Origin: Hydrogenophaga taeniospiralis CCUG 15921
GTDB lineage: Bacteria > Pseudomonadota > Gammaproteobacteria > Burkholderiales > Burkholderiaceae_C
Length of the DNA stretch: 64,000 nt
Direction: 5' to 3'
Assembly: GCF_001592305.1 (NCBI RefSeq)
Contig: NZ_BCWR01000019.1
Location: forward strand, 124,001 to 188,000
Part shown: in pieces, positions 1 through 64,000 of the stretch
Layout of the letters: every line of letters starts with the position of its first letter
Position numbering within the stretch: position 1 is the stretch's first letter
The notes under the pieces: model-generated
What the model was told of the DNA's origin: nothing
The model's database searches: none
The model's input: only the letters and a program-made list of their open reading frames with translations
Program-made: the position numbers and the translations under genes

Positions 1-118
1 CGTTGTACTGCGCGGCTTCTTCGATGTTGCCGCCGCGCTCCAGCAGGAAGCCCGAGACGGCGTGCACGATGCCAGGGCGGTCCTGGCACGACAGGGTGAG
101 AACGTAGGTGTGGTTCAT
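1..118 (-). CDS. purU: Formyltetrahydrofolate deformylase PurU, N-terminal part
   Basis: The gene runs leftward out of the window; only its first 39 codons are visible. They encode an N-terminal ACT domain: residues 8-19 read [12 protein letters not shown], followed by [12 protein letters not shown], the characteristic opening of PurU. The enzyme hydrolyses 10-formyl-THF to formate and THF, feeding formate to purine synthesis and balancing the one-carbon pool in the cytoplasm. The start is the ATG at 118-116. The catalytic formyl hydrolase domain lies outside the window, so another ACT protein cannot be fully excluded, but the match to PurU is close. Confidence 0.85.
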
Positions 119-179
119 GGTGGGCGATTGTCGCAGCACCAGTGGCTGGCCGGCGTCCCAGAGGTGGGGCGCCCAGCGC

Positions 180-914
180 TCAGTTTGCCGGCAATTTCCA
201 GAGCTTGCCGCACAGGCCGCGGTAGACGAAGGGGCCGGTCGGCTGCGGAGGCGCGGCGCCCACGGTTTCGATGGAGACCGCCAGCTCCACGGCGGGGAAG
301 AAGGTGTCTTCGGCTGGTTGGCTCAGCGGAGCGCTGACAAATGCGCCACCCGGGATGGCGGAAACACCCTGCACCTGGCCGGCCTTGTCGATGGTCCAGA
401 GGTACAGCGTCTTGCCCTCAGGCACCGTCACCGGACTCAGCTGCTTGAGGTCCACTGTCCGCCCCTTGCGCAGGCTGGAGACGATGAGGCCGGGCTTGCC
501 TTCCGCGTTCGCCAGCACGCCGACATAGCTCTCCGGCAGTTGTGTGCTGCTGCGTGAGGCTTCCCACAGCGGCCCCAGCACGCTGCCGAGCAACAGCCCC
601 AGAGCCAGGGCGCCCGCAGGAACGGGTGAGAGCCAACGCGCCCACCAGGCCGGTTGTCGCGTGGTGGGGCGGGTGTCCCCGAAGAGCCGGCGTTCCAGCT
701 GTTGCCATCCGCCCGGGTCGACGGGCAGCGGCTTCTGTGCCGCCAGCACGCCGCCCAGCCGTTCGTGCCAGGACCACACGGCCTGCGCGACGTCAGGGCG
801 CTGGGGCATCAGCGCCTCCATGCGCCGCCGCGCGGGTGCCGCCAGTGTGCCGAGCGCGTATTCGGCGGCCAGGCGGTCGACCGTTTCAGGGTGTTGGTGC
901 CAGCAGGTCTTCAT
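180..914 (-). CDS. Anti-sigma factor, RskA-like
   Basis: A 244-residue protein with a cytoplasmic N-terminal segment (about residues 1-90, including an AEYALGTL stretch typical of anti-sigma zinc-finger-like domains), one membrane helix at about 95-116, and a periplasmic domain resembling the RskA anti-sigma-K C-terminal domain. It should hold the upstream-encoded ECF sigma factor at the membrane until a signal releases it. The ATG at 914 overlaps the sigma stop codon (ATGA), implying translational coupling; an ATG 18 bases further upstream lies inside the sigma gene and is less likely. I see no CXXC redox pair in the N-terminus. The inducing signal is unknown. Confidence 0.8.
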
Positions 915-1480
915 GCGATCGACCCCATGCACAGTTTGAGGGCCATCAGACTGCGGCGGGTCCAGGCCTTGATGGTGCCCAGCGGACGCTGCAGGCGCCC
1001 TGCAAGCTCCACGTGGGTCAGCCCCTCGACGTAGGCGAGCAGCACCGCCTGGCGGGGTTCGGGGTCGAGCTGCCCCAGGCAGCGTTGAAGGCGCTGCTGG
1101 TCCTGCTCGAAGCTCAGCTGTTCAAAGACGCCAGGTTGTTCACTCGCGGCGTCGTGGACGATCTCCTCGCCATCGTCAGCCTGCCCATGGATCGACACCT
1201 CGGTCGGGCGTTTGCGCAGGTGGTCCACCGCGCGGTTGCGTGTGACCACACACAACCAGGCCAGTGTTCTGGTCGATGGTGCGGTGGTTTCGGACGCCTT
1301 GTGCCACAAATGGGCGAACACCTCCTGCACCACATCCTCGGCCGCATGCCGGTCCTGGAGCACCCGTGCGGCGGTCGCCAGCAAAACGCCTGCCGTGAGT
1401 CCGTAGAGCGCTTTGAAAGCGGCGCGGTCACCCATGCCCACGCGGGCGAGCAACAACTCGACCTCTTGATGTGTTCCCAT
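911..1480 (-). CDS. ECF RNA polymerase sigma factor (SigK/RskA type)
   Basis: A 189-residue sigma-70 family protein. Region 2 spans about residues 20-90 (AAEDVVQEVFAHLW is the core-binding helix) and region 4 about 136-182, with the recognition-helix sequence LGTIKAWTRRSL. It lacks regions 1 and 3, as ECF sigma factors do. It redirects RNA polymerase to a small stress regulon and is controlled by the overlapping anti-sigma gene. The start at 1480 (MGTHQEVEL) gives a normal family length; upstream in-frame codons run through a GC hairpin (1506-1535) and are rejected. The secreted protein encoded just upstream on the same strand is a plausible target. Confidence 0.9.
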   Translation of the reverse strand: MGTHQEVELLLARVGMGDRAAFKALYGLTAGVLLATAARVLQDRHAAEDVVQEVFAHLWHKASETTAPSTRTLAWLCVVTRNRAVDHLRKRPTEVSIHGQADDGEEIVHDAASEQPGVFEQLSFEQDQQRLQRCLGQLDPEPRQAVLLAYVEGLTHVELAGRLQRPLGTIKAWTRRSLMALKLCMGSIA

Positions 1481-1505
1481 GAGACGCTGGATGGAGTGGG
1501 GAAAG

Positions 1506-1535
1506 GGCGGCGCCCCAAGGGCATGGGGCGCCGCC
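1506..1535. terminator. Strong GC hairpin between secreted protein gene and sigma gene
   Basis: Perfect 11-bp inverted repeat (GGCGGCGCCCC at 1506-1516, GGGGCGCCGCC at 1525-1535) with an 8-base loop. On the minus strand it is followed by CTTTCCCC rather than a long T run. It could terminate the transcript of the secreted protein gene or attenuate read-through into the sigma gene. Confidence 0.55.
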
Positions 1536-1623
1536 GACCTTTTGGCGTCAGTCAATGTATCGCAGATCGTTTGCGGCCAGCGAAGGCCGTTGTGCCCACC
1601 GGCATGGGCCGTCCAGCCGGCGT

Positions 1624-1647
1624 CTGAGGCGCTTTGAGGCGCCTCAG
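1624..1647. terminator. Hairpin overlapping the stop codon of the secreted protein gene
   Basis: Perfect 9-bp arms CTGAGGCGC (1624-1632) and GCGCCTCAG (1639-1647) with a 6-base loop; the 3' arm contains the TGA stop of the leftward gene. There is no T tract, so this is an mRNA 3' structure rather than a clear intrinsic terminator. Confidence 0.4.
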
Positions 1648-2045
1648 TACGTGTAGGCGGAGGGCGAGGGTGTGGCCGAGGCCGATGGGGCGGCGGGCTT
1701 GACGATGTGCCAGACACCGCCGCTGCCGTCGCCAGCCTTGTCGCCGGGCTGGGCGTCGCCGGCGAAGTAATAGAGCGGCTTGTGGTTCCAGGTCCATTGC
1801 CGGTTGTCCATGCGTGCGGCTTTGGGGTGCGCTTTGGCGCCGGCTGCGGCGTCCGCCACATAGGCTGGCCAGGCCTGCAGGCAGGCGCCTGCGCAGTTGC
1901 TCTTGTCGGCTTGGTCCTTGTCGAAAACGTAGAGCGTGCGACCGGCGGGGTCCGTGACGATCCCGCCCTGAAGCACCGGTTGTGCTTGTGCGGCGCCGAT
2001 GCCCAGTGCCAGCAGCGTGGCGGCGAAAAGAGGGTGTTTTTGCAT
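1644..2045 (-). CDS. Secreted COG4315-type repeat protein
   Basis: A 133-residue protein with a signal peptide (residues 1-21, ending AAQA). The mature part has two copies of the family's Y-x-[FWY]-x-x-D motif (LYVFDKD at about 38-44 and LYYFAGD at about 91-97) and a cysteine pair (C51, C55) in the CAGAC...W context typical of this family of small secreted or lipoprotein-like proteins of unknown function. There is no lipobox, so it is probably periplasmic. Homologues are often beside ECF sigma/anti-sigma pairs, as here, which suggests it belongs to the sigma regulon. Its biochemical role is unknown. Confidence 0.8.
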   Translation of the reverse strand: MQKHPLFAATLLALGIGAAQAQPVLQGGIVTDPAGRTLYVFDKDQADKSNCAGACLQAWPAYVADAAAGAKAHPKAARMDNRQWTWNHKPLYYFAGDAQPGDKAGDGSGGVWHIVKPAAPSASATPSPSAYTY

Positions 2046-2103
2046 GAAATGCTCCGATGGTGTCGTTGAAAAAAAGCAGGCCGTTGGTGGTGACCTGATG
2101 GAA

Positions 2104-2130
2104 GAACGGCGGCAACGGCGATTTGGATGC
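2104..2130 (-). promoter_or_regulatory. Candidate ECF-type promoter of the secreted protein gene
   Basis: Read on the minus strand, GCATCC (2130-2125) and CCGTTC (2109-2104) are separated by 15 bases and lie about 60 bases upstream of the secreted protein gene. The layout resembles ECF -35/-10 pairs, but no second copy upstream of the sigma gene supports it. Tentative. Confidence 0.25.
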
Positions 2131-2176
2131 AGGGGATGCGAAATATTTTTTCCGAACGGTGATGGGCCGCGCTTCC

Positions 2177-2205
2177 GCGCTCGAACGGTGCAGGCGTTCG
2201 AGCGC
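2177..2205. promoter_or_regulatory. 11-bp perfect inverted repeat between divergent genes
   Basis: GCGCTCGAACG (2177-2187) and CGTTCGAGCGC (2195-2205) flank a 7-base spacer, in the gap between the leftward secreted protein gene and the rightward SPFH gene. There is no adjacent T tract, so an operator or mRNA leader hairpin is as likely as a terminator. Confidence 0.45.
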
Positions 2206-2304
2206 CATGCACGCCGTCAAGTTGGTACCATGGCCTGCCCGCCGGCAATGGTCCTGAACGACCGCGCCTGTGGCCTTGTGTGTGCTCAGCTCTGGAGAAC
2301 TGAA

Positions 2305-3375
2305 ATGGCCATCCTGGATTTTCTGAACCGCCAGTTCATCGACGTCATCGAGTGGGTGGACGACTCGCGCGACACGCTGTCGTTCCGCTTCCCGGACGAC
2401 GACAAAGAGATCAAGAACGAGGCCCAGCTCATCGTGCGCGAGAGCCAGGTGGCGCAGTTCGTCTACGTGGGCCAGTTCGCCGACACCCTAGGCCCGGGGC
2501 GTCACACGCTCAAGACCGAGAACATTCCCATCCTGGGCGATCTGCTGGGCTGGAAATACAAGTTCCAGACGCCATTCAAGGCCGATGTCTATTTCGTCAC
2601 CACCCGCGTTTTCGCGGGCAACAAGTGGGGCACGGCCAACCCGGTGATGATGCGCGACGCCGACTTCGGCGTGGTGCGCATGCGCGCCTTCGGCACCTAC
2701 GACTTCAAGGTTGTGGACCCGGTGCTCTTCCTCAAGGAAGTGGCCGGCACCGACCACCAGTTCCGGCTCGACGAGTTCACCGACGTGATGCGCTCGCGCA
2801 TCGTCAGCGTGTTCAGCGAAACCCTGGCCGCGGCCCGGGTGCCGGCACTGGACGTGGCCACGCGCTACGGCGAGCTCGGTGCGGCCCTGCTGGAGCCGCT
2901 CAACGCCGCGATGCGCAGCAAATACGGCCTGGAAATGACCGCGTTCGTGGTCGAGAACGTGTCGGTTCCGCCCGAGCTGGAGCAGGCCATCGACAAGCGC
3001 GGCGCCATGACCGCGATCGGCAACCTCAACGACTACGTCAAATACAACATGGGCAACGCGCTGGCCGAGGGCAAGGCCGGCACGGCCGGCATCGGCGCCG
3101 AACTGGCCGCCGGCCTGGCCATGGGGCAGTCGATGATGCAGGGCGGCGGCATGGGCGCGGCGGCCGCGCCGTCGATGCCCGGCTTCGTGCCTGGTGCCGC
3201 ACCGGCCGCCACGGCGGCGGCACCCGAACTGCTCACACCCGAGCAGGTGGCGCAGGTGCTGTCGGTGTCGGTGGGCGACGTGTTGCAGGAGCTCGAAGCC
3301 GGCAACCTCAAGGGCCGCAAGATCGGCAGCCAGTGGCGCATCGGCCGCCCGGCACTGGACGAATTCCTGAAGTGA
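2305..3375 (+). CDS. SPFH/Band-7 domain protein with C-terminal helix-turn-helix
   Basis: A 356-residue protein. Residues about 30-250 form an SPFH/Band-7 domain of the YdjI or 'virion core protein' type (FPDDDKEIKNEAQLIV near the start, VENVSVPPELEQAIDKR near its end). A glycine/alanine/methionine-rich linker (about 265-305) leads to a C-terminal excisionase/MerR-like helix (LTPEQVAQVLSVSVGDVL...IGSQWRIGRPALDEFLK). SPFH proteins form membrane-associated rings or microdomains. The start at 2305 is preceded by CTGGAGAA. The next gene is a zinc-ribbon membrane protein, a recurrent partner. The HTH tail is unusual for an SPFH protein; it may bind peptide or DNA. Confidence 0.85.
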   Translation: MAILDFLNRQFIDVIEWVDDSRDTLSFRFPDDDKEIKNEAQLIVRESQVAQFVYVGQFADTLGPGRHTLKTENIPILGDLLGWKYKFQTPFKADVYFVTTRVFAGNKWGTANPVMMRDADFGVVRMRAFGTYDFKVVDPVLFLKEVAGTDHQFRLDEFTDVMRSRIVSVFSETLAAARVPALDVATRYGELGAALLEPLNAAMRSKYGLEMTAFVVENVSVPPELEQAIDKRGAMTAIGNLNDYVKYNMGNALAEGKAGTAGIGAELAAGLAMGQSMMQGGGMGAAAAPSMPGFVPGAAPAATAAAPELLTPEQVAQVLSVSVGDVLQELEAGNLKGRKIGSQWRIGRPALDEFLK

Positions 3376-3459
3376 CGCCCCCCTGCGCCGCTTCGCGTCT
3401 TCCCCCCGTGACGGGGGGACCACGCCCACGGCCTGGCGAAGCCAGTTCCGTGGCGTGTG
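3376..3459 (+). repeat. Stop-codon-anchored intergenic repeat, copy 1
   Basis: The element begins directly after the SPFH stop codon with a C-run then CTGCGCCGCTTCGCG, followed by a CCCCCC/GGGGGG hairpin and a GGCGAAGCCAGTTCCGTGG segment. It is the first of nine copies in the window sharing this order; all point away from the stop codon of the gene they follow. Confidence 0.8.
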
Positions 3460-3477
3460 CCGGCTGACGGGGCCCTC

Positions 3478-4536
3478 ATGCCGTTGAAGGAAGTCGACGC
3501 GCAACAGAAGTTCGCCTGCCCGGCCTGTGGCGGCGAGGCCCAGTGGCACCCGGGCAAGCAGGCGCTGGTCTGTGCCTACTGCGGCACCGAGTCGCCCTAC
3601 CGCATCGAGGCCGCTGGTGAGATCGTGGAGCACGATCTGGTGGCCGCGCTCAAGGCCGTGCCGCAGAGCGCGCGCGGCCTGCTGGAGCGCCGCCAGGTGC
3701 GCTGCCAGCACTGCCAGGCCATCAGCTTCTTCAGCGCCGAACAGCAGGGGCGGCGCTGCGACTTCTGCGGCTCCACCGCCCTGCTGCCGTTCGACGAGGG
3801 CCTGGACGTGATCCGCCCGCAAAGCCTGCTGCCCTTCAAGGTGGCCGAGCCCGAGGCGCGCAACCGCCTGCGCCAGTGGTACGGCAGCCGCTTCTGGGCG
3901 CCGAACGCGCTCAAGCGCCGGGCGCTCACCGACACCCTGCACGGCGTCTACCTGCCGTACTGGACTTTCGATGCCCACGGCAGCGCCCACTACACGGCCG
4001 AGGCCGGCACCTACTACCGCGACCACCAGAACAAGCAGCAGGTGCGCTGGCGACCGGTCAGTGGCCAGGTCGCGCAGAGGTTTGACGACACCCTGGTCTG
4101 CGGCTCGCGCGGGGTGCACCCGGCGCTGATGCGCGCCATCGAACCCTTTCCCACCACCTCCGAGCTGCAGCCCTACGATGCGGCCTACCTCAGCGGCTGG
4201 ACCGTGGAGCGCTATGCCCTGGACCTCTCGGGCGCCGCGCAGCAGGGGCGCGAGCGCATGCTGCAGGCGCTGCGCCAGACCTGCGCGCAGGACATCGCCG
4301 CCGACACCCACCGCAACCTGCAACTGGACGCCCGCTTTGACGAACAGACCTTCAAACACGTGCTGCTGCCGGTCTGGCTGGTGAGCTACCAGTACGGCGA
4401 CCGGAGCTTCCAGGCGGTGGTCAACGGTGTGTCGGGCCAGGTGGCCGGCGAGTACCCCAAGAGCTGGGTCAAGATCGCGCTGGCGATCTTGCTGGGGCTG
4501 GTGCTGCTGGCGGTGTTCGCTTATCTCGATCAGTAG
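3478..4536 (+). CDS. Zinc-ribbon protein with C-terminal membrane helix
   Basis: A 352-residue protein with two N-terminal zinc ribbons (CPACGG...CAYCG and CQHCQ...CDFCG, within the first 100 residues), a central domain rich in aromatic residues, and one membrane helix at the extreme C-terminus (ALAILLGLVLLAVFAYL). Such proteins are often mislabelled as primosomal or helicase proteins because of the zinc ribbons; I see no helicase motif. It follows the SPFH gene on the same strand, suggesting that together they form a membrane-associated assembly. I chose the ATG at 3478; an in-frame GTG at 3457 lies inside the intergenic repeat and is less likely. Function unknown. Confidence 0.75.
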   Translation: MPLKEVDAQQKFACPACGGEAQWHPGKQALVCAYCGTESPYRIEAAGEIVEHDLVAALKAVPQSARGLLERRQVRCQHCQAISFFSAEQQGRRCDFCGSTALLPFDEGLDVIRPQSLLPFKVAEPEARNRLRQWYGSRFWAPNALKRRALTDTLHGVYLPYWTFDAHGSAHYTAEAGTYYRDHQNKQQVRWRPVSGQVAQRFDDTLVCGSRGVHPALMRAIEPFPTTSELQPYDAAYLSGWTVERYALDLSGAAQQGRERMLQALRQTCAQDIAADTHRNLQLDARFDEQTFKHVLLPVWLVSYQYGDRSFQAVVNGVSGQVAGEYPKSWVKIALAILLGLVLLAVFAYLDQ

Positions 4537-4544
4537 CCGGGGCA

Positions 4545-5414
4545 TCAGCGGCCCATGCTGCGTTTCATCTCGCCGCAATAGTCGCGCGGTGCGCGCGGCG
4601 GGCTGCTCCAGACCGCGTCGGAACCGGGCGAGGGTTCGCCGGACGGTGCCGCTTCAGCGTGCCCGGGCCGGGCCAGCGCCACCACGACGCGGTGTGCCAG
4701 ACCCGTCGGCAGGTGCAGCGGCACGCCCAGATCGCGCTGCACGTGGTGGTTGCCCGCCACCAGCAGCACCGTCTGCCTGGGTCGTATGGCCGCGGCGGCG
4801 GTCCGGGCCATGGCCTGGTCGCGGGCGATCTGGATGCGTGTCATGGGCGTGATCTGTGGCGCAGGCAGCAGGCCGCAGTGGCCTTCCTGGATGGCCTTGC
4901 GCTGGCGCTCCAGGGCGGCGCTGGGCAGCAGCCCGTCCAGCGTGGTCTGGCCCATGGCCGCGCGCATCTCGGCGCGGGGCAGGTTGGCACCGAACACGGG
5001 CACGCCGGCGCGCACCGCCGCCATCACCACTGGCGCGTAGCTGGGCCAGGGCCAGCCGCCGTTGTCGGGTCCCCAGCGCAGGGCCTGCTGCACCTGGGCC
5101 TCGCTCGCATCGCGGGGCAGACCGGCGGTGCTCGCGCCGGATTCGGCCATTTCCACCACCAGCGCTGCCAGTTGCCCGCGTGTGGCCAGCTGCTGCACCA
5201 GTGCGCGCTGCAGCGCCTGGTGTTCGGGGGCGTCGTGTTGTTCGCCCACCAGCAGCAGTGGGGTGGGCAGCAAGCGCTTCAGCAGCGCGCCGGCCGATGC
5301 GTCCGGGTCGGATGGTGTTGCTGTGGATGCCGCGCAGCCGGACAGCAGCGCGGCGGCGGTGGCCCACACCGCAACCCACGCGGCCACCCGGATGACAGGG
5401 CTTCGACAGTTCAT
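4545..5414 (-). CDS. ChaN-type haem-binding lipoprotein (DUF399)
   Basis: A 289-residue lipoprotein: the signal peptide ends in LLSGC, with the lipidated cysteine at about residue 27. The mature domain matches the ChaN/DUF399 fold, with LLLVGEQHDAPEHQALQ near the start, EMAESGAST, and LLVAGNHHVQRDLG near the end; the histidines in the HD and NHH motifs are the likely haem-contacting or active-site residues. Campylobacter ChaN binds two cofacial haems, giving a precedent for a role in iron or haem acquisition. It is divergent from the AbrB-type permease gene with a 59-base gap. The physiological role here is inferred from the family only. Confidence 0.8.
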   Translation of the reverse strand: MNCRSPVIRVAAWVAVWATAAALLSGCAASTATPSDPDASAGALLKRLLPTPLLLVGEQHDAPEHQALQRALVQQLATRGQLAALVVEMAESGASTAGLPRDASEAQVQQALRWGPDNGGWPWPSYAPVVMAAVRAGVPVFGANLPRAEMRAAMGQTTLDGLLPSAALERQRKAIQEGHCGLLPAPQITPMTRIQIARDQAMARTAAAAIRPRQTVLLVAGNHHVQRDLGVPLHLPTGLAHRVVVALARPGHAEAAPSGEPSPGSDAVWSSPPRAPRDYCGEMKRSMGR

Positions 5415-5473
5415 CCGCCGATACTACGGCCCCCGGGCCTTCCAGCCCCGTCTGTCTTTTCGCTCTCCGCGTG

Positions 5474-6556
5474 ATGTCCTTTTTTTCGCTGCGGCCCGCG
5501 TCCTGGACGCGCACGGCCCTGACCCTGCAGCTGGCCAGCGCGGCGGCACAGCTGTGCGTGTGGCTGGGCACACCCATTCCCTGGATGATCGGCCCGCTGG
5601 TGGCCACGTCCCTGGTGTCGGTGCTGGGCGCGCCCACGGAAAGCTGGATTCCCCTGCGCAACGCGGGGCAGTGGGTCATCGGCACCGCGCTGGGTTTGTA
5701 TTTCACGCCCGCTGTCGGTGCGCTGGTGGCGAGCCTGTGGTGGGGCATCGCGCTGGGCATCGTCTGGGCGCTGGCGCTCGGCCTGGGGTTCGGTGCCTGG
5801 ATGCGCCGCGTGCACGCCGGGCACCTGAGCGGGCTCACGCCAGCACAGCTGCGCAGCACCACCTATTTCGCGGGGTCCATTGGCGGGGCGTCTGAAATGA
5901 CCCTGATCGCCGAGCGCCAGGGCGCGCGCACCGATCTGGTGGCCGCCGCGCACAGCCTGCGTGTGCTGCTGGTGACGCTGACGGTTCCTTTTGCGATGCA
6001 GTTCTGGGGCGTGAGCGGTCTGGACGCCTTGCCGCCCGCCACGCGCGCGGTGCAAGTCAGCGGCCTGCTGTGGCTCGGCCTGCTCACGCTGGCGGGTGTG
6101 TTGCTGATGCGGCGGCTGCGCCGCGCCAACCCCTGGTTCATGGGGGCGTTGCTGGTCACCATGCTGCTCACGCTGTCCGACGTGACGCTGTCGGCCATCC
6201 CGGGCTGGCTCAGTGCGGCGGCCCAGCTCGTCATCGGCGTGAGCCTGGGCGTGCGTTTCAACCCGGCCTTCGTGCACACCGCGCCGCGCTGGCTGGCCTC
6301 GGTGGCGTTCGCCAGTGGGGTGATGATGGGCTTGTGCGCCGGCTTCGCCTGGCTGCTGGCGGTGCTCACCGGCCTGCACCCGGCCACGCTGGTGCTCGGC
6401 ACGGCGCCCGGCGGCATCGCCGAAATGGCCATCACCGCCAAGGTGCTGCAGCTCGGCGTGCCGGTGGTGACCGCGTTTCAGGTCTGTCGCCTGGTGGCGG
6501 TACTGGTGCTGGCCGAGCCGGTGTACCGCTGGCTGAGCCGGAAAGACAAGGCCTGA
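5474..6556 (+). CDS. AbrB-family inner-membrane permease
   Basis: A polytopic membrane protein of about 360 residues made of two AbrB duplicated halves (conserved GxxIPWMIGPLVATSLVS in the first half and PGGIAEMAITAKVLQLGVP in the second). Members of this family are annotated as ammonia monooxygenase-associated AbrB or transporter-like proteins; the transported substrate is not established and no amo genes are present here. A GTG at 5471 precedes the ATG at 5474; I chose the ATG. It is divergent from the ChaN-like gene and convergent with the DUF3567 gene. Confidence 0.8.
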   Translation: MSFFSLRPASWTRTALTLQLASAAAQLCVWLGTPIPWMIGPLVATSLVSVLGAPTESWIPLRNAGQWVIGTALGLYFTPAVGALVASLWWGIALGIVWALALGLGFGAWMRRVHAGHLSGLTPAQLRSTTYFAGSIGGASEMTLIAERQGARTDLVAAAHSLRVLLVTLTVPFAMQFWGVSGLDALPPATRAVQVSGLLWLGLLTLAGVLLMRRLRRANPWFMGALLVTMLLTLSDVTLSAIPGWLSAAAQLVIGVSLGVRFNPAFVHTAPRWLASVAFASGVMMGLCAGFAWLLAVLTGLHPATLVLGTAPGGIAEMAITAKVLQLGVPVVTAFQVCRLVAVLVLAEPVYRWLSRKDKA

Positions 6557-6610
6557 AAAAACGAAGCCCGGTCAAAACCGGGCAAAACGCGAGAGGGGAA
6601 GTTTCCAAGG

Positions 6611-6690
6611 ATGCCGCGGAACCGGCTCCGCCGGGCCGCAGGCATCGCCCCCCGGGGGGTGACGCGCCCCTAGGCGCGGCGCGGGGGGAG
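6611..6690 (-). repeat. Stop-codon-anchored intergenic repeat, copy 2
   Basis: Read on the minus strand, it starts 4 bases after the DUF3567 stop with CTCCCCCCGCGCCGCGC, then a CCCCCC/GGGGGG palindrome, then GCGGCCCGGCGGAGCCGG. It is oriented away from DUF3567, consistent with the other copies. Confidence 0.8.
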
Positions 6691-6694
6691 CGTT

Positions 6695-6979
6695 CTAGTG
6701 CATCACCACCGGCATCTGTGCCAGCGTGGCATAGCCTTCCAACGTGTCCTCCACCTCTTCCTGCGAAGGGGTGTTCTGTTGCCAGGCGGTGATCTGGATC
6801 TGGAACATTTCGGCCCAGGAGCCGTCCAGGTAGACCTCTTTGCCCGACCGTTTGTCCACGATTTCGAAACCGTGGCGCGGGATTTGCGGGCCCTGGTCCA
6901 GTTCGACCTCGCCCTCGATCTGGGCGTTGGCGAGGATGTGGACCACGGCAAAGGCATCCGAGTCGTAGAGCATGTGCAT
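6695..6979 (-). CDS. DUF3567 family protein
   Basis: A 94-residue soluble acidic protein of the DUF3567 family, which is largely confined to Burkholderiales and has no known function. The conserved opening MHMLYDSDAFAVVHI and the central HGFEIVDKRSGKEVYL are present. The start was chosen by its ribosome-binding site: AAGGA lies 8 bases before the ATG at 6979. Two upstream in-frame ATGs overlap or precede that site and would lack one. It is a single-gene unit, convergent with the AbrB permease gene. No catalytic motif is apparent. Confidence 0.85.
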   Translation of the reverse strand: MHMLYDSDAFAVVHILANAQIEGEVELDQGPQIPRHGFEIVDKRSGKEVYLDGSWAEMFQIQITAWQQNTPSQEEVEDTLEGYATLAQMPVVMH

Positions 6980-7176
6980 GACTGACATCCTTGAAAGAGA
7001 GAAACCTGTGTTCCTCATGAACCTTATATCGGCAATCGGCTGGACTTATGCAGTCCGTCTGGTGATTTAGATGGTCACGACCGGCGAAGATTCAAGAAGC
7101 GTGTCATTTTTGGCACACTTTCCGGGGCTCAAGGCGTGGATTGGTGATTTCAGTGTGTATGCACTCACTTGTTTGT

Positions 7177-7196
7177 GGCGCGCCCCGGGGCGTGCC
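7177..7196. terminator. GC palindrome 3' of the DUF3108 gene
   Basis: GGCGCGCCCC followed immediately by GGGGCGTGCC (one mismatch) ends 4 bases from the DUF3108 stop. There is no T tract. The rest of 6980-7199 has no recognisable gene. Confidence 0.35.
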
Positions 7197-7199
7197 GGC

Positions 7200-8396
7200 T
7201 CACTGCGGGGGCGGCGATGCGGCACCGGTTTCCGGCGGGGTACGCAACTGCAGGTCAAAGTAGTCCCCGTTGGGCTCGGTGACGCGCATGCGGACCGGCA
7301 GGTGGTGCAGGGCCGGGGCCAGCCAGACTTCGACCATGCGGTCGTAGGGCCGGCGCGGGCTGCGGGTCAGCTTGCGGACCTCGAAGTCACCCGCGGGCAC
7401 GGTCAGCCGGGTCTGTGGTCCGACCTGGAACAACCAGATCTCCGACGCGTCCACGCCGCTGACCGGCAGGCGCAGGGTCTGGCCTTCGCGGAAGGCCGAG
7501 GGCTGGGCGTTGAACAGGGCGGCCAGTTGCAGGTTGACCGTGAGCCGGTCCTGGACCCCGGGCAGCAGGGGGGCGTCCGGGGCATTGTTGCTGTAGCGGA
7601 TGCGTTGGGTGGCATGGTCAAAATGGGCCGCCCGTTCGCTGCGCTTGCGGTCGGTGAAGCGCTCGGGGACCAGGCCTTTGGCGTTGATCTGTCCTTCGCT
7701 GGTCTGCGTCAGGCTGCCCAGGAACAGCACACTGATTTCCATGCTGGTCTTGTAGCGCTGCCCGTCCTGTTCCCATTTCAGATGGCCCCGGGCCGAATAC
7801 GGCATGCCCTTGGAGTCGGCGCTCACGTCGTAGCGCAGATCGGCGCTGGGCGGGACCTGCGCGTCCCGCAACGTGGCGTCGGTTTCACTCGCGCTCTCCT
7901 GGGCCGCACCGGTCGCTGCCGCGCTGGTGGCGGGTGTTTCGGGTGCGGGCTCCGGCGGCGGTGCGACCTCGGCCGGTGGGGTCGGCGTGGGTTCGGGCTC
8001 CTCCGGCGGTGGCTCCGGTGGCGCTTCCGCGATCTCGACCGGTGGCGGTTCTTCGGGTTCCGGCGCTGGAGGTGGCGGCTTCTTCACCACCTGGGGTTTG
8101 GGCTTGGGTGGTGGAGGCGGCGCCGGGGGCACGGGCTTGGGCACGATCCAGCGCACCGTGCTGGTGGTGACCGGGGGGGGCACGTCGGGTGGCGATGCGG
8201 CGGCCGTGTCGGGTGGGGTTGTCGGGTCCGCAGGCACGGGGGCCAGGCCGGCATTCGGCTCGGGGCTGTCCAGCAGATCCAGCGACCAGCTGGACACACC
8301 ACCGCTCAACAGCAGCAGGTGCAGTGCCAGCACACCGGCGGCCAGACCCAGCAGCACGTGCCAGCGGGGCGAGGCGTCGAGACGGGAGCGGGGCAT
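7200..8396 (-). CDS. DUF3108 protein with proline-rich periplasmic linker
   Basis: A 398-residue protein: a short cytoplasmic N-terminus, one membrane helix (about residues 12-32), a long Pro/Glu/Lys-rich linker (about 55-165) like that of TonB-type spacers, and a C-terminal DUF3108 beta-rich domain (from about residue 190: DLRYDVSADSKGMPYSARG onward). The topology suggests an inner-membrane anchor whose linker spans the periplasm, placing DUF3108 near the outer membrane. The function is not known. The start at 8396 (MPRSRLDAS) precedes the membrane helix; further upstream codons run into the IclR gene. It lies 32 bases downstream of the IclR gene on the same strand. Confidence 0.8.
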   Translation of the reverse strand: MPRSRLDASPRWHVLLGLAAGVLALHLLLLSGGVSSWSLDLLDSPEPNAGLAPVPADPTTPPDTAAASPPDVPPPVTTSTVRWIVPKPVPPAPPPPPKPKPQVVKKPPPPAPEPEEPPPVEIAEAPPEPPPEEPEPTPTPPAEVAPPPEPAPETPATSAAATGAAQESASETDATLRDAQVPPSADLRYDVSADSKGMPYSARGHLKWEQDGQRYKTSMEISVLFLGSLTQTSEGQINAKGLVPERFTDRKRSERAAHFDHATQRIRYSNNAPDAPLLPGVQDRLTVNLQLAALFNAQPSAFREGQTLRLPVSGVDASEIWLFQVGPQTRLTVPAGDFEVRKLTRSPRRPYDRMVEVWLAPALHHLPVRMRVTEPNGDYFDLQLRTPPETGAASPPPQ

Positions 8397-8428
8397 GGGG
8401 CGGGGCAAGGCGGAGAAAAAAGCCGGCT

Positions 8429-9409
8429 TCAGCGCGACGGGGTGTGGCCCAGATCGGCGCTGAGCTGGTGCGCGCAGCGCAGCAGGGCGGTGGCGGGTGC
8501 GCCGTCCCAGGCCGTGTCGAGCGTGGTCACCGAACCCAGCACCACCAGGCCCAGCGTCAGGTGGCCCTGGGCATCGAACACCGGGGCGCAAAAGCCCCCC
8601 ACGCCGGGCAGCAGGCTGTGGATCACGCGCCCCAGGCCGTGGCGGCGGGTTTCCTCCAGCACGGCCTGCACGTCGGCCTGGCTCTGCGGCAGGTCGGCCG
8701 CCGCGAAGCCATTGCGTGGCAGTTTCTTCAGCCGCGCGAGCTCGTCGCGGATCATGGGCGCGATGCGCTGGGCATCGCGTCCTTCGTGGCCCATGAACGC
8801 GGCGAAGCAGCGGCCGGTGGCCGAGGTCAGCAGCGGCATCACATCGCCCAGGCGCAGCGTGACCGGCACCGTCTGGGGGGCCTCGGCCCAGTGCACCATG
8901 GTCGGGCCCTGGTTGCCCCAGACCGCGATGGCCAGGGTGTGACCGGTCTCCAGCAGCAGCGCCTCGACCCGCTCGCGCGCGAGCTTGACGCCATCGATCC
9001 GGCTCAGGCTGGCCAGGCCCAGGCGCAGGGCGGCGGGGCCGAGGTCGTAGCGGGTGGTGGCCGGATCCTGCATCACCAGGCCCATGCGCTGGAAGCTCAC
9101 GAGGTAACGGTGCGCCTTGGCAGCGCTCATGCCGGCGGCCGCGGCCAGGTCGCGCAGCATCAGCGAACCCGGTGCGTTCGAGAGCGCGTTGAGCAGCTCG
9201 AAGCCGACCTCGACCGACTGGATGCCCGCGCGCAAGGGCTCGTCGTCATCGGTCGGTTCGGTGGCGGGCGCGGCCGTGCGCCGTGGTGCGCGGGCCGGTG
9301 CTACAGCGGTGGCGGGGGAGCGAGGGGCGGCGGGCATGGTGGGCGGGAGGGGAGGTCGGTTTTGCACGGTGGGACCGTGGGCGGGTTCCAGGGGGAATTC
9401 CGGGGTCAT
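8429..9409 (-). CDS. IclR-family transcriptional regulator
   Basis: A 326-residue regulator with an unusually long Ala/Pro-rich N-terminal extension (about 60 residues), an IclR winged-helix domain (about 62-125; LRDLAAAAGMSAAKAHRYL is the recognition region) and the C-terminal GAF-like effector domain. It is divergent from the fumarylacetoacetate-hydrolase-family gene, and the intervening palindrome (9447-9480) is the obvious operator, so it probably controls that gene in response to an aromatic or organic-acid intermediate. A second possible start at 9337 would shorten the extension by 24 residues; neither start has a clear ribosome-binding site. Confidence 0.85.
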   Translation of the reverse strand: MTPEFPLEPAHGPTVQNRPPLPPTMPAAPRSPATAVAPARAPRRTAAPATEPTDDDEPLRAGIQSVEVGFELLNALSNAPGSLMLRDLAAAAGMSAAKAHRYLVSFQRMGLVMQDPATTRYDLGPAALRLGLASLSRIDGVKLARERVEALLLETGHTLAIAVWGNQGPTMVHWAEAPQTVPVTLRLGDVMPLLTSATGRCFAAFMGHEGRDAQRIAPMIRDELARLKKLPRNGFAAADLPQSQADVQAVLEETRRHGLGRVIHSLLPGVGGFCAPVFDAQGHLTLGLVVLGSVTTLDTAWDGAPATALLRCAHQLSADLGHTPSR

Positions 9410-9446
9410 TGCATGCGCGTCGGGACTTTGTTCTAGAATCCGATTC

Positions 9447-9480
9447 TTACGGATAGGTTAACTGATTTCACTATTCGTAA
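9447..9480. promoter_or_regulatory. Probable IclR-type operator palindrome
   Basis: TTACGGATAG (9447-9456) and CTATTCGTAA (9471-9480) are inverted copies matching at 9 of 10 positions, 24 bases centre to centre. They lie between the divergent IclR and FAH-family genes in a locally AT-rich stretch, 38 bases from the regulator start. Confidence 0.6.
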
Positions 9481-9589
9481 TTTCATGTGCATGATGGCTC
9501 CCGGGGAGCCACCCGGCGGTCGGTCGCGTGAGCGCTTGGCCGGGGGGCAGAATCATGGCACCTCAAAGAACCCGCAGCAGGAGACTTGC

Positions 9590-10600
9590 ATGAAACTCGC
9601 CACTTACAAAGACGGCTCGCGCGACGGACAACTGGTGGTTGTTTCACGCGATCTGTCGACCGCTCATTATGCGACGGGCATCGCCCACAAGCTGCAGCAG
9701 GCACTGGACGACTGGAACTTCCACGCCCCCCAGTTGCACGACCTGTACGTCACGCTCAACCAGGGCAAGGCGCGCCACGCTTTCCCGTTTGACCCCGCCC
9801 AATGCATGGCGCCGCTGCCGCGCGCCTACCAGTGGGCCGACGGCTCGGCCTACATCAACCACGTGGAGCTGGTGCGCGCGGCGCGCAGCAGCGAGGTGCC
9901 ATCTTCCTTCTACACCGATCCGCTGATGTACCAGGGCGGCAGCGACGACTTCATTGGCCCTTGCGACGACGTGGTCGTGCCCAGCGAAGACTTCGGCATC
10001 GACTTCGAGGCCGAGATCGCCGTGGTGACGGGCGACGTGGCCATGGGGGCCAGTCCCGAGCAGGCGCTTGATGGTGTGCGCCTGCTGATGCTGGTGAACG
10101 ATGTGTCGCTGCGCAACCTGATCCCGGCCGAGCTGGCCAAGGGCTTCGGCTTCTTCCAGAGCAAACCCGCCAGCGCCTTCAGTCCGGTGGCGGTCACGCC
10201 CGACGAGCTGGGCGACGCCTGGGCCGGTGGCCGGGTGAACCTCACGCTGCAATCGACCTGGAACGGTCGCAAGGTCGGCATGTGCGATGCCGGACCGGAA
10301 ATGACCTTCCACTTCGGCCAGCTGATCGCCCACATCTGCAAGACGCGCAACGTGCGCGCCGGCTCCATCGTGGGCTCGGGCACCGTGAGCAACAAGGCGA
10401 TCGAGGTGGACGGGCGCAAGGAATGGCCCAAGGGCTACAGCTGCATCGCTGAAAAGCGCTGCATCGAAACCATCCTCGATGGCCAGCCGAGCACCGAATT
10501 CATGAAGTTCGGTGACACCATCCGCATCGAGATGAAAGGCAAGGACGGCCAGAGCATCTTCGGCGCCATCGACCAGAAGATCGCGCCGCTGGGTCGCTGA
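9590..10600 (+). CDS. Fumarylacetoacetate hydrolase family protein
   Basis: A 336-residue FAH-fold enzyme. The metal-binding acidic residues are visible in DFGIDFEAEIAVVTGDV (about residues 135-150) and the following NDVSLRNL; GSIVGSGTVSNK resembles the FAH-family glycine loop near the C-terminal third. Family members hydrolyse fumarylacetoacetate or related acylpyruvates, or decarboxylate/hydrate aromatic meta-cleavage products; the sequence alone does not choose among these. The start at 9590 has CAGGAGA upstream. The divergent IclR regulator supports an inducible catabolic role. No other aromatic-degradation gene is adjacent. Confidence 0.85.
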   Translation: MKLATYKDGSRDGQLVVVSRDLSTAHYATGIAHKLQQALDDWNFHAPQLHDLYVTLNQGKARHAFPFDPAQCMAPLPRAYQWADGSAYINHVELVRAARSSEVPSSFYTDPLMYQGGSDDFIGPCDDVVVPSEDFGIDFEAEIAVVTGDVAMGASPEQALDGVRLLMLVNDVSLRNLIPAELAKGFGFFQSKPASAFSPVAVTPDELGDAWAGGRVNLTLQSTWNGRKVGMCDAGPEMTFHFGQLIAHICKTRNVRAGSIVGSGTVSNKAIEVDGRKEWPKGYSCIAEKRCIETILDGQPSTEFMKFGDTIRIEMKGKDGQSIFGAIDQKIAPLGR

Positions 10601-10648
10601 CCACCGGTGCCGCGGTGGGCCCGCCCCGGCCCACCCCGGTTCAGGCGT

Positions 10649-11806
10649 TCAGGTGCGGATGCGCCCGTCGCCGGTGAGCATGGAGAGCTCCACGAACTTG
10701 GAGGCCACGTGGTTGTCGGGGCCGAACGACACGTTGAATCCGCCCATGGACAGGTCGCGGATGCTCTCCAGCCCTTCGATCAGGCTGTTGCGGGTCGGCC
10801 GGCCCGAACCACCACGGCGCAGGCCCTCGGTGAACAGCTTGGCCGCCATGAAACCTTCCATGCTGGAGAAGTTGGGCTGCACCTTGTTGCCGCCCTGGGC
10901 GATCATCGCCAGGAACTCACGGGTCAGCGGCCGGGACGAGCTGTACGGCGAAGGCACCACCTGCGTGACGGCCACGCCGGCGCCCTCTTTGCCCAAGGCA
11001 TCGGCCAGGGCCTGCGTGCCCACGAAGGACACGTTGTAGAAGCTGCCGCCGAAGCCCGCCTTGCGCGCCGCGCGGATGTAGGCGGCGCAGGACGCGTAGG
11101 CGCTGATCTGCACCACCGCGTCGGGCTGGGCCGCGTTGAGGATCTTCACCGCTTCGGCCACGTCGACCGAGTTGCGCTCAACGGTGGCGGTCGCCACCGG
11201 CTTGAGCGACTGGGCCTCCAGTGCCAGGTTCACGCCACTCAGGCCGGCCTTGCCGTACGCATCGTTCTGGTAGAACACCGCGATCTTCTTCAGGCCCAGG
11301 TGGGTGAGCTGGCGCACGATCAGCGCGGTTTCGTCGTTGTACGACGCCCGCATGTGAAACGCCATGCGGTTGAACGGCTGGCGCAGCCCCATGGCGCCGG
11401 TGAAGGGGGCGAAGAACGGGGTCTGGGCCTTGATCGCCAGCGGCAGTGCCACCACGCTGGTGGGCGTACCGATGTAGCCAAACAGCGCGAACACCTCGTC
11501 GGCCAGCAGCTTGCTCGTGTTCTCGGCACAACGGTCGGGCTCGTAGCCGTCATCGAGCTGGCGCAACTCGATATGGGTCTGGTTCACACCCCCCTGGGCG
11601 TTGAGCTGGTCGAAATACAGCTTGGCACCCGCGTGGAACTGGATGCCCAACTGGGCGGCGGCGCCGGTGAACGCGGCCGACTGGCCCAGCACCAGACGGT
11701 TGCCCGACTGGGCCCTCAGGGTGGGCGCACCCAGCACGGCAGCGCCGGCGATCAAGCCATTGAAAGAGCGTCGCGAAAGACCGGAGGAAGAAGAGGATGA
11801 ACGCAT
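10649..11806 (-). CDS. ABC transporter substrate-binding protein, Leu/Ile/Val type
   Basis: A 385-residue periplasmic binding protein of the LivJ-like family. The N-terminus carries a twin-arginine-type signal (SRRSF followed by a hydrophobic stretch and LRAQ), so export by Tat is likely. Mature features include LVLGQSAAFTGAAAQLG and ELRQLDDGYEPDRCAEN, typical of the fold. No permease or ATPase gene is adjacent, so it is an orphan receptor that may serve a distant transporter or a chemosensory role. Ligand unknown; family members bind branched-chain amino acids, amides or aromatic acids. Confidence 0.85.
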   Translation of the reverse strand: MRSSSSSSGLSRRSFNGLIAGAAVLGAPTLRAQSGNRLVLGQSAAFTGAAAQLGIQFHAGAKLYFDQLNAQGGVNQTHIELRQLDDGYEPDRCAENTSKLLADEVFALFGYIGTPTSVVALPLAIKAQTPFFAPFTGAMGLRQPFNRMAFHMRASYNDETALIVRQLTHLGLKKIAVFYQNDAYGKAGLSGVNLALEAQSLKPVATATVERNSVDVAEAVKILNAAQPDAVVQISAYASCAAYIRAARKAGFGGSFYNVSFVGTQALADALGKEGAGVAVTQVVPSPYSSSRPLTREFLAMIAQGGNKVQPNFSSMEGFMAAKLFTEGLRRGGSGRPTRNSLIEGLESIRDLSMGGFNVSFGPDNHVASKFVELSMLTGDGRIRT

Positions 11807-11979
11807 GACGACCTGGTGGGGAAATGGAGTGTTGTGGATGCAGTCTCGGGCGCTTGGTGCGTGCCTCTTGAGCGACGTTCAGGGGATCGATGCTAACGGC
11901 CAACAGACGCGCGCGTGGCGACGTCTAGCGCCGCGAACGGGCCGCTCATCGACCCACCGCATCGGTACCCGCGCCGCCA

Positions 11980-12423
11980 TCATTGGGCATACACCTGCGC
12001 CAGCGAGGCAAAGCCCTTGATCTCGATAGGGTTGCCGAACGGGTCGCAGAAGAACATCGTCCACTGCTCCCCCGGCTGGCCTTCGAAGCGGACCTGCGGG
12101 CGCAACACGAAGTCCATGCCCGCGCGCTCCAGCCGCTCGGCCAAGGCCTGCCAGTCGGGCAGCAACAGCACCAGGCCAAAGTGCGGCATGGGCACCAGGT
12201 GGTCGCCCACACGGCCCGTGCGCGTGGTCTTGAACGGCTCGCCCAGGTGCAGCGAGATCTGGTGACTGAAAAAGTCGAAGTCCACCCAGGTGTCGGTGCT
12301 CCGGCCTTCGGCGCAACCCAGCACGCCACCGTAGAAGCGGCGCGCCACGTCGAGGTCGGTCACATGGAACGCCAGGTGGAACAGGCTGCGCGCGGGAAGG
12401 GTCTGGGGGCTGTGGGTCGGCAT
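11980..12423 (-). CDS. VOC superfamily (glyoxalase/dioxygenase-fold) protein
   Basis: A 147-residue single VOC module pair: the opening FHLAFHVTDLDVARRFYGGVLG and the closing FFCDPFGNPIEIKGF are hallmark strands, with potential metal ligands at H17/H20, H59 and E138 (approximate numbering). Such proteins include lyases, dioxygenases and resistance proteins; the substrate cannot be read from sequence. It is a single-gene unit. The 173 bases between it and the binding-protein gene hold nothing recognisable. Confidence 0.8.
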   Translation of the reverse strand: MPTHSPQTLPARSLFHLAFHVTDLDVARRFYGGVLGCAEGRSTDTWVDFDFFSHQISLHLGEPFKTTRTGRVGDHLVPMPHFGLVLLLPDWQALAERLERAGMDFVLRPQVRFEGQPGEQWTMFFCDPFGNPIEIKGFASLAQVYAQ

Positions 12424-12493
12424 CGGGGCAGGATAGCCGCTCAGCGGATGTGCTGCTCTGGCGTAGGCGAAAAAACGCTGCCGCCACCGGGGC

Positions 12494-12943
12494 TCAGCGC
12501 TGCGTGGGGTCGCCGGCGTTCTGGTCGTGCTTCAGGAAATACTGGCGCGCCATGGCCACCAGCTGGCGGTCGGTGGGGTGGTCGGCAGACACCACATCGA
12601 CGATGGCGCTGGCGATGTCCTTGTCGTGGTGCTGGCAATGGGCACGGAACTCGTCCTTGGCCTGCGCCGGGCCGGTCACCAGAATCTCGCGCACGCCCTG
12701 GAGCGCCTGCGCGACCTCGTGGTAGAAATTGTCGTCGGCCGAGTTGTGCCCGCCCTCGGGGGAATGGTTGCCACTGGCCGCGGGGCCGCGTCCATGCATC
12801 AACTGGTGCGAGCCCACATGGCCGCCGGTGGCCTTGTGGTGCGAGCGGGACTTGATGCTCTCGGACTCGACATGTTCACGATCGAACATCAACACATGGG
12901 CCTCGCGGCGGTCCATCCATACGACAGCGTGAAAAGTGGACAT
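12494..12943 (-). CDS. Histidine-rich eRF1/Pelota-like 'translational machinery' protein
   Basis: A 149-residue protein opening with [19 protein letters not shown], the start of a bacterial family annotated as translational machinery protein and distantly related to archaeal/eukaryotic release-factor C-terminal domains. A His/Gly-rich linker (about residues 34-72) carries at least eight histidines. The C-terminal half contains [18 protein letters not shown] followed by an acidic helix. A stress-related ribosome role is possible but unproven. It lies 51 bases downstream of the DksA-like gene on the same strand, so the two are probably co-transcribed from the FNR-boxed promoter at about 13450. 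Confidence 0.65.
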
Positions 12944-12994
12944 GGGAAAACCTCCGGAAAAAAAGAAAAGGCGCGCCGGTGGGCGTGCTCGGTG

Positions 12995-13354
12995 TCAGGC
13001 CTGCTCGGCCTTCTCCTGGCAGGCGACGCAGCGCAACGCGGTCGGGTTGGCGTGCAGCCGCGCGGTGGGGATGGCGACGCCGCAGTCGACGCACAGGCCG
13101 TAGCTGCCATCGGCGATGCGTTTGAGCGCCTCGTCGATGGCGACCAGCTCGGCGGATTCGCGCTCTTCCAGCCCGAAGGCCAGGTCGCGCTCGGTTTCGG
13201 CCTGCGCCCAGTCGTCGCTGCCGGCCTCGCGGGCGTCTGCGGCCGCCTCGGCACGGCTGATCTTGCCGCCCCGCTGGGCGCGCAACTGGCCCAGCAGCTC
13301 GGTGCGCATCTCGCGCAGCTGGTTGGCAAAAGTATCGGAAACGTTCTGACTCAT
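12995..13354 (-). CDS. TraR/DksA-family zinc-finger protein
   Basis: A 119-residue DksA-like protein. The N-terminal helical region (about 8-80) would form the coiled coil that enters the RNA polymerase secondary channel, and the C-terminal zinc finger has C88-x2-C91-x17-C109-x2-C112. It lacks the DxxDxA tip motif of canonical DksA, so it may bind polymerase without reproducing all DksA functions. The start at 13354 has GAGGAG 8 bases upstream. An FNR/ANR-type site lies 95 bases further up, suggesting induction at low oxygen. Confidence 0.8.
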
Positions 13355-13448
13355 GCAAGCTCTCCTCGGGGTTCTGGGAAGCGCCGCGGGCGATGGCTCG
13401 CGCCCGGCGCCATGACAGACATACTGCGCCTGTACCCTGACAGGGGCG

Positions 13449-13462
13449 TTGACACACGTCAA
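13449..13462. promoter_or_regulatory. FNR/ANR-type box upstream of the dksA-like gene
   Basis: TTGAC-ACAC-GTCAA is a perfect palindrome matching the CRP/FNR-family consensus TTGAY-N4-RTCAA. On the minus strand AGTATG is placed where a -10 element of a class II FNR promoter would be (site centred near -41.5). It could also affect the divergent enoyl-CoA hydratase gene 160 bases away. The rest of 13355-13621 shows no gene. Confidence 0.6.
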
Positions 13463-13621
13463 GTCCCGCCCGATGGGGCGCGGCCTGGGCCTGCGCCGGA
13501 GCGCCAGTCCGTGGCCTGGATTCCCGGCGAATCGGGCCAGTCCGGTCGGTCAAACGGGGCAGAATCGCCCGATCATTCCACCCAGCTCCCGGGGCGACGG
13601 ACCCCGGCAACGGAGACAGCC

Positions 13622-14461
13622 ATGACCCCTGTGGACTACAGCCGCTACCAGACCCTCGCTATCAGCCGCCGCGGCCCGCCCGTGGACGGCGTGCCCTCGG
13701 TGCTCGACATCCAGATGCGCGCCGACGGCCCCGGTGGCAACGGCAAACTGCCCACCGCCGGCCACGAAGGCCATTGGGAACTGAGCGAGATCTGGCGCGA
13801 CGTGGGGCGCGACGACAGCGTGCGCTGCGCCGTGCTGCGCGGCAGCGGTCTGGGCTTTTCGGGCGGCGGCGATCTGGCCCTGGTGCAGGACATGGCGAGC
13901 GACTTCGAGGTGCGCACCCGGGTCTGGAAAGAGGCCCGCGACCTGGTCTACAACGTGATCAATTGCGACAAGCCCATCGTCAGTGCCATGCACGGCCCGG
14001 CCGTGGGTGCGGGCCTGGTGGCCGGCCTGCTGGCCGACATCTCCATCGCCGCGAAGAGCGCCAAGATCGTCGACGGCCACACCCGCCTGGGCGTGGCGGC
14101 GGGCGACCACGCGGCCATCGTCTGGCCGCTGCTGTGTGGCCTGGCCAAGGCCAAGTACTACCTGCTGCTGTGCGACCCCATCAGCGGCGAAGAGGCCGAG
14201 CGCATCGGCCTGGTGTCGCTCGCGGTGGATGACGACGCGTTGCTCGACAAGGCCTACGAGGTGGCCGACCGCCTGGCCTCGGGCAGCCAGACCGCGATCC
14301 GCTGGACCAAGTATTCGCTCAACAACTGGCTGCGCCAGGCCGGCCCGGCGTTCGACACCTCGCTGGCCCTGGAATTCATGGGTTTTGGCGGCCCCGACGT
14401 GCACGAAGGTGTGGCATCCTTGCGGGAACGGCGCGTGCCCCGCTATGGCGTGGACGGCTGA
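13622..14461 (+). CDS. Enoyl-CoA hydratase/isomerase family protein
   Basis: A 279-residue crotonase-fold protein. The oxyanion-hole segments are [15 protein letters not shown] (about residues 76-90) and [24 protein letters not shown] (about 118-141), followed by [19 protein letters not shown]. The canonical glutamates of 2-enoyl-CoA hydratase are not obvious: the position after the second oxyanion loop reads GVAAGDH, so aspartate may act instead, as in some isomerases and decarboxylases. Crotonase-fold enzymes act on acyl-CoA thioesters in the cytoplasm. The start at 13622 is preceded by a purine-rich GGAGACAGCC. phaM follows 34 bases downstream. Confidence 0.8.
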
Positions 14462-14495
14462 GAGCCACCGCGGAACGATCCATCAGGAGACCTTC

Positions 14496-15641
14496 ATGAG
14501 CGACACATCGGGCAGCGGTTTCGGCAAATTCGTGCCGGGCTTCGAGTTCCTGCAGAACCTGGCCGGTCAAGCCGCCGGGGGCGTGGCGCAGGGCATCGGC
14601 AACAGCATTCCGCAGCTGCCCAACCTGGGCAACTGGGTCGCTCCCACGTTCAATGTGGAAGACCTGGAAAAACGCATCGAAGAGCTCAAGGCCGTGCATT
14701 TCTGGCTCGACCAGAATTCCAAGGCGCTGGGGGCCACCATCCAGGCGCTGGAAGTGCAGAAGATGACGCTGGCCACGCTGAAGAACATGAACTTCAGCCT
14801 GGGCGACGTGGCCAACGCGCTGAAGATCAAGGCCGCCGACACCGTGGCCAGCTTCACCGGCGGCGCGCCCGCCGCGGCTCCTGCCCACACCGCCTTCGCC
14901 GGCCTCGAAATCCCGCCCCGCACCTACGGCAACCCCCCAGCGGCGGAGGCGCAGGCCGACGAAGCTGACGACGAAGAAGACGAACCGGCGCCCCCACCCA
15001 TGGCCCGGCCCCGCAAGACCCGGGCGCGGCCGGCGACCCCAGCCGCACAGGCTGCCGCACCCGCGGGTGGTGTGGTGGACCCCATGCAGTGGTGGGGCGC
15101 CCTGTCCCAGCAGTTCCAGACCATCGCGGCCTCCGCGCTGAAGGACGTGGCCAAACAGACCGCGCTCGACACCACCCGCCAGGTGGCCAGCGGCCTGACC
15201 GAGCAGGCCGTGAAAACCGCCACTGGCATGGCCGGCAAGGTCACGCGTGGCCTGAGCGACACCGTGGCACGCAACGTGGGCACCGCCGCCGGCCTGGGGC
15301 AGGCGGCGGCGCGGGCCGTGACCGGGCGCCAGCGCGCCGCCCCGCCCGTGGCGAAGAAAGCCGCCCCCCGCCCAGCCGCCCCCGCGCCAGCGGCCAAGAA
15401 GGCGCCCAGCCGCACACGCGCCGCCGCGGCGCCCGCCGCCCGCAAGGCGGCCCAGCCGATGTCCGCCGGTGACTGGCCGTTGCCCACCTCGTTTTTCCCC
15501 ATGACCGGCTTCCAGCCCGCCCCGCCCGCCCAGGCCCCCAAACCCCGCGCGGTCGCGAAGAAGAAGGCGACCGCGAAGAAAGCCACGGTCAGGAAAGCCG
15601 CCACCGACAAGGCCGCGCGCAGCGGCACGCGCCAGCGTTGA
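14496..15641 (+). CDS. phaM: PhaM, polyhydroxyalkanoate granule regulatory protein
   Basis: A 381-residue PhaM homologue. The N-terminal third has the family signature (VPGFEFLQNLAGQ, a PNLGNWVAPTF stretch, then a coiled helix LEKRIEELKAVHFWLDQN and ALEVQKMTLATLKNMNF). The rest is a long Ala/Pro/Lys-rich low-complexity region with repeated KKA, AAKK and APAA motifs, ending in a strongly basic tail. In Ralstonia eutropha PhaM binds and activates PHB synthase and tethers PHB granules to the nucleoid, and the basic tail here fits DNA binding. The start at 14496 has CAGGAGA upstream. It implies the host stores PHA; the synthase genes are elsewhere. Confidence 0.85.
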   Translation: MSDTSGSGFGKFVPGFEFLQNLAGQAAGGVAQGIGNSIPQLPNLGNWVAPTFNVEDLEKRIEELKAVHFWLDQNSKALGATIQALEVQKMTLATLKNMNFSLGDVANALKIKAADTVASFTGGAPAAAPAHTAFAGLEIPPRTYGNPPAAEAQADEADDEEDEPAPPPMARPRKTRARPATPAAQAAAPAGGVVDPMQWWGALSQQFQTIAASALKDVAKQTALDTTRQVASGLTEQAVKTATGMAGKVTRGLSDTVARNVGTAAGLGQAAARAVTGRQRAAPPVAKKAAPRPAAPAPAAKKAPSRTRAAAAPAARKAAQPMSAGDWPLPTSFFPMTGFQPAPPAQAPKPRAVAKKKATAKKATVRKAATDKAARSGTRQR

Positions 15642-15684
15642 TCGGGCGGACTGAACCCGGCGCCAGCGGCGTGGTCCATACCCC

Positions 15685-16989
15685 ATGAAACTCTTTCCCT
15701 ACGCCCACGCCACCCACCCCCAGTGGCGCATGGCCGCCGCCCTGGTGCTGGCGCAGTTGCGCGCGCAGATGGCGCTGCCTGACCACGCCAAAGCGCCCGC
15801 GCTGGCGCTGCTCTATATCACCGACCACTACGCCAGCGAAGCCCAGGCCATCCTGGAACACCTCAGCGCCGAGCTGCCCGAGGTGACCGACTGGGCCGGC
15901 ACGGTGGGCGTGGGGGTGTCGGCCAACAACGTCGAGTACTTCGACGAACCCGCGCTGGCCGTGATGCTGTGCGACCTCAGCCCCGACCAGTACCGCGTGT
16001 TCAGCGGTGTGGCCCCGCTCTCGGCCAGCGGGCGCGAGCCGGGGGCCGATGGCTTCGTGGCCCACACCGCCCTCGTGCACGCCGACAGCGGCACGCCCGA
16101 GCTGGCCGAGCTGATCGCCGAGGTGGCCGAGCGCACCGCCAGCGGTTATCTGTTCGGTGGTCTGGCGGGCAGCCGCGACGCCAGTGTGCAGTTCGCCTTC
16201 AGCAGCGCGGGCAATCTGCGCGGCCACGGCGCGGCCAGTGGGGTGTTTCACGGCGGCCTGAGCGGCGTGGCCTTCGGGCCCGACGTGGGGCTGGTGTCGC
16301 GCGTCACACAGGGCGCGCAACCGGTGGACCGGGAGCGCGGCATCACCGCCATCGAAGGCAACCTCGTGCTCTCGCTCGACGGCGAACCCGCGCTGGATGT
16401 GTTGCTGCGCTCCCTGGACATCACGCTGGAGCGGCCGCAGGAAGCGATCGACCGGCTGCGCACCACCCTGGTGGGCCTGACCCTGCCGCAGCACGCACTG
16501 GCCGACGCCGCCGGCCCGCGCGAGCGCCAGGCGCGTGGCCAGTTCGGCCCCGAAGTCCTGGTGCGCCACATCATCGGTCTGGACCCGGGGCGCCGGGGCA
16601 TGGCCATTGCCGACACGCCCCCCGTGGGTACGCGGCTGGCGCTGTGCGAGCGCAACGCGCAGGCCGCGCGCGCCGACCTCACGCGGGTGTGTGCGGAGAT
16701 TCGCGAGGAACTCGAACCCGAAGAGCTCAGCCTGCCGGTGGCCGCTGCGCTGGCCGCCCACGAGCTGGAGGCCGCGCCCCACCCGGCGCGCCGCATCGCG
16801 GGCGCGGTGTACGTGAGCTGCGCCGGCCGGGGTGGCCCGCACTTTGGCGCCCCCAGCGCCGAGCTGCAGATCGTGCGCCGGGCACTGGGCGACGTGCCCC
16901 TGGTGGGTTTTTTCGCAGGCGGCGAAATCGCGCACCACCGGCTCTATGGCTACACCGGCGTGCTGACCGTGTTCACCATGCCGGTGTAG
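15685..16989 (+). CDS. FIST domain signal-sensing protein
   Basis: A 434-residue protein with a FIST N domain (about residues 25-230, including ALALLYITDHYASEAQ and GYLFGGLAGSRDA) and a FIST C domain (about 240-415, with LVGFFAGGEIAHH near the end). FIST domains are predicted sensory modules for small ligands such as amino acids, usually fused to signalling domains; here it stands alone with no transmembrane segment or output domain. It is convergent with the MFS gene downstream, and an intergenic repeat copy sits after its stop. Ligand unknown. Confidence 0.85.
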   Translation: MKLFPYAHATHPQWRMAAALVLAQLRAQMALPDHAKAPALALLYITDHYASEAQAILEHLSAELPEVTDWAGTVGVGVSANNVEYFDEPALAVMLCDLSPDQYRVFSGVAPLSASGREPGADGFVAHTALVHADSGTPELAELIAEVAERTASGYLFGGLAGSRDASVQFAFSSAGNLRGHGAASGVFHGGLSGVAFGPDVGLVSRVTQGAQPVDRERGITAIEGNLVLSLDGEPALDVLLRSLDITLERPQEAIDRLRTTLVGLTLPQHALADAAGPRERQARGQFGPEVLVRHIIGLDPGRRGMAIADTPPVGTRLALCERNAQAARADLTRVCAEIREELEPEELSLPVAAALAAHELEAAPHPARRIAGAVYVSCAGRGGPHFGAPSAELQIVRRALGDVPLVGFFAGGEIAHHRLYGYTGVLTVFTMPV

Positions 16990-17070
16990 GACGACACCCC
17001 CGCAGCGCTTCGCGCTACCCCCTCCAGGGGGCGGCACTGGCCGTCCGGCAGAGCCGGCCCGGCGGTGCCC
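16990..17070 (+). repeat. Stop-codon-anchored intergenic repeat, copy 3
   Basis: After the FIST stop: ACACCCCCGCAGCGCTTCGCG, then CCCCCTCCAGGGGG, then a GCCGTCCGGCAGAGCCGG hairpin. It is in the same order and orientation, relative to the preceding gene, as the other copies. Confidence 0.8.
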
Positions 17071-17117
17071 TTGGGTTGGACCGCTTCACGCATTGCGGTC
17101 ACGCGGAAGGCAAACGC

Positions 17118-18386
17118 TCAGATGGGAGCAACCCGGGCCCGGGCATGGCCTGCACCCGTGCCACGGGCCCGCTTGAGCAGGAACAGAACGATGCCGATGT
17201 TGAGCAGGTTGAAGGCGATGCCGTTGAGGAAGGCCGCCTGGTAGGAACCGGTCAGGTCGAAGATCGCGCCCGACATCCAGCCGCCCAGTGCCATGCCCAG
17301 CAGCGTGGCCATGAGCACCGTGCCCACGCGCGCGCCGGCCTGGGCGGGCGAGAAGTGTTCGCGGACGATCAGCGCGTAGCTCGGCACGATGCCGCCCTGG
17401 AACAGGCCAAACATTCCCGAGATCAGGTACAGCGGCACCAGGCCGTCGAAGGGCAGGAACATCAGCAGCGCCACACCCTGCAGCACCGAGCCCAGCAGCA
17501 GGGTGCGCAGGCCGCCGATGTGGTCCGAGATCCAGCCCGAGATCAGCCGGCTCGCGATGCCCATGCCCAGCATCACCGACAGCATCTCCGCACCGCGCGC
17601 TGCGCCAAAACCCAGATCGGTGCAGTAGGCCACGATGTGCACCTGCGGCATCGACATCGCCACGCAGCACGACACGCCGGCCACGCACAGCAGGGCCTGC
17701 AGCGTGCCGGGCGAGAGGCCGAGCGGGCGTTCGCCCTGGGCGGCGGCGGGGTGGTGGATGTCCTTGGCCGCGGGTTCAGGACCCGGCTGCGCGGGCGGGC
17801 GGCGCCGCAGCACCAGCGCCAGCGGCAACATCACCAGCAGACAGAACGCGCCGATGCCGGTGTAGGCCTGGCGCCAGCCGCCGTGGTCGATGAAATACTG
17901 GATCACCGGCGGCCAGACGGCGCCGGCCAGGTAGTTGCCGCTCATGCAGATCGCCAGCGCGATGCCGCGGCGCCGGGTGAACCAGCGCGAGGTGTCGGCC
18001 ACCAGTGGCGCAAACGTGGCCGAGGTGCCCAGCAGGCCGATCAGGAGGCCCTGCGCCAGGCTGAACTGCCACAGGCTCTGGGCCGCGCCCGCGGCGATGA
18101 AACCCAGGCCCAGACCCACCGCGCCGCCCAGCACCGGCACCATCACGCCGAACCGGTCCGACAGCCGGCCCATGAGGATGCCGCCGAGGCCGAAGCCCAC
18201 CATGGTCAGCGTGTAGGGCAGCGAGGCGTCGCCGCGCGCCACGTCGAAGTCGGCCTGGATGCGTGGCAGCACCACCGTGACCGCATACATGCCCGCGCCG
18301 CCCAGCGTCATCAGCGCCAGCGACACCACCAGCCGGAACCACGCGTAGGGCGATTCGGCGGTGGCGGCGGGCGGGGCCGGGTTCAT
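17118..18386 (-). CDS. Major facilitator superfamily transporter
   Basis: A 422-residue permease with 12 predicted membrane segments. The A-motif between helices 2 and 3 is visible as GILMGRLSDRFGV, and a second A-like loop reads SRLISGWISDHIGG. It resembles the oxalate/formate or monocarboxylate-type MFS subgroup, but the substrate is not readable. Its ATG overlaps the stop codon of proQ (ATGA), so translation is probably coupled to that of the RNA chaperone. It is convergent with the FIST gene. Confidence 0.85.
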   Translation of the reverse strand: MNPAPPAATAESPYAWFRLVVSLALMTLGGAGMYAVTVVLPRIQADFDVARGDASLPYTLTMVGFGLGGILMGRLSDRFGVMVPVLGGAVGLGLGFIAAGAAQSLWQFSLAQGLLIGLLGTSATFAPLVADTSRWFTRRRGIALAICMSGNYLAGAVWPPVIQYFIDHGGWRQAYTGIGAFCLLVMLPLALVLRRRPPAQPGPEPAAKDIHHPAAAQGERPLGLSPGTLQALLCVAGVSCCVAMSMPQVHIVAYCTDLGFGAARGAEMLSVMLGMGIASRLISGWISDHIGGLRTLLLGSVLQGVALLMFLPFDGLVPLYLISGMFGLFQGGIVPSYALIVREHFSPAQAGARVGTVLMATLLGMALGGWMSGAIFDLTGSYQAAFLNGIAFNLLNIGIVLFLLKRARGTGAGHARARVAPI

Positions 18387-19249
18387 GGGGCGGGGGAGGG
18401 GGCGCCGGGTTCGGCCGCGGTTGCGTCGCTGTCTGCGTCGCTGTCTGCGTCGGGCGTTGCGCCGGTGGTTGCAGCGGGGGCCTCGGCGGCCGGCGTGGCG
18501 GCGCGGTTCAGGCGGGCCCGGGCACGCTCCAGCGTGCGGTTGGCGTCCAGCACGTGCAGACCGTACATGTCGGCGAATTCGGCGAGGGTCTTTCCGCTGG
18601 CCTCGAAGGTGCGCAGCAGGGCCTCTTCGCGCGCGGCCTGGCGGGCGGCTTCGGCCAGCGCGTCGCGGGTCAGCTGGTTCACTTCCTCGTCGCGGCCGTG
18701 CACGCGTTCGGCGTATTCGTCGCGTTCCAGGCCGGAGGCTTCAAACGCTTTCAGAATGCGCTGGCGCAGTTTGGGCCGCAGGTCTTCGCGGCTGCGCGCG
18801 CCACGGCGGCGAAACACCTCGATCAGCGCGTGGTGCACCTGCTCGGGCGTGAGGTCTTCGACCGGCTCGCCGGCCAGGTTGTGGCGCGGCAGGCCGGAGG
18901 CCACCACCGTCAGGTAGCGCGTGGAGCGCGTGTGCAGCGCGAGCGCTGCTTTGAGCCCGTCCTTGTCCAGGGCGTCGGGCTGTGCGGCCAGCAGGTCCTG
19001 ATAGATGCCGCGCTTGAGGGGCAGCAGCACCTCGCCGAACAGCACCGGGTAGAGCGTGGCCAACTGGTCCAGCACCGGGTGCTGGCGCGCGGGCGCCGGG
19101 CCCGCGGGACGCTCGGCGGCCGGGCGTTGCGGGCGGCGGCCACGGTTCGGCCGCTGGCCGCGTGGCGCGGCGCCGGTGGGCGCCGAGGCGCGGGCTTCAG
19201 CGGGGGCCGCAGCGGTGTGGTCGGGCGAGTCGTTGGCGGGTGCGTTCAT
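18383..19249 (-). CDS. proQ: ProQ/FinO-domain RNA chaperone
   Basis: A 288-residue protein with a basic Arg/Pro/Ala-rich disordered N-terminus (about 1-65; GQRPNRGRRPQRP), the conserved ProQ/FinO domain (about 66-170; FGEVLLPLKRGIYQDLL and LPRHNLAGEPVEDLTPEQ), a helical region and an acidic/alanine-rich tail. ProQ-family proteins bind structured 3' ends and sRNAs and stabilise mRNAs. The start at 19249 (MNAPANDSP) was preferred to an upstream in-frame ATG that would add 19 residues without homology. The gene overlaps the MFS start by four bases. Confidence 0.8.
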   Translation of the reverse strand: MNAPANDSPDHTAAAPAEARASAPTGAAPRGQRPNRGRRPQRPAAERPAGPAPARQHPVLDQLATLYPVLFGEVLLPLKRGIYQDLLAAQPDALDKDGLKAALALHTRSTRYLTVVASGLPRHNLAGEPVEDLTPEQVHHALIEVFRRRGARSREDLRPKLRQRILKAFEASGLERDEYAERVHGRDEEVNQLTRDALAEAARQAAREEALLRTFEASGKTLAEFADMYGLHVLDANRTLERARARLNRAATPAAEAPAATTGATPDADSDADSDATAAEPGAPSPAP

Positions 19250-19460
19250 GAGTGCGTGCGGAGCAGGAAAAGAAGTGGGCCCGCTGTCGGGCAAGCCCGA
19301 CATCATGCCAGCGCTTGGGGCGACGCGTTTGTGGGAAGCCCAACCATCCGCTAGGGGCCGAGCCTGTCGAAGCCCGGATGGGTGTTGAGCCAGGCCTGCG
19401 ACCCCATGAACAAGGCGTTGTTTCCAGGGCGCCGCCTCAGAGGGGGAGCCAACCCCAGGG

Positions 19461-19534
19461 CACCGCGGAACCGGCTCCGCCGGGCCGCCAGTGCCGCCCC
19501 CCTTTGGGGGGTGACGCGAAGCGGCGCGGGGGGG
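19461..19534 (-). repeat. Stop-codon-anchored intergenic repeat, copy 4
   Basis: On the minus strand it begins 3 bases after the XRE regulator stop: CCCCCCCCGCGCCGCTTCG, then CCCCCC/GGGGGG, then a GCCCGGCGGAGCCGGTTCC hairpin. The remainder of 19250-19460 shows no gene. Confidence 0.8.
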
Positions 19535-19537
19535 CCT

Positions 19538-20269
19538 TCACCGACGAAGTCGACTGAAGGCTTCAAATTCCCATCCCCGCATCGCCAGCACCAGCGTGTA
19601 GCCCCCGCGGTCCTTCTCGGCCAGCTTCTGGTCGGTCTGGTGCTGCTGGGCAAAGTCCTGCGCCACGCGCTGCAGCCGCTCCACGAAGATCGGCGCGAGC
19701 GCGCGGCTGATCGAGCCGTGCACCAGCAGCAGGCCCTCGCCCGAGCCGTCGAAGCCGCCCGCGAAATAGTCGAGCAGGGCGTGGTCGCGGAAGTAGTTCA
19801 TCACCGGGCCGTGCGGCCGCCAGCGAAAGGTCTTGGCGAGCTTGAGGCGGTAGCGGTTGAGCGGGCGCAGCTCGATGATGCCGATGCGGTCGAGCTGCGC
19901 CAGGCAGCTCACGCACTCGGCCTCGCTGAGCCGGTAGGCCGCGGTGATCTGCTCCAGCGTCCACTGGCTGAGCACACAGATCGCGACCAGCAGCAGCTTC
20001 TTGTCGGCCACCACGGCGCGCTCCTGTTCGGCCGTCATCTCGCGCAGCAGCGGCTGGGCGTCGGCCACGCGGCGCGCCAGGTCGGCGAAGTCCAGCTTGA
20101 GCGCGCGGCAGATCTCGTCCACGCGAGAGAGCGACATGTCGCCCTTGGCCAGCATGCGTTTCACGCTCGACTCCGCCATGCCCATGGCCCGCGCCAGATC
20201 GGCGTAGGTCATCTGCGCGGTCTTGAGTTCCTTCTTCAGGGCGGTGACCAGATCCTGGGTGGTGCTCAT
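19538..20269 (-). CDS. XRE-family transcriptional regulator
   Basis: A 243-residue protein with an N-terminal Cro/C1-type helix-turn-helix (about residues 18-75; MTYADLARAMGMAESSVKRML) and a C-terminal domain of about 170 residues typical of a proteobacterial regulator group with an AQPLLREMTAEQERAVV linker. The C-terminal domain's ligand is unknown. The start at 20269 (MSTTQDLV) matches family length; codons upstream run through the palindromic promoter region. It is divergent from the lipid gene cluster, with an exact inverted repeat in between, so it is the prime candidate for controlling itself and possibly that cluster. Confidence 0.8.
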   Translation of the reverse strand: MSTTQDLVTALKKELKTAQMTYADLARAMGMAESSVKRMLAKGDMSLSRVDEICRALKLDFADLARRVADAQPLLREMTAEQERAVVADKKLLLVAICVLSQWTLEQITAAYRLSEAECVSCLAQLDRIGIIELRPLNRYRLKLAKTFRWRPHGPVMNYFRDHALLDYFAGGFDGSGEGLLLVHGSISRALAPIFVERLQRVAQDFAQQHQTDQKLAEKDRGGYTLVLAMRGWEFEAFSRLRR

Positions 20270-20292
20270 GAGGAATGCCTTCGTGCGGATCG

Positions 20293-20340
20293 GGTATCGG
20301 ATATCGATACCTCTGGTTGGAAGTGGGTGCACTGTATCGG
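20293..20340. promoter_or_regulatory. Probable operator of the XRE regulator: GGTATCG palindrome plus extra half-site
   Basis: GGTATCG (20293-20299) and CGATACC (20305-20311) form a perfect 7-bp inverted repeat with a 5-base spacer; a third GTATCGG copy occurs at 20334-20340. They sit 24-71 bases upstream of the regulator start, facing the rightward lipid cluster. Confidence 0.6.
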
Positions 20341-20440
20341 AAGTTGACCCGTCTGGACGCGGGCCACTCAGACACTGCGCCCCGGTCTCACCCCCTGTCC
20401 TGTTTGTTTCACCCGGCCCATGCGCCACCGGAGTGCCCTC

Positions 20441-21325
20441 ATGTCCTTGTCCGTCAGGTCTGCCACCTCCCGCCCCACCACCCCGTGTGTGCTGCGATCC
20501 ATGCCCTTGTCACCCGTCGGGCAGCGGCTGGTGACCCTGGGCACCGCGCTGCTGGTGCTCTGGCTGCTGGCGGTGATCGCCGGGCCGGCCTGGCTGGCGC
20601 ACAGCGGCCTGGCGCTCAATGCCCATGGCCATGCCGCGCTGCATGCCCATGGCCATCCGTTCGTGGACGCCCGAAGCCTCTGGGGCGTGCCCAACTTCAT
20701 GGACGTCTGGACCAACCTGGCGTTGGGGGTCGCGGGTCTGCTGGGCGGGTGGATGCTGCTGCGCGATGGCCCCTGGGCGCCGGGCACCCGGCTGGCCCTG
20801 GCCGTGTTCTTCGGTGGCCTGTTGGCCACGGGTTTCGGCTCGGCCTGGTACCACTGGGCGCCCGATGCCCACGGCCTGGTGCTCGACCGCATGGGCATGG
20901 CGGTCACCTTTGCCGGTGCGCTGGCGCTGGCGGTGGCCGAGCGCGTGGGGCAGAAGCCGGCGGCGTGCGTGATGCGCCTGACGCTGGTGGTGGCGCTGCT
21001 CTCGGCCGTGATGCCGCTCACCCACGGCAATGTGCTGCCTTGGGCCGTGGTGCAGTTCGGCGGCATGGCGCTCATGGTCTGGCTCGCGCTGTACCCGCCC
21101 CGGGCCGGCGCCCTGGGGGTGCGCCTCGGCGTGCTGATCGGCCTGTATGCGCTGGCCAAGCTGCTGGAGCTGGGCGACGAAGCGGTGTTCCACGCCACGG
21201 GCGAGGTGGTGTCGGGCCACAGCCTCAAGCACCTGGTGGCCGGTCTGGCCGCCTGGCCGGTGCTGCGGGCCATGCGGCAGAATGCGCGGGCAACGGGCCG
21301 CGGCGCGGCGCCCTCGGAACGATGA
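20441..21325 (+). CDS. CREST-like (ceramidase/PAQR-type) integral membrane hydrolase
   Basis: A 294-residue polytopic membrane protein. Three motifs match the CREST metal-hydrolase pattern: NFMDVWTNLALG near the first helices, GSAWYHWAPDAHGLVLDRMG (about 132-152; Ser, His, Asp), and GHSLKHLVAG (about 258-267; HxxKH). CREST members include alkaline ceramidases and adiponectin receptors, which hydrolyse lipid amides through a Zn site formed by these residues. The start at 20441 has GGAG 7 bases upstream; an in-frame ATG at 20501 lacks a site. It lies 26 bases before the acyltransferase-MFS gene and is probably first in the lipid operon. Function inferred from motifs. Confidence 0.65.
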   Translation: MSLSVRSATSRPTTPCVLRSMPLSPVGQRLVTLGTALLVLWLLAVIAGPAWLAHSGLALNAHGHAALHAHGHPFVDARSLWGVPNFMDVWTNLALGVAGLLGGWMLLRDGPWAPGTRLALAVFFGGLLATGFGSAWYHWAPDAHGLVLDRMGMAVTFAGALALAVAERVGQKPAACVMRLTLVVALLSAVMPLTHGNVLPWAVVQFGGMALMVWLALYPPRAGALGVRLGVLIGLYALAKLLELGDEAVFHATGEVVSGHSLKHLVAGLAAWPVLRAMRQNARATGRGAAPSER

Positions 21326-21351
21326 TCACAACACCTCTGGAGGAGATCCGC

Positions 21352-23322
21352 ATGAGCAGCCCAGCCACCACGTCCGCCGCGCTTCCCACGGCGAGCAACG
21401 CCCACGCCAGCGCCCACGAGGGCGGCCAGTTCGCCCTGCTCACGCAGCGCCGCTTCGGCCCCTTCTTCTGGGTGCAGTTCTTCGGCGCCGGCAACGACAA
21501 CATCTTCAAGTTCGCCTTCACCGTGCTGGTCACTTACCAGCTGCAGGTGAGCTGGCTGCCGCCGGCCATGGCGGGCCTGGTGATCGGCGCGCTGTTCATC
21601 TTCCCGTACCTGATCTTCTCGGCCACCAGCGGCCAACTGGCCGACAAGTACCCCAAGGAGGTGCTGATCCGCTTCGTGAAGAACCTCGAAATCGCCATCA
21701 TGCTGCTGGCCGGCTGGGGCTTCATGCAGCAGAACGTGCAGGTGCTGCTGGGTAGCGTGTTCCTCATGGGTCTGCACAGCACGCTGTTTGGCCCGGTGAA
21801 ATTCGCCTACCTGCCGCAGCACCTGAGCGAGCGCGAGCTCACCGGCGGCAACGGCATGGTCGAGATGGGCACGTTTGTCGCCATCCTGCTCGGCAACGTG
21901 GCGGGCGGCCTGCTGATCGCCATGCCGCTCGTGGGCCCGACCTACGTGGCCGTCGCCTGCCTGCTGCTCGCCGTGATCGGCCGCGCGCTGGCGCAGGCCG
22001 TGCCCGTGTCGCCCGCCACCGACCCGCAACTGCGGATCAACTGGAACCCCATCACCGAGACCTGGCGGAACCTGAAGCTCGCGCACGGCAACACCGTGGT
22101 CTTCCGCTCGCTGCTGGGCATCAGCTGGATGTGGTTCTTCGGCGCCGTGTTCCTGAGCCAGTTCCCCAGCTTCGCGCGCGACGTGCTGCACGGCAACGAG
22201 CAGGTGGCCTCGCTGCTGCTGGTGGTGTTTTCCATCGGCATCGGCATCGGCGCGCTGCTGTGCGAAATGCTGAGCCGCCGCCACGTGGAGGTCGGCCTCG
22301 TGCCGCTGGGCGCCATCGGCATGAGCGTGTTTTCCATCGACCTGTATTTCGCCTCCCACAGCCTGCCGCCGTCTACCATCGCGCTCACGCTCGGCCAGTT
22401 CATGGCCGAGGCCGCGCATTGGCGCGTGCTGGCCGATCTGGCGCTGCTCTCGCTGTTCGCCGGCATCTACAGCGTGCCCATGTACGCGCTGATCCAGATG
22501 CGCAGCCAACCCACGCACCGCGCCCGCATCATCGCGGCGAACAACATCCTCAACGCGCTGTTCATGATCGGCAGCTCGGTGCTGGCGGGCGCGCTGCTCG
22601 GCGCCGGGGTGAGCGTCCCGCAGCTGTTCCTGCTGGTGGGCCTGGCCAACGCCGTGGTCGCGTTCTACATCTTCATGCTGGTGCCCGAATACCTGCTGCG
22701 CTTCGTGGCCTGGATCGCGTCGCGCTTCGTCTACCGCTTCCGGGTGGCGGGCGACGAACACATCCCCACCCAGGGCGCGGCCGTCATCGTCTGCAACCAC
22801 GTGAGCTTTGTCGACGCCGTGCTGCTCATGGCCGCCAGCCCGCGGCCCATGCGCTTCCTCATGGACCACCGCATCTTCAAAGTGCCGGTGCTGGGCTGGC
22901 TGTTCAAGCTGGCCAAGGCCATTCCGATCGCGCCACAGAAAGAAGACCCGGCCGCCTACGAAGCCGCGTTCGACGCCGCCGCCGCCGTGCTGCGCGAAGG
23001 CGATCTGCTGGCCATCTTCCCCGAGGGCGGCATCACACGCGACGGCACGCTGCAACCTTTCAAGGCCGGCGTCATGAAGATCCTGGAACGCGCCCAGGCC
23101 GACGGCGTGGCGGTGAACGTCATTCCCATGGCGCTGACCCATCTCTGGGGCTCGTTCTTCAGCCGCGTCGAGCTCGCCGGCGGCGAGCCCACCGCAATGG
23201 TCAAGCCCTTCCGGCGCGGCCTGTTCAACCGCGTGGGGCTGAACGTGGGGGAGCCGCTGCGGGCCGAGGCGGTGACGCCGGAGGGGCTGCGTGAGCGGGT
23301 GGCGGGCTTGCTCGAAGCCTGA
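21352..23322 (+). CDS. Fused lysophospholipid MFS transporter and PlsC-type acyltransferase
   Basis: A 656-residue two-domain inner-membrane protein. Residues about 25-440 are an LplT-like MFS module (FFWVQFFGAGNDNIFKFAF at the start, then the loop SGQLADKYPKE), and about 460-655 a 1-acylglycerol-phosphate acyltransferase with the H-x4-D motif in CNHVSFVDAVLL (near residue 482) and FPEGGITRDG (near 556). The arrangement fits flipping of lysophospholipids inward followed by re-acylation, the combined job of LplT and Aas in E. coli, but without the AMP-ligase domain. GGAGGAG precedes the ATG at 21352. It leads the YnbA-like gene by 31 bases. Confidence 0.85.
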   Translation: MSSPATTSAALPTASNAHASAHEGGQFALLTQRRFGPFFWVQFFGAGNDNIFKFAFTVLVTYQLQVSWLPPAMAGLVIGALFIFPYLIFSATSGQLADKYPKEVLIRFVKNLEIAIMLLAGWGFMQQNVQVLLGSVFLMGLHSTLFGPVKFAYLPQHLSERELTGGNGMVEMGTFVAILLGNVAGGLLIAMPLVGPTYVAVACLLLAVIGRALAQAVPVSPATDPQLRINWNPITETWRNLKLAHGNTVVFRSLLGISWMWFFGAVFLSQFPSFARDVLHGNEQVASLLLVVFSIGIGIGALLCEMLSRRHVEVGLVPLGAIGMSVFSIDLYFASHSLPPSTIALTLGQFMAEAAHWRVLADLALLSLFAGIYSVPMYALIQMRSQPTHRARIIAANNILNALFMIGSSVLAGALLGAGVSVPQLFLLVGLANAVVAFYIFMLVPEYLLRFVAWIASRFVYRFRVAGDEHIPTQGAAVIVCNHVSFVDAVLLMAASPRPMRFLMDHRIFKVPVLGWLFKLAKAIPIAPQKEDPAAYEAAFDAAAAVLREGDLLAIFPEGGITRDGTLQPFKAGVMKILERAQADGVAVNVIPMALTHLWGSFFSRVELAGGEPTAMVKPFRRGLFNRVGLNVGEPLRAEAVTPEGLRERVAGLLEA

Positions 23323-23353
23323 TGGCCCGCGTGTTTTTCCAGGGGAGCTTGGT

Positions 23354-23992
23354 GTGTCGATCTATCAGTTGAAACCTGCGTTTCAGAACCTGCTGCGCCC
23401 GGGCGTGGTGCGCCTGCACGCCTGGGGCGTGACGGCCAACCAGGTCACGGTGCTGGCCTGTGTGATCTCGGTCGCGCTCGGGCTGGGCCTGTTCTTCCTG
23501 GCGCCATCGCCGCAGGCCTTTGCGCTCATTCCGCTGTGGATGTTCGTGCGCATGGCGTTCAACGCGGTCGACGGCATGTTGGCGCGCGAACACGGGCAGC
23601 AGACGCCGCTGGGTACCTTTCTCAACGAGCTCACCGACGTGGTGTCCGACGCCGCGCTGTACCTGCCCTTTGCGCTGGTGCTGCCAGGCAGCCCCTTTTG
23701 GCTCGGGCTGGTGATCGTGCTGGCCGGGCTGTCGGAGTTTGCGGGCGCGCTGGGCAGCACCGTGGGAGCCAGCCGCCGCTACGAAGGCCCCATGGGCAAG
23801 AGCGATCGGGCCTTCGTGTTTGGTGCGCTGGGCCTGGCGCTCGCGCTGGAACTGTCCATGCCCGGCTGGACGGCGCTGCTGATGCCTTTGCTGGCCTTCC
23901 TCATTGCGCTCACCACCGTGCGCCGCGTTCGTTCGGCCCTGGCCGAGCGCGCCGTCTCGTCTTCGTCATCCACAACAAAAGGGAGTCCATGA
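23354..23992 (+). CDS. CDP-alcohol phosphatidyltransferase, YnbA-like
   Basis: A 212-residue integral membrane enzyme with about six helices. The CDP-alcohol phosphotransferase motif is present but altered: NAVDGMLAREHGQQTPLG then NELTDVVSD. The first and third acidic positions of the canonical D-x2-D-G-x2-A-R-x8-G-x3-D-x3-D are asparagine here. It would transfer a phosphatidyl group from CDP-DAG to an alcohol, as PgsA and PssA do. E. coli ynbA, whose product is unknown, is the nearest analogue by context. The GTG start at 23354 has AGGGGAG 6 bases upstream. Its stop overlaps the next start (ATGA). Confidence 0.8.
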   Translation: MSIYQLKPAFQNLLRPGVVRLHAWGVTANQVTVLACVISVALGLGLFFLAPSPQAFALIPLWMFVRMAFNAVDGMLAREHGQQTPLGTFLNELTDVVSDAALYLPFALVLPGSPFWLGLVIVLAGLSEFAGALGSTVGASRRYEGPMGKSDRAFVFGALGLALALELSMPGWTALLMPLLAFLIALTTVRRVRSALAERAVSSSSSTTKGSP

Positions 23993-25749
23993 ACACCAGC
24001 CGCACAGCGCAGGAGCGCCAGTTTTCCACCCACGACGGGGTCTCGCTGTTCTACCGGCACTGGCCGGCCACGGCGGCACAGCGGCGGGGCGCGGTGCTGC
24101 TGTTTCACCGCGGGCACGAGCACGGCGCACGCATGGCCCATCTGGTGGACGAACTCAACCTGCCCGAATTCGACTTCTTCGCCTGGGATGCGCGCGGCCA
24201 CGGCCGCTCGCCGGGCCAGCGCGGTCACAGCCCCAGCTTCGCCACCTCGGTGCGCGACGTGCAGACCTTTGTGGACCACATCGCTTCTGAGCACGGCGTG
24301 GCACAGACCGATCAATACGTCATCGCGCAAAGCGTGGGCGCGGTGCTGGTGTCAACTTGGGCACACGATTACGCCCCCACCATCCGCGGCATGACGCTGG
24401 CCTCGCCCGCGTTCAAGGTGAAGCTGTACGTGCCCTTCGCGCGCGCTGGCCTGGCACTGATGCACAAGCTGCGCGGGCTGTTCTTCGTGAACAGCTATGT
24501 GAAGGCCAAGTTCCTCACCCACGATCCCGAGCGCATTGCCAGCTACGAGGCCGACCCGCTGATCTCGCGCCCGATCGCGGTCAACATCCTGCTGGACCTG
24601 TACACCGCAGCCGAGCGCGTGGTGGCGGATGCACAGGCCATCGTGGTGCCCACGCAGTTGCTCATCTCGGGCGCCGACTGGGTGGTGCACCACCCGCCGC
24701 AACACCGGTTCTTCGAACGCCTAGGCAGTGCGGTGAAAGAGAAGCTCGAACTGCCGGGTTTCTTCCACGACACCCTGGGTGAGCGCGACCGCGCCAGCGC
24801 CCTGCTGGCCCTGCGCGGCTTTCTGCTCAAACAGTTCGAGGCCCCCGCCGCCCCGGTCAACCTGCTGCAGGCCGACCAGCGTGGCGCCACGGCGGACGAG
24901 GCGCGCGCGCTCGCCGAGCCGCTCTCGCCGCTGTCCCCGCGCGGTCTGTACTGGGCCGGCACGCGTGCCGGTCTCAAGCTGGGTGGCCTGTTGTCCGACG
25001 GCGTTCGCCTGGGCCATGAAACCGGTTTCGACTCCGGCAGCACGCTGGACTACGTGTACCGCAACCAGGCCAAGGGCGCGCCGCTGGTGGGCGCCCTGAT
25101 CGACCGCGCCTACCTGGACTCCATCGGCTGGCGCGGCATCCGCCAGCGCAAGCTGCACGTCGAAGAACTGCTGCGCGAGGCCATGCAGCGCTTGGCCGAT
25201 GCCGGTCGCGAGGTGCGGCTGATGGACATCGCCGCCGGGCACGGCCGCTACGTGCTCGATGCCGTGGCCAGCAGCCCGGTGCCGGTGGCCTCGGTGCTGC
25301 TGCGCGACTACAGCGACATCAACGTGCGCGACGGCCAGACGCTGATCGCGCAGCGTGGCCTGCAGTCCACCGCCCGGTTTGAGAAGGCCGACGCCTTCGA
25401 CCGCGCCCAGGTGGCCAGTGCCACGCCGCGCCCCACGCTGGCCACGGTCTCGGGCCTGTACGAGCTGTTCCCCGACAACGCCATGGTCGCCCGCTCGTTG
25501 GCCGGGGTGGCCGACGCGGTGGAGCCGGGCGGTTATTTGGTCTACACCGGCCAGCCCTGGCACCCGCAGCTGGAGATGATCGCGCGCGCGCTCACCAGCC
25601 ACCGCCAGGGCCAGGCCTGGGTGATGCGCCGCCGCACGCAGGCCGAGATGGACCAGCTCGTGGCCGCGGCGGGCTTCCGGAAGATCACGCAGCGTATCGA
25701 CGAGCGGGGCATTTTCACGGTGTCGCTGGCGGTGCGCGAGGCGGCATGA
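23989..25749 (+). CDS. Alpha/beta hydrolase fused to a methyltransferase, YnbC-like
   Basis: A 586-residue protein, almost exactly the length of E. coli YnbC. Residues about 10-280 are a monoacylglycerol-lipase-like hydrolase with a likely triad of S115 (AQSVG, where G is usual at the first position), D230 (SGADW) and H260. Residues about 340-585 are a class I methyltransferase-like domain, with the cofactor loop at D413 (DIAAGHGRY). No membrane helix or signal peptide is present, so it probably works at the inner face of the membrane. It could deacylate and methylate a lipid product of the neighbouring enzymes. ATGA overlaps occur at both ends. Confidence 0.8.
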   Translation: MNTSRTAQERQFSTHDGVSLFYRHWPATAAQRRGAVLLFHRGHEHGARMAHLVDELNLPEFDFFAWDARGHGRSPGQRGHSPSFATSVRDVQTFVDHIASEHGVAQTDQYVIAQSVGAVLVSTWAHDYAPTIRGMTLASPAFKVKLYVPFARAGLALMHKLRGLFFVNSYVKAKFLTHDPERIASYEADPLISRPIAVNILLDLYTAAERVVADAQAIVVPTQLLISGADWVVHHPPQHRFFERLGSAVKEKLELPGFFHDTLGERDRASALLALRGFLLKQFEAPAAPVNLLQADQRGATADEARALAEPLSPLSPRGLYWAGTRAGLKLGGLLSDGVRLGHETGFDSGSTLDYVYRNQAKGAPLVGALIDRAYLDSIGWRGIRQRKLHVEELLREAMQRLADAGREVRLMDIAAGHGRYVLDAVASSPVPVASVLLRDYSDINVRDGQTLIAQRGLQSTARFEKADAFDRAQVASATPRPTLATVSGLYELFPDNAMVARSLAGVADAVEPGGYLVYTGQPWHPQLEMIARALTSHRQGQAWVMRRRTQAEMDQLVAAAGFRKITQRIDERGIFTVSLAVREAA

Positions 25750-27122
25750 CTGCGGGCGGTCCTGTGAACCACAGCGCGCCTGCGCCCTGGCCGTGGCGGC
25801 GCTCGCTCGCCTGGCTGGCCCTGCTGGCGCCACTGTTCTACCTGACCTATGGCCTGGCCAACTGGTGGGCCGTGCAGCGCTGGGCCGCGGGGCAGGTGCC
25901 CACGGCGGTGTTTCACTGGGAGCACCACATCCCGTTCTGGGACTGGACGGTGTTCCCCTACTGGTCGATCAATGCCTTCTACGGCCTGTCGCTGTTCCTG
26001 AGCCGCAGCAAGCACCGCATCGACCGCCACGCGGCCCGCCTGCTCACGGCGCAGTTCATCGCCGTGGCCTGCTTTGTGGCGTGGCCGCTGCATTTCAGCT
26101 TCGGGCAGCCCGAGGCCCACGGCGCCGCCGGCTTTCTGTTTGCGGCCCTGCGCGGTTTTGACCAGCCCTTCAACCAGGCCCCTTCGCTGCACATCGCGCT
26201 GGCCGTCATCCTGTGGGACTGGTACCGCCCGCTGATGCGCAGCCCCTGGCAGCGGGTGCTGCTGCACGTCTGGACCTTCGCCATCTGCGCTTCGGTGCTC
26301 ACCACCTACCAGCACCACTTCATCGACATCCCCACCGGCGCATTGCTCGGTTTGCTGTGCGTGTGGCTGTGGCCGCTGGAGCGCGAGGTGTCCTTGCCCT
26401 CTGCGTGGCGGCTGAGCCGCGAGCCGCAGCGGCTGAAGCTGGCCGCGCTGTACTCCGCTGGGGCTGCCGGCTTGCTGGCGCTGGCGCTCTGGTGGGGCGG
26501 CGTGGCGCTCTGGCTGGCCTGGCCGGCCGCGTCGCTGGCCGTGGTGGCCTTGAACTACCTGGGCTTTGGCGCGCGCGGGTTCCGCATGGACCGCTCGGGC
26601 CGCATGCACTGGTCGGCACGCTGGCTGCTGGCGCCGTACCTTTGGGCCGCGGCCTTCAACGCCTGGGCCTGGACGCGCGGGCTGCCGCCCCGCGTCGAGG
26701 TCGTGCCCGGCGTCTGGCTGGGGCGACGCCCGCGCCACGCCGAATGGCTGGCCGCTGGCCAGCCCGCGCTGGTGAGCCTGTGCGCGGAACTGCCCTTGCA
26801 CGCTGCGGCGCAGCCAGTGAGCCGCTGCCTGCCGCTGCTGGACCTGGTGGTGCCCAGCCCGGCCCGCCTGCAGCGCGCGGCGCACCTGGTGCAGGCGCAG
26901 CGCGGCGCCCGCCAGGGCGGGCCGGTGTGGGTGTGCTGTGCGCTGGGTTTTTCGCGCAGCGCCGCGGCGGTGGTGGCCTGGCAGTTGCTGCAGGGCACGT
27001 CCGATCTGGCCCAGGCCGAAGCCCGCACCCGCCAGGCCCGGCCTCAACTGGTGCTGGGGCCGGGTTGGCTGGGGGCCTTGAAGCAACTGGTTTTGCCGGC
27101 CGCTGGTGGAGGCGGCCGGTGA
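25746..27122 (+). CDS. PAP2 phosphatase fused to a dual-specificity phosphatase, YnbD-like
   Basis: A 458-residue membrane protein. The N-terminal half has six or so helices and PAP2-type motifs: PSLH (146-149) and YQHHFIDIPTG (188-198, with H191 and D194). The C-terminal domain (about 310-450) is a dual-specificity phosphatase with a C-x5-R loop, CALGFSRS, near residue 396. The residue before the nucleophile is Cys instead of the usual His. Fusion of two lipid-phosphate phosphatase types suggests sequential removal of phosphates, analogous to PGP phosphatases of the PgpB and PTPMT1 classes. It overlaps both neighbours (ATGA, GTGA). Confidence 0.8.
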   Translation: MTAGGPVNHSAPAPWPWRRSLAWLALLAPLFYLTYGLANWWAVQRWAAGQVPTAVFHWEHHIPFWDWTVFPYWSINAFYGLSLFLSRSKHRIDRHAARLLTAQFIAVACFVAWPLHFSFGQPEAHGAAGFLFAALRGFDQPFNQAPSLHIALAVILWDWYRPLMRSPWQRVLLHVWTFAICASVLTTYQHHFIDIPTGALLGLLCVWLWPLEREVSLPSAWRLSREPQRLKLAALYSAGAAGLLALALWWGGVALWLAWPAASLAVVALNYLGFGARGFRMDRSGRMHWSARWLLAPYLWAAAFNAWAWTRGLPPRVEVVPGVWLGRRPRHAEWLAAGQPALVSLCAELPLHAAAQPVSRCLPLLDLVVPSPARLQRAAHLVQAQRGARQGGPVWVCCALGFSRSAAAVVAWQLLQGTSDLAQAEARTRQARPQLVLGPGWLGALKQLVLPAAGGGGR

Positions 27123-27556
27123 GCGCGTTACCCATCAGCGAACAGGAGCGCGCCGATGCGCTGGCGCTCTCCGCCCTGCTGCGCGCCAGCCTGCGCACCC
27201 TGGGCACCTGGTCGCAGGGCTTGAGCCTGCTGGCCGTCGTGGTGGGCGTGGCCTGGCCGCCGCCGTCCCTTGCGGGGGCCGGTCTGTGGGCGCTGGTGTT
27301 GCTGTGTGGTCTGATGGAGCGGTACCTCGCGTTCCGGCTGGCACTGGACGAGCGCCTGTTTCACCAGCTGGGCCATGGCCACATGCCCAGCCTGCAAGCG
27401 CTGGACACCTCATTGGCCCGGCTCAGGTTGCGCCAAAGCGTCTTGCCCGAGCGCCTGTGGAGCGACCGCCTGCGTGGTACCCGCCACCTTCTCCAGCGGC
27501 ATCTGGCTCTCGTGCTTCTGCAAACCGCCGCAGCGCTGGCTTCCTTGTTTTTTTAG
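27119..27556 (+). CDS. Small inner-membrane protein of the lipid cluster
   Basis: A 145-residue protein of unknown family with two hydrophobic segments (about 30-47, LGTWSQGLSLLAVVVGVA, and about 53-68) and an amphipathic Arg/Leu-rich C-terminus (LARLRLRQSVLPERLW) ending in a further hydrophobic stretch. The start is a GTG whose bases overlap the preceding stop codon (GTGA), so it is almost certainly translated as part of the operon. An in-frame extension upstream runs through the phosphatase gene and is not real. It may be an accessory or scaffold subunit. Confidence 0.65.
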   Translation: MSALPISEQERADALALSALLRASLRTLGTWSQGLSLLAVVVGVAWPPPSLAGAGLWALVLLCGLMERYLAFRLALDERLFHQLGHGHMPSLQALDTSLARLRLRQSVLPERLWSDRLRGTRHLLQRHLALVLLQTAAALASLFF

Positions 27557-27563
27557 GTTTGTT

Positions 27564-28352
27564 GTGAACCCAGACCCCTCTCCTTCCACGCGCCCACAAG
27601 CCCTCCCGCCCATGGAGCCCGAGGGTTCCGCGCCCCGCCGGTTGCTGGCCGCGCTGGCCCGGTTGACCATCGTCACCGGGGCGGGCCTGATCACCGGGTT
27701 GCGCTCGCTGTGGATCCGCACCGGGCCCACGGCCAATCAGACCGTGTACTTCGCCAACCACACCAGCCACGGCGACTTCGTGCTGCTCTGGGCTGCCCTG
27801 CCGCCCGACCTGCGCACGCTCACCCGCCCCGTGGCGGGCGAGGACTACTGGAACACGTCGGCGCTGCGCCGCTTCATCGGCCGCGACGTGTTCAACGCCC
27901 TCATGATCCGGCGCGACGCCAGCGCTGCCGGCCCCAGCAGCGGCGACCCGCTGGCGCAGATGGGCGCCGCGCTCACCGCCGGTGACTCGCTCATCATCTT
28001 TCCCGAAGGCACGCGCAACACCGGCGAAGCGGTGCTGCTGCCGCTCAAGAGCGGCATCTACCACCTCTCCCGCTCGTTCGGCCATGTGCGCTTCGTGCCG
28101 GTGTGGATCGAAAACCTGAAACGTGTGCTGCCCAAAGGCGCTCTGCTGCCCGTGCCGCTGGCCTGCAGCGTGCGCTTTGGCGAGCCGCTGACCCTGATTC
28201 CGCAAGAAGACAAACAGCGGTTCCTGCAGCGCGCGCGCCAGGCCCTGCTGGATCTGCGACCCGAATACGACCGCGAGGCCGACCCCGCGCCCCCGGCGCC
28301 ACCCTCAGAGCCATCGAGCCGCGAAACCCAGACACCCGGGAGCGGCGCATGA
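27564..28352 (+). CDS. 1-acyl-glycerol-3-phosphate acyltransferase, PlsC-type
   Basis: A 262-residue acyltransferase with the H-x4-D motif in ANHTSHGDFVLLW (about 63-75), an RRDA motif (about 115), and FPEGTRNTG (about 146-154). It would acylate lysophosphatidic acid or a related lysolipid at the inner membrane, supplying phosphatidic acid to the CdsA-like enzyme encoded next. I chose the GTG at 27564, seven bases after the previous stop; an ATG at 27612 would remove 16 poorly conserved residues. It overlaps the CdsA-like gene (ATGA). It is the second acyltransferase in the cluster. Confidence 0.8.
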   Translation: MNPDPSPSTRPQALPPMEPEGSAPRRLLAALARLTIVTGAGLITGLRSLWIRTGPTANQTVYFANHTSHGDFVLLWAALPPDLRTLTRPVAGEDYWNTSALRRFIGRDVFNALMIRRDASAAGPSSGDPLAQMGAALTAGDSLIIFPEGTRNTGEAVLLPLKSGIYHLSRSFGHVRFVPVWIENLKRVLPKGALLPVPLACSVRFGEPLTLIPQEDKQRFLQRARQALLDLRPEYDREADPAPPAPPSEPSSRETQTPGSGA

Positions 28353-29311
28353 ACGCAGACACCTTCTTTGCGCTCTTCACGCCCACGGGCTGGCTGTTCG
28401 TCGGCGTCACGGGCGTGCTCGTGCTCGCCTCCAGCATCGCCGCCGTGCTCAAGTGGCGCGTGGCCCACGGCGCGCCGCACGCCGTCATCGACAACCTCAC
28501 CTCGCGCATCAACGCCTGGTGGATCATGGTGGGTGCCATTGGCATCGCCTTTCTGTTCGGCAAGAACGGCGTGGTCGTGCTGTTCTTCCTGATCTCGTTC
28601 CACGCGCTGCGCGAATTCCTGAGCCTGGCCTACACCCGACGCGGCGACCACACCGCCATGGCCGCGGCCTTCTACGTGGCCCTGCCCATGCAGTATTTCC
28701 TGGTGTGGACCGAGTGGTACGGCATGTATTCCATCTTCATCCCGGTCTACGCCTTCCTGCTGCTGCCCATCCTGGCGGCCACGGGCGGCGACACCCAGCG
28801 CTTCCTGGAGCGCGCCTCCAAGGTGCAGTGGGGCCTGATGGTCAGCGTGTTCTGCATCAGCCATGTGCCCGCCTTGCTCACGCTGCCCGTGATCGGTTTT
28901 GAAGGCAAGAACATGCTGCTCATCGCCTTCTTGGTGATCGTGGTGCAGGGCAGCGACGTGCTGCAGTACATCTGGGGCAAGCTGCTGGGCAAACACAAGG
29001 TGGCGCCCGTGCTGTCGCCCTCCAAGACCTGGGAAGGCCTCATCGGCGGCGTGGCCAGCGCCACCCTGCTGGGCGCGGCCCTGCACGGCATCACGCCTTT
29101 TTCACCGCTGCAGGCCGCCGGCATGGCGCTGCTGATCTGCCTCATGGGATTTTTCGGTGGCTTGGTGATGTCCGCCATCAAACGCGACCGCGGCGTGAAA
29201 GACTGGGGCAGCATGATCGAAGGCCACGGCGGCATGCTCGACCGCACCGACTCCGTGATCTTCGCCGCCCCGGTGTTTTTTCATGCGGTGCGGTACTGGT
29301 GGGTGCCTTGA
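28349..29311 (+). CDS. CDP-diacylglycerol synthetase, CdsA/YnbB-like
   Basis: A 320-residue polytopic membrane enzyme. The CTP-transferase signature is complete near the C-terminus (SAIKRDRGVKDWGSMI then EGHGGMLDRTDS, about residues 275-303), and LSPSKTWEGLIGG precedes it. It converts phosphatidic acid and CTP to CDP-DAG, the substrate of the CDP-alcohol transferase in the same operon. A paralogue of housekeeping CdsA is expected elsewhere, usually near frr/dxr, so this copy is probably dedicated to the cluster's product. Last gene of the overlapping run. Confidence 0.85.
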   Translation: MNADTFFALFTPTGWLFVGVTGVLVLASSIAAVLKWRVAHGAPHAVIDNLTSRINAWWIMVGAIGIAFLFGKNGVVVLFFLISFHALREFLSLAYTRRGDHTAMAAAFYVALPMQYFLVWTEWYGMYSIFIPVYAFLLLPILAATGGDTQRFLERASKVQWGLMVSVFCISHVPALLTLPVIGFEGKNMLLIAFLVIVVQGSDVLQYIWGKLLGKHKVAPVLSPSKTWEGLIGGVASATLLGAALHGITPFSPLQAAGMALLICLMGFFGGLVMSAIKRDRGVKDWGSMIEGHGGMLDRTDSVIFAAPVFFHAVRYWWVP

Positions 29312-29394
29312 GGCGCGCCGAAGAGTGGTGTCGGTCGCATAGAAAGTCTTGAAAATCGATACCGACCGGCCGACCTGATCAATCCGGTAAGAAA

Positions 29395-29421
29395 GTGTGG
29401 CTCCAGAATCTGGAGTCACAC
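29395..29421. terminator. Long hairpin between the lipid operon and the YiaA/B-like gene
   Basis: GTGTGGCTCCAG (29395-29406) and CTGGAGTCACAC (29410-29421) pair at 11 of 12 positions around a 3-base loop, 84 bases after the cdsA-like stop and 41 bases before the next start. There is no T tract; it could be a terminator, an operator or a leader structure. Confidence 0.45.
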
Positions 29422-29462
29422 CCACCATCCGCGCCATGTTCAACAACCTTCCGAGGTTTCAC

Positions 29463-29963
29463 ATGGCAAGTCCCCGTTCCCCCCTCATCGTGATGCGCGA
29501 CACCCGCGCCTGGCAGCTCCAGGTCTGGGTGTCGTTCGGCCTTGCGGTCTTTCTCTGTGCCACCGGGCTGGCCTATCTGCCGGGGCAGGCGCTGGACCGC
29601 GCGTTCATGGTGATGGGCTATGTGTTCTGCCTGTCCACGGTGTTCGTGTTGTCCAAGGCGGTGCGCGACACGCAGAAGGCCAGTCTCACGGGTGAGGCCG
29701 AGACGCCGATGTGGCGCGTCGTGGTCTGGGGTGGTTTTGCGGTGGCGATGGGGCTCACGCTCTGGGGCCTGCTGCGCATGCAGATCGACGAGACCTACAA
29801 GGCCTACCTGGGCGTGAGCTGGCTGTACCTGGTGACCTCGGCGTTCACGCTGGCCAAGACGCTGCGCGACCGCCACGAGGCGGACCTGGCCGAAGCCCAT
29901 GTGGCGGGCCGCCAGCAGGCGCTGGCCGAACGCGCGGCCGCCACGACGCAGGTGGCGGCCTGA
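29463..29963 (+). CDS. YiaA/YiaB-type membrane protein
   Basis: A 166-residue protein with four hydrophobic helices arranged as two YiaAB pairs (WQLQVWVSFGLAVFLCATGL then FMVMGYVFCLSTVFVLSKAVRD, and a second pair about residues 85-125), each ending in a K-x-[VL]-RD motif. It has a charged C-terminal tail. YiaA/B proteins are inner-membrane proteins of unknown function. The start at 29463 has GAGG upstream; an ATG 30 bases later is also possible. A related gene, closer to E. coli YiaA, lies at 32592-33035 on the other strand, bracketing the intervening genes. Confidence 0.75.
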   Translation: MASPRSPLIVMRDTRAWQLQVWVSFGLAVFLCATGLAYLPGQALDRAFMVMGYVFCLSTVFVLSKAVRDTQKASLTGEAETPMWRVVVWGGFAVAMGLTLWGLLRMQIDETYKAYLGVSWLYLVTSAFTLAKTLRDRHEADLAEAHVAGRQQALAERAAATTQVAA

Positions 29964-30020
29964 AGCGGCTTCTCTGTCCCCTCTTTCTATTGACCCAGTT
30001 TCCTTTTCAGGAGCAATGAC

Positions 30021-30479
30021 ATGACACGTTCTTTTCTGACCCAGACTTTTCTCGCCGCCGGTCTGGCGCTGGCTTTGGCCGCCGGCCCGGCGCGGGCGCA
30101 GAGCGAGGCTTCGCTGGTGCTGTCGGCTTTGCCGGTGGCGTCGGTGGTGGGTGTGGCGGGCAGTGCCGCGGCGGGCGCGGTGGCGGTCAGCGCGCTGCCG
30201 GTGGCGCTCACGGTGAGTGGCGCGGTGCTGGTGGTGAAGACGGTGGAGGTGTCGGCACGCGGCACGGTGATCGTGCTGGAGCGGGCGTCCGACGGCGCGC
30301 GGGCCAGTGTGGAGCTGACGGGGCGCGCCGCCTCGGGCGTGGCGGCCAGTGTGGGCACGGCGGTGGCGGTAAGCGTGATCAGCACGGGTGTGCTGCTCTC
30401 GGCGGCGGGCGAGGTGCTGTGCTTCATCCCCAACGAGATAGGGCGCGCTCTTCTCCACAACGAAAGAATCACGTACTGA
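30021..30479 (+). CDS. Secreted Ala/Val/Gly-rich protein of unknown function
   Basis: A 152-residue protein with a clear signal peptide (residues 1-26, ending ARAQ). The mature part is rich in Ala, Val, Ser and Gly with two long hydrophobic runs, so it may insert in a membrane or self-assemble, and ends in a short charged tail (IGRALLHNERITY). AGGAG lies 6 bases before the start. I do not recognise a family. It precedes the DUF2145 gene by 129 bases that are filled by repeat copy 5, and both belong to the same rightward gene group. Confidence 0.6.
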   Translation: MTRSFLTQTFLAAGLALALAAGPARAQSEASLVLSALPVASVVGVAGSAAAGAVAVSALPVALTVSGAVLVVKTVEVSARGTVIVLERASDGARASVELTGRAASGVAASVGTAVAVSVISTGVLLSAAGEVLCFIPNEIGRALLHNERITY

Positions 30480-30556
30480 CCCCCGCAGCGCCTGCGGCGC
30501 TTCCCCCTTTCAGGGGGCAACACCAGCGGCCCGGCAAAGCCGGTTCCGCGGTGTTT
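30479..30556 (+). repeat. Stop-codon-anchored intergenic repeat, copy 5
   Basis: The TGA stop is immediately followed by CCCCCGCAGCGCCTGCGGCGC, then CCCCCTTTCAGGGGG, then GGCCCGGCAAAGCCGGTTCC. This is one of the cleanest copies, with all three hairpins intact. Confidence 0.85.
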
Positions 30557-30608
30557 CCCGGTTGGGGCTTCCTCATTCGAGGCGTATCTCCTTTTTGCGA
30601 GGTATCTG

Positions 30609-31415
30609 ATGAAAACCTTTTTGAGATTGTGGGTCGTGTCCTGCGGGTCGGCACTTCTGCTGATGGCCCCCGCCGCACACGCCGGCCGCTCGTGTGAGCA
30701 GCGGCCCATGACGCCGCAGACACTGACGCAGGGCCTGGCGCTCGCGCAGCAGACGGCGCAGGCGCTGGACGCGGAGTTCGCCCGCAGCGGCGCGCGCGTG
30801 GTGGTGCTGGGCCGCGCGGGGCAGGACCTGGGCAAGTACCAGTTGCGTTACTCGCACCTAGGCTGGGCCTACAAGACGGCCGAAGGGCCGTGGCGCGTGC
30901 TGCACAAGCTCAACCAGTGCGGCACCGGCACCGGTTCGATCTACCGCCAGGGCCTGGGCGAGTTCTTCCTGGACGACCTCTGGCGCCACGAGGCGGTGTG
31001 GTCGGTACCCGCGCCCGCGTTGCAGGCGCCGCTGCTCGCGCTGTTGACCGACCCGGCGCGCAGTATCCGCCTGCATCAGCGCGACTACAACATGGTGGCC
31101 TACGCCTGGGGCACGCGCTACCAGCAGTCCAACCAGTGGGCGCTGGAAACCCTCGCCATGGCCGCCGAGCCGGGCCTCACCACGCGCCAGCAGGCACAGG
31201 CCTGGCTGGGCTTCAAGGGCTACCAGCCGAGCACGCTGCGTCTGGGCGCGCTCACGCGCCTGGGCGCGAGCGCCAGCTCCGCGCACATCCGCTTCGACGA
31301 CCACCCGAACGCCAAACGCTTCTCCGATCGCATCGAAACCGTGACGGTGGATTCGGTGCTGGACTGGCTGGCGCGCACCGGCCTGGGCACTGCGGCGCAG
31401 CGGATCGCGCTGTGA
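30609..31415 (+). CDS. DUF2145 family secreted protein
   Basis: A 268-residue protein with a signal peptide (about 1-25, ending AHAG) and a DUF2145 domain (GARVVVLGRAGQDLGKYQLRYSHLGWAY and LLALLTDPARSIRLHQRDYNMVAYAWG). The placement of His, Cys and Asn is loosely reminiscent of permuted papain-like or NlpC/P60 enzymes (H in YSHLGWA), but no catalytic Cys is certain, so I do not assign activity. It is flanked by an unknown secreted protein and a zinc-ribbon membrane protein, and probably works in the periplasm with them. Confidence 0.75.
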   Translation: MKTFLRLWVVSCGSALLLMAPAAHAGRSCEQRPMTPQTLTQGLALAQQTAQALDAEFARSGARVVVLGRAGQDLGKYQLRYSHLGWAYKTAEGPWRVLHKLNQCGTGTGSIYRQGLGEFFLDDLWRHEAVWSVPAPALQAPLLALLTDPARSIRLHQRDYNMVAYAWGTRYQQSNQWALETLAMAAEPGLTTRQQAQAWLGFKGYQPSTLRLGALTRLGASASSAHIRFDDHPNAKRFSDRIETVTVDSVLDWLARTGLGTAAQRIAL

Positions 31416-31460
31416 GCGGGTTCACAATGGCCCCAACCAACAGCTTCTGAGGGAAACAAC

Positions 31461-32567
31461 ATGAGCAAGACCCTGCGTCTGTCCGAGAAGTGGTTCCACC
31501 GCGGCCTGTGGCTGGTGGCGTTCCTGTTTGCCTGGTTCCTGACCGGGCTGGGCAGCACCATCGTGGGCGATCTGCCGCGGGTGGAGCAGCGCCAGTCGCT
31601 GGAAGACTTCATGGACCCGCAGCGCACGCCCGCGCTCAAGGAATCCATCAAGACGGCGGAGCGCGCGGCCGAAGAAGCGCAGGCCGAGCTGGAGCAGGCG
31701 CAGCTCAAGCTGCAGACGGCACGCGCCAACAACCGTGCCGCGCGCGAAACCTTCGACAACTGGCTGGCCACGCGCCGCGTGACGCAACGCGCGGAGCAGG
31801 ACGAGGAGTTGCTGCAGCGCACCCGGGAGCTGGACGGCCTGCGGCAGGCCGAGCGCACGGCGTTCTCGGCGGTGGAGCAGCAGCAACAGGCCGCGCTGGA
31901 CGCGCGCCAGGCGCAGGAACGCGCCCAGGCCGAGCTGCGAGGCCTGCAGGACCAGGCCCGCGACGCGTACGTGGACGCGCAGCGCGCGCAGGAGTTGCGG
32001 GTGTTCGGCTACCGGCTGGCGCTCACGCTGCCGCTGCTGGTGCTGGCCGGTTACCTGTTCAAGAAGCACCGCAAGGGCTCGTCGTGGCCCTTCGTCTGGG
32101 GCTTCATCTTCTTCGCGCTGTTCGCGTTCTTCGTGGAGCTGGTGCCCTACCTGCCGAGCTACGGCGGCTATGTGCGCTACATCGTCGGCATCGTGCTCAC
32201 GGTGATCGGTGGGCGCTACGCGATCCAGGCGCTGCAGCGTTACCTGGAGCGGCAGAAACAGGCCGAGGCGCAGCCGGCCCAGACCCGCCAGCGTGAGATG
32301 GACTACGACCAGGCGCAGGCGCGCATGACGAAGAACATCTGCCCGGGCTGCGAGCGCACGGTGGACATGAAAGACGGCAAGACCGACTTCTGCCCGCACT
32401 GCGGCCTGTGCCTGTTCGACCACTGCGGGCACTGCAGCACGCGCAAGAACGCGTTTGCGCGCTACTGCTTCTCGTGTGGGGCGTCGGCGAAGGAGCCGGT
32501 GGCTGAGCCGGCGAAAGCCACGGCGGGCCTGCCGCCGCAGGAACCCGAAGGCGCCGCTGCCGCCTGA
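31461..32567 (+). CDS. Membrane protein with periplasmic coiled coil and double zinc ribbon
   Basis: A 368-residue protein: one membrane helix (about 15-38), a long Gln/Glu/Ala-rich coiled coil (about 65-175), three further helices (about 185-255), then a cytoplasmic C-terminal double zinc ribbon (CPGCERT...CPHCGLCLFDHCGHCSTR...CFSCG, about 295-345). The arrangement couples a periplasmic rod to a cytoplasmic metal-binding head, which could sense or transmit envelope status. Follows the DUF2145 gene by 45 bases. No enzymatic motif seen; the family is unknown to me beyond its frequent association with DUF2145. Confidence 0.7.
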   Translation: MSKTLRLSEKWFHRGLWLVAFLFAWFLTGLGSTIVGDLPRVEQRQSLEDFMDPQRTPALKESIKTAERAAEEAQAELEQAQLKLQTARANNRAARETFDNWLATRRVTQRAEQDEELLQRTRELDGLRQAERTAFSAVEQQQQAALDARQAQERAQAELRGLQDQARDAYVDAQRAQELRVFGYRLALTLPLLVLAGYLFKKHRKGSSWPFVWGFIFFALFAFFVELVPYLPSYGGYVRYIVGIVLTVIGGRYAIQALQRYLERQKQAEAQPAQTRQREMDYDQAQARMTKNICPGCERTVDMKDGKTDFCPHCGLCLFDHCGHCSTRKNAFARYCFSCGASAKEPVAEPAKATAGLPPQEPEGAAAA

Positions 32568-32591
32568 CGGCAGCGCAGCGGCTGTGCCGGT

Positions 32592-33035
32592 TTATTCGGC
32601 CGCTGCGCCGTCGATCTCGGGGTGGGCGCTGCGGAACTGGGCCACGTCGCGGATGTTCTTCTGCACCGCGACCGCGCCAAACAGCGACAGCAGGAAGGCC
32701 ATGGCGTAGAAGCCTTTTTCGCTGGCGGCCAGCGTCGCGTTCCACAGACCTACGGTCAGCAGCGCCACCGACAGACCCAGCGACACCCAGCACAGGCCAT
32801 AGTAGATGCCGGTGACGGGGATGCCCTCGATGCGGTCACGCACCGACTTCTGCAGCGACACGGCGGAGAACAGGCCGTACATCAGCAGCGTGAAGTAGTA
32901 GCCCTTTTCGTTGAGCTGCATCTGTGCGTTCCACAAGCCCATGAGGTAGACCACGGCGCCGACCATCAGGGCCGCCCATGACGCGGCGATGAAGGCTCCG
33001 GTGGGGCGTTGGGCGGCGTAGGCGGGAGCGGGCAT
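32592..33035 (-). CDS. YiaA-like inner-membrane protein
   Basis: A 147-residue protein with four helices as two YiaAB repeats. The sequence [16 protein letters not shown] and [15 protein letters not shown], with LQKSVRD and VQKNIRD after each repeat, is very close to the pattern of E. coli YiaA. Function unknown; it is an inner-membrane protein. It is convergent with the zinc-ribbon protein gene and is the second YiaA/B-type gene within 3.6 kb, suggesting related roles for genes in between. Confidence 0.85.
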
Positions 33036-33067
33036 GGGAATCCTCCAGGTTTGTTGGTGGCCGGACT

Positions 33068-34261
33068 TTACCGGAAGCCTGTAACTTTTTGTCGCTCCTC
33101 ACGCACCAGCCGCCCCATGGCCCACAGGCCCAGTGCCGGGCCGAGCGCCAGCCAGGGCAGCAGTACGCCCAGGCTCACCGCCTGCGACAGCGAGACGAAC
33201 AGCAGGATGCTCACGATGGAGATGCCGAAACCGATGCTGTTGGTGAGCGTGAGCACACTGCCCACGGCCTGCGGCGGCGCGTTGCGTGCGGTGAGGGTGG
33301 AGAACTGCGGCGAGTCGCCCGAGACGGTGATGCCCCAGAGCAGCAGCCAGCCGTAGAACAGCGGTGCGGTGGCGTCGATCACCAAGGGCGTGGCCAGGCA
33401 ACACAGGCCGCTGATCGCCAGCTGCACCGAAGCCACGCGCGCGCTGCCCCAGCGCTGCGCCACCCAGCCGCCGCCGGCGCAGCCGATGGCGCCCGCGCCC
33501 AGCACCCAGAACGCTGCCCACGACAGATCGGCGCCCTGCAACCGGGTGGCCAGCACCAGCGGCACCATGACCCACATGGTGTAGAGCTCCCACATGTGGC
33601 CGAAGTAGCCGAGCACCGAGGCGCGCACGCGTCCATCGGTCCACACGGTGGCGAGCGCGCGCCATTGCAACGTGGTCACGCGGGCGTGCGCGTGCGGCGC
33701 GTCGTGGGTGGTGAAAAACAGCAGCAGCCCACCCGCGGCCGCGAGCGCGGCCACGCCCAGCATCAGCGTGGGCCAGGGCAGGGTGCCGCTGAGCGCGCGC
33801 AGCGCGTGGGCGCTGGCCGAGCCGAGCACCAGCGCACCGATCAGCAGGCCGAGCGCCCCACCCAGGCCGCGCGTGTACCACTGCGCCGCGATCTTCATGC
33901 CCACCGGGTAGATGCCGGCGAGAAACACACCGGTGAGAAAGCGCCAGACCAGCAGGGCCTCGTACTGCGTGACCATGGCCCAGGCGCCCACGGTGCAAGC
34001 TGCGCCCGCGAGCGCACAGAACAGGAACACACGGCGCGGCGCGAAGCGGTCGGCGATGGCGAGCAGGGCAAAGACCAGGGTGCCGACGATGAAGCCGAAC
34101 TGCAGCGACGACGTGAGCGGCCCCACCGCGCTGGCCGGCCAGCCCAGCTCGCGCTGCAGGTCGGGCATGACCGCGTTGACCGCGAACCAGAGGGACGTGC
34201 CGGCGAACTGCGCGGTCACCAGCACGGGCAGGATGTGGCGGGGCACGGCGGGCTGAGTCAT
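33068..34261 (-). CDS. Major facilitator superfamily transporter
   Basis: A 397-residue permease with about 12 membrane segments. The loop between helices 2 and 3 ([11 protein letters not shown]) is a reduced A-motif, and [23 protein letters not shown] is typical of helix 4-5 in nitrate/cyanate-like MFS subgroups. The substrate is unknown. It is 32 bases downstream of the start of the YiaA-like gene, on the same strand and upstream of it in transcription, so co-transcription is possible. Confidence 0.85.
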
Positions 34262-34454
34262 GGCCGAACTCTAGGCGGAAAACGCGGCGGTCCACGGTCC
34301 CGATGCCGACAGTCACGCCCGTTCCCGGGTTCAAAGTACCCTTTGGATCGACTCAGGGTTCTACAAAACGGTTCTTTGCCCGAGGATCGATGTTTTTTTG
34401 ACGACGCCAGCGAGGATCGCGGCACAAGCATGTGCTTGGGCCTTGAGGATCCCT

Positions 34455-34922
34455 ATGGATGTCTTTTCCGCTGTTCGTTCGACCCGTCGCGGGGTTGCTG
34501 TGCTGGGGTTGGCCGCCACGGTCGCCACATTGGCGGGTTGTTATGTCGTGCCGATCGACCCGCGCACCGGGCAGGCGGTGCCGCCGCCTCATGCCGTGGT
34601 GGTTGCCGCGCCCGCGCTGCCGCTGACCTTTCCTGCCCGCCTCTACCCGGCCAACGATCTGGCCAGCGCTTACGGCGTCATCAACGCCACGGTGACGAAC
34701 GATCTGCACGGGCGCGGTAGCTTCAACACCTCCATCAACGGTGAAACGTTCACAGGCGAGGCCACGCGCAAGGCCGGCTCGTCACGCGATGGCGTGGCCA
34801 ACGGCGCGGGCAACCGGGGCAGCTACCTGAGTTGCCAGTACACGATGAACTCGGCCACGTTGGGCTCGGGGACCTGCCGTCTGAACACCGGTGCAGTGTT
34901 CACGATGCACGTGGGGAACTGA
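34455..34922 (+). CDS. Small lipoprotein of unknown function
   Basis: A 155-residue protein whose signal peptide ends in a lipobox (TLAGC, C29), followed by a Pro/Ala-rich linker. The mature domain has polar, Asn/Ser/Thr-rich strands (NDLHGRGSFNTSINGETFTGEA) and a C-terminal pair of cysteines (LSCQYTMNSATLGSGTCRL) that could form a disulfide. GAGG lies 7 bases before the ATG at 34455; an upstream in-frame start would destroy the signal peptide. No neighbour suggests a role; the gap at 34262-34454 holds no other gene. Confidence 0.7.
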   Translation: MDVFSAVRSTRRGVAVLGLAATVATLAGCYVVPIDPRTGQAVPPPHAVVVAAPALPLTFPARLYPANDLASAYGVINATVTNDLHGRGSFNTSINGETFTGEATRKAGSSRDGVANGAGNRGSYLSCQYTMNSATLGSGTCRLNTGAVFTMHVGN

Positions 34923-34946
34923 CGCCGTCGAGAGTCTGCCTTCCGA

Positions 34947-35732
34947 TCAGTTGTCAGCGCCCGCCGCCATCTCCACCTCGGTGGCCGCGACCCCGGATTT
35001 GAGGTGCCCGACATACAACAAGGCCTGCTCGGTGCGCACCGAGGGCACATCGCCTTCGCGCATGTGCAGCAGGTCGGCCGGGCTGATGAGCCGGGGGTCG
35101 GCGGTGGTCAGTGGCAGCTGGGCGTGGCGGTAGGCTTCGAGCACGAACTGCGAGCAGAAGAATCGGTCGTTCTTGACCGCGCCCAGCTGGATCGCTGCGA
35201 GGCCGCGGATGCAGAAGTCCCGCACCAGGCCGGGGATCAGCGGCAGTTCGCAGTACTGCCGCCCGATGCTGAACGGCGCCTGCAGCACGATGCCGGCGGT
35301 GTTGTATTTCTTGCCCACGTGCAGGCGGGAAAACGCGTTGAGCGCGCCCACCTGGGGCTCGGCGATGCCCGGGTGGCGAAAGGCCACGATAGTGGATTCG
35401 CCGTCCATGTACTCCTGCGTGCTGCGCGTGCGCACGCCCGCGCCGACCGCCTCGACGAAGGTGCCGTCGCCCAGGTAGAGCGCGGCGTGGCTGACGGGCG
35501 CGAGCGTGATCAGGCGCACGCCCATGGACACCACGCTGTGGGTGGAACTGAGCACGATGTCGCCCGGGCGCAGGTCTTCGGGGGTGATGCGCAACCCGCC
35601 GTTGCTCGGTGTGAGCAGCAAGCGCTGTTGCATGCGCAGGGCGGGCTGGCCGGGTTCGGGTGCGAAGTCCACCCGGGTGGCGCAGCCGGCCACGATCACC
35701 AGGCTGGACGCCGCGGCCAGCCGGCGCGCCAT
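34947..35732 (-). CDS. YaeF/YiiX-type permuted NlpC/P60 lipoprotein
   Basis: A 261-residue lipoprotein (lipobox VAGC, C17). The mature part is a permuted papain-like NlpC/P60 domain: GDIVLSSTHS, catalytic-type His in VSHAALYLGDG (H82) and nucleophile Cys in RFFCSQFVLEAY (C193), the order seen in the YaeF/YiiX/poxvirus G6R group. These are predicted cysteine hydrolases acting on peptides, lipids or peptidoglycan in the periplasm. The start at 35732 has GAGGAAG upstream; upstream codons overlap the tgt end region. It lies 31 bases downstream of tgt and may be co-transcribed with it. Confidence 0.8.
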   Translation of the reverse strand: MARRLAAASSLVIVAGCATRVDFAPEPGQPALRMQQRLLLTPSNGGLRITPEDLRPGDIVLSSTHSVVSMGVRLITLAPVSHAALYLGDGTFVEAVGAGVRTRSTQEYMDGESTIVAFRHPGIAEPQVGALNAFSRLHVGKKYNTAGIVLQAPFSIGRQYCELPLIPGLVRDFCIRGLAAIQLGAVKNDRFFCSQFVLEAYRHAQLPLTTADPRLISPADLLHMREGDVPSVRTEQALLYVGHLKSGVAATEVEMAAGADN

Positions 35733-35763
35733 GGTGGTGAACTTCCTCGTCACCGCGCAGGCC

Positions 35764-37088
<1,325 letters not shown>

Positions 37089-37090
<2 letters not shown>

Positions 37091-37457
37091 ACTCCAGCGC
37101 CAGGATCCAGGCCACCAGCCTGGCGGCATCGGCCTCGGACACCACCACCTTGTTGGGCGGCATGGCCAGGCCGCTGACCTTGCCCTTCCAGTGGCTCTCA
37201 TAAGGGCTGGAGCCGGCCATCACGGTGGCGGTGAGCTGCTGCTGCGCGCCTTTCTGGCTCTTGTATTTGGCCGCAACCTCGCGCCAGGCCGGGCCGATGG
37301 GGGGCAGACCGTTCGGGCCCTTGCCGCCGGGCTCGATGTGGTGGCAGGTCATGCAGCCCGCGTTGTTGGCGAGTTTCAGGACCTCGTCGTCACCCGGTGC
37401 GGCCCAGGCTTGGGCGGCCAGCAGGGCGGTGGTCAGTGCAATCAAGAGGCGGTTCAT
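37089..37457 (-). CDS. Small class I cytochrome c
   Basis: A 122-residue periplasmic cytochrome: signal peptide (1-19, ending AWA), haem-attachment CMTCH (C35, C38, H39) and probable axial Met99 in LAMPPNK. It resembles the cytochrome c-551/c-552 type electron carriers that feed terminal oxidases or denitrification enzymes. A perfect FNR/ANR-type box lies 64 bases upstream of the ATG at 37457, so it is probably induced at low oxygen. GGAG precedes the start. The sorbosone dehydrogenase-like gene upstream could donate electrons but is separated by 136 bases. Confidence 0.9.
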
Positions 37458-37520
37458 GGGGCATTTCTCCGTGGGTTTGCTGGGAATGTTTTCAGGCTAG
37501 CAGTCGGCCCCGGCGCGGGA

Positions 37521-37534
37521 TTGATCTTTGTCAA
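37521..37534. promoter_or_regulatory. FNR/ANR box of the cytochrome c gene
   Basis: TTGAT-CTTT-GTCAA matches TTGAT-N4-RTCAA exactly. On the minus strand TAGCCT lies where a -10 element would be if the box is centred near -41.5, consistent with class II activation of the leftward cytochrome gene. Confidence 0.65.
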
Positions 37535-37593
37535 GGCGCGCGGTGTCCGTCTCAATCCGAAACAGTCGCGCCACCCCGGCGCGGCGGGAGCCG

Positions 37594-38946
37594 TCAGCGG
37601 ACGGCCGCAGCCGGCGCCACCACCAGCACGGTGTGGTTGCGGTCTTCCACCACCCACAGGCGGCCTTGCGAGTCCACCGTGGCACCGGCCGGATTGCCCA
37701 GCGGTCGCAGGCTTGGTGCGGCGGACCAACCCGAGGCGATGTTCTCGCGCGGGCCCTGTGGCCTGCCGTCGGCCCCCAGCCGCCAGGCCACGATGCGCTG
37801 GCCCTGGGCGCGGTAGCCGTGCCAGACCGCCAGCAGCCGCCCGCTCCAGGGCGCCGCGGCCTGCCCGGCGCCGGCCGGGGGCACCACCAGCAACTGCAGC
37901 GGCGCCACGTGCGCGGGCCAAGCCTGGTGTGGCGGACGGTGCGCGGGGCCGCTGCAACGCGCCCGGCCTTCGTAGCCGCGCGCGACCACGCTGCGGGCGC
38001 GTGCGTCGCTCACGCAATACGGCCAGCCGAAGTGGGCGCCGTCCGCCAGCTCGTTGAGCTCTTCGGCCGGGGCTTTGGCATCGCTGTAGTCCACCGAGTT
38101 TTCGGCCTGCCAGAGCCGCGCCGGCTGGCGCCCGCGGGCCGGCACCACGGCCAGTCCCAGCGAGTTGCGCAAGCCGGTGGCGTAAGGCCGCAGCGATTGC
38201 AGCGTGAAGCCGGGGCCGCCGAGCACCGCTTCGTACACCGCCGCGCGGGGCTGCGCACCCTTGGTTTCGGGGCAGGGCTGGGGTTGGCGCTGCTGCTCGT
38301 CGCGGCAGGCGTCGGTGGACGAGCCCATATTGATATAGAGCCGGCCGTCGGCGCCAAACGCGAGTTCCTTGAGCGGGTGCGCGCCGTCGGCGGGCAGGCC
38401 GGTGATCAGGTCTTCGCGCTGCACCGTCTCGCCCACGGGCGTGCGCCAGATGCTGCCGGCCTCGCCGATGTAGACCTTGCCGTCGGGCCCGCGCACCAGG
38501 GCGTGTGGCCGGTCCAGCCCGCTGGCCAGGGTGCGCAGCCGCCCGGGTTCGCCGGGCTGCCCGGCGGTGCGCAATTCGAGCAGCCGGCCCCGGCGCGGCT
38601 CCCAGCTGCCCATGTCCACGATCCAGAACCGGCCCGGCGCCACCTCCAGCAGGCGGCGCGGCATGCGCAGGCCGTCGCGGGCGTCGGCCACCAGGCCCGC
38701 GCACCAGCCCGCCGGCACGGTGAGCGCCACGCCGGGGTGGCCGGCGCACTGGCCTTGCGGGGTGTAGAGCGGTGTGGGGGCTGCTTGGGCCAGGGGCGCC
38801 AGACCCGGAGCGGCCAGGCCCCACACGGCCAGGGCGCGCCAGAGGCCCAACCGCCACGACACGGAGCCAGCGCCCGAGGCTGGCGTGGGGCAGGGGGCGT
38901 GCAGGTGGTGGGGAAGCGGGTGGGCCGGGTGCCCTGGGGAGTGCAT
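37594..38946 (-). CDS. PQQ-dependent sugar (sorbosone) dehydrogenase family protein
   Basis: A 450-residue exported beta-propeller protein. After a long charged N-terminus and a hydrophobic segment (about 33-55), the propeller strands show LEVAPGRFWIVDMGSWEPRRGRLLEL, HALVRGPDGKVYIGEAGSIW and ELADGAHFGWPYC, typical of the glucose/sorbosone dehydrogenase group that uses PQQ. The start may be later than 38946 because the first 30 residues are unlike a signal peptide. The adjacent cytochrome c is a plausible electron acceptor. Substrate uncertain; several soluble members of this fold oxidise sugars in the periplasm. Confidence 0.75.
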   Translation of the reverse strand: MHSPGHPAHPLPHHLHAPCPTPASGAGSVSWRLGLWRALAVWGLAAPGLAPLAQAAPTPLYTPQGQCAGHPGVALTVPAGWCAGLVADARDGLRMPRRLLEVAPGRFWIVDMGSWEPRRGRLLELRTAGQPGEPGRLRTLASGLDRPHALVRGPDGKVYIGEAGSIWRTPVGETVQREDLITGLPADGAHPLKELAFGADGRLYINMGSSTDACRDEQQRQPQPCPETKGAQPRAAVYEAVLGGPGFTLQSLRPYATGLRNSLGLAVVPARGRQPARLWQAENSVDYSDAKAPAEELNELADGAHFGWPYCVSDARARSVVARGYEGRARCSGPAHRPPHQAWPAHVAPLQLLVVPPAGAGQAAAPWSGRLLAVWHGYRAQGQRIVAWRLGADGRPQGPRENIASGWSAAPSLRPLGNPAGATVDSQGRLWVVEDRNHTVLVVAPAAAVR

Positions 38947-38984
38947 CGGCCGATTCTATGGAGCCCGGCGCGCGGGCGGCCGGC

Positions 38985-39200
38985 TCAGCGCAGCGGCGCG
39001 ATGGAAGTGTCGGCGCCGAGCTGGAGGGTGTCGTTCAGCGACGCGTTGCGGTCCGAGCTGTCCCAGCCCCAGGCCAGCAGCACGGCGAGTCCGAGCGAGA
39101 CGATCAGGGCCAGGCCCAGGCGGAGAAAGATTTCGATCACGTGGCCACTCGGTGCGGGTTGGGGATGTTGGGGGGCGATTGTGCCGGGTGGGTTTGTCAC
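38985..39200 (-). CDS. Short single-helix membrane protein, hypothetical
   Basis: A 71-residue reading frame with one strong membrane helix (about 23-44, IFLRLGLALIVSLGLAVLLA) and a polar tail. It may start internally at the GTG for residue 21. It lies between queA and the dehydrogenase gene, both on the same strand. There is no recognised family. Codon use and the clean helix suggest it is real, but a chance frame is not excluded. Confidence 0.45.
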   Translation of the reverse strand: MTNPPGTIAPQHPQPAPSGHVIEIFLRLGLALIVSLGLAVLLAWGWDSSDRNASLNDTLQLGADTSIAPLR

Positions 39201-39226
39201 CGCATGGGGAAAAGTGCGAGCAAATG

Positions 39227-40348
39227 TTACGAAGCGGGCCGGCCAAGTATCGGAGTCTTCTGCAGCAGCATCGCGTCGCCGTAGCTGAAAAAGCGGTAAC
39301 CCTGCGCCACCGCGTGGCGGTAGAGCGCCATCACGTGCTCGTGGCCGGCGAAGGCGCTCACCAGCATCATCAGCGTGCTCTTGGGCAGGTGGAAGTTGGT
39401 CACCAGCACGTCCACCACCTGGAAAGCGAAGCCGGGCGTGATGAAGATGTTGGTGTCGCCCGTGGTCTGGCCCGAGCGTGCCCAGCTCTCCAGCGTGCGC
39501 ACGGTCGTGGTCCCCACCGCCACCACGCGCCCGCCGCGCGCGCGGCAGTCGGCGATGGCTTGCAGGGTCTCGGTCGGGATCGCGTAGCGCTCGTGGTGCA
39601 TCACGTGCTCTTCGATGCGCTCGGTCTTCATCGGCGCAAACGTGCCCGCGCCCACGTGCAGCGTTACGTTGGCGCGCCGCACGCCGCGGGCTTCGAGCGC
39701 GGCCAACACGCCGTCGTCGAAATGCAGCGCCGCGGTGGGTGCGGCCACGGCGCCGGGCACGCGGGCAAACACGGTCTGGTAGCGGCGCTCGTCGTCGGCG
39801 TTGTCCGCGTGGGTGATGTAGGGCGGCAGCGGCACGTGGCCGTGGCGCGCCATCAGCTCGTAGGGCGTTTCGCCGGCCGGCCCGGTCAGGCGCAGGCGGA
39901 ACAGCTGGCCCTGCTCATCGGGCCAGCGGCCGAGGAACACCGCATCAAAACCGCCGCCCCGCAGGCCGCCCGCCAGGTGCAGCAGGCCGCCGGGCTGCGG
40001 CTTCTTGCTCACGCGGATGTGCGCCACCACCTCCTGCCCCGAACCGTCCAGCGCCTCGTGCGGCAGCAGCACGCGCTCGATCAGGATCTCGAACTTGCCA
40101 CCCGAGGCTTTCTCGCCGAAGAGTCGGGCCTTGACCACCTGCGTGTCGTTGAACACCAGCAGGTCGCCCGGCTGCAGCAGGCCGGGCAGTTCGCGGAAGA
40201 TGCGGTCCACCGGCACCGCCCCGGTGCCGTCGAGCAGGCGCGAGGCGCTGCGTTCGGCGGCGGGGTGCTGGGCGATGAGTTCGTCGGGGAGCGCGAAATC
40301 GAAATCGGCGACGGTGAATGTGCGCGCCGCAAGGGAAGAAGCGTTCAT
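39227..40348 (-). CDS. queA: S-adenosylmethionine:tRNA ribosyltransferase-isomerase
   Basis: A 373-residue QueA. Family motifs are present throughout: [15 protein letters not shown] near the N-terminus, [44 protein letters not shown] and the C-terminal [18 protein letters not shown]. It transfers the ribose moiety of SAM to preQ1 in tRNA to make epoxyqueuosine. The ATG at 40348 gives the normal length; upstream codons extend into the divergent recG promoter region. It is divergent from recG with a 79-base gap. Confidence 0.95.
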
Positions 40349-40427
40349 GCTGCTTGAGGGCCGGACAAGGCCCGTTCCAAGTGAAAGTGGCGAGAGGGGT
40401 GGATAAAAAGACAGGCAGAATTGTCCC

Positions 40428-42527
40428 ATGCCCGACGCCCAGCCCGCCCCCGCCAAGGCGCTTTCTGCCCCGCAGAAAGCCCTGCACAAGCTGGGGCTCA
40501 GGCGCGACATCGACCTGGCGCTGCACCTGCCGCTGCGCTACGAAGACGAAACCCGCGTGGTGCGCCTGAGCGATGCGCGCGACGGGCAGACCGTGCAGGT
40601 GGAAGGCACGGTCACGCATCAGGAGATCACGATGCGCCCGCGCCGCCAACTGCTGGTGACGCTGGACGACGGCAGCGACACCTGCACCCTGCGCTTCTTC
40701 AGCTTCTACCCCTCGCACCAGAAGGCGCTGGCCGTGGGCGCTCGCGTGCGGGTGCGCGGTGAGGTCCGTGGCGGTTTCATGGGCCGCACCATGGTGCACC
40801 CGGCGTTTCACGCGGCCGGCGGTGAACTGCCCGACGCGCTCACGCCGGTGTACCCGACCAGCGCCCAACTGCCCCAGGCCTACCTGCGCAAGGTGGTGGC
40901 CAGTGGCCTGGCGCGCGCCGACCTGAGCGAAACCCTGCCCCCCGAGTTGCTGGACGGCCTGAAGGCGGTGGTGCACGGCACCTGGACGCTGCGCGACGCC
41001 CTGCGCTATCTGCACCACCCGGGGCCGGACGTGTCGCTCGACGCGCTCGAAGACCGCAGCCACCCGGCCTGGCAGCGCCTGAAGGCCGAAGAGTTGCTGG
41101 CCCAGCAGCTGTCGCAGCTGACGGCCAAACGCGAGCGCGATGCCCTGCGCGCGCCGGCCTTGCGCACGGCGCCGGGTGGCCTGCACGAACAGCTGCTCGC
41201 CGTGTTGCCCTTCGCGCTGACGGGCGCGCAGCGCCGCGTGGGCGAGGAGATCGCGCGCGATCTGGCGCGATCCGTGCCCATGCACCGCCTGCTGCAGGGC
41301 GACGTGGGCTCGGGCAAGACGGTGGTGGCCGCGCTGGCCGCCGCCATCGCCATCGACTCGGGCTGGCAGTGCGCGCTGATGGCGCCCACCGAGATCCTGG
41401 CCGAACAGCATTTCGCCAAGCTCATTGGCTGGCTGGAGCCGCTGCTCGCACCGCTGGGCAAACGCGTGGCCTGGCTCACCGGTGGCCAGAAAAAGAAGCA
41501 GCGCAGCGAGATGCTGGCGCTGATCGCCAGCGGCGAAGCCGCGCTGGTGGTGGGCACGCACGCCGTGATCCAGGACCAGGTGGTGTTTCAGAACCTGGCG
41601 CTGGCCATCATCGACGAGCAGCACCGGTTTGGCGTGGCGCAGCGGCTGGCCTTGAGGTCCAAGACGACCGAGGGCGACGATGGGCAATCGCGTGAGCCCC
41701 ACATGCTCATGATGACGGCGACGCCGATCCCTCGCACGCTCGCCATGAGCTACTACGCCGACCTCGACGTCTCCACCATCGACGAGCTGCCGCCCGGGCG
41801 CACGCCCATCGTCACCAAGGTCGTGTCCGACCAGCGCCGCCACGAGGTGATCGAACGCATCCGCGCTCAGGTGGCGCAGGGCCGGCAGGTCTACTGGGTG
41901 TGTCCGCTGATCGAAGAGAGCGAGGCGCTGGACCTGTCGAATGCCACGGCAACCCACGCCGAACTCAGCACCTCACTGCAAGGCGTGCTGGTCGGCCTGC
42001 TGCATTCGCGCATGCCGGTGGCCGAGAAGAAGGCGGTGATGTCGCTCTTCACCAGCGGCCACATGGGCGTGCTGGTGTCCACCACGGTGATCGAGGTCGG
42101 GGTGGACGTGCCCAACGCCTCGCTGATGGTGATCGAACACGCCGAACGCTTCGGCCTGAGCCAGTTGCACCAGCTGCGCGGCCGGGTGGGGCGCGGCGCG
42201 GCGGCCTCGGCCTGCGTGCTGCTCTACACCCCGCCCGAGGGCGGGCGCCTGGGTGAAACCGCGCGCGAGCGCCTCAAGGCCATGGCGGAAACCAACGATG
42301 GTTTTGAAATTGCCCGCCGAGACCTGGAGATCCGCGGCCCGGGCGAATTCTTGGGTGCCCGCCAGTCGGGTGCCACGATGCTGCGCTTCGCCGATCTGGC
42401 CACCGACGGCCACCTGCTCGACTGGGCCCGGGGCGCCGCTGCAGAAATGCTGGCGCAGCACCCGGCGGCGGCCGAAAAGCACATCGCCCGCTGGCTCGGC
42501 AGCAAAGCCGAATACCTGAAGGCATGA
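40428..42527 (+). CDS. recG: ATP-dependent DNA helicase RecG
   Basis: A 699-residue helicase. The N-terminal wedge/OB domain (about 40-190; [12 protein letters not shown]) is followed by helicase motifs: I in [20 protein letters not shown] as [26 protein letters not shown] including [20 protein letters not shown] and [12 protein letters not shown]. It remodels stalled replication forks and branched DNA in repair. The last about 26 codons ([18 protein letters not shown]...) are also found as degenerate copies at 43158-43236 and 43797-43885, marking a tandem duplication of the downstream region. oxyR is the next rightward gene, after the duplicated lipoproteins. Confidence 0.95.
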
Positions 42528-42543
42528 GCCTTCGAGATTCGAT

Positions 42544-43011
42544 TTACAGAGCGGTCCAGGGTTCGTCGAAGGCAAATGCGTCCGGGAACCCCTCTGCATC
42601 GAGCTTGCTTTTGTCTCCGAAATAGAGCTTGCCGCCTTTGATTAGCAGCAGGGTCTTGAAAGGAGCACCCACACCCTCGACGATGGCTGCTTTCTCGCCC
42701 TCGTCATCACCGATGGTCTTCGGGCCCTGTAGGACATAGGTGTAGCTGACGTACGGTCTGATAGAAAGACCCAGGTCCTTGCAGTCGGGGCTGGAGCCGG
42801 AGTAGCTCACGGGGGTCATCTTCAACGTCGAGTTGTCGATCTTCTCGACCGTTACGATCGTCGCTAACGCCAAGCCGGAAGCGCTGCTGGGTGGGCTGCA
42901 CTTCAGCCAGGTGCCAACATAGGGTTCGGTTGTTGAGGTTTCGTCCGAGCCGCCGCAGGCGCTCAGCAGCAGGGGCGTGGCGAGGGCGAGCGCCCAAAAG
43001 TGTTTTTTCAT
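42544..43011 (-). CDS. Tandem lipoprotein family, copy 1
   Basis: A 155-residue lipoprotein with signal peptide MKKHFWALALATPLLLSAC, lipidated at C19. The mature part has YVGTWLKC near the front and DAEGFPDAF near the end, the only blocks shared with copies 2 and 3. Between them it has cysteines that may form a disulfide. The start at 43011 is fixed by GGAGG 8 bases upstream; the ATG two codons earlier is too close to it. The YVGxW start is reminiscent of calycin-like barrels, but no function is assigned. Convergent with recG, 16 bases away. Confidence 0.75.
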   Translation of the reverse strand: MKKHFWALALATPLLLSACGGSDETSTTEPYVGTWLKCSPPSSASGLALATIVTVEKIDNSTLKMTPVSYSGSSPDCKDLGLSIRPYVSYTYVLQGPKTIGDDEGEKAAIVEGVGAPFKTLLLIKGGKLYFGDKSKLDAEGFPDAFAFDEPWTAL

Positions 43012-43119
43012 ATTCATGCCCTCCGTAAGGGGTTTTTTGGTGTTTTTACCGCCGCTTGTACGGTCGGCCAGACCGTATCTCAGCAACGTGCTCACGTTGT
43101 GCCGCGATGGCCGGTGTAC

Positions 43120-43236
43120 CTGACGCTGACTGAACGCAAAAATACCGTGGCCGTGGCGCGCGAACGCCTCAAGGTCGTGACCGAAAAGCACATCGCCCGC
43201 TGGTTGGGCGGGCGATGTGGGTTTTTCAAGGCCTGA
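43120..43236 (+). pseudogene. Fused debris of oxyR 5' end and recG 3' end
   Basis: The plus-strand frame reads LTLTERKNTVAVARER, matching the OxyR start MTLTELKYIVAVARER (44518 on), and then runs directly into [15 protein letters not shown]...FKA and a stop, matching RecG residues near 42270 and its C-terminus with an internal deletion. The join falls in the shared GCGCGCGA-type sequence. This is the junction of a tandem duplication of the recG-oxyR interval. Confidence 0.75.
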
Positions 43237-43245
43237 GCCCGATGA

Positions 43246-43722
43246 TCAACGTCTGACGGTGGCGCGGCTCATGTCAAGCGTGGTCGGGAACCCTTCGGCA
43301 TCCACTGGAGAGCCTTCGGGGGATTCGAACCAGCGGTCGCCCTCGACGTAGTGGATGTCCTTTTCAGCGTCGTTGCCGAGCGTCGCGGTGACTTTGTCGA
43401 CCGTCTTGCCGCTGACGGAGCCCGTGCCATGAATGGTCAAGGAGGCGGGAAGTGTCTCACTGGAAGAGGGTGCGCCCGAGCAATTTGCATTGGCGAAAAC
43501 ACGCAAAGTCAGCGTCCCGGATACGAGGTTGTCGTTGGACTTGTTCAGGGTGACTTCGCCCGCGGCTGACGACGAGCCGTCAGCCTCGCACGGAATGTCC
43601 CAGACGCCCACGTACTTGCCGGCCGGCGAGCTGTCTACTGGGTCATCACCACTAGGGCCGCAGGCGCTCAGCAGCAGGGGCGTGGCGAGGGCGAGCGCCC
43701 AGAAGTGTTTTTTCGTGTTCAT
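43246..43722 (-). CDS. Tandem lipoprotein family, copy 2
   Basis: A 158-residue lipoprotein. Its signal peptide (MNTKKHFWALALATPLLLSAC) is nearly identical to that of copies 1 and 3, with the lipidated Cys at 21. The mature domain shares SSPAGKYVGVW...PC and DAEGFPTTL with its paralogues, but is otherwise highly diverged, with Ser/Thr/Asn-rich beta-strand-like sequence. The ribosome-binding site is weak compared with the other two copies, because the leader just upstream differs. Function unknown. The gene lies between two stretches of recG debris. Confidence 0.75.
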   Translation of the reverse strand: MNTKKHFWALALATPLLLSACGPSGDDPVDSSPAGKYVGVWDIPCEADGSSSAAGEVTLNKSNDNLVSGTLTLRVFANANCSGAPSSSETLPASLTIHGTGSVSGKTVDKVTATLGNDAEKDIHYVEGDRWFESPEGSPVDAEGFPTTLDMSRATVRR

Positions 43723-43796
43723 CTTTGATAGGGTTGATGTTGTGGAGCTGTTTCAGTGGCGCTTCGCTGATCCGGCGACGGGCATGTGTTTGCGGG

Positions 43797-43885
43797 CATG
43801 CTGGCACAGTACCTTGCGGTGGCCGAACAACACATCTCCCGAGGTGGGCGGTCGAAGCGAATTCTTGAAGACCTGGCAGCCTTCG
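43797..43885 (+). pseudogene. Degenerate copy of the recG 3' end
   Basis: The plus-strand frame MLAQYLAVAEQHISR followed by GGRSKRILEDLA and AF aligns with the RecG C-terminus [18 protein letters not shown]...YLKA plus the bases after its stop. It sits just 3' of lipoprotein copy 3, exactly as the real recG end sits 3' of copy 1. Confidence 0.7.
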
Positions 43886-43894
43886 GTGACAGGG

Positions 43895-44353
43895 TTATTT
43901 GCGTCGCAGCACGAAATCACTGCCCACGGTGGTCGGGTAGCCTTCGGCATCGCGCGCACCGCTGGAGCGCATATGAATCTCGGCACCCTGCACCAGCCAG
44001 AGCTCCTTGGTCTGTGTTGCGCCCAGATGGGCGCTCACCCGGTCCGCACCCGCCGTTTGCCCGTTGATGGACATGGAGCCCTGCACATGGTTGCCTGGGG
44101 AGCCTTTGCCGCTGCAGGTCGATCCCGAGTGCACTGTGCCGTCCGCATCGATGGTCAGGTTGGCCGCACCGGTCTTGGTGAATGTCCAGTCCTGCAAGAC
44201 AGAAGATCCATTGCCCAGATTCACGCAGGGCGCCGCCCAGACACCCACGTACTTGTCGGCCGGTGAGCTGTCCGCGGGGGCGTCGCTGCCGCCGCCGCAG
44301 GCGCTCAGCAGCAGGGGCGTGGCGAGGGCGAGCGCCCAGAAGTGTTTTTTCAT
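43895..44353 (-). CDS. Tandem lipoprotein family, copy 3
   Basis: A 152-residue lipoprotein with the family signal peptide MKKHFWALALATPLLLSAC. The mature part shares SSPADKYVGVW...PC and DAEGYPTTV with copy 2, has a further Cys in GSTCSGKG, and ends in a basic tail. The start at 44353 is fixed by GGAGG 8 bases upstream, as in copy 1. It is divergent from oxyR with a 164-base gap, probably the ancestral position of the gene before duplication. Function unknown. Confidence 0.75.
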   Translation of the reverse strand: MKKHFWALALATPLLLSACGGGSDAPADSSPADKYVGVWAAPCVNLGNGSSVLQDWTFTKTGAANLTIDADGTVHSGSTCSGKGSPGNHVQGSMSINGQTAGADRVSAHLGATQTKELWLVQGAEIHMRSSGARDAEGYPTTVGSDFVLRRK

Positions 44354-44517
44354 GTTCATGTCCTCCGTGAGGGTTTTTGGTGTGGTGGAGCCGTTCCAGC
44401 GGCCCGGTTCTGGGCGTGTGCGGCACGGGAATATAACAATTTGTCACCAAACGCCTGTTGATCGAGCACAAGTTCGATCATGGGGGCGGGGTGTGGAGTC
44501 GGCGCAAAATACCGGCC

Positions 44518-45486
44518 ATGACGCTGACCGAACTCAAATACATCGTGGCCGTGGCGCGCGAGAGGCACTTTGGCCGGGCGGCCGAGGCCTGCTACGTGTC
44601 GCAACCCACGCTCTCGGTGGCCATCAAGAAGCTGGAAGAAGAGCTGGAGCTCAAGATCTTCGAGCGCAACGCCAGTGAAATCAGCGTGACACCGCTGGGT
44701 GAAGAAATCGTGCGCCAGGCGCAGACCGTGCTGGAGCAGGCCGCGTCGATCAAGGAGATTGCCAAGCGTGGCAAGGACCCGCTGGCCGGCCCGCTGCGCC
44801 TGGGGGTGATCTACACCATTGGCCCGTACCTGCTGCCCAACCTCGTGCGCCAGGTGATCGAGCGCACGCCGCAGATGCCGCAGATGCCGCTGATGCTGCA
44901 GGAGAACTTCACCGTCAAGCTGCTGGAGCAGCTGCGCCTGGGCGAGATCGACTGCGCGATCCTGGCCGAACCCTTCCCGGACACCAATCTGGCGATCGCC
45001 CCGCTGTACGACGAGCCCTTCCTGGCCGCGGTGCCGGTGAACCACCCGCTGGCGCGCCAGAGCTGTGTCACCTCCGAGCAGCTCAAGCGCGAGACCATGC
45101 TGCTGCTGGGCACGGGCCACTGCTTTCGCGATCACGTGCTGGAGGTGTGCCCGGAGTTCGCCCGTTTCTCCAACGACACCGAAGGCATCCGCAAGAGCTT
45201 CGAAGGCTCGTCGCTGGAAACCATCAAGCACATGGTGGCTGCCGGCATGGGCGTGACCCTGGTGCCGCGCCTGTCCGTGCCCAGCTCGGCGCTGGACGGC
45301 GCGCCCAACGCCGGCCAGGATTTCGGTGACTCGTCCTATGTGCGCTACCTGCCGTTTGAAGGCGAGGCGCCCACGCGCCGCGTGGTGCTGGCCTGGCGGC
45401 GCAGCTTCACGCGCTACGAGGCCATCGCCGAACTGCGCAATGCGATCTACGCCTGCGAACTGCCGGGCGTGAAACGACTGTCTTGA
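44518..45486 (+). CDS. oxyR: LysR-family peroxide sensor OxyR
   Basis: A 322-residue LysR-type regulator. The helix-turn-helix is at about 18-40 (FGRAAEACYVSQPTLSVAIK), and the effector domain carries the redox pair C202 and C211 in GTGHCFRDHVLEVC, the same nine-residue separation as C199/C208 of E. coli OxyR. It senses H2O2 by disulfide formation and activates catalase and peroxidase genes. The ATG at 44518 matches the family start (MTLTELKYIVAVAR). It is the usual neighbour of recG in related bacteria, here displaced by the lipoprotein expansion. Confidence 0.93.
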   Translation: MTLTELKYIVAVARERHFGRAAEACYVSQPTLSVAIKKLEEELELKIFERNASEISVTPLGEEIVRQAQTVLEQAASIKEIAKRGKDPLAGPLRLGVIYTIGPYLLPNLVRQVIERTPQMPQMPLMLQENFTVKLLEQLRLGEIDCAILAEPFPDTNLAIAPLYDEPFLAAVPVNHPLARQSCVTSEQLKRETMLLLGTGHCFRDHVLEVCPEFARFSNDTEGIRKSFEGSSLETIKHMVAAGMGVTLVPRLSVPSSALDGAPNAGQDFGDSSYVRYLPFEGEAPTRRVVLAWRRSFTRYEAIAELRNAIYACELPGVKRLS

Positions 45487-45578
45487 CCCCCCTTGCGCCG
45501 CTTCGGATCTTCTCCCCAAGGGGGACCACACCTGCGGCACGTCCTGCGTTTGTCGAAGGGCGGTTCTGCGGTGTGCCG
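45485..45578 (+). repeat. Stop-codon-anchored intergenic repeat, copy 7
   Basis: The oxyR TGA is immediately followed by CCCCCCTTGCGCCGCTTCGG, then CCCCAAGGGGG and a diverged third part with TTTGTCGAAGGGCGGTTCTG. It is the most decayed copy on its distal side. Confidence 0.8.
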
Positions 45579-45601
45579 GATTCCCGGGCGCGCCCATCTG
45601 A

Positions 45602-46537
45602 ATGCTGAGTCCTGCTGTGTTTGATCGTCTGAATCTCTACCTGGATCTGATCCGCTGGAACCGCCCCGCCGGCTGGCTGCTGCTGCTCTGGCCTTCGCTG
45701 TCGGCCCTCTGGGTGGCGGCAGGCGGTTTCCCGGGGCTGCACCTGCTGCTGGTGTTCGTGGCCGGCACCATCCTCATGCGCAGCGCCGGCTGCTGCGTCA
45801 ACGACGTGGCCGACCGCGAGTTCGACAGACACGTCAAGCGCACCGCGCAGCGCCCGGTGACCAGCGGGCGCGTGGGCGTGAAAGAAGCGCTGGGCGTGGG
45901 CGCCGTGCTCGCTTTCGTGGCCTTCCTGCTGGTGCTCACGACCAACGTCGCCACCATCACCTGGTCGGTGCTGGGCCTGGTGCTGTCGCTGGTCTATCCC
46001 TATGCCAAGCGGTATGTGTCCATGCCGCAGGCGGTGCTGGGCGTGGCGTTCAGCTTCGGCATTCCCATGGCGTTCGCGGCGGTGAACGGCGGTCCGGCGC
46101 TGGAGCTGTTCAGCGGCGCGGCGCCCTGGAGCGAAGCCGGCTTCTGGTCGGGCGTCTGGCACAGCGTGCCGCCCGTGGCCTGGGTGCTGATGGCGGGCAA
46201 CCTGTTCTGGGTGCTGGCCTACGACACCGAATACGCCATGGTGGACCGCGACGACGACCTGCGCATCGGCATGAAGACCTCGGCCATCACGCTGGGCGAC
46301 GCCGACGTGCCGGCCGTCACCGCGTTTTACCTGGTCTTCCTGGGCATCTGGACCGCCGCGCTGTGGTCCGTGGTGAATCCCTGGGTCTGGGGCGCCATGC
46401 TGGTTGTGGCATTGACCCAGGTGGCCTGGCATTTCCACCTGATCAAGGACCGCACCCGGGACGGTTGCTTCAAGGCCTTCCGCCTCAACCACTGGTTGGG
46501 CTTCACGGTGTTCGTGGGAGTGGTGCTGGGCGTGTGA
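45602..46537 (+). CDS. ubiA: 4-hydroxybenzoate polyprenyltransferase
   Basis: A 311-residue membrane prenyltransferase with about eight or nine helices. The two Asp-rich motifs are intact: [19 protein letters not shown] (about 67-85) and [19 protein letters not shown] (about 203-221). It attaches the polyprenyl tail to 4-hydroxybenzoate, the second step of ubiquinone synthesis. The opening [20 protein letters not shown] is typical of UbiA. It is preceded by repeat copy 7 and oxyR, and is convergent with proC. Confidence 0.93.
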
Positions 46538-46587
46538 AGGCGCGTTGCGGGTGTGATCACTTTCCCGCGTGACGTGCCCCAACCCAG

Positions 46588-46667
46588 CATGCGGCGGAAC
46601 CGGCTTTGCCGGGCCGCTCGCATGGTCCCCTTGAGGGGGTGACGCGCTGAAAGCGCGGCGCGGGGGT
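46588..46667 (-). repeat. Stop-codon-anchored intergenic repeat, copy 8
   Basis: On the minus strand, shortly after the proC stop: CACCCCCGCGCCGCGCTTTC, then CCCCCTCAAGGGG, then GCGGCCCGGCAAAGCCGG. It lies in the ubiA/proC convergent gap and is oriented with proC. Confidence 0.8.
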
Positions 46668-46673
46668 GAGCCT

Positions 46674-47501
46674 CTACTTGCCGAATTCGGCGCCGAGCTC
46701 CGCTGCGCGCTTCTGCGCCGCGAACAGGGCGTCCGCGAATTTCGCTTTCACACCGCTCGCGTCCATTGACGTGATCGCCGCGTAGGTGGTGCCGCCCTTG
46801 GACGTGACGCGCTCGCGCAGCGTCTGCAGCGGTTCGCTGGAACGTTGTGCCAGGGTGGCCGCGCCGATGAAGGTGCCGATGGCGAGTTGCTGCGCCACCT
46901 CGGGCGCGAGGCCCATGCGGGCACCGGCATCGCGCATGGCTTCGAGGAAATAGAACACATAGGCCGGGCCCGAGCCGGAGAGGGCGGTCACGGCGTCCAG
47001 GTCCGACTCCACGTTCACCCACACCAGCTCGCCGGTGGTGCGCACCACGCGCTCCACCAGGGCCCGGTCGGCGTCCGACACGGCGGCGCGGGCCATCAGC
47101 CCGGTCATGCCCAGGCCGACCAGGGCGGGCGTGTTGGGCATGGCGCGCACGATGCGCTGCGTCTGCAGCCAGCCGGCCATGCTCTCGCTGGTGATGCCGG
47201 CGGCCACACTCAGGTGCAGGGCATCGCCGAGGAAGGGTCCTGCGGCCAGCGCGGCGTCCTTGAAGGTCTGCGGCTTCACCGCCCAGACCACGAGATCGGA
47301 GGACTTCAACTCAGCACTCGCGGCGGGCAGCATGGTCATGCCCGGGAACTGTTGCGCCAGCCTGGCGCGCTGCTCGTCCCAGGGCTCGACCACCTGCAGG
47401 GCGCTGGTGGGGTGGCCCTGGCGGACCAGGCCGCCGATGATGGCGCTGGCCATGTTGCCGCCGCCGATGAAGGTGATGATGGGGTGGGTGGACGTGTTCA
47501 T
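46674..47501 (-). CDS. proC: Pyrroline-5-carboxylate reductase
   Basis: A 275-residue NAD(P)H-dependent enzyme making proline from pyrroline-5-carboxylate. The nucleotide-binding motif FIGGGNMASAIIGGL is at residues 10-24, VRAMPNTPALVGLGMTG in the middle, and the C-terminal active-site block ALSGSGPAYVFYFLEAM and VTSKGGTTYAAI are intact. It lies 22 bases downstream of glpK on the same strand-group boundary, though a separate transcript is likely. Start ATG at 47501. Confidence 0.95.
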   Translation of the reverse strand: MNTSTHPIITFIGGGNMASAIIGGLVRQGHPTSALQVVEPWDEQRARLAQQFPGMTMLPAASAELKSSDLVVWAVKPQTFKDAALAAGPFLGDALHLSVAAGITSESMAGWLQTQRIVRAMPNTPALVGLGMTGLMARAAVSDADRALVERVVRTTGELVWVNVESDLDAVTALSGSGPAYVFYFLEAMRDAGARMGLAPEVAQQLAIGTFIGAATLAQRSSEPLQTLRERVTSKGGTTYAAITSMDASGVKAKFADALFAAQKRAAELGAEFGK

Positions 47502-47523
47502 GCGGCGATTGTCGCTGCGGCGG

Positions 47524-49017
47524 CTACGCCGCCGTCGTCTGCCTCACCGCGTGTTCCCACTGCGCCATCTTTTCCGCCGCCCGTTCGCGCGACAGCGTGG
47601 GGTGGAAGGTGCGCTCGGCGCGCCACTGTTTGGACAGTTCGTCCAGCCCGGCGTACAGCCCGCTGTGCAGGCCGGCCAGGTAGGCTGCGCCCAGCGCGGT
47701 GGTCTCGATCACCGCCGGGCGCACCACCGGGATGCCCAGCAGGTCGGCCTGGAACTGCATCAGCAGGTCGTTGACGCAGGCGCCGCCGTCCACCCGCAAC
47801 TCGCTCACCGGCACGCCGCCGGCCGCGATCGCGTCGCGGCTCATGGCGTCGAGCAGGGCCGCGCTCTGGAACGCGATGCTCTCCAGCGCCGCGCGTGCGA
47901 TGTGGGCCATGGTGGTGCCGCGCGTCAGGCCGTTGATGCTGCCGCGCGCGTCGGCCTGCCAGTAGGGCGCGCCCAGCCCGGTGAAGGCGGGCACCAGCAC
48001 CACGCCGCCTGCGTCGGGCACGCTCTCGGCCAGGGCCTGCACCTCGCTGCTGGACTCGATGGCGCGCAGCCCGTCGCGCAGCCACTGCACCACGGCGCCG
48101 CCGATGAACACGCTGCCTTCCAGTGCATACTGTGGCGCGCCGGGGGGCTGGGCCGTGGCGGTGGTGATCAGGCCGTTCTGGCTGGTCTGGAACCGTTCGC
48201 CGGTGTGCATGAGCATGAAGCAGCCGGTGCCGTAGGTGTTCTTGGCCATGCCGGCCGAGAAGCAGGCCTGGCCGAACAGGGCGCTTTGTTGGTCGCCGGC
48301 CACGCCGCCGATCGCCAGCGGCGCGCCCAGCCATTCGGCCTGGATGTCGCCGAAGTGGGCGCTGGACGGCAGGGTTTCGGGCATCAGGCTGGGCGGGATG
48401 TTGAGCAGGGCCAGCAGCTCGTCGTCCCAGCGCTGGCTGTGCACGTTGAACAGCATGGTGCGCGAGGCGTTGCTGATGTCGGTGACGTGGCGCGCGCCGC
48501 CCGTGAGCTGCCAGATCAGCCAGCTGTCGACCGTGCCGAAGGCCAGCTCGCCGCGTTCAGCCTGAGCGCGCGCGCCGGGCACGTGGTCGAGCATCCACTG
48601 GAGCTTGGTGCCGGAGAAATAGGCGTCGATGCGCAGGCCGGTCTTCTGCAACACGGTGTCGCTCAGGCCGCGCTCGCGCAGTTCGGCGCAGGCGGCTTCG
48701 GCGCGCCGGTCCTGCCAGACGATGGCGTTGTACACCGGTGCGCCGGTGCGCCGGTTCCACAGCAGGGTGGTCTCGCGCTGGTTGGTGATGCCCACGGCGC
48801 GGATGTCGCTCGCTTTCAGGCCGGCCTGGGCCAGCGCCTCGCGGGCGGTTTCCAGCTGTGTGGTCCAGAGGTCGCGCGGGTCGTGTTCCACCCAGCCCGG
48901 CTGGGGGTAGATCTGGCGGAACTCGCGCTGCGCCATGGCCACCACGTGGCCGTCGCGGTCGAACACGATGCTGCGCGAACTGGAAGTGCCCTGGTCCAGG
49001 GCGAGCAGGTAGGTCAT
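47524..49017 (-). CDS. glpK: Glycerol kinase
   Basis: A 497-residue FGGY-family kinase. It opens [17 protein letters not shown] with the phosphate-binding loop, has [25 protein letters not shown], and ends with the FGGY block [19 protein letters not shown]. It phosphorylates glycerol to sn-glycerol 3-phosphate, the substrate of GlpD. The start at 49017 is the conserved MTYLLALDQ; earlier codons have no homology. It lies 26 bases downstream of glpR in the leftward arm of the glycerol regulon. Confidence 0.95.
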
Positions 49018-49043
49018 GGCTTGTCTCGAAAAGGTTGTGGGGA

Positions 49044-49826
49044 TCAGGCGGGGTCGTCCGAACGGTCGGCCACCACGCATTCGACGTGGCCCTGCGCCAT
49101 CAGTTCGCCGAAGGGTGGGGGCGGCGGCGCGTCGGTGAACATCACGTCGATCTCGTCGAGCCGCGCCAGTTCCACCATGGCGGGCCGGTTGAACTTGCTG
49201 TGGTCGGCGGCGAGCCAGACCTCGCGCGACTGCTCAACGATGGTGCGCGCCACCTTCACCTCGCGGTAGTCGAAGTCGCGCAGCGTGCCGTCGGACTCGA
49301 TGCCGCTGATGCCGATCAGGCCGATGTCCACCTTGAACTGGCGCATGAAGTCCACCGTGGCCTCGCCCACGATGCCCTGGTCGGCGCCGCGCACCAGGCC
49401 GCCGGCCACGATCACCTCGCAGTCGGGGTTGGTGCTCATCAGCGCGGCGATGTGCAGGTTGTTGGTGATCACGCGCAGGCCGCGGTGGCGCAGCAGCTCG
49501 TGGCCCACCGCCTCGATCGTGGTGCCGATGTTCAGGATCAGCGAACAGCCGTTGGGCACCCGCTGCGCGATGGCCCGCGCGATGGCGCGCTTGGCGTCGG
49601 ACTGCATGGCCTGGCGCTGCCGGTAGGCGATGTTTTCGGTGGTCGAACTCGGCAGGCGCACGCCGCCATGAAAACGCGAAAGCAGGCCGGCCTCGGCGAG
49701 GCGCTGCACGTCGCGGCGCACGGTCTGCAGCGTCACACCAAAGCGTTCGGCCAGGGCTTCGATGGTCTGCGGGCCGCGGGCGCGCACGTCTTCGAGCAGC
49801 TGGGTGTGTCGGGGCGCGAGGTTCAT
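49044..49826 (-). CDS. glpR: DeoR-family glycerol regulon repressor GlpR
   Basis: A 260-residue DeoR-type repressor with an N-terminal winged helix (about 5-60; [20 protein letters not shown]) and a sugar-phosphate-sensing C-terminal domain ([14 protein letters not shown]..., [50 protein letters not shown]). It should repress the glp genes until glycerol 3-phosphate binds. It is divergent from glpS; the AT-rich intergenic stretch holds GAACATAACG and AACGAACA half-sites like those of E. coli GlpR. The start at 49826 gives the normal length. Context makes the glp assignment firm. Confidence 0.88.
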
Positions 49827-49855
49827 GCGGACGGATTCTTGAAACAGGACAACCC

Positions 49856-49943
49856 GAACATAACGGAAAAAATATTTTTGCTCTTAAGGGTAAATACCGA
49901 ATAAAAAAGAACATAAACGAACAATAGAATCGCCGAAACGAAA
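49856..49943. promoter_or_regulatory. Putative GlpR operator array between glpR and glpS
   Basis: GAACATAACGG (49856-49866) and GAACATAAACGAACAATAG (49909-49927) with a further CCGAAACGAAA at about 49932 form direct and inverted GAA/CGAACA half-sites at roughly one-turn spacing. They resemble E. coli GlpR half-sites (ACGAACAT). The stretch is distinctly AT-rich compared with the window. Confidence 0.5.
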
Positions 49944-49982
49944 ACGCCCGACCCGGGTGACTGGCCTTCTTCTGGACCTGAA

Positions 49983-51061
49983 ATGCAGCTCTCTCTGGAA
50001 TACGTGGGGAAAACGGTCGGACCATCGGTCCACCTCTATCCCCAGAGCCTGACCCCGGTGCCCGGCGCGGTCACGGTCTTGCTGGGCGCGACCCAGGCCG
50101 GCAAGACCAGCTTGATGCGCCTCATGGCCGGGCTGGACGTGCCCAGCACCGGCCGGGTGCTGGTGGACGGCGTTGACGTGACCGGTGTGCCAGTGCGCGA
50201 ACGCAACGTGGCCATGGTCTACCAGCAGTTCATCAACTACCCCTCGATGACGGTGGCCGACAACATCGCCTCGCCGCTGAAACTGCGCGGCCTGCCGCGC
50301 GCCGCGATCGACTCCCAGGTGCGGCAGCTCGCCGAGCGTCTGCACATCGACATCTTTCTGGACCGCCTGCCGGCCGAGCTCTCCGGTGGCCAGCAGCAGC
50401 GCGTGGCGCTGGCCCGCGCCCTGGCCAAGAACGCGCCCCTGATGCTGCTGGACGAGCCGCTGGTGAACCTGGACTACAAGCTGCGCGAAGAGCTGCGCGA
50501 GGAACTGACCCAGCTCTTCGCGGCCGGCGACTCCACCGTGGTCTACGCCACCACCGAGCCCGGCGAAGCGCTGCTGCTGGGTGGCTACACGGCGGTGATG
50601 GACGCGGGCGAGCTGCTGCAATACGGGCCGACCGCCGAGGTCTTTCATGTCCCCAAATCGATCCGCGTGGCGCGAGCCTTCAGCGACCCGCCGATGAACC
50701 TGCTGGCGGCCGAGGCGGTGGACGGTGGCGTGCAGCTGGGTGGCGGGCCGCGCCTGGCCGTGAACCTGCCCGAGCGCGCCACCCGCGCGCTGACGGTGGG
50801 CGTGCGCGCCAGCGCCCTGCGGGTGCATCCGCGCGAGGGCGATGTGACTCTGCCCGGCACCGTGGAGCTGGCCGAAATCTCGGGTTCCGACACCTTTGTG
50901 CACGTGCACGCCGGTGTGGGCGAGGTGGTGGCCCAGCTCACCGGCGTGCACGACTTTGAACTCGGCAGCGCCATCACCCTGCACCTGAACCCGGCGCAAG
51001 TCTATGTGTTCGACCAGGCGGGCGACCTGCTGGTCGCGCCCGAGCGCAAGGGAGCATCTCA

Positions 51062-51065
<4 letters not shown>
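49983..51065 (+). CDS. glpS: Glycerol ABC transporter ATP-binding protein GlpS
   Basis: A 360-residue ABC ATPase of the GlpSTPQUV glycerol importer known from Rhizobium. Walker A is GATQAGKT (35-42), the signature is canonical LSGGQ (133-137), and Walker B ends at D157-E158. The H-loop histidine is missing: the strand reads [10 protein letters not shown] (T190/T191) where TH is expected. The C-terminal regulatory/TOBE region (about 240-360) is present. It forms an ATPase pair with GlpT at the inner membrane. It is the first gene of the rightward glp operon; its stop overlaps the glpT start. Confidence 0.88.
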
Positions 51066-52128
<1,063 letters not shown>

Positions 52129-52132
<4 letters not shown>

Positions 52133-53022
52133 GCGTGACCACCAAACCCGTGAACCAGAAAGCCTGGTTCCTGATCCTGCCGGTCTTCATCTGCGTGGCC
52201 TTCTCGGCCATCCTGCCGCTGATGACGGTGGTGAACTACTCGGTGCAGGACATCATCTCGCCCGAGCGGCGCGTCTTCGTCGGCACCGAATGGTTCGCCG
52301 CCGTGATGCGCGACGAAGACCTGCACGCCGCGCTCTGGAACCAGCTGAAGTTCTCGGGCGCCGTGCTGCTGGTGGAGATACCGCTGGGCATCGCGCTGGC
52401 GCTGTCCATGCCGGCCGCGGGCTGGAAGGCCTCGGCCACGCTGGTGATCGTGGCGCTGTCGCTGCTGATTCCCTGGAACGTGGTCGGCACCATCTGGCAG
52501 ATCTTCGGCCGCGCCGACATAGGCCTGATGGGCGCCACCCTGCAGCGGCTGGGCATCGAATACAGCTACACCGGCGACGCGCTGCACGCCTGGTTGACCG
52601 TGCTGCTGATGGACATCTGGCACTGGACGCCGCTGGTGGCGCTGCTGGCCTACGCCGGCCTGCGCAGCATCCCCGACGCCTACTACCAGGCCGCGCGCAT
52701 CGACGGTGCCAGCAAGTTCGCGGTGTTCCGCTACATCCAGCTGCCCAAGATGCGCGGCGTGCTGATGATTGCGGTGCTGCTGCGCTTCATGGACTCTTTC
52801 ATGATTTACACCGAGCCCTTCGTGCTCACCGGTGGCGGCCCCGGCAACGCCACCACCTTCCTCAGCCAGTACCTGACGCAGAAGGCGGTCGGCCAGTTCG
52901 ACCTCGGCCCGGCGGCGGCGTTCTCGCTGATCTATTTCCTCATCATCCTGCTGTTCTGCTTCGTGCTCTACAACTGGATGCAACGCCTGGGACAAACCGA
53001 GAAGGAGGGCGGTCATGCATGA
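52129..53022 (+). CDS. glpP: Glycerol ABC transporter permease GlpP
   Basis: A 297-residue inner-membrane permease with six helices. The cytoplasmic coupling (EAA) loop is YYQAARIDGASKFAVFRYIQLP (abridged region at about 183-204). It pairs with GlpQ to form the channel of the glycerol importer. The start at 52129 overlaps the glpT stop (ATGA), and its 3' end overlaps glpQ by 8 bases; this tight packing supports co-translation. A longer upstream frame lies inside glpT and is rejected. Confidence 0.9.
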
Positions 53023-53827
53023 GCGTCGATTGAAGAAACGCACGATCTTCCTGATCGCCTACCTGGTCTTCGCCCTGTTGCCCATCTACTGGATGGTCAA
53101 CATGAGCTTCAAGACCAACCAGGAAATCCTCTCCAGCTTCAGCCTGCTGCCGCAGGCCTTCACCTGGGACAACTACAAGACCATCTTCACCGACGAGTCC
53201 TGGTACTCGGGCTACATCAACAGCCTGATCTACGTGGCGATCAACACCACGATCTCCCTCACGGTGGCGCTGCCCGCGGCCTATGCCTTCAGTCGCTACA
53301 GCTTCCTGGGCGACAAGCACGTGTTCTTCTGGCTGCTGACCAACCGCATGACGCCGCCCGCGGTGTTCCTGCTGCCGTTCTTCCAGCTCTACACCACGGT
53401 CGGCCTGATGGACACCCACCTGGCCGTGGCGCTGGCCCACCTGCTGTTCAACGTGCCGCTGGCGGTGTGGATTCTCGAAGGCTTCATGAGCGGCATCCCG
53501 CGCGAGATCGACGAGACCGCCTACATCGACGGCTACAGCTTCCCGCGCTTCTTCCTCACCATCTTCCTGCCGCTGATCAAGGCAGGGGTGGGCGTGGCAG
53601 CCTTCTTCTGCTTCATGTTCAGCTGGGTCGAACTGCTGCTCGCCCGCACGCTCACCAGCGTCAACGCCAAACCCATCGTGGCCACGATGACCCGGACCGT
53701 GAGCGCGAGCGGCATGGACTGGGCCACGCTGGCCGCCGCAGGGGTGCTGACGATCGTGCCCGGCGCGATCGTGATCTGGTTCGTGCGCCACTACATAGCC
53801 AAAGGCTTCGCCATGGGACGGGTATGA
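53015..53827 (+). CDS. glpQ: Glycerol ABC transporter permease GlpQ
   Basis: A 270-residue permease of the MalG-like subfamily. The N-terminal helix (IFLIAYLVFALLPIYWMVNM) is followed by the large periplasmic loop and a coupling loop containing DETAYIDGYSFPRFFLTIFLP (part of the EAA motif at about 168). It is the second channel subunit of the importer. The name follows the Rhizobium system and should not be confused with the E. coli GlpQ phosphodiesterase. It overlaps glpP by 8 bases and is followed by repeat copy 9. Confidence 0.9.
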   Translation: MHERRLKKRTIFLIAYLVFALLPIYWMVNMSFKTNQEILSSFSLLPQAFTWDNYKTIFTDESWYSGYINSLIYVAINTTISLTVALPAAYAFSRYSFLGDKHVFFWLLTNRMTPPAVFLLPFFQLYTTVGLMDTHLAVALAHLLFNVPLAVWILEGFMSGIPREIDETAYIDGYSFPRFFLTIFLPLIKAGVGVAAFFCFMFSWVELLLARTLTSVNAKPIVATMTRTVSASGMDWATLAAAGVLTIVPGAIVIWFVRHYIAKGFAMGRV

Positions 53828-53828
53828 G

Positions 53829-53901
53829 AACCCCCCGCGCGCCCATGGCGCTACCCCCCAAGGGGCGCCGCTGGCGGCCCGGCAAAGCCGGTTCCGCGGC
53901 G
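53829..53901 (+). repeat. Stop-codon-anchored intergenic repeat, copy 9
   Basis: Just after the glpQ stop: AACCCCCCGCGCGCCCATGGC, then CCCCCCAAGGGGCG, then GGCCCGGCAAAGCCGGTTCC. It is inside the glp operon, between glpQ and glpU, so the element does not fully stop transcription. Confidence 0.8.
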
Positions 53902-53947
53902 GCCTGGGTTGGGCGGCACTTCGCTCGCAACAAATTGGAGATATCGC

Positions 53948-54256
53948 ATGTTTGAGTGGATGGCGTGGACCACGCCCGTGGCCATATTTTTCACCTGCAT
54001 CGTGCTGATGCTCGTCGGCATGACGGTGTGGGAACTCAAGTCGCCCACGACGATGCGCAAGGGCTTTCTGCCCATGGCCACCACGCGCGGTGACCGCCTG
54101 TTCATCGGGCTGCTCGGGGCGGCCTACATCAACCTCGCCTTCGTCGGCTTGGCCGGGTGGCTCACCGAGTGGATGTCGCTGGAGCAGGAGCCCAGCATCT
54201 GGATCTCGTTCGTGGTGTCCATGGTCTGGCTGGTCTGGACCCTGCGCAAGGGCTGA
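53948..54256 (+). CDS. glpU: DUF2160 membrane protein GlpU
   Basis: A 102-residue protein with three predicted helices (PVAIFFTCIVLMLVGMTVW, FIGLLGAAYINLAFVGLAG, and a last about 80-98). It is the small DUF2160 membrane protein consistently found in glpSTPQUV operons, where it is called GlpU; its role in the importer is unclear. The start at 53948 (MFEWMAWTTP) is preceded by TGGAG. It lies between repeat copy 9 and the inverted repeat upstream of glpV. Confidence 0.85.
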   Translation: MFEWMAWTTPVAIFFTCIVLMLVGMTVWELKSPTTMRKGFLPMATTRGDRLFIGLLGAAYINLAFVGLAGWLTEWMSLEQEPSIWISFVVSMVWLVWTLRKG

Positions 54257-54300
54257 ACCCGATCTGGGATCGTTTTTCCTTTCCGTTGAATTCGGCCCAT

Positions 54301-54345
54301 TGCTTCCCCGGGGCCGAGCCGTTCAGCGTCAACACCGGGGAAGCA
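54301..54345 (+). terminator. Long-range inverted repeat upstream of glpV
   Basis: TGCTTCCCCGG (54301-54311) and CCGGGGAAGCA (54335-54345) are perfect 11-bp complements with a 23-base loop, ending 19 bases before the glpV start. There is no T tract. It probably stabilises the downstream binding-protein mRNA or modulates read-through. Confidence 0.5.
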
Positions 54346-54364
54346 CATTGCTAGAGGAGACAAC

Positions 54365-56098
54365 ATGAAATTTCGTCATACCGCACTGGCCGTCGCGGCC
54401 ATCGCGGCCCTGGGATGCAATCTGGCCTGGGCCGATGCGGCCGCGGCCAAAAAATGGATCGACAGCGAGTTCCAGCCCTCCACCCTGAGCAAGGACCAGC
54501 AGGCCGCCGAGATGAAATGGTTCATCGATGCCGCCGCCAAGCTCAAGGCCAAGGGCGTGAACGAAATCTCGGTGGTGTCCGAGACCATCACGACGCACGA
54601 ATACGAGAGCAAGACGCTGGCCAAGGCCTTCAGCGAGATCACCGGCATCAACGTCAAGCACGACCTGATCCAGGAAGGCGACGTGGTTGAAAAACTGCAG
54701 ACCTCCATGCAGTCGGGCAAATCGATCTACGACGGCTGGATCTCCGACTCCGACCTGATCGGTACGCACTACCGCTACGGCAAGATCATGAACCTGACCG
54801 ACTACATGGCCGGCAAGGGCAAGGAATACACCAACCCCGGTCTGGACCTCAAGGACTTCATCGGCACCAGCTTCACCACCGGCCCTGACAAGAAGCTCTA
54901 CCAGCTGCCCGATCAGCAGTTCGCCAACCTGTACTGGTTCCGTGCCGACCTGTTCGCACGCCAGGACCTGAAGGACAAGTTCAAGGCCAAGTACGGTTAC
55001 GACCTGGGCGTGCCGCTGAACTGGAGCGCCTACGAAGACATCGCCGCCTTCTTCAGCGAAGACGTGAAGACCATCGACGGCAAGCCGATTTATGGCCACA
55101 TGGACTACGGCAAGAAAGACCCGTCACTGGGCTGGCGTTTCACCGACGCCTGGCTGTCGATGGCCGGCACCGCCGACATCGGCATCCCCAACGGCAAGCC
55201 GGTCGACGAATGGGGCATCCGTGCCTCGGCCGACGGCTGCACGCCGCTGGGTGCGAGCGTCTCGCGCGGTGGTGCCACCAACTCGCCGGCCGCCGTTTAC
55301 GCGCTGACGAAGTACGTGGACTGGATGAAGAAGTACGCGCCGAAAGAAGCCAGCGGCATGACCTTTGGCGAAGCTGGCCCCGTGCCGGCCCAGGGCCAGA
55401 TCGCCCAGCAGATCTTCTGGTACACCGCCTTCACCGCTGACATGACCAAGAAGGGTCTGCCGGTGGTGAACGAGGACGGCACGCCCAAGTGGCGCATGGC
55501 CCCCGGCCCCAACGGTCCGTACTGGAAGCAGGGCATGCAGAACGGCTACCAGGACGTGGGCTCGTGGACCTTCTTCGAGAAGCACGACGAGAACCGGACT
55601 GCGGCCGCCTGGCTCTACGCGCAGTTCGTGACGGCCAAGACCACTTCGCTCAAGAAGACGATCGTCGGTCTGACCCCGATCCGCGAGTCCGACATCCAGA
55701 GCAAGGCCATGACCGACATGGCGCCCAAGCTCGGTGGCCTGGTCGAGTTCTACCGCAGCCCGGCACGCGTGGCCTGGACGCCCACCGGCACCAACGTGCC
55801 CGACTACCCCAAGCTGGCCCAGCTCTGGTGGCAGAACGTGGCCCAGGCCGTGACCGCCGAGAAAACGCCCCAGCAGGCCATGGACAACCTGGCCGAACAG
55901 ATGGACCAGGTGATGGCCCGTCTGGAACGCGCCGGCATGGACCGCTGCGCGCCCAAGCTCAACAAGAAGGAAGACCCGAAGAAGTGGTTGAGCGACAAGG
56001 GGGCGCCGTGGGCGAAGCTGGCCAACGAGAAGCCCAAGGGTGAAACCATCGCCTACGACCAGCTGCTCAACGCCTGGAAGAATGGCAAGGTCCGCTGA
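54365..56098 (+). CDS. glpV: Glycerol ABC transporter substrate-binding protein GlpV
   Basis: A 577-residue periplasmic binding protein with a signal peptide (1-24, ending LAWA). The large size and features (SVVSETITTHEYESKTLAKAF, IYDGWISDSDLIGTHYRYGK, LYQLPDQQFANLYWFRADLF) match the glycerol-binding component of GlpSTPQUV systems, which is bigger than typical sugar-binding proteins. Strong ribosome-binding site (AGAGGAGA) and flanking hairpins on both sides fit the need for high expression of a binding protein. It is followed by glpD. Confidence 0.9.
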   Translation: MKFRHTALAVAAIAALGCNLAWADAAAAKKWIDSEFQPSTLSKDQQAAEMKWFIDAAAKLKAKGVNEISVVSETITTHEYESKTLAKAFSEITGINVKHDLIQEGDVVEKLQTSMQSGKSIYDGWISDSDLIGTHYRYGKIMNLTDYMAGKGKEYTNPGLDLKDFIGTSFTTGPDKKLYQLPDQQFANLYWFRADLFARQDLKDKFKAKYGYDLGVPLNWSAYEDIAAFFSEDVKTIDGKPIYGHMDYGKKDPSLGWRFTDAWLSMAGTADIGIPNGKPVDEWGIRASADGCTPLGASVSRGGATNSPAAVYALTKYVDWMKKYAPKEASGMTFGEAGPVPAQGQIAQQIFWYTAFTADMTKKGLPVVNEDGTPKWRMAPGPNGPYWKQGMQNGYQDVGSWTFFEKHDENRTAAAWLYAQFVTAKTTSLKKTIVGLTPIRESDIQSKAMTDMAPKLGGLVEFYRSPARVAWTPTGTNVPDYPKLAQLWWQNVAQAVTAEKTPQQAMDNLAEQMDQVMARLERAGMDRCAPKLNKKEDPKKWLSDKGAPWAKLANEKPKGETIAYDQLLNAWKNGKVR

Positions 56099-56126
56099 GG
56101 ACGCCTGAACGATCGAGTCGCAACCG

Positions 56127-56152
56127 CCCCTTGCGCCAACCGGCGCAAGGGG
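56127..56152 (+). terminator. Perfect 11-bp hairpin between glpV and glpD
   Basis: CCCCTTGCGCC (56127-56137), a 4-base loop, and GGCGCAAGGGG (56142-56152), 28 bases after the glpV stop. There is no T run follows, so it is more likely an mRNA 3' stabiliser or partial terminator than a full stop before glpD. Confidence 0.55.
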
Positions 56153-56166
56153 CCACCCCAAACACC

Positions 56167-57759
56167 ATGAAACGCGCAGAACTGCTCCAATCGCTGTCCG
56201 GTACCCCCCTGTTTGATCTGGCGGTGGTGGGCGGCGGCGCCACCGGCCTCGGGGTGGCGCTGGATGCCGCGCTGCGCGGTTTCTCCGTGGTGCTGCTGGA
56301 GTCGCACGACTTCGCCGGCGGCACCTCGTCCCGTTCCACCAAGCTGCTGCACGGCGGTGTGCGTTACCTGGCGCAGGGCAATGTGGCCCTGGTGCGCGAG
56401 GCGCTGGCCGAGCGCGCCACGGTGCTGCGCATCGCGCCCCACCTGGCGCAGCCGCTGCCCTTTGTCATGCCGTCCTACGGCTGGTGGCAGACCCCGTTCT
56501 ACGGCGTGGGGCTCAAGCTGTACGACCTGATGGCCGGGCGCGCCGGGCTGGGCCGCACCGCGTTCCTGAACCGCCGGCAGACCCTGGAGGCCTTGCCGGG
56601 GGTGAATCCCCAGGGGCTGCACGGCGGCGTGCAGTACTGGGACGGCCAGTTCGACGACGCCCGGCTGGCCCTGGCCCTGGCGCGCACCGCCGAAGCCGCG
56701 GGCGCGCTGGTGCTGAACTACGCCCGGGTCACCGCAGTGCGTCGCCTGGACGACGCCGGCCACCCGGTCTCCGAGCTCGATGTGAGCGATCGCTTTTCTG
56801 AAGCGCTTTACAAAGTGCGGGCCCGATGCGTGGTCAATGCCACCGGCGTCTGGGTCGACGAGCTGCGTGCCCATTCCAGCGGCGCCAGCGCCCAGGACGC
56901 GCCCAAGCGCATGGTCAGCCCGAGCCAGGGTGTGCACGTGGTGGTGGACCGCGAGTTCCTGCCCGGTGATCAGGCGCTGCTGGTGCCCAAGACGCGCGAT
57001 GGCCGCGTGCTGTTTGCCGTGCCCTGGTTGGGCAAACTGGTGCTCGGTACCACCGACACGCCGCGCCAGGACCTGCCGCGCGAACCCGATGCCTTCGCCG
57101 AGGAACTGGATTTCATCCTGAGCGAGGCCGGTCACGTGCTGAGCCGCCCGGTCACCAAGGCGGACATCCGCAGCATCTGGGTGGGATTGCGCCCGCTGGT
57201 GGCGCCCCCGGAAACCTCCGAAGGAGGCACCAAGGTTCTGTCGCGCGAGCACACCATCGTGGTGGATGCCAATGGCCTCGTCACCGTCACAGGTGGCAAA
57301 TGGACCACCTACCGGGCCATGGCCGAGGATGTGCTGGACCGCTGTTTCGCCAGCGCCTTGCTGCCCCGGCGTCCTGGCGGTCTGAGCGAACGCCACACCC
57401 TGCTGGGCGCCCCTGCGGCCGAGGCGCCGGCCACGCCCATCTATGCCCCGCCGGGCCTGCACCTGTATGGAACGGAGCGTCAGCGGGTGCTGGACTGCCC
57501 GGGGAACGACCGTCCCCTGGGCATGGGGTTGACCGAGGCCATGGTGCGGTACGCCGCCCGCCACGAGCACGCCCACACGGTGGAAGATGTGCTGGCCCGG
57601 CGTTGGCGGGCCCTGTTCCTGGACGCGCGGGCCGCGGCGGGCATGGCGCCCGATGTCGCGGCCATCCTGACCCAGGAACAGGCCGCGGACCCCGAACTCG
57701 ACCACTTTCTGTCGCTGTGCGACCACTATCTGCCGGCGCACGCCGCTGTCCGCACATAA
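56167..57759 (+). CDS. glpD: Aerobic glycerol-3-phosphate dehydrogenase
   Basis: A 530-residue FAD enzyme. The dinucleotide-binding site DLAVVGGGATGLGVALDAA (about 18-36) and the family block GGTSSRSTKLLHGGVRYL are at the N-terminus; TVTGGKWTTYRAMAEDVLD closes the catalytic domain, followed by a C-terminal helical domain. It oxidises glycerol 3-phosphate to DHAP at the inner membrane, passing electrons to ubiquinone. With GlpSTPQUV uptake and GlpK it completes the pathway from external glycerol to glycolysis. The start at 56167 was chosen because the upstream in-frame codons overlap the hairpin. Confidence 0.95.
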   Translation: MKRAELLQSLSGTPLFDLAVVGGGATGLGVALDAALRGFSVVLLESHDFAGGTSSRSTKLLHGGVRYLAQGNVALVREALAERATVLRIAPHLAQPLPFVMPSYGWWQTPFYGVGLKLYDLMAGRAGLGRTAFLNRRQTLEALPGVNPQGLHGGVQYWDGQFDDARLALALARTAEAAGALVLNYARVTAVRRLDDAGHPVSELDVSDRFSEALYKVRARCVVNATGVWVDELRAHSSGASAQDAPKRMVSPSQGVHVVVDREFLPGDQALLVPKTRDGRVLFAVPWLGKLVLGTTDTPRQDLPREPDAFAEELDFILSEAGHVLSRPVTKADIRSIWVGLRPLVAPPETSEGGTKVLSREHTIVVDANGLVTVTGGKWTTYRAMAEDVLDRCFASALLPRRPGGLSERHTLLGAPAAEAPATPIYAPPGLHLYGTERQRVLDCPGNDRPLGMGLTEAMVRYAARHEHAHTVEDVLARRWRALFLDARAAAGMAPDVAAILTQEQAADPELDHFLSLCDHYLPAHAAVRT

Positions 57760-57766
57760 AAGCCGG

Positions 57767-57795
57767 TTGACAATCCAAAGACGCAGTGCAATAAT
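57767..57795 (+). promoter_or_regulatory. Sigma-70 promoter of the spc ribosomal operon
   Basis: TTGACA (57767-57772), a 17-base spacer, then AATAAT (57790-57795): a perfect -35 and a good -10. It precedes an untranslated leader of about 155 bases containing CTTCGC/GCGAAG and GCAGGCCTGC hairpins before rplN. No gene is seen in 57760-57957. Confidence 0.75.
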
Positions 57796-57957
57796 CTGCG
57801 GCTTCGCTGTAAAAAGGCGAAGTTATCCGCCCACCGACGCGGGTTGTGTCCAGTCTGCAGCAGGCCTGCAGGGTTGATACGGCTGGCAACGACGGGCCCA
57901 AGACTGATCACTCCCGGCCGTGGTGGCTGGGGGGATTCAAGTTGGGACTTAAATCAA

Positions 57958-58326
57958 ATGATCCAAACGCAATCTCGACTCGATGTTGCTGACAACACGG
58001 GCGCCAAGTCCGTGATGTGCATCAAGGTGCTCGGTGGCTCCAAGCGCCGCTACGCCAGCGTGGGTGACGTCATCAAAGTCACCATCAAGGAAGCAGCGCC
58101 CCGTGGCCGCGTCAAAAAAGGCGAGGTTTACAACGCTGTGGTGGTTCGCACCGCCAAGGGCATCCGCCGTCAGGACGGCGCCCTGATCAAATTCGACGGC
58201 AACGCGGCAGTGTTGCTCAATGCCAAGCTGGAGCCCATCGGCACCCGCATCTTCGGACCGGTCACGCGCGAGCTGCGTACCGAGAAGTTCATGAAGATCG
58301 TGTCGCTGGCACCCGAGGTTCTCTGA
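57958..58326 (+). CDS. rplN: 50S ribosomal protein L14
   Basis: A 122-residue L14 (uL14), complete from [17 protein letters not shown] to the C-terminal [21 protein letters not shown] region. It binds 23S rRNA at the subunit interface. It is the first gene of this operon and directly follows its own promoter and leader; rpsQ and the rest of the S10 operon are not upstream, where glpD lies instead. Confidence 0.97.
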
Positions 58327-58335
58327 GGAATCATC

Positions 58336-58656
58336 ATGAACAAGATTCGTAGTGGCGATGAAGTCATCGTGATTGCCGGCCGCGACAAAGGCAAGCGCGG
58401 CAAGGTTGTGCTGCGCGCCGACGACAGCAAGCTGGTGGTTGAGGGCGTGAACATCGTCAAGAAGCACGCCAAGCCGAACCCCATGAAGGGCGTGACCGGC
58501 GGCATCGTTGAAAAGACCATGCCGATTCACCAGTCCAATGTGGCCATCTTCAATGGCGCCACGGGCAAGGCGGATCGTGTGGGCATCAAGCTCCTGGCTG
58601 ACGGCAAGAAAGTGCGCGTCTTCAAGTCCAGCGGCGAAGAAATCAAGGTGGCATGA
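58336..58656 (+). CDS. rplX: 50S ribosomal protein L24
   Basis: A 106-residue L24 (uL24) with the KOW motif near the N-terminus ([19 protein letters not shown]). It nucleates 50S assembly by binding the 5' end of 23S rRNA. It begins 9 bases after rplN, with a GAGG-type site overlapping that stop. Confidence 0.97.
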
Positions 58657-58658
58657 CC

Positions 58659-59198
58659 ATGGCACGTTTGCAAGAAATCTACCGCGACAAGATCGCCCCC
58701 AGCCTGATCGAAAAGTTCGGCTACAAGTCGGTCATGGAGGTGCCTCGCATCACCAAGATCACGCTGAACATGGGTGTGAGTGAAGCTGTTGCCGACAAGA
58801 AGGTCATGGACAACGCTGTGGGCGACCTGACCAAGATCGCTGGCCAGAAGCCGGTGGTCACCAAGGCCCGCAAGGCCATCGCGGGCTTCAAGATTCGCGA
58901 GCAGCAGCCCATCGGTTGCATGGTGACCCTGCGCGGCGCCCGCATGTACGAATTCCTCGATCGCTTCGTGACCGTGGCGCTGCCCCGGGTGCGCGACTTC
59001 CGTGGTATCTCCGGCCGTTCGTTCGATGGTCGCGGCAACTACAACGTTGGCGTCAAAGAGCAGATCATTTTCCCTGAGATCGAGTACGACAAGGTCGATG
59101 CCTTGCGCGGTCTCAACATCAGCATCACGACGACCGCCAAGAACGATGAAGAGTGCAAGGCTCTTCTGGCTGGTTTCCGTTTCCCGTTCAAGAACTGA
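58659..59198 (+). CDS. rplE: 50S ribosomal protein L5
   Basis: A 179-residue L5 (uL5), with [36 protein letters not shown] and the C-terminal [20 protein letters not shown]. It binds 5S rRNA. The start at 58659 was chosen because AAGGTGG lies 7 bases upstream; an ATG at 58653 overlapping the rplX stop is only one base from that site. Confidence 0.97.
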
Positions 59199-59206
59199 GG
59201 TGGCGC

Positions 59207-59512
59207 GTGGCTAAACAAGCACTACTCCAACGTGAACTCAAGCGCGAGAAACTCGCCGCCAAGTTCGCCAAGAAATACACCGAGTTGAAGGCAATCGCCA
59301 ACGACGCCAAGAAGAGCGACGAAGAGCGCGATGCAGCCCGTCTGGGTCTGCAGAAGCTGCCCCGCAATTCGAACCCGACCCGTCAGCGCAACCGCTGCGA
59401 GATCACCGGTCGTCCGCGCGGTACCTTCGCCCACTTCGGCCTGGCCCGTGCCAAGGTCCGCGAAATGGCGTTCGCCGGTGAGATTCCCGGTGTCACCAAA
59501 GCCAGCTGGTAA
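59207..59512 (+). CDS. rpsN: 30S ribosomal protein S14
   Basis: A 101-residue S14 (uS14) of the long, zinc-free type (no CxxC pair), with [20 protein letters not shown] near the C-terminus. The start is a GTG at 59207 ([11 protein letters not shown]), with GAGG overlapping the rplE stop codon. It acts in the 30S head near the A and P sites. Confidence 0.95.
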
Positions 59513-59530
59513 GCCCTAGGAGAACCACAA

Positions 59531-59926
59531 ATGAGCATGAGTGATCCTATCGCCGACATGTTGACCCGCATCCGCAACGCGCAGATGGTCGAGAAGGCCA
59601 GCGTGACGATGCCGGCCTCGAAGGTCAAAACCGCGATCGCCCAGGTCCTGAAGGACGAGGGCTACATCGACGGGTTCCAGGTCAAGAGCAACGACGGCAA
59701 GAACGAGCTTGAGATCGCTCTCAAGTATTACGCCGGCCGTCCCGTGATCGAACGCATCGAGCGCGTCAGCCGTCCTGGCCTGCGTGTTTACCGCGGCCGC
59801 AACGCCATCCCCCAGGTCCAGAACGGTCTGGGTGTGGCCATCGTCACCACGCCCCAGGGTGTGATGACCGACCGCAAGGCGCGCGCCACCGGTGTCGGTG
59901 GTGAAGTCCTGTGTTACGTCGCCTGA
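59531..59926 (+). CDS. rpsH: 30S ribosomal protein S8
   Basis: A 131-residue S8 (uS8), from [18 protein letters not shown] to the C-terminal [22 protein letters not shown]. It binds the central domain of 16S rRNA and, in E. coli, represses the spc operon by binding the rplE-region mRNA; whether that site exists here was not established. AGGAG lies upstream of the start. Confidence 0.97.
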
Positions 59927-59949
59927 TGCGGGCATTGAGGAGCAACTGA

Positions 59950-60483
59950 ATGTCACGTATTGGAAAACTGCCGGTCTCCATCCCTGCTGGGGTGGAAGTG
60001 GCTGTCAAAGACAACCTGATCAACGTCAAGGGGGCCCTGGGCGCCCTGGCGCTGGCGCAGAGCGCCCTGGTCAAGGTGGAAAACAACGCTGGTTCGCTTT
60101 CGTTCACCCCGGTGAACGAATCCCGCGAAGCCAATGCCATGTCCGGCACCATGCGCCAGCTGGTGAACAACATGGTCAACGGTGTGAGCAAGGGCTTCGA
60201 AAAGAAGCTGACGCTCCTCGGTGTGGGCTACAAGGCCCAGGCCCAGGGCACCAAGCTCAACCTGACGGTTGGCTATTCCCACCCCGTGGTGATGGACATG
60301 CCCGCCGGTATCAAGGTGGAAACCCCGACGCCGACCGAAATCCTGATCAAGGGTTCCGACCGCCAGCGCGTGGGGCAGATCGCTTCCGAGGTGCGCGCTG
60401 TGCGCCCCCCCGAGCCCTACAAGGGCAAGGGCATCCGCTATGCGGATGAAAAGGTCGTGATCAAGGAAACCAAGAAGAAATAA
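59950..60483 (+). CDS. rplF: 50S ribosomal protein L6
   Basis: A 177-residue L6 (uL6) with two related domains, from [17 protein letters not shown] to the conserved [21 protein letters not shown] near the C-terminus (residues about 150-171). It binds near the GTPase-associated centre of the 50S subunit. It starts 23 bases after rpsH with a TTGAGGAG ribosome-binding site. Confidence 0.97.
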
Positions 60484-60494
60484 GGATCAGGATC

Positions 60495-60860
60495 ATGTTG
60501 ACCAAAAAAGAGCAACGTCTCCGTCGGGCCCGCCAGACGCGCATCCGCATTGCGCAGCAAGGTGCCGTCCGCCTGACCGTGAACCGCACCAACCTGCACA
60601 TCTACGCCAACGTTATTTCCGACGATGGCACCCGTGTGCTGGCTTCTGCCTCCACGGCCGAAGCCGAGGTGCGTGCCCAGATCGGTGGCGCTGGCAAGGG
60701 TGGCAACACCGCTGCTGCGCAACTGGTGGGCAAGCGCATCGCTGAAAAGGCCAAGGCCGCCGGCATCGAGAAGGTGGCGTTTGACCGTTCCGGTTTTGCC
60801 TACCATGGCCGGGTGAAAGCCCTGGCAGACGCGGCCCGCGAGGCCGGTCTGCAGTTCTGA
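60495..60860 (+). CDS. rplR: 50S ribosomal protein L18
   Basis: A 121-residue L18 (uL18), with a basic N-terminus ([16 protein letters not shown]) and the conserved C-terminal [20 protein letters not shown]. It brings 5S rRNA into the large subunit with L5. Eleven bases after rplF. Confidence 0.97.
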
Positions 60861-60878
60861 TCAGACGGAATACACAAA

Positions 60879-61397
60879 ATGGCTAAATTTACGGCAAACA
60901 TCAAGAACGAAGCGAACGACGACGGTTTGCGCGAGAAGATGATCGCGATCAACCGCGTGACCAAGGTGGTCAAGGGCGGTCGCATTCTCGGTTTCGCAGC
61001 ACTGACCGTGGTCGGTGATGGCGACGGCCGCGTCGGCATGGGCAAGGGCAAGGCACGTGAAGTGCCGGTGGCCGTGCAGAAGGCCATGGAACAGGCCCGC
61101 CGCAACATGATCAAGGTGTCGCTCAAGAACGGTTCGCTGCACCACAGCGTGCATGGTGAGCACGGTGCCTCCAACGTCATGATGCTGCCCGCTTCCAAGG
61201 GTACCGGCATCATCGCGGGCGGCCCGATGCGCGCCGTGTTTGAGGTGCTGGGCATCACCGACGTCGTGGCCAAGAGCCATGGCTCGAGCAATCCCTACAA
61301 CCTGGTGCGTGCCACGCTGGACGCACTGAAGAATTCGACCACGCCCTCCGACGTGGCTGCCAAGCGCGGCAAGTCGGTTGAAGACATCCTGGGCTGA
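60879..61397 (+). CDS. rpsE: 30S ribosomal protein S5
   Basis: A 172-residue S5 (uS5), with the double-stranded-RNA-binding fold ([20 protein letters not shown]) and the conserved [20 protein letters not shown] loop. It contributes to translational accuracy and mRNA unwinding on the 30S subunit. Confidence 0.97.
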
Positions 61398-61408
61398 TTG
61401 GAGCGATC

Positions 61409-61591
61409 ATGACCACACAAAACACCGTCAAGGTCCAACTGGTGCGCAGCCCCATTGGTACCAAGCAGTCACACCGCGACACCGTGCGTGGCCTGGGCCT
61501 GCGCAAGCTCAACAGCATCAGCGAGCTGCAGGACACGCCCGCCGTGCGCGGCATGATCAACAAGATCAGCTACCTGGTCAAAGTACTCTGA
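61409..61591 (+). CDS. rpmD: 50S ribosomal protein L30
   Basis: A 60-residue L30 (uL30) with [20 protein letters not shown] and [20 protein letters not shown]. Typical short bacterial form, with 11 bases between it and rpsE and 16 to rplO. Confidence 0.96.
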
Positions 61592-61607
61592 ACCGGAGTC
61601 GCAAGAC

Positions 61608-62039
61608 ATGGAACTCAATAGCATCAAGCCCCAAGAAGGCGCCAAGCACGCCAAGCGCCGTGTCGGCCGTGGCATCGGCTCCGGCCTGGGTAAAACCGCT
61701 GGCCGTGGTCACAAAGGCCAGAAATCGCGTTCGGGTGGCTACCACAAGGTGGGCTTCGAAGGCGGTCAAATGCCTCTGCAGCGTCGCCTGCCCAAGCGTG
61801 GCTTCAAATCCGCGCAACTGCAGTTCAACGCCGAAGTGACCCTGGCCGACATCAACGCGCTGGAAGCGGCCGAGATCGACCTGCTGGTGCTCAAGCAGGC
61901 TGGCCTCGTGGCCCACCTCGCACGCCGCGTGAAGGTCATCAAGACCGGTGAGATCACGCGCGCCGTGACGCTCAAGAGCATCGGTGCCACCGCAGCGGCC
62001 AAGTCGGCGATCGAAGCCGCTGGCGGTTCGTTGGCCTGA
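61608..62039 (+). CDS. rplO: 50S ribosomal protein L15
   Basis: A 143-residue L15 (uL15): glycine/arginine-rich N-terminus ([19 protein letters not shown]) that threads into 23S rRNA, then the globular domain ending [17 protein letters not shown]. It starts at the ATG at 61608. Confidence 0.97.
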
Positions 62040-62062
62040 TCGGACACCAGCGGAAGCAATCT

Positions 62063-63376
62063 GTGGCAACTGGATCCACGACTCTGGCCAAAACGGGCAA
62101 GTTCGGCGACCTGCGTCGCCGACTGGTGTTCCTGTTGTTGGCGCTGGTGGTTTACCGTATCGGGGCACACATCCCCGTGCCCGGCATCGACCCTGCGCAG
62201 CTGGAACAGCTGTTCAAGGGCCAGGCCGGCGGTATTCTCAGCCTCTTCAACATGTTCTCGGGCGGGGCGCTGTCGCGCTTCACCGTGTTTGCGTTGGGCA
62301 TCATGCCGTACATCTCGGCGTCGATCATCATGCAGTTGATGACCTATGTGGTGCCCACGTTCGAGCAGCTGAAGAAGGAAGGCGAAGCCGGTCGTCGCAA
62401 GATCACGTCCTACACCCGTTACGGTACGCTGGCCCTGGCCATCTTCCAGTCCATGGGCATTGCCCTGGCTCTGGAAGGTCAGCAGGGGCTCGTGATCGAT
62501 CCCGGCATGGGCTTTCGCCTGACCGCCGTGGTCAGCCTGGTGGCGGGAACCATGTTCCTGATGTGGCTGGGCGAGCAGATCACCGAGCGCGGCCTGGGCA
62601 ACGGGATCTCGATCCTGATCTTCGCGGGTATCGCGGCGGGTCTGCCGAGTGCCATCGGTGGCTTGCTCGAGCTGGTGCGCACCGGTGCCATGAACATCCT
62701 GGTGTCGATCTTCATCATCGCACTGGTGATTCTGGTCACCTACTTCGTGGTGTTCGTCGAACGTGGTCAGCGCAAGATTCTGGTGAACTATGCTCGGCGT
62801 CAGGTGGGCAACAAGGTGTATGGCGGTCAGTCATCGCATCTGCCGCTCAAACTGAACATGGCCGGCGTGATCCCGCCGATCTTCGCCTCCAGCATCATCC
62901 TGTTGCCCACCACGGTGGTGAGCTGGGTGAGCACGGGTGAATCGACCCGCTGGCTGCGCGACATCGCTTCGGCCTTGTCGCCGGGTCAACCGATCTACGT
63001 GGCGTTGTACGCCGCGGCCATTGTTTTCTTCTGCTTCTTCTACACGGCATTGGTTTTCAACAGCCGCGAAACGGCCGACAACCTGAAGAAGAGCGGTGCG
63101 TTCATTCCCGGTATTCGTCCTGGGGATCAGACCGCCCGCTACATCGACAAGATCCTGCTGCGACTGACCCTGGCGGGTGCGATCTACATCACCGCCGTCT
63201 GCCTGTTGCCCGAGTTTCTGATCCTGAAGTACAACGTGCCCTTCTATTTCGGTGGCACATCCCTGTTGATCATCGTGGTGGTCACCATGGATTTCATGGC
63301 CCAGGTGCAGAACTACATGATGTCGCAGCAATACGAATCGCTGCTTAAAAAGGCCAATTTCAAAACATCCCTTTGA
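62063..63376 (+). CDS. secY: Protein translocase subunit SecY
   Basis: A 437-residue polytopic channel with 10 predicted helices. Recognisable parts include [12 protein letters not shown] (plug/first helix), the cytoplasmic loops with [20 protein letters not shown] and [18 protein letters not shown], and [17 protein letters not shown] near the C-terminus. It forms the SecYEG translocon. The start is GTG at 62063 ([12 protein letters not shown]), 23 bases after rplO. Confidence 0.97.
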
Positions 63377-63385
63377 GCTTTGCTT

Positions 63386-63604
63386 ATGGCCAAGGACGAC
63401 GTGATCGAAATGCAGGGCGAGGTGGTTGAGAACCTGCCCAATGCGACTTTCAGGGTCAAGCTCGAAAATGGTCATGTGGTTTTGGGACACATCTCCGGCA
63501 AGATGAGGATGCATTACATCCGCATCCTGCCGGGTGACAAGGTCAAGGTAGAACTCACGCCCTACGACCTCACCCGGGCGCGGATTGTGTTTCGCTCGAA
63601 GTGA
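63386..63604 (+). CDS. infA: Translation initiation factor IF-1
   Basis: A 72-residue S1/OB-fold protein, [19 protein letters not shown] to [11 protein letters not shown]. It occupies the A site during initiation. The ATG at 63386 was chosen over an upstream TTG; the spacing to secY is 9 bases. Its place between secY and rpmJ is usual in betaproteobacteria. Confidence 0.96.
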
Positions 63605-63647
63605 GCGGTGGCTGGTTGAATATTTTTGGAATATCTAGGAGAAGACT

Positions 63648-63761
63648 ATGAGAGTTTCGGCTTCGGTCAAAAAAATGTGCCGCAACTGTAAGATCATCAA
63701 GCGGCATGGCATCGTGCGAGTGATTTGCACCGATCCCCGCCACAAACAGCGTCAAGGCTGA
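63648..63761 (+). CDS. rpmJ: 50S ribosomal protein L36
   Basis: A 37-residue protein, [20 protein letters not shown] continuing to HKQRQG. The zinc ligands of the C+ form are intact (C11, C14, C27, H32). An AGGAG site lies 8 bases before the start. It is too short to be found by size-limited gene calls but is unambiguous by sequence and position. Confidence 0.95.
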
Positions 63762-63783
63762 TTCGGAAGTTCAGAGGACCAAC

Positions 63784-64000
63784 ATGGCTCGTATTGCAGG
63801 CATCAACATTCCGCCGCACAAGCACGCCGAAATCGGCTTGACGGCAATTTTTGGCATTGGCCGTACCCGTGCTCGCAAGATCTGCGAAGCCTGCGGTATC
63901 GACTACACCAAGAAAATCAAGGACCTGAGCGACGCGGAACTTGAAAAAGTCCGTGACCAGGTCGGTGTGTTCACGATCGAGGGTGACCTGCGCCGTGAAA
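63784..64000 (+). CDS. rpsM: 30S ribosomal protein S13, 5' part
   Basis: The first 72 codons of S13 (uS13): [20 protein letters not shown], then [18 protein letters not shown]. It runs off the window edge. It contacts the 50S subunit and the P-site tRNA from the 30S head, and probably begins the alpha-operon segment that continues with rpsK, rpsD, rpoA and rplQ. Confidence 0.96.

What the first reader, a model, noticed from the sequence alone, without database searches (positions are those of the whole stretch)
20441..29311. Eight-gene lipid island resembling an expanded ynbABCD
Every recognisable product acts on lipids: a CREST-type membrane hydrolase, an LplT-like/PlsC fusion, a CDP-alcohol phosphotransferase, a hydrolase/methyltransferase fusion, a PAP2/dual-specificity phosphatase fusion, a second PlsC-type acyltransferase and a CdsA-like enzyme, plus one small membrane protein. 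Four junctions are start/stop overlaps (ATGA or GTGA) and no gap exceeds 31 bases. Established: E. coli has an unexplained ynbABCD set with the same four core activities. Inference: the set makes its own CDP-DAG, transfers it to a phosphorylated alcohol, removes phosphate, and remodels or methylates the product, giving an uncharacterised phospholipid.
Basis: partly seen in the sequence, partly recalled or inferred. Interest (0 to 1): 0.78.

Follow-up and report, generated by a model that had tools for sequence, protein, structure and literature searches.

The report
Travelling lipid-making gene set (ynb)
Six neighbouring bacterial genes, relatives of E. coli's unexplained ynbABCD genes, look like a transferable kit for making an unidentified membrane lipid, and one of its enzymes has an unusual, strictly kept change in its metal-binding site.

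Summary
The eight ORFs, four start/stop overlaps and gaps of at most 31 bases are confirmed. The eight-gene unit is not: CREST and LplT-PlsC are an older Hydrogenophaga pair, adjacent in 27 of 27 genus genomes with a CREST match, 21 of which lack YnbC. The conserved unit is six genes, ynbA-ynbC-ynbD-small-plsC-ynbB, found behind that pair in 6 of 67 genus genomes.

Four genes are homologues of E. coli YnbA-D, both fusions included. In 274 class genomes occurrence is nested: full-length YnbD in 4, all among 5 with YnbC, all among 13 with YnbA, all among 18 with YnbB. A minimal ynbA-ynbB-plsC triad exists, and the set occurs on plasmids.

YnbA has Asn at two of the four metal-binding Asp positions (D1, D3) in 80 of 80 in-frame rows.

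Best reading: PlsC and YnbB supply CDP-DAG to an atypical CDP-alcohol phosphotransferase (YnbA); YnbC, then YnbD, tailor the product, which is unknown. Published passages: YnbB makes CDP-DAG; YnbD did not replace PGP or undecaprenyl-PP phosphatases, which argues against an ordinary PG-like product.

The parts
20441..21325 (+). g1, CREST/ceramidase-like membrane protein; NOT part of the module, but of an older genus-level pair with g2
   Evidence: Ceramidase 22.8 bits, below cut-off; match in 27 of 67 genus genomes, next to LplT-PlsC in 27 of 27 by the printed places
21352..23322 (+). g2, LplT-like transporter fused to a PlsC-type acyltransferase; NOT part of the module
   Evidence: MFS_1 and Acyltransferase; 46 of 67 genus genomes, 40 of them without YnbC; in 3 of 80 relatives' loci
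23354..23992 (+). g3, YnbA: CDP-alcohol phosphotransferase-like, Asn at D1 and D3
   Evidence: CDP-OH_P_transf 39 bits; 47% to E. coli YnbA; motif
23989..25749 (+). g4, YnbC: alpha/beta hydrolase (monoacylglycerol lipase-like) fused to a methyltransferase
   Evidence: Hydrolase_4 and Methyltransf_20; 59% to E. coli YnbC; 6qe2 E 9.2e-25
25746..27122 (+). g5, YnbD: PAP2-type membrane part fused to a dual-specificity phosphatase domain
   Evidence: Pfam below cut-off; profile matches dual-specificity phosphatases; 37% to E. coli YnbD
27119..27556 (+). g6, small protein of 145 aa, probably membrane-bound, unknown function
   Evidence: No Pfam, NCBIfam, PADLOC or PHROGs match; found by blastp in 50 of 80 loci; the ynbD-plsC gap held an ORF of at least 135 codons in each locus printed (homology not shown for all)
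27564..28352 (+). g7, PlsC-type acyltransferase
   Evidence: Acyltransferase 54 bits; His66, Asp71 and FPEGTR invariant in 76 rows
28349..29311 (+). g8, YnbB: CdsA-like phosphatidate cytidylyltransferase
   Evidence: CTP_transf_1 229 bits; 40% to E. coli YnbB; 4q2g E 1.5e-25; apart from CdsA

Best explanation
Genes g3-g8 are a transferable lipid-biosynthesis module of the YnbABCD kind. PlsC (g7) makes phosphatidate and YnbB (g8) turns it into CDP-DAG, a supply separate from the housekeeping CdsA. YnbA (g3), with the CDP-alcohol phosphotransferase fold but a rebuilt metal site, passes the phosphatidyl group to an unidentified acceptor, probably phosphorylated. YnbC (g4) then methylates and/or acyl-trims the product and YnbD (g5) acts last as a lipid phosphatase; g6 is accessory. 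Shown here: gene content, linkage, nested occurrence, kept motifs. Published: CDP-DAG synthesis by E. coli YnbB. Inferred: the order A, C, D, the acceptor, and the activities of PlsC, YnbA, YnbC and YnbD. The module claim alone I hold at about 0.9; the whole pathway at the figure given.
For: Core genes kept together in 80 relatives' loci: YnbD in 80, YnbA 79, YnbB 76, PlsC 75, the missing ones near contig ends. Occupied and alternative states of one site: in four genus genomes without YnbC the flanks match up to window 23310-23314 and from 29421-29422, with 0.6-2.7 kb of other DNA between; in two with YnbC the six genes fill it. Nested occurrence in 274 class genomes: D 4 within C 5 within A 13 within B 18; in G149 YnbD is about 42 kb from the rest, so co-occurrence is not only linkage. 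Tandem ynbA-ynbB-plsC without YnbC in 7 of 8 YnbA genomes lacking YnbC. Plasmid copies. YnbB separate from CdsA. YnbB makes CDP-DAG in vitro (review PMC7018664, passage). Invariant R141, K149, R152 in YnbA.
Against: No activity of YnbA, YnbC, YnbD or this PlsC is shown. YnbA's two Asn could mean loss of transferase activity. E. coli YnbD did not complement PGP- or C55-PP-phosphatase strains (PMC7413402, passages). E. coli's chromosomal set and L165 have no linked plsC, and L166 has neither linked plsC nor YnbD. Two class genomes (G110, G208) have only an N-terminal YnbA-like fragment and no YnbB hit at 1e-50; if counted, YnbA with YnbB is 15 of 17, not 15 of 15. In 8 of 29 order-sample loci neither YnbA nor PlsC is seen just upstream of YnbC; the stretches are short. 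The P values ignore relatedness. A ynbC disruption's polyphosphate effect was absent in the Keio background (PMC2435150).
Confidence: 0.5

Rival explanations
1. MPIase-like route: YnbB, with or without YnbA, joins a sugar-1-phosphate to the phosphatidyl group of CDP-DAG to give a sugar-PP-DAG; the other genes build, modify or recycle that glycolipid.
For: YnbB overproduction raised MPIase; CdsA/YnbB are tied to GlcNAc-PP-DAG made from GlcNAc-1-phosphate; later enzymes unknown (PMC6362211, PMC10881803, passages). A phosphate acceptor could suit an altered metal site (inference).
Against: ynbB loss did not change MPIase; CdsA does the job. ynbB was not needed for phosphoglyceride-linked ECA (PMC8609368). 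No glycosyltransferase lies in the module.
Confidence: 0.15
2. Ordinary phosphatidylglycerol- or phosphatidylinositol-type synthesis: YnbA makes PGP or PIP and YnbD dephosphorylates it, as a second copy of a known pathway.
For: Nearest solved relatives of YnbA are PIP synthases (6h53, E 4.7e-10); NCBIfam nearest models are AIP and PIP synthases, below cut-off; YnbD's phosphatase part matches PTPMT1 (E 5.8e-9).
Against: Asn at D1 and D3, no basic residue after D4; no inositol-1-phosphate synthase match in this genome; PgsA-type match only E 0.21; published YnbD did not replace PGP phosphatases.
Confidence: 0.15
3. YnbA has lost transferase activity and serves as a CDP-DAG-binding or scaffold subunit of YnbB.
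For: Two of four metal-ligand Asp replaced in 80 of 80 in-frame rows; YnbA found only in genomes with YnbB in 15 of 15 (17 with two fragments, of which these two lack it).
Against: D2, D4, the AR of the motif and the basic residues stay invariant, more than a pure scaffold would need.
Confidence: 0.15
4. The reader's eight genes form one functional island.
For: Same strand, gaps of 26 and 31 bases; YnbC sits behind LplT-PlsC in 6 of 6 genus genomes that have it.
Against: 40 of 46 genus genomes with LplT-PlsC lack YnbC; the pair is in 3 of 80 relatives' loci; other genes stand at the same site elsewhere.
Confidence: 0.05

Closest known systems
Escherichia coli K-12 ynbA-ynbB-ynbC-ynbD (b1408-b1411)
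   Same: Four homologous proteins with the same two fusions.
   Different: Order A-B-C-D instead of A-C-D-small-plsC-B; no PlsC or small gene in the E. coli cluster.
Mycobacterial PIP synthase and the CDP-alcohol phosphotransferase family
   Same: Nearest solved relative of YnbA, alignable over the motif.
   Different: Asn for Asp at D1 and D3, V or I instead of K/R after D4.
CdsA (phosphatidate cytidylyltransferase)
   Same: YnbB matches solved CdsA over most of its length with the C-terminal signature.
   Different: Separate clade; published YnbB did not rescue a cdsA deletion.
MPIase precursor synthesis by CdsA/YnbB
   Same: YnbB is the shared enzyme.
   Different: YnbA, YnbC, YnbD and PlsC have no described part in it in the passages read.
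Acyl-ACP--phospholipid O-acyltransferase, three-part (NF005291)
   Same: g2 matches profile positions 5-595, 525 bits.
   Different: The second half of the 1140-position profile is missing; far below the cut-off of 1349. g2 is outside the module.

Membership tests
YnbABCD-type gene set | Homologues of all four E. coli proteins, linked | tested here: met
   37-59% identity over 88-99% of length; adjacent genes
YnbABCD-type gene set | Same gene order and content as E. coli | tested here: not met
   A-C-D-small-plsC-B against A-B-C-D
CDP-alcohol phosphotransferase | Family profile match | tested here: met
   PF01066 39 bits, cut-off 22
CDP-alcohol phosphotransferase | D1xxD2GxxAR...GxxxD3xxxD4 with four Asp | tested here: not met
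   D1 and D3 are Asn in 80 of 80 in-frame rows; D2, D4 kept; definition from PMC10156783 passage
CDP-alcohol phosphotransferase | Metal-dependent transfer from a CDP-linked donor | not testable with these tools
   needs an assay
PIP synthase | Basic residue directly after D4 | tested here: not met
   V in 80, I in 1 of 81 rows; other rows show V, A or M; feature from PMC6506517 passage
CdsA | Falls in the housekeeping CdsA clade | tested here: not met
   split 100/100 from own and E. coli CdsA; only two CdsA rows, bootstrap not settled
CdsA | Cytidylyltransferase profile and C-terminal signature | tested here: met
   PF01148 229 bits
PGP phosphatase / PAP2 | PAP2 motif residues | tested here: inconclusive
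   P-S-x-H and H-H-x-x-D kept in 82 of 82 rows; first motif variable (R/Q at 121); Pfam below cut-off
PGP phosphatase / PAP2 | Replaces PGP or C55-PP phosphatases | not tested
   not testable here; published as negative for E. coli YnbD
MPIase synthesis | Needed for GlcNAc-PP-DAG or MPIase | not testable with these tools
   published: ynbB loss has no effect
CREST/ceramidase (g1) | Profile match over cut-off | tested here: not met
   22.8 bits, cut-off 32.5

The most novel reading that the evidence does not exclude
YnbA defines a new mechanistic class within the CDP-alcohol phosphotransferase fold: a fixed Asn-for-Asp exchange at D1 and D3, coupled to a dedicated YnbB (and mostly PlsC), lets it pass the phosphatidyl group to a phosphate oxygen (for example of a sugar-1-phosphate), giving a DAG-pyrophosphate-linked lipid that YnbC methylates and YnbD's two phosphatase domains trim: a transferable route to a lipid carrier not described so far in the passages I could search.
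Probability: 0.12. Interest if true: 0.88.

Novelty: new variant of a known kind. Interest (0 to 1): 0.6.

Why it matters
In the passages read, E. coli's YnbA, YnbC and YnbD have no assigned product. The comparison reduces the set to a testable core (YnbA and YnbB, usually with PlsC) to which YnbC and then YnbD are added, brings in a PlsC and a small protein that the E. coli cluster lacks, and points to one exact residue pair in YnbA as the place to look for unusual chemistry. The set occurs in E. coli, Pseudomonas, many environmental Proteobacteria and some plasmids, so it may make a membrane lipid or lipid carrier that was overlooked in a model organism.

Tried and rejected
Considered and set aside: one eight-gene unit; a housekeeping set; phosphatidylinositol synthesis; ordinary PGP/PG synthesis; a known defence system (no PADLOC match for 8 of 8 proteins); a phage set (PHROGs, 4 of the 8 proteins scanned, one weak esterase match).

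Led nowhere: a tree of 37 CDP-alcohol phosphotransferases has end branches up to 10 changes per column; its N/N group needed 3 changes, not 1, so a single origin of the motif is not shown. The methyltransferase domain has no solved relative by sequence (first match E 0.027 is a tektin, taken as chance; best methyltransferase E 0.14). Twenty neighbour proteins of triad-type and variant loci gave no recurring tailoring enzyme. Promoter scan 0 sites; terminator scan 12 sites, expected 5.6, none used.

Rows dropped before counts. YnbA motif: row L020, an out-of-frame ORF. Class YnbA: of 21 genomes listed I count 13 (143 bits or more); 2 distant N/N forms (G207, G015) are counted apart; 2 N-terminal fragments (G110, G208) and 4 weak others (G262, G150, G234, G216) are not counted. 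Class YnbC: 5 of 8 listed, my threshold 300 bits; G010 and G114 are over Pfam's cut-off but weak. Class YnbD: 4 of 13 listed; 8 others match only the PAP2 part, 1 only the phosphatase part.

Papers: ten searches listed no paper on the function of YnbA, YnbC or the whole operon; the library holds open-licence PMC papers only. Sato et al. 2019 on YnbB was seen only as a citation. All papers cited were seen as passages.
Full report
WHAT IS THERE. The window lies on contig 19 of a 5.28-Mb genome; the nearest named relatives of its YnbC are Hydrogenophaga. The eight ORFs are in the stated places, with four ATGA/GTGA overlaps and gaps of 26, 31 and 7 bases. Pfam supports g2, g3, g4, g7 and g8 above cut-off; g1 (Ceramidase) and g5 (PAP2 types, DSPc) fall below cut-off; g6 has no match.

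RELATION TO E. COLI. Against the K-12 region the window's proteins match YnbA at 47%, YnbB 40%, YnbC 59% and YnbD 37% identity over 88-99% of their length. E. coli YnbC has the same hydrolase/methyltransferase fusion and YnbD the same PAP2/dual-specificity phosphatase make-up, its PAP2 part below cut-off too. The kinship is homology. Order: A-B-C-D in E. coli, A-C-D-small-plsC-B here.

In these 80, YnbD was found in 80, YnbA in 79, YnbB in 76 and PlsC in 75; the five loci that lack one or more (L006, L020, L021, L047, L056) lie at contig ends, and L047 shows only a partial ynbB match upstream. CREST and full-length LplT-PlsC were found in 3 of 80, all Hydrogenophaga-like. No other neighbour recurred in more than five genus labels. 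In the genus, 6 of 67 genomes have YnbC, 46 LplT-PlsC, 27 CREST. By the printed places CREST lies beside LplT-PlsC in 27 of 27; 21 of these lack YnbC; and in 6 of 6 genomes with YnbC it lies just behind LplT-PlsC. Three of the six (G280, G290, G294) have contigs as long as those of L007, L006 and L008 and are probably the same genomes. In four genomes without YnbC (L111-L114) the left flank ends at window 23310-23314 and the right flank resumes at 29421-29422, with 0.6-2.7 kb of other DNA between; in two with YnbC (L115, L116) the six genes fill the place, L115 with a further 2.6 kb behind them. The six genes were gained, or lost, as one block; which of the two is not shown.

NESTED OCCURRENCE. 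One sample of 274 class genomes was searched with four queries. YnbB-type at 1e-50: 18 genomes. YnbA-type at 143 bits or more: 13, plus two distant forms of about 60 bits. YnbC over 300 bits: 5. Full-length YnbD over 350 bits: 4. All 4 YnbD genomes have YnbC, all 5 YnbC genomes have YnbA, all 13 (15 with the distant forms) YnbA genomes have YnbB, and 3 have YnbB without YnbA; P values do not allow for relatedness. Two further genomes (G110, G208) have only an N-terminal YnbA-like fragment and no YnbB at that threshold; counting them gives 15 of 17. In G149 YnbD lies about 42 kb from the rest. Of the eight YnbA genomes without YnbC, seven have ynbA-ynbB-plsC in tandem; the eighth (G032) shows only ynbA on a 7-kb contig, its YnbB being on another. 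Variants: L164 A-C-plsC-B; L165 A-B-C-D without linked plsC; L166 C and B with A reversed, no linked plsC. In 330 genomes of the order, 27 have Methyltransf_20 at 1e-30 in 29 places, the window's included. In the short stretches held around these 29, YnbD is seen in 25 (two weakly, at an edge), YnbA in 12, a PlsC just upstream in 9, and neither YnbA nor PlsC upstream in 8. I read the nesting as an order of action: YnbB and YnbA first, then YnbC, then YnbD. That is inference.

MOBILITY. YnbC matches 42 of 72,556 plasmid records, 29 over at least 80% of its length; some E. coli 'plasmids' of 4.8-4.9 Mb must be chromosomes. Three were looked at: a 19-kb Burkholderia ambifaria plasmid with all six genes, plsC and ynbB reversed; a Shinella plasmid with the five enzymes and an unmatched small gene in g6's place; and a conjugative E. 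coli plasmid with ynbA-ynbB-plsC-ynbC and a remnant of ynbD.

THE YnbA MOTIF. The family carries D1xxD2GxxAR...GxxxD3xxxD4, four Asp for two metal ions (PMC10156783, passage). In the M. tuberculosis PIP synthase Mg-1 is held by D1, D2 and D3, Mg-2 by D3 and D4 (D4 the presumed base), and the residue after D4 is always K or R (PMC6506517, passages). In YnbA, D1 and D3 are Asn in 80 of 80 in-frame rows: the window, E. coli and 78 loci, many close kin; the 81st row was an out-of-frame ORF. D2, D4, a further Asp four residues on, R141, K149, S150, D151 and R152 are kept; V or I follows D4. The Asn pair also holds in 11 of 12 class-sample loci (the twelfth incomplete), in 11 of 12 order-sample loci with YnbA, one of them the window's own (the twelfth not read), in three plasmid copies, and in two distant forms that also sit beside plsC and ynbB, but which have R after D4 and lack the Arg of 'AR'. 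Seven other family members, three from the same genome and E. coli YnjF among them, have Asp at both places; one of the seven has His at D4. The tree meant to test a single origin failed through long branches. A wider census was not made.

OTHER PARTS. YnbC's hydrolase domain belongs with monoacylglycerol lipases (6qe2, E 9.2e-25) and matches PldB's profile at 45 bits, cut-off 362. Ser115, Asp230, His260 (putative triad) and the D-x-x-x-G-H-G of the methyltransferase are invariant in 82 rows. The methyltransferase has no solved relative by sequence. YnbD's last part matches dual-specificity phosphatases, PTPMT1 among them. YnbB matches solved CdsA and stands apart from own and E. coli CdsA. 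The genome also holds a second plsC-ynbB pair without ynbA on contig 4.

WHAT IS PUBLISHED (passages only). YnbB is a CdsA paralogue; overproduction raised MPIase but did not rescue a cdsA deletion, and ynbB loss left MPIase unchanged (PMC6362211). YnbB makes CDP-DAG in vitro (review PMC7018664). CdsA/YnbB are tied to GlcNAc-PP-DAG; later enzymes unknown (PMC10881803). YnbD is E. coli's fourth PAP2; it did not replace C55-PP or PGP phosphatases, is dispensable, and had no function ascribed (PMC7413402). A ynbC insertion led to polyphosphate accumulation in HMS174(DE3) but the Keio deletion did not (PMC2435150). ynbB scored in a screen on phosphoglyceride-linked ECA but was not needed for it (PMC8609368). 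ynbA rose threefold in one acid study, which calls it BglJ-RcsB-activated (PMC12871917).

CONCLUSION. The module claim (six genes, homologous to ynbABCD, moving as a unit, with a YnbA/YnbB core) is well supported. The pathway is a proposal; acceptor, product and the roles of YnbC, YnbD and g6 are open. The plain PGP or PIP reading is weakened by YnbA's residues, by the absence of an inositol-1-phosphate synthase match and by the published YnbD test. I file it as a new variant of a known, uncharacterised kind.

Noticed in passing
window 23322-29421 and its counterparts L111 5096-7842, L112 4298-4907, L113 4593-5874, L114 4573-5774, L115 11446-14076: The site behind LplT-PlsC is variable: by eye, LysR- and MFS-like genes (L111), ParE- and antitoxin-like ORFs (L113), a lipoprotein-like ORF (L114), HipA- and HTH-like genes behind the six genes (L115).
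   Followed up: partly
L175 5670-7347 (own genome, contig 4): A second plsC-ynbB pair (286 and 305 bits) without ynbA, beside what looks like ruvC.
   Followed up: partly
L177 2716-3462 and L178 8779-9510: Distant YnbA-like proteins, also Asn at D1 and D3 but with AV for AR, again beside plsC and ynbB.
   Followed up: partly
L182 6844-10943: Conjugative E. coli plasmid with ynbA-ynbB-plsC-ynbC and a short ynbD remnant (85 bits) behind, an insertion-sequence gene further on.
   Followed up: partly
window 21352-23322: LplT-PlsC matches only the first half of the three-part acyl-ACP--phospholipid O-acyltransferase profile (positions 5-595 of 1140).
   Followed up: no
L159 9678-10310: In one triad locus a VTT (DedA-like) domain protein, 25 bits against a cut-off of 33.9, overlaps the start of ynbA.
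   Followed up: no
L173 and L174: Two class genomes (G110, G208) have only an N-terminal YnbA-like stretch of about 52 residues and no YnbB at 1e-50; perhaps decayed copies.
   Followed up: no
window 19538-20428, minus strand: An ORF that looks like an XRE-type regulator lies divergent from g1 and its DNA is aligned in six genus genomes with and without the module.
   Followed up: no
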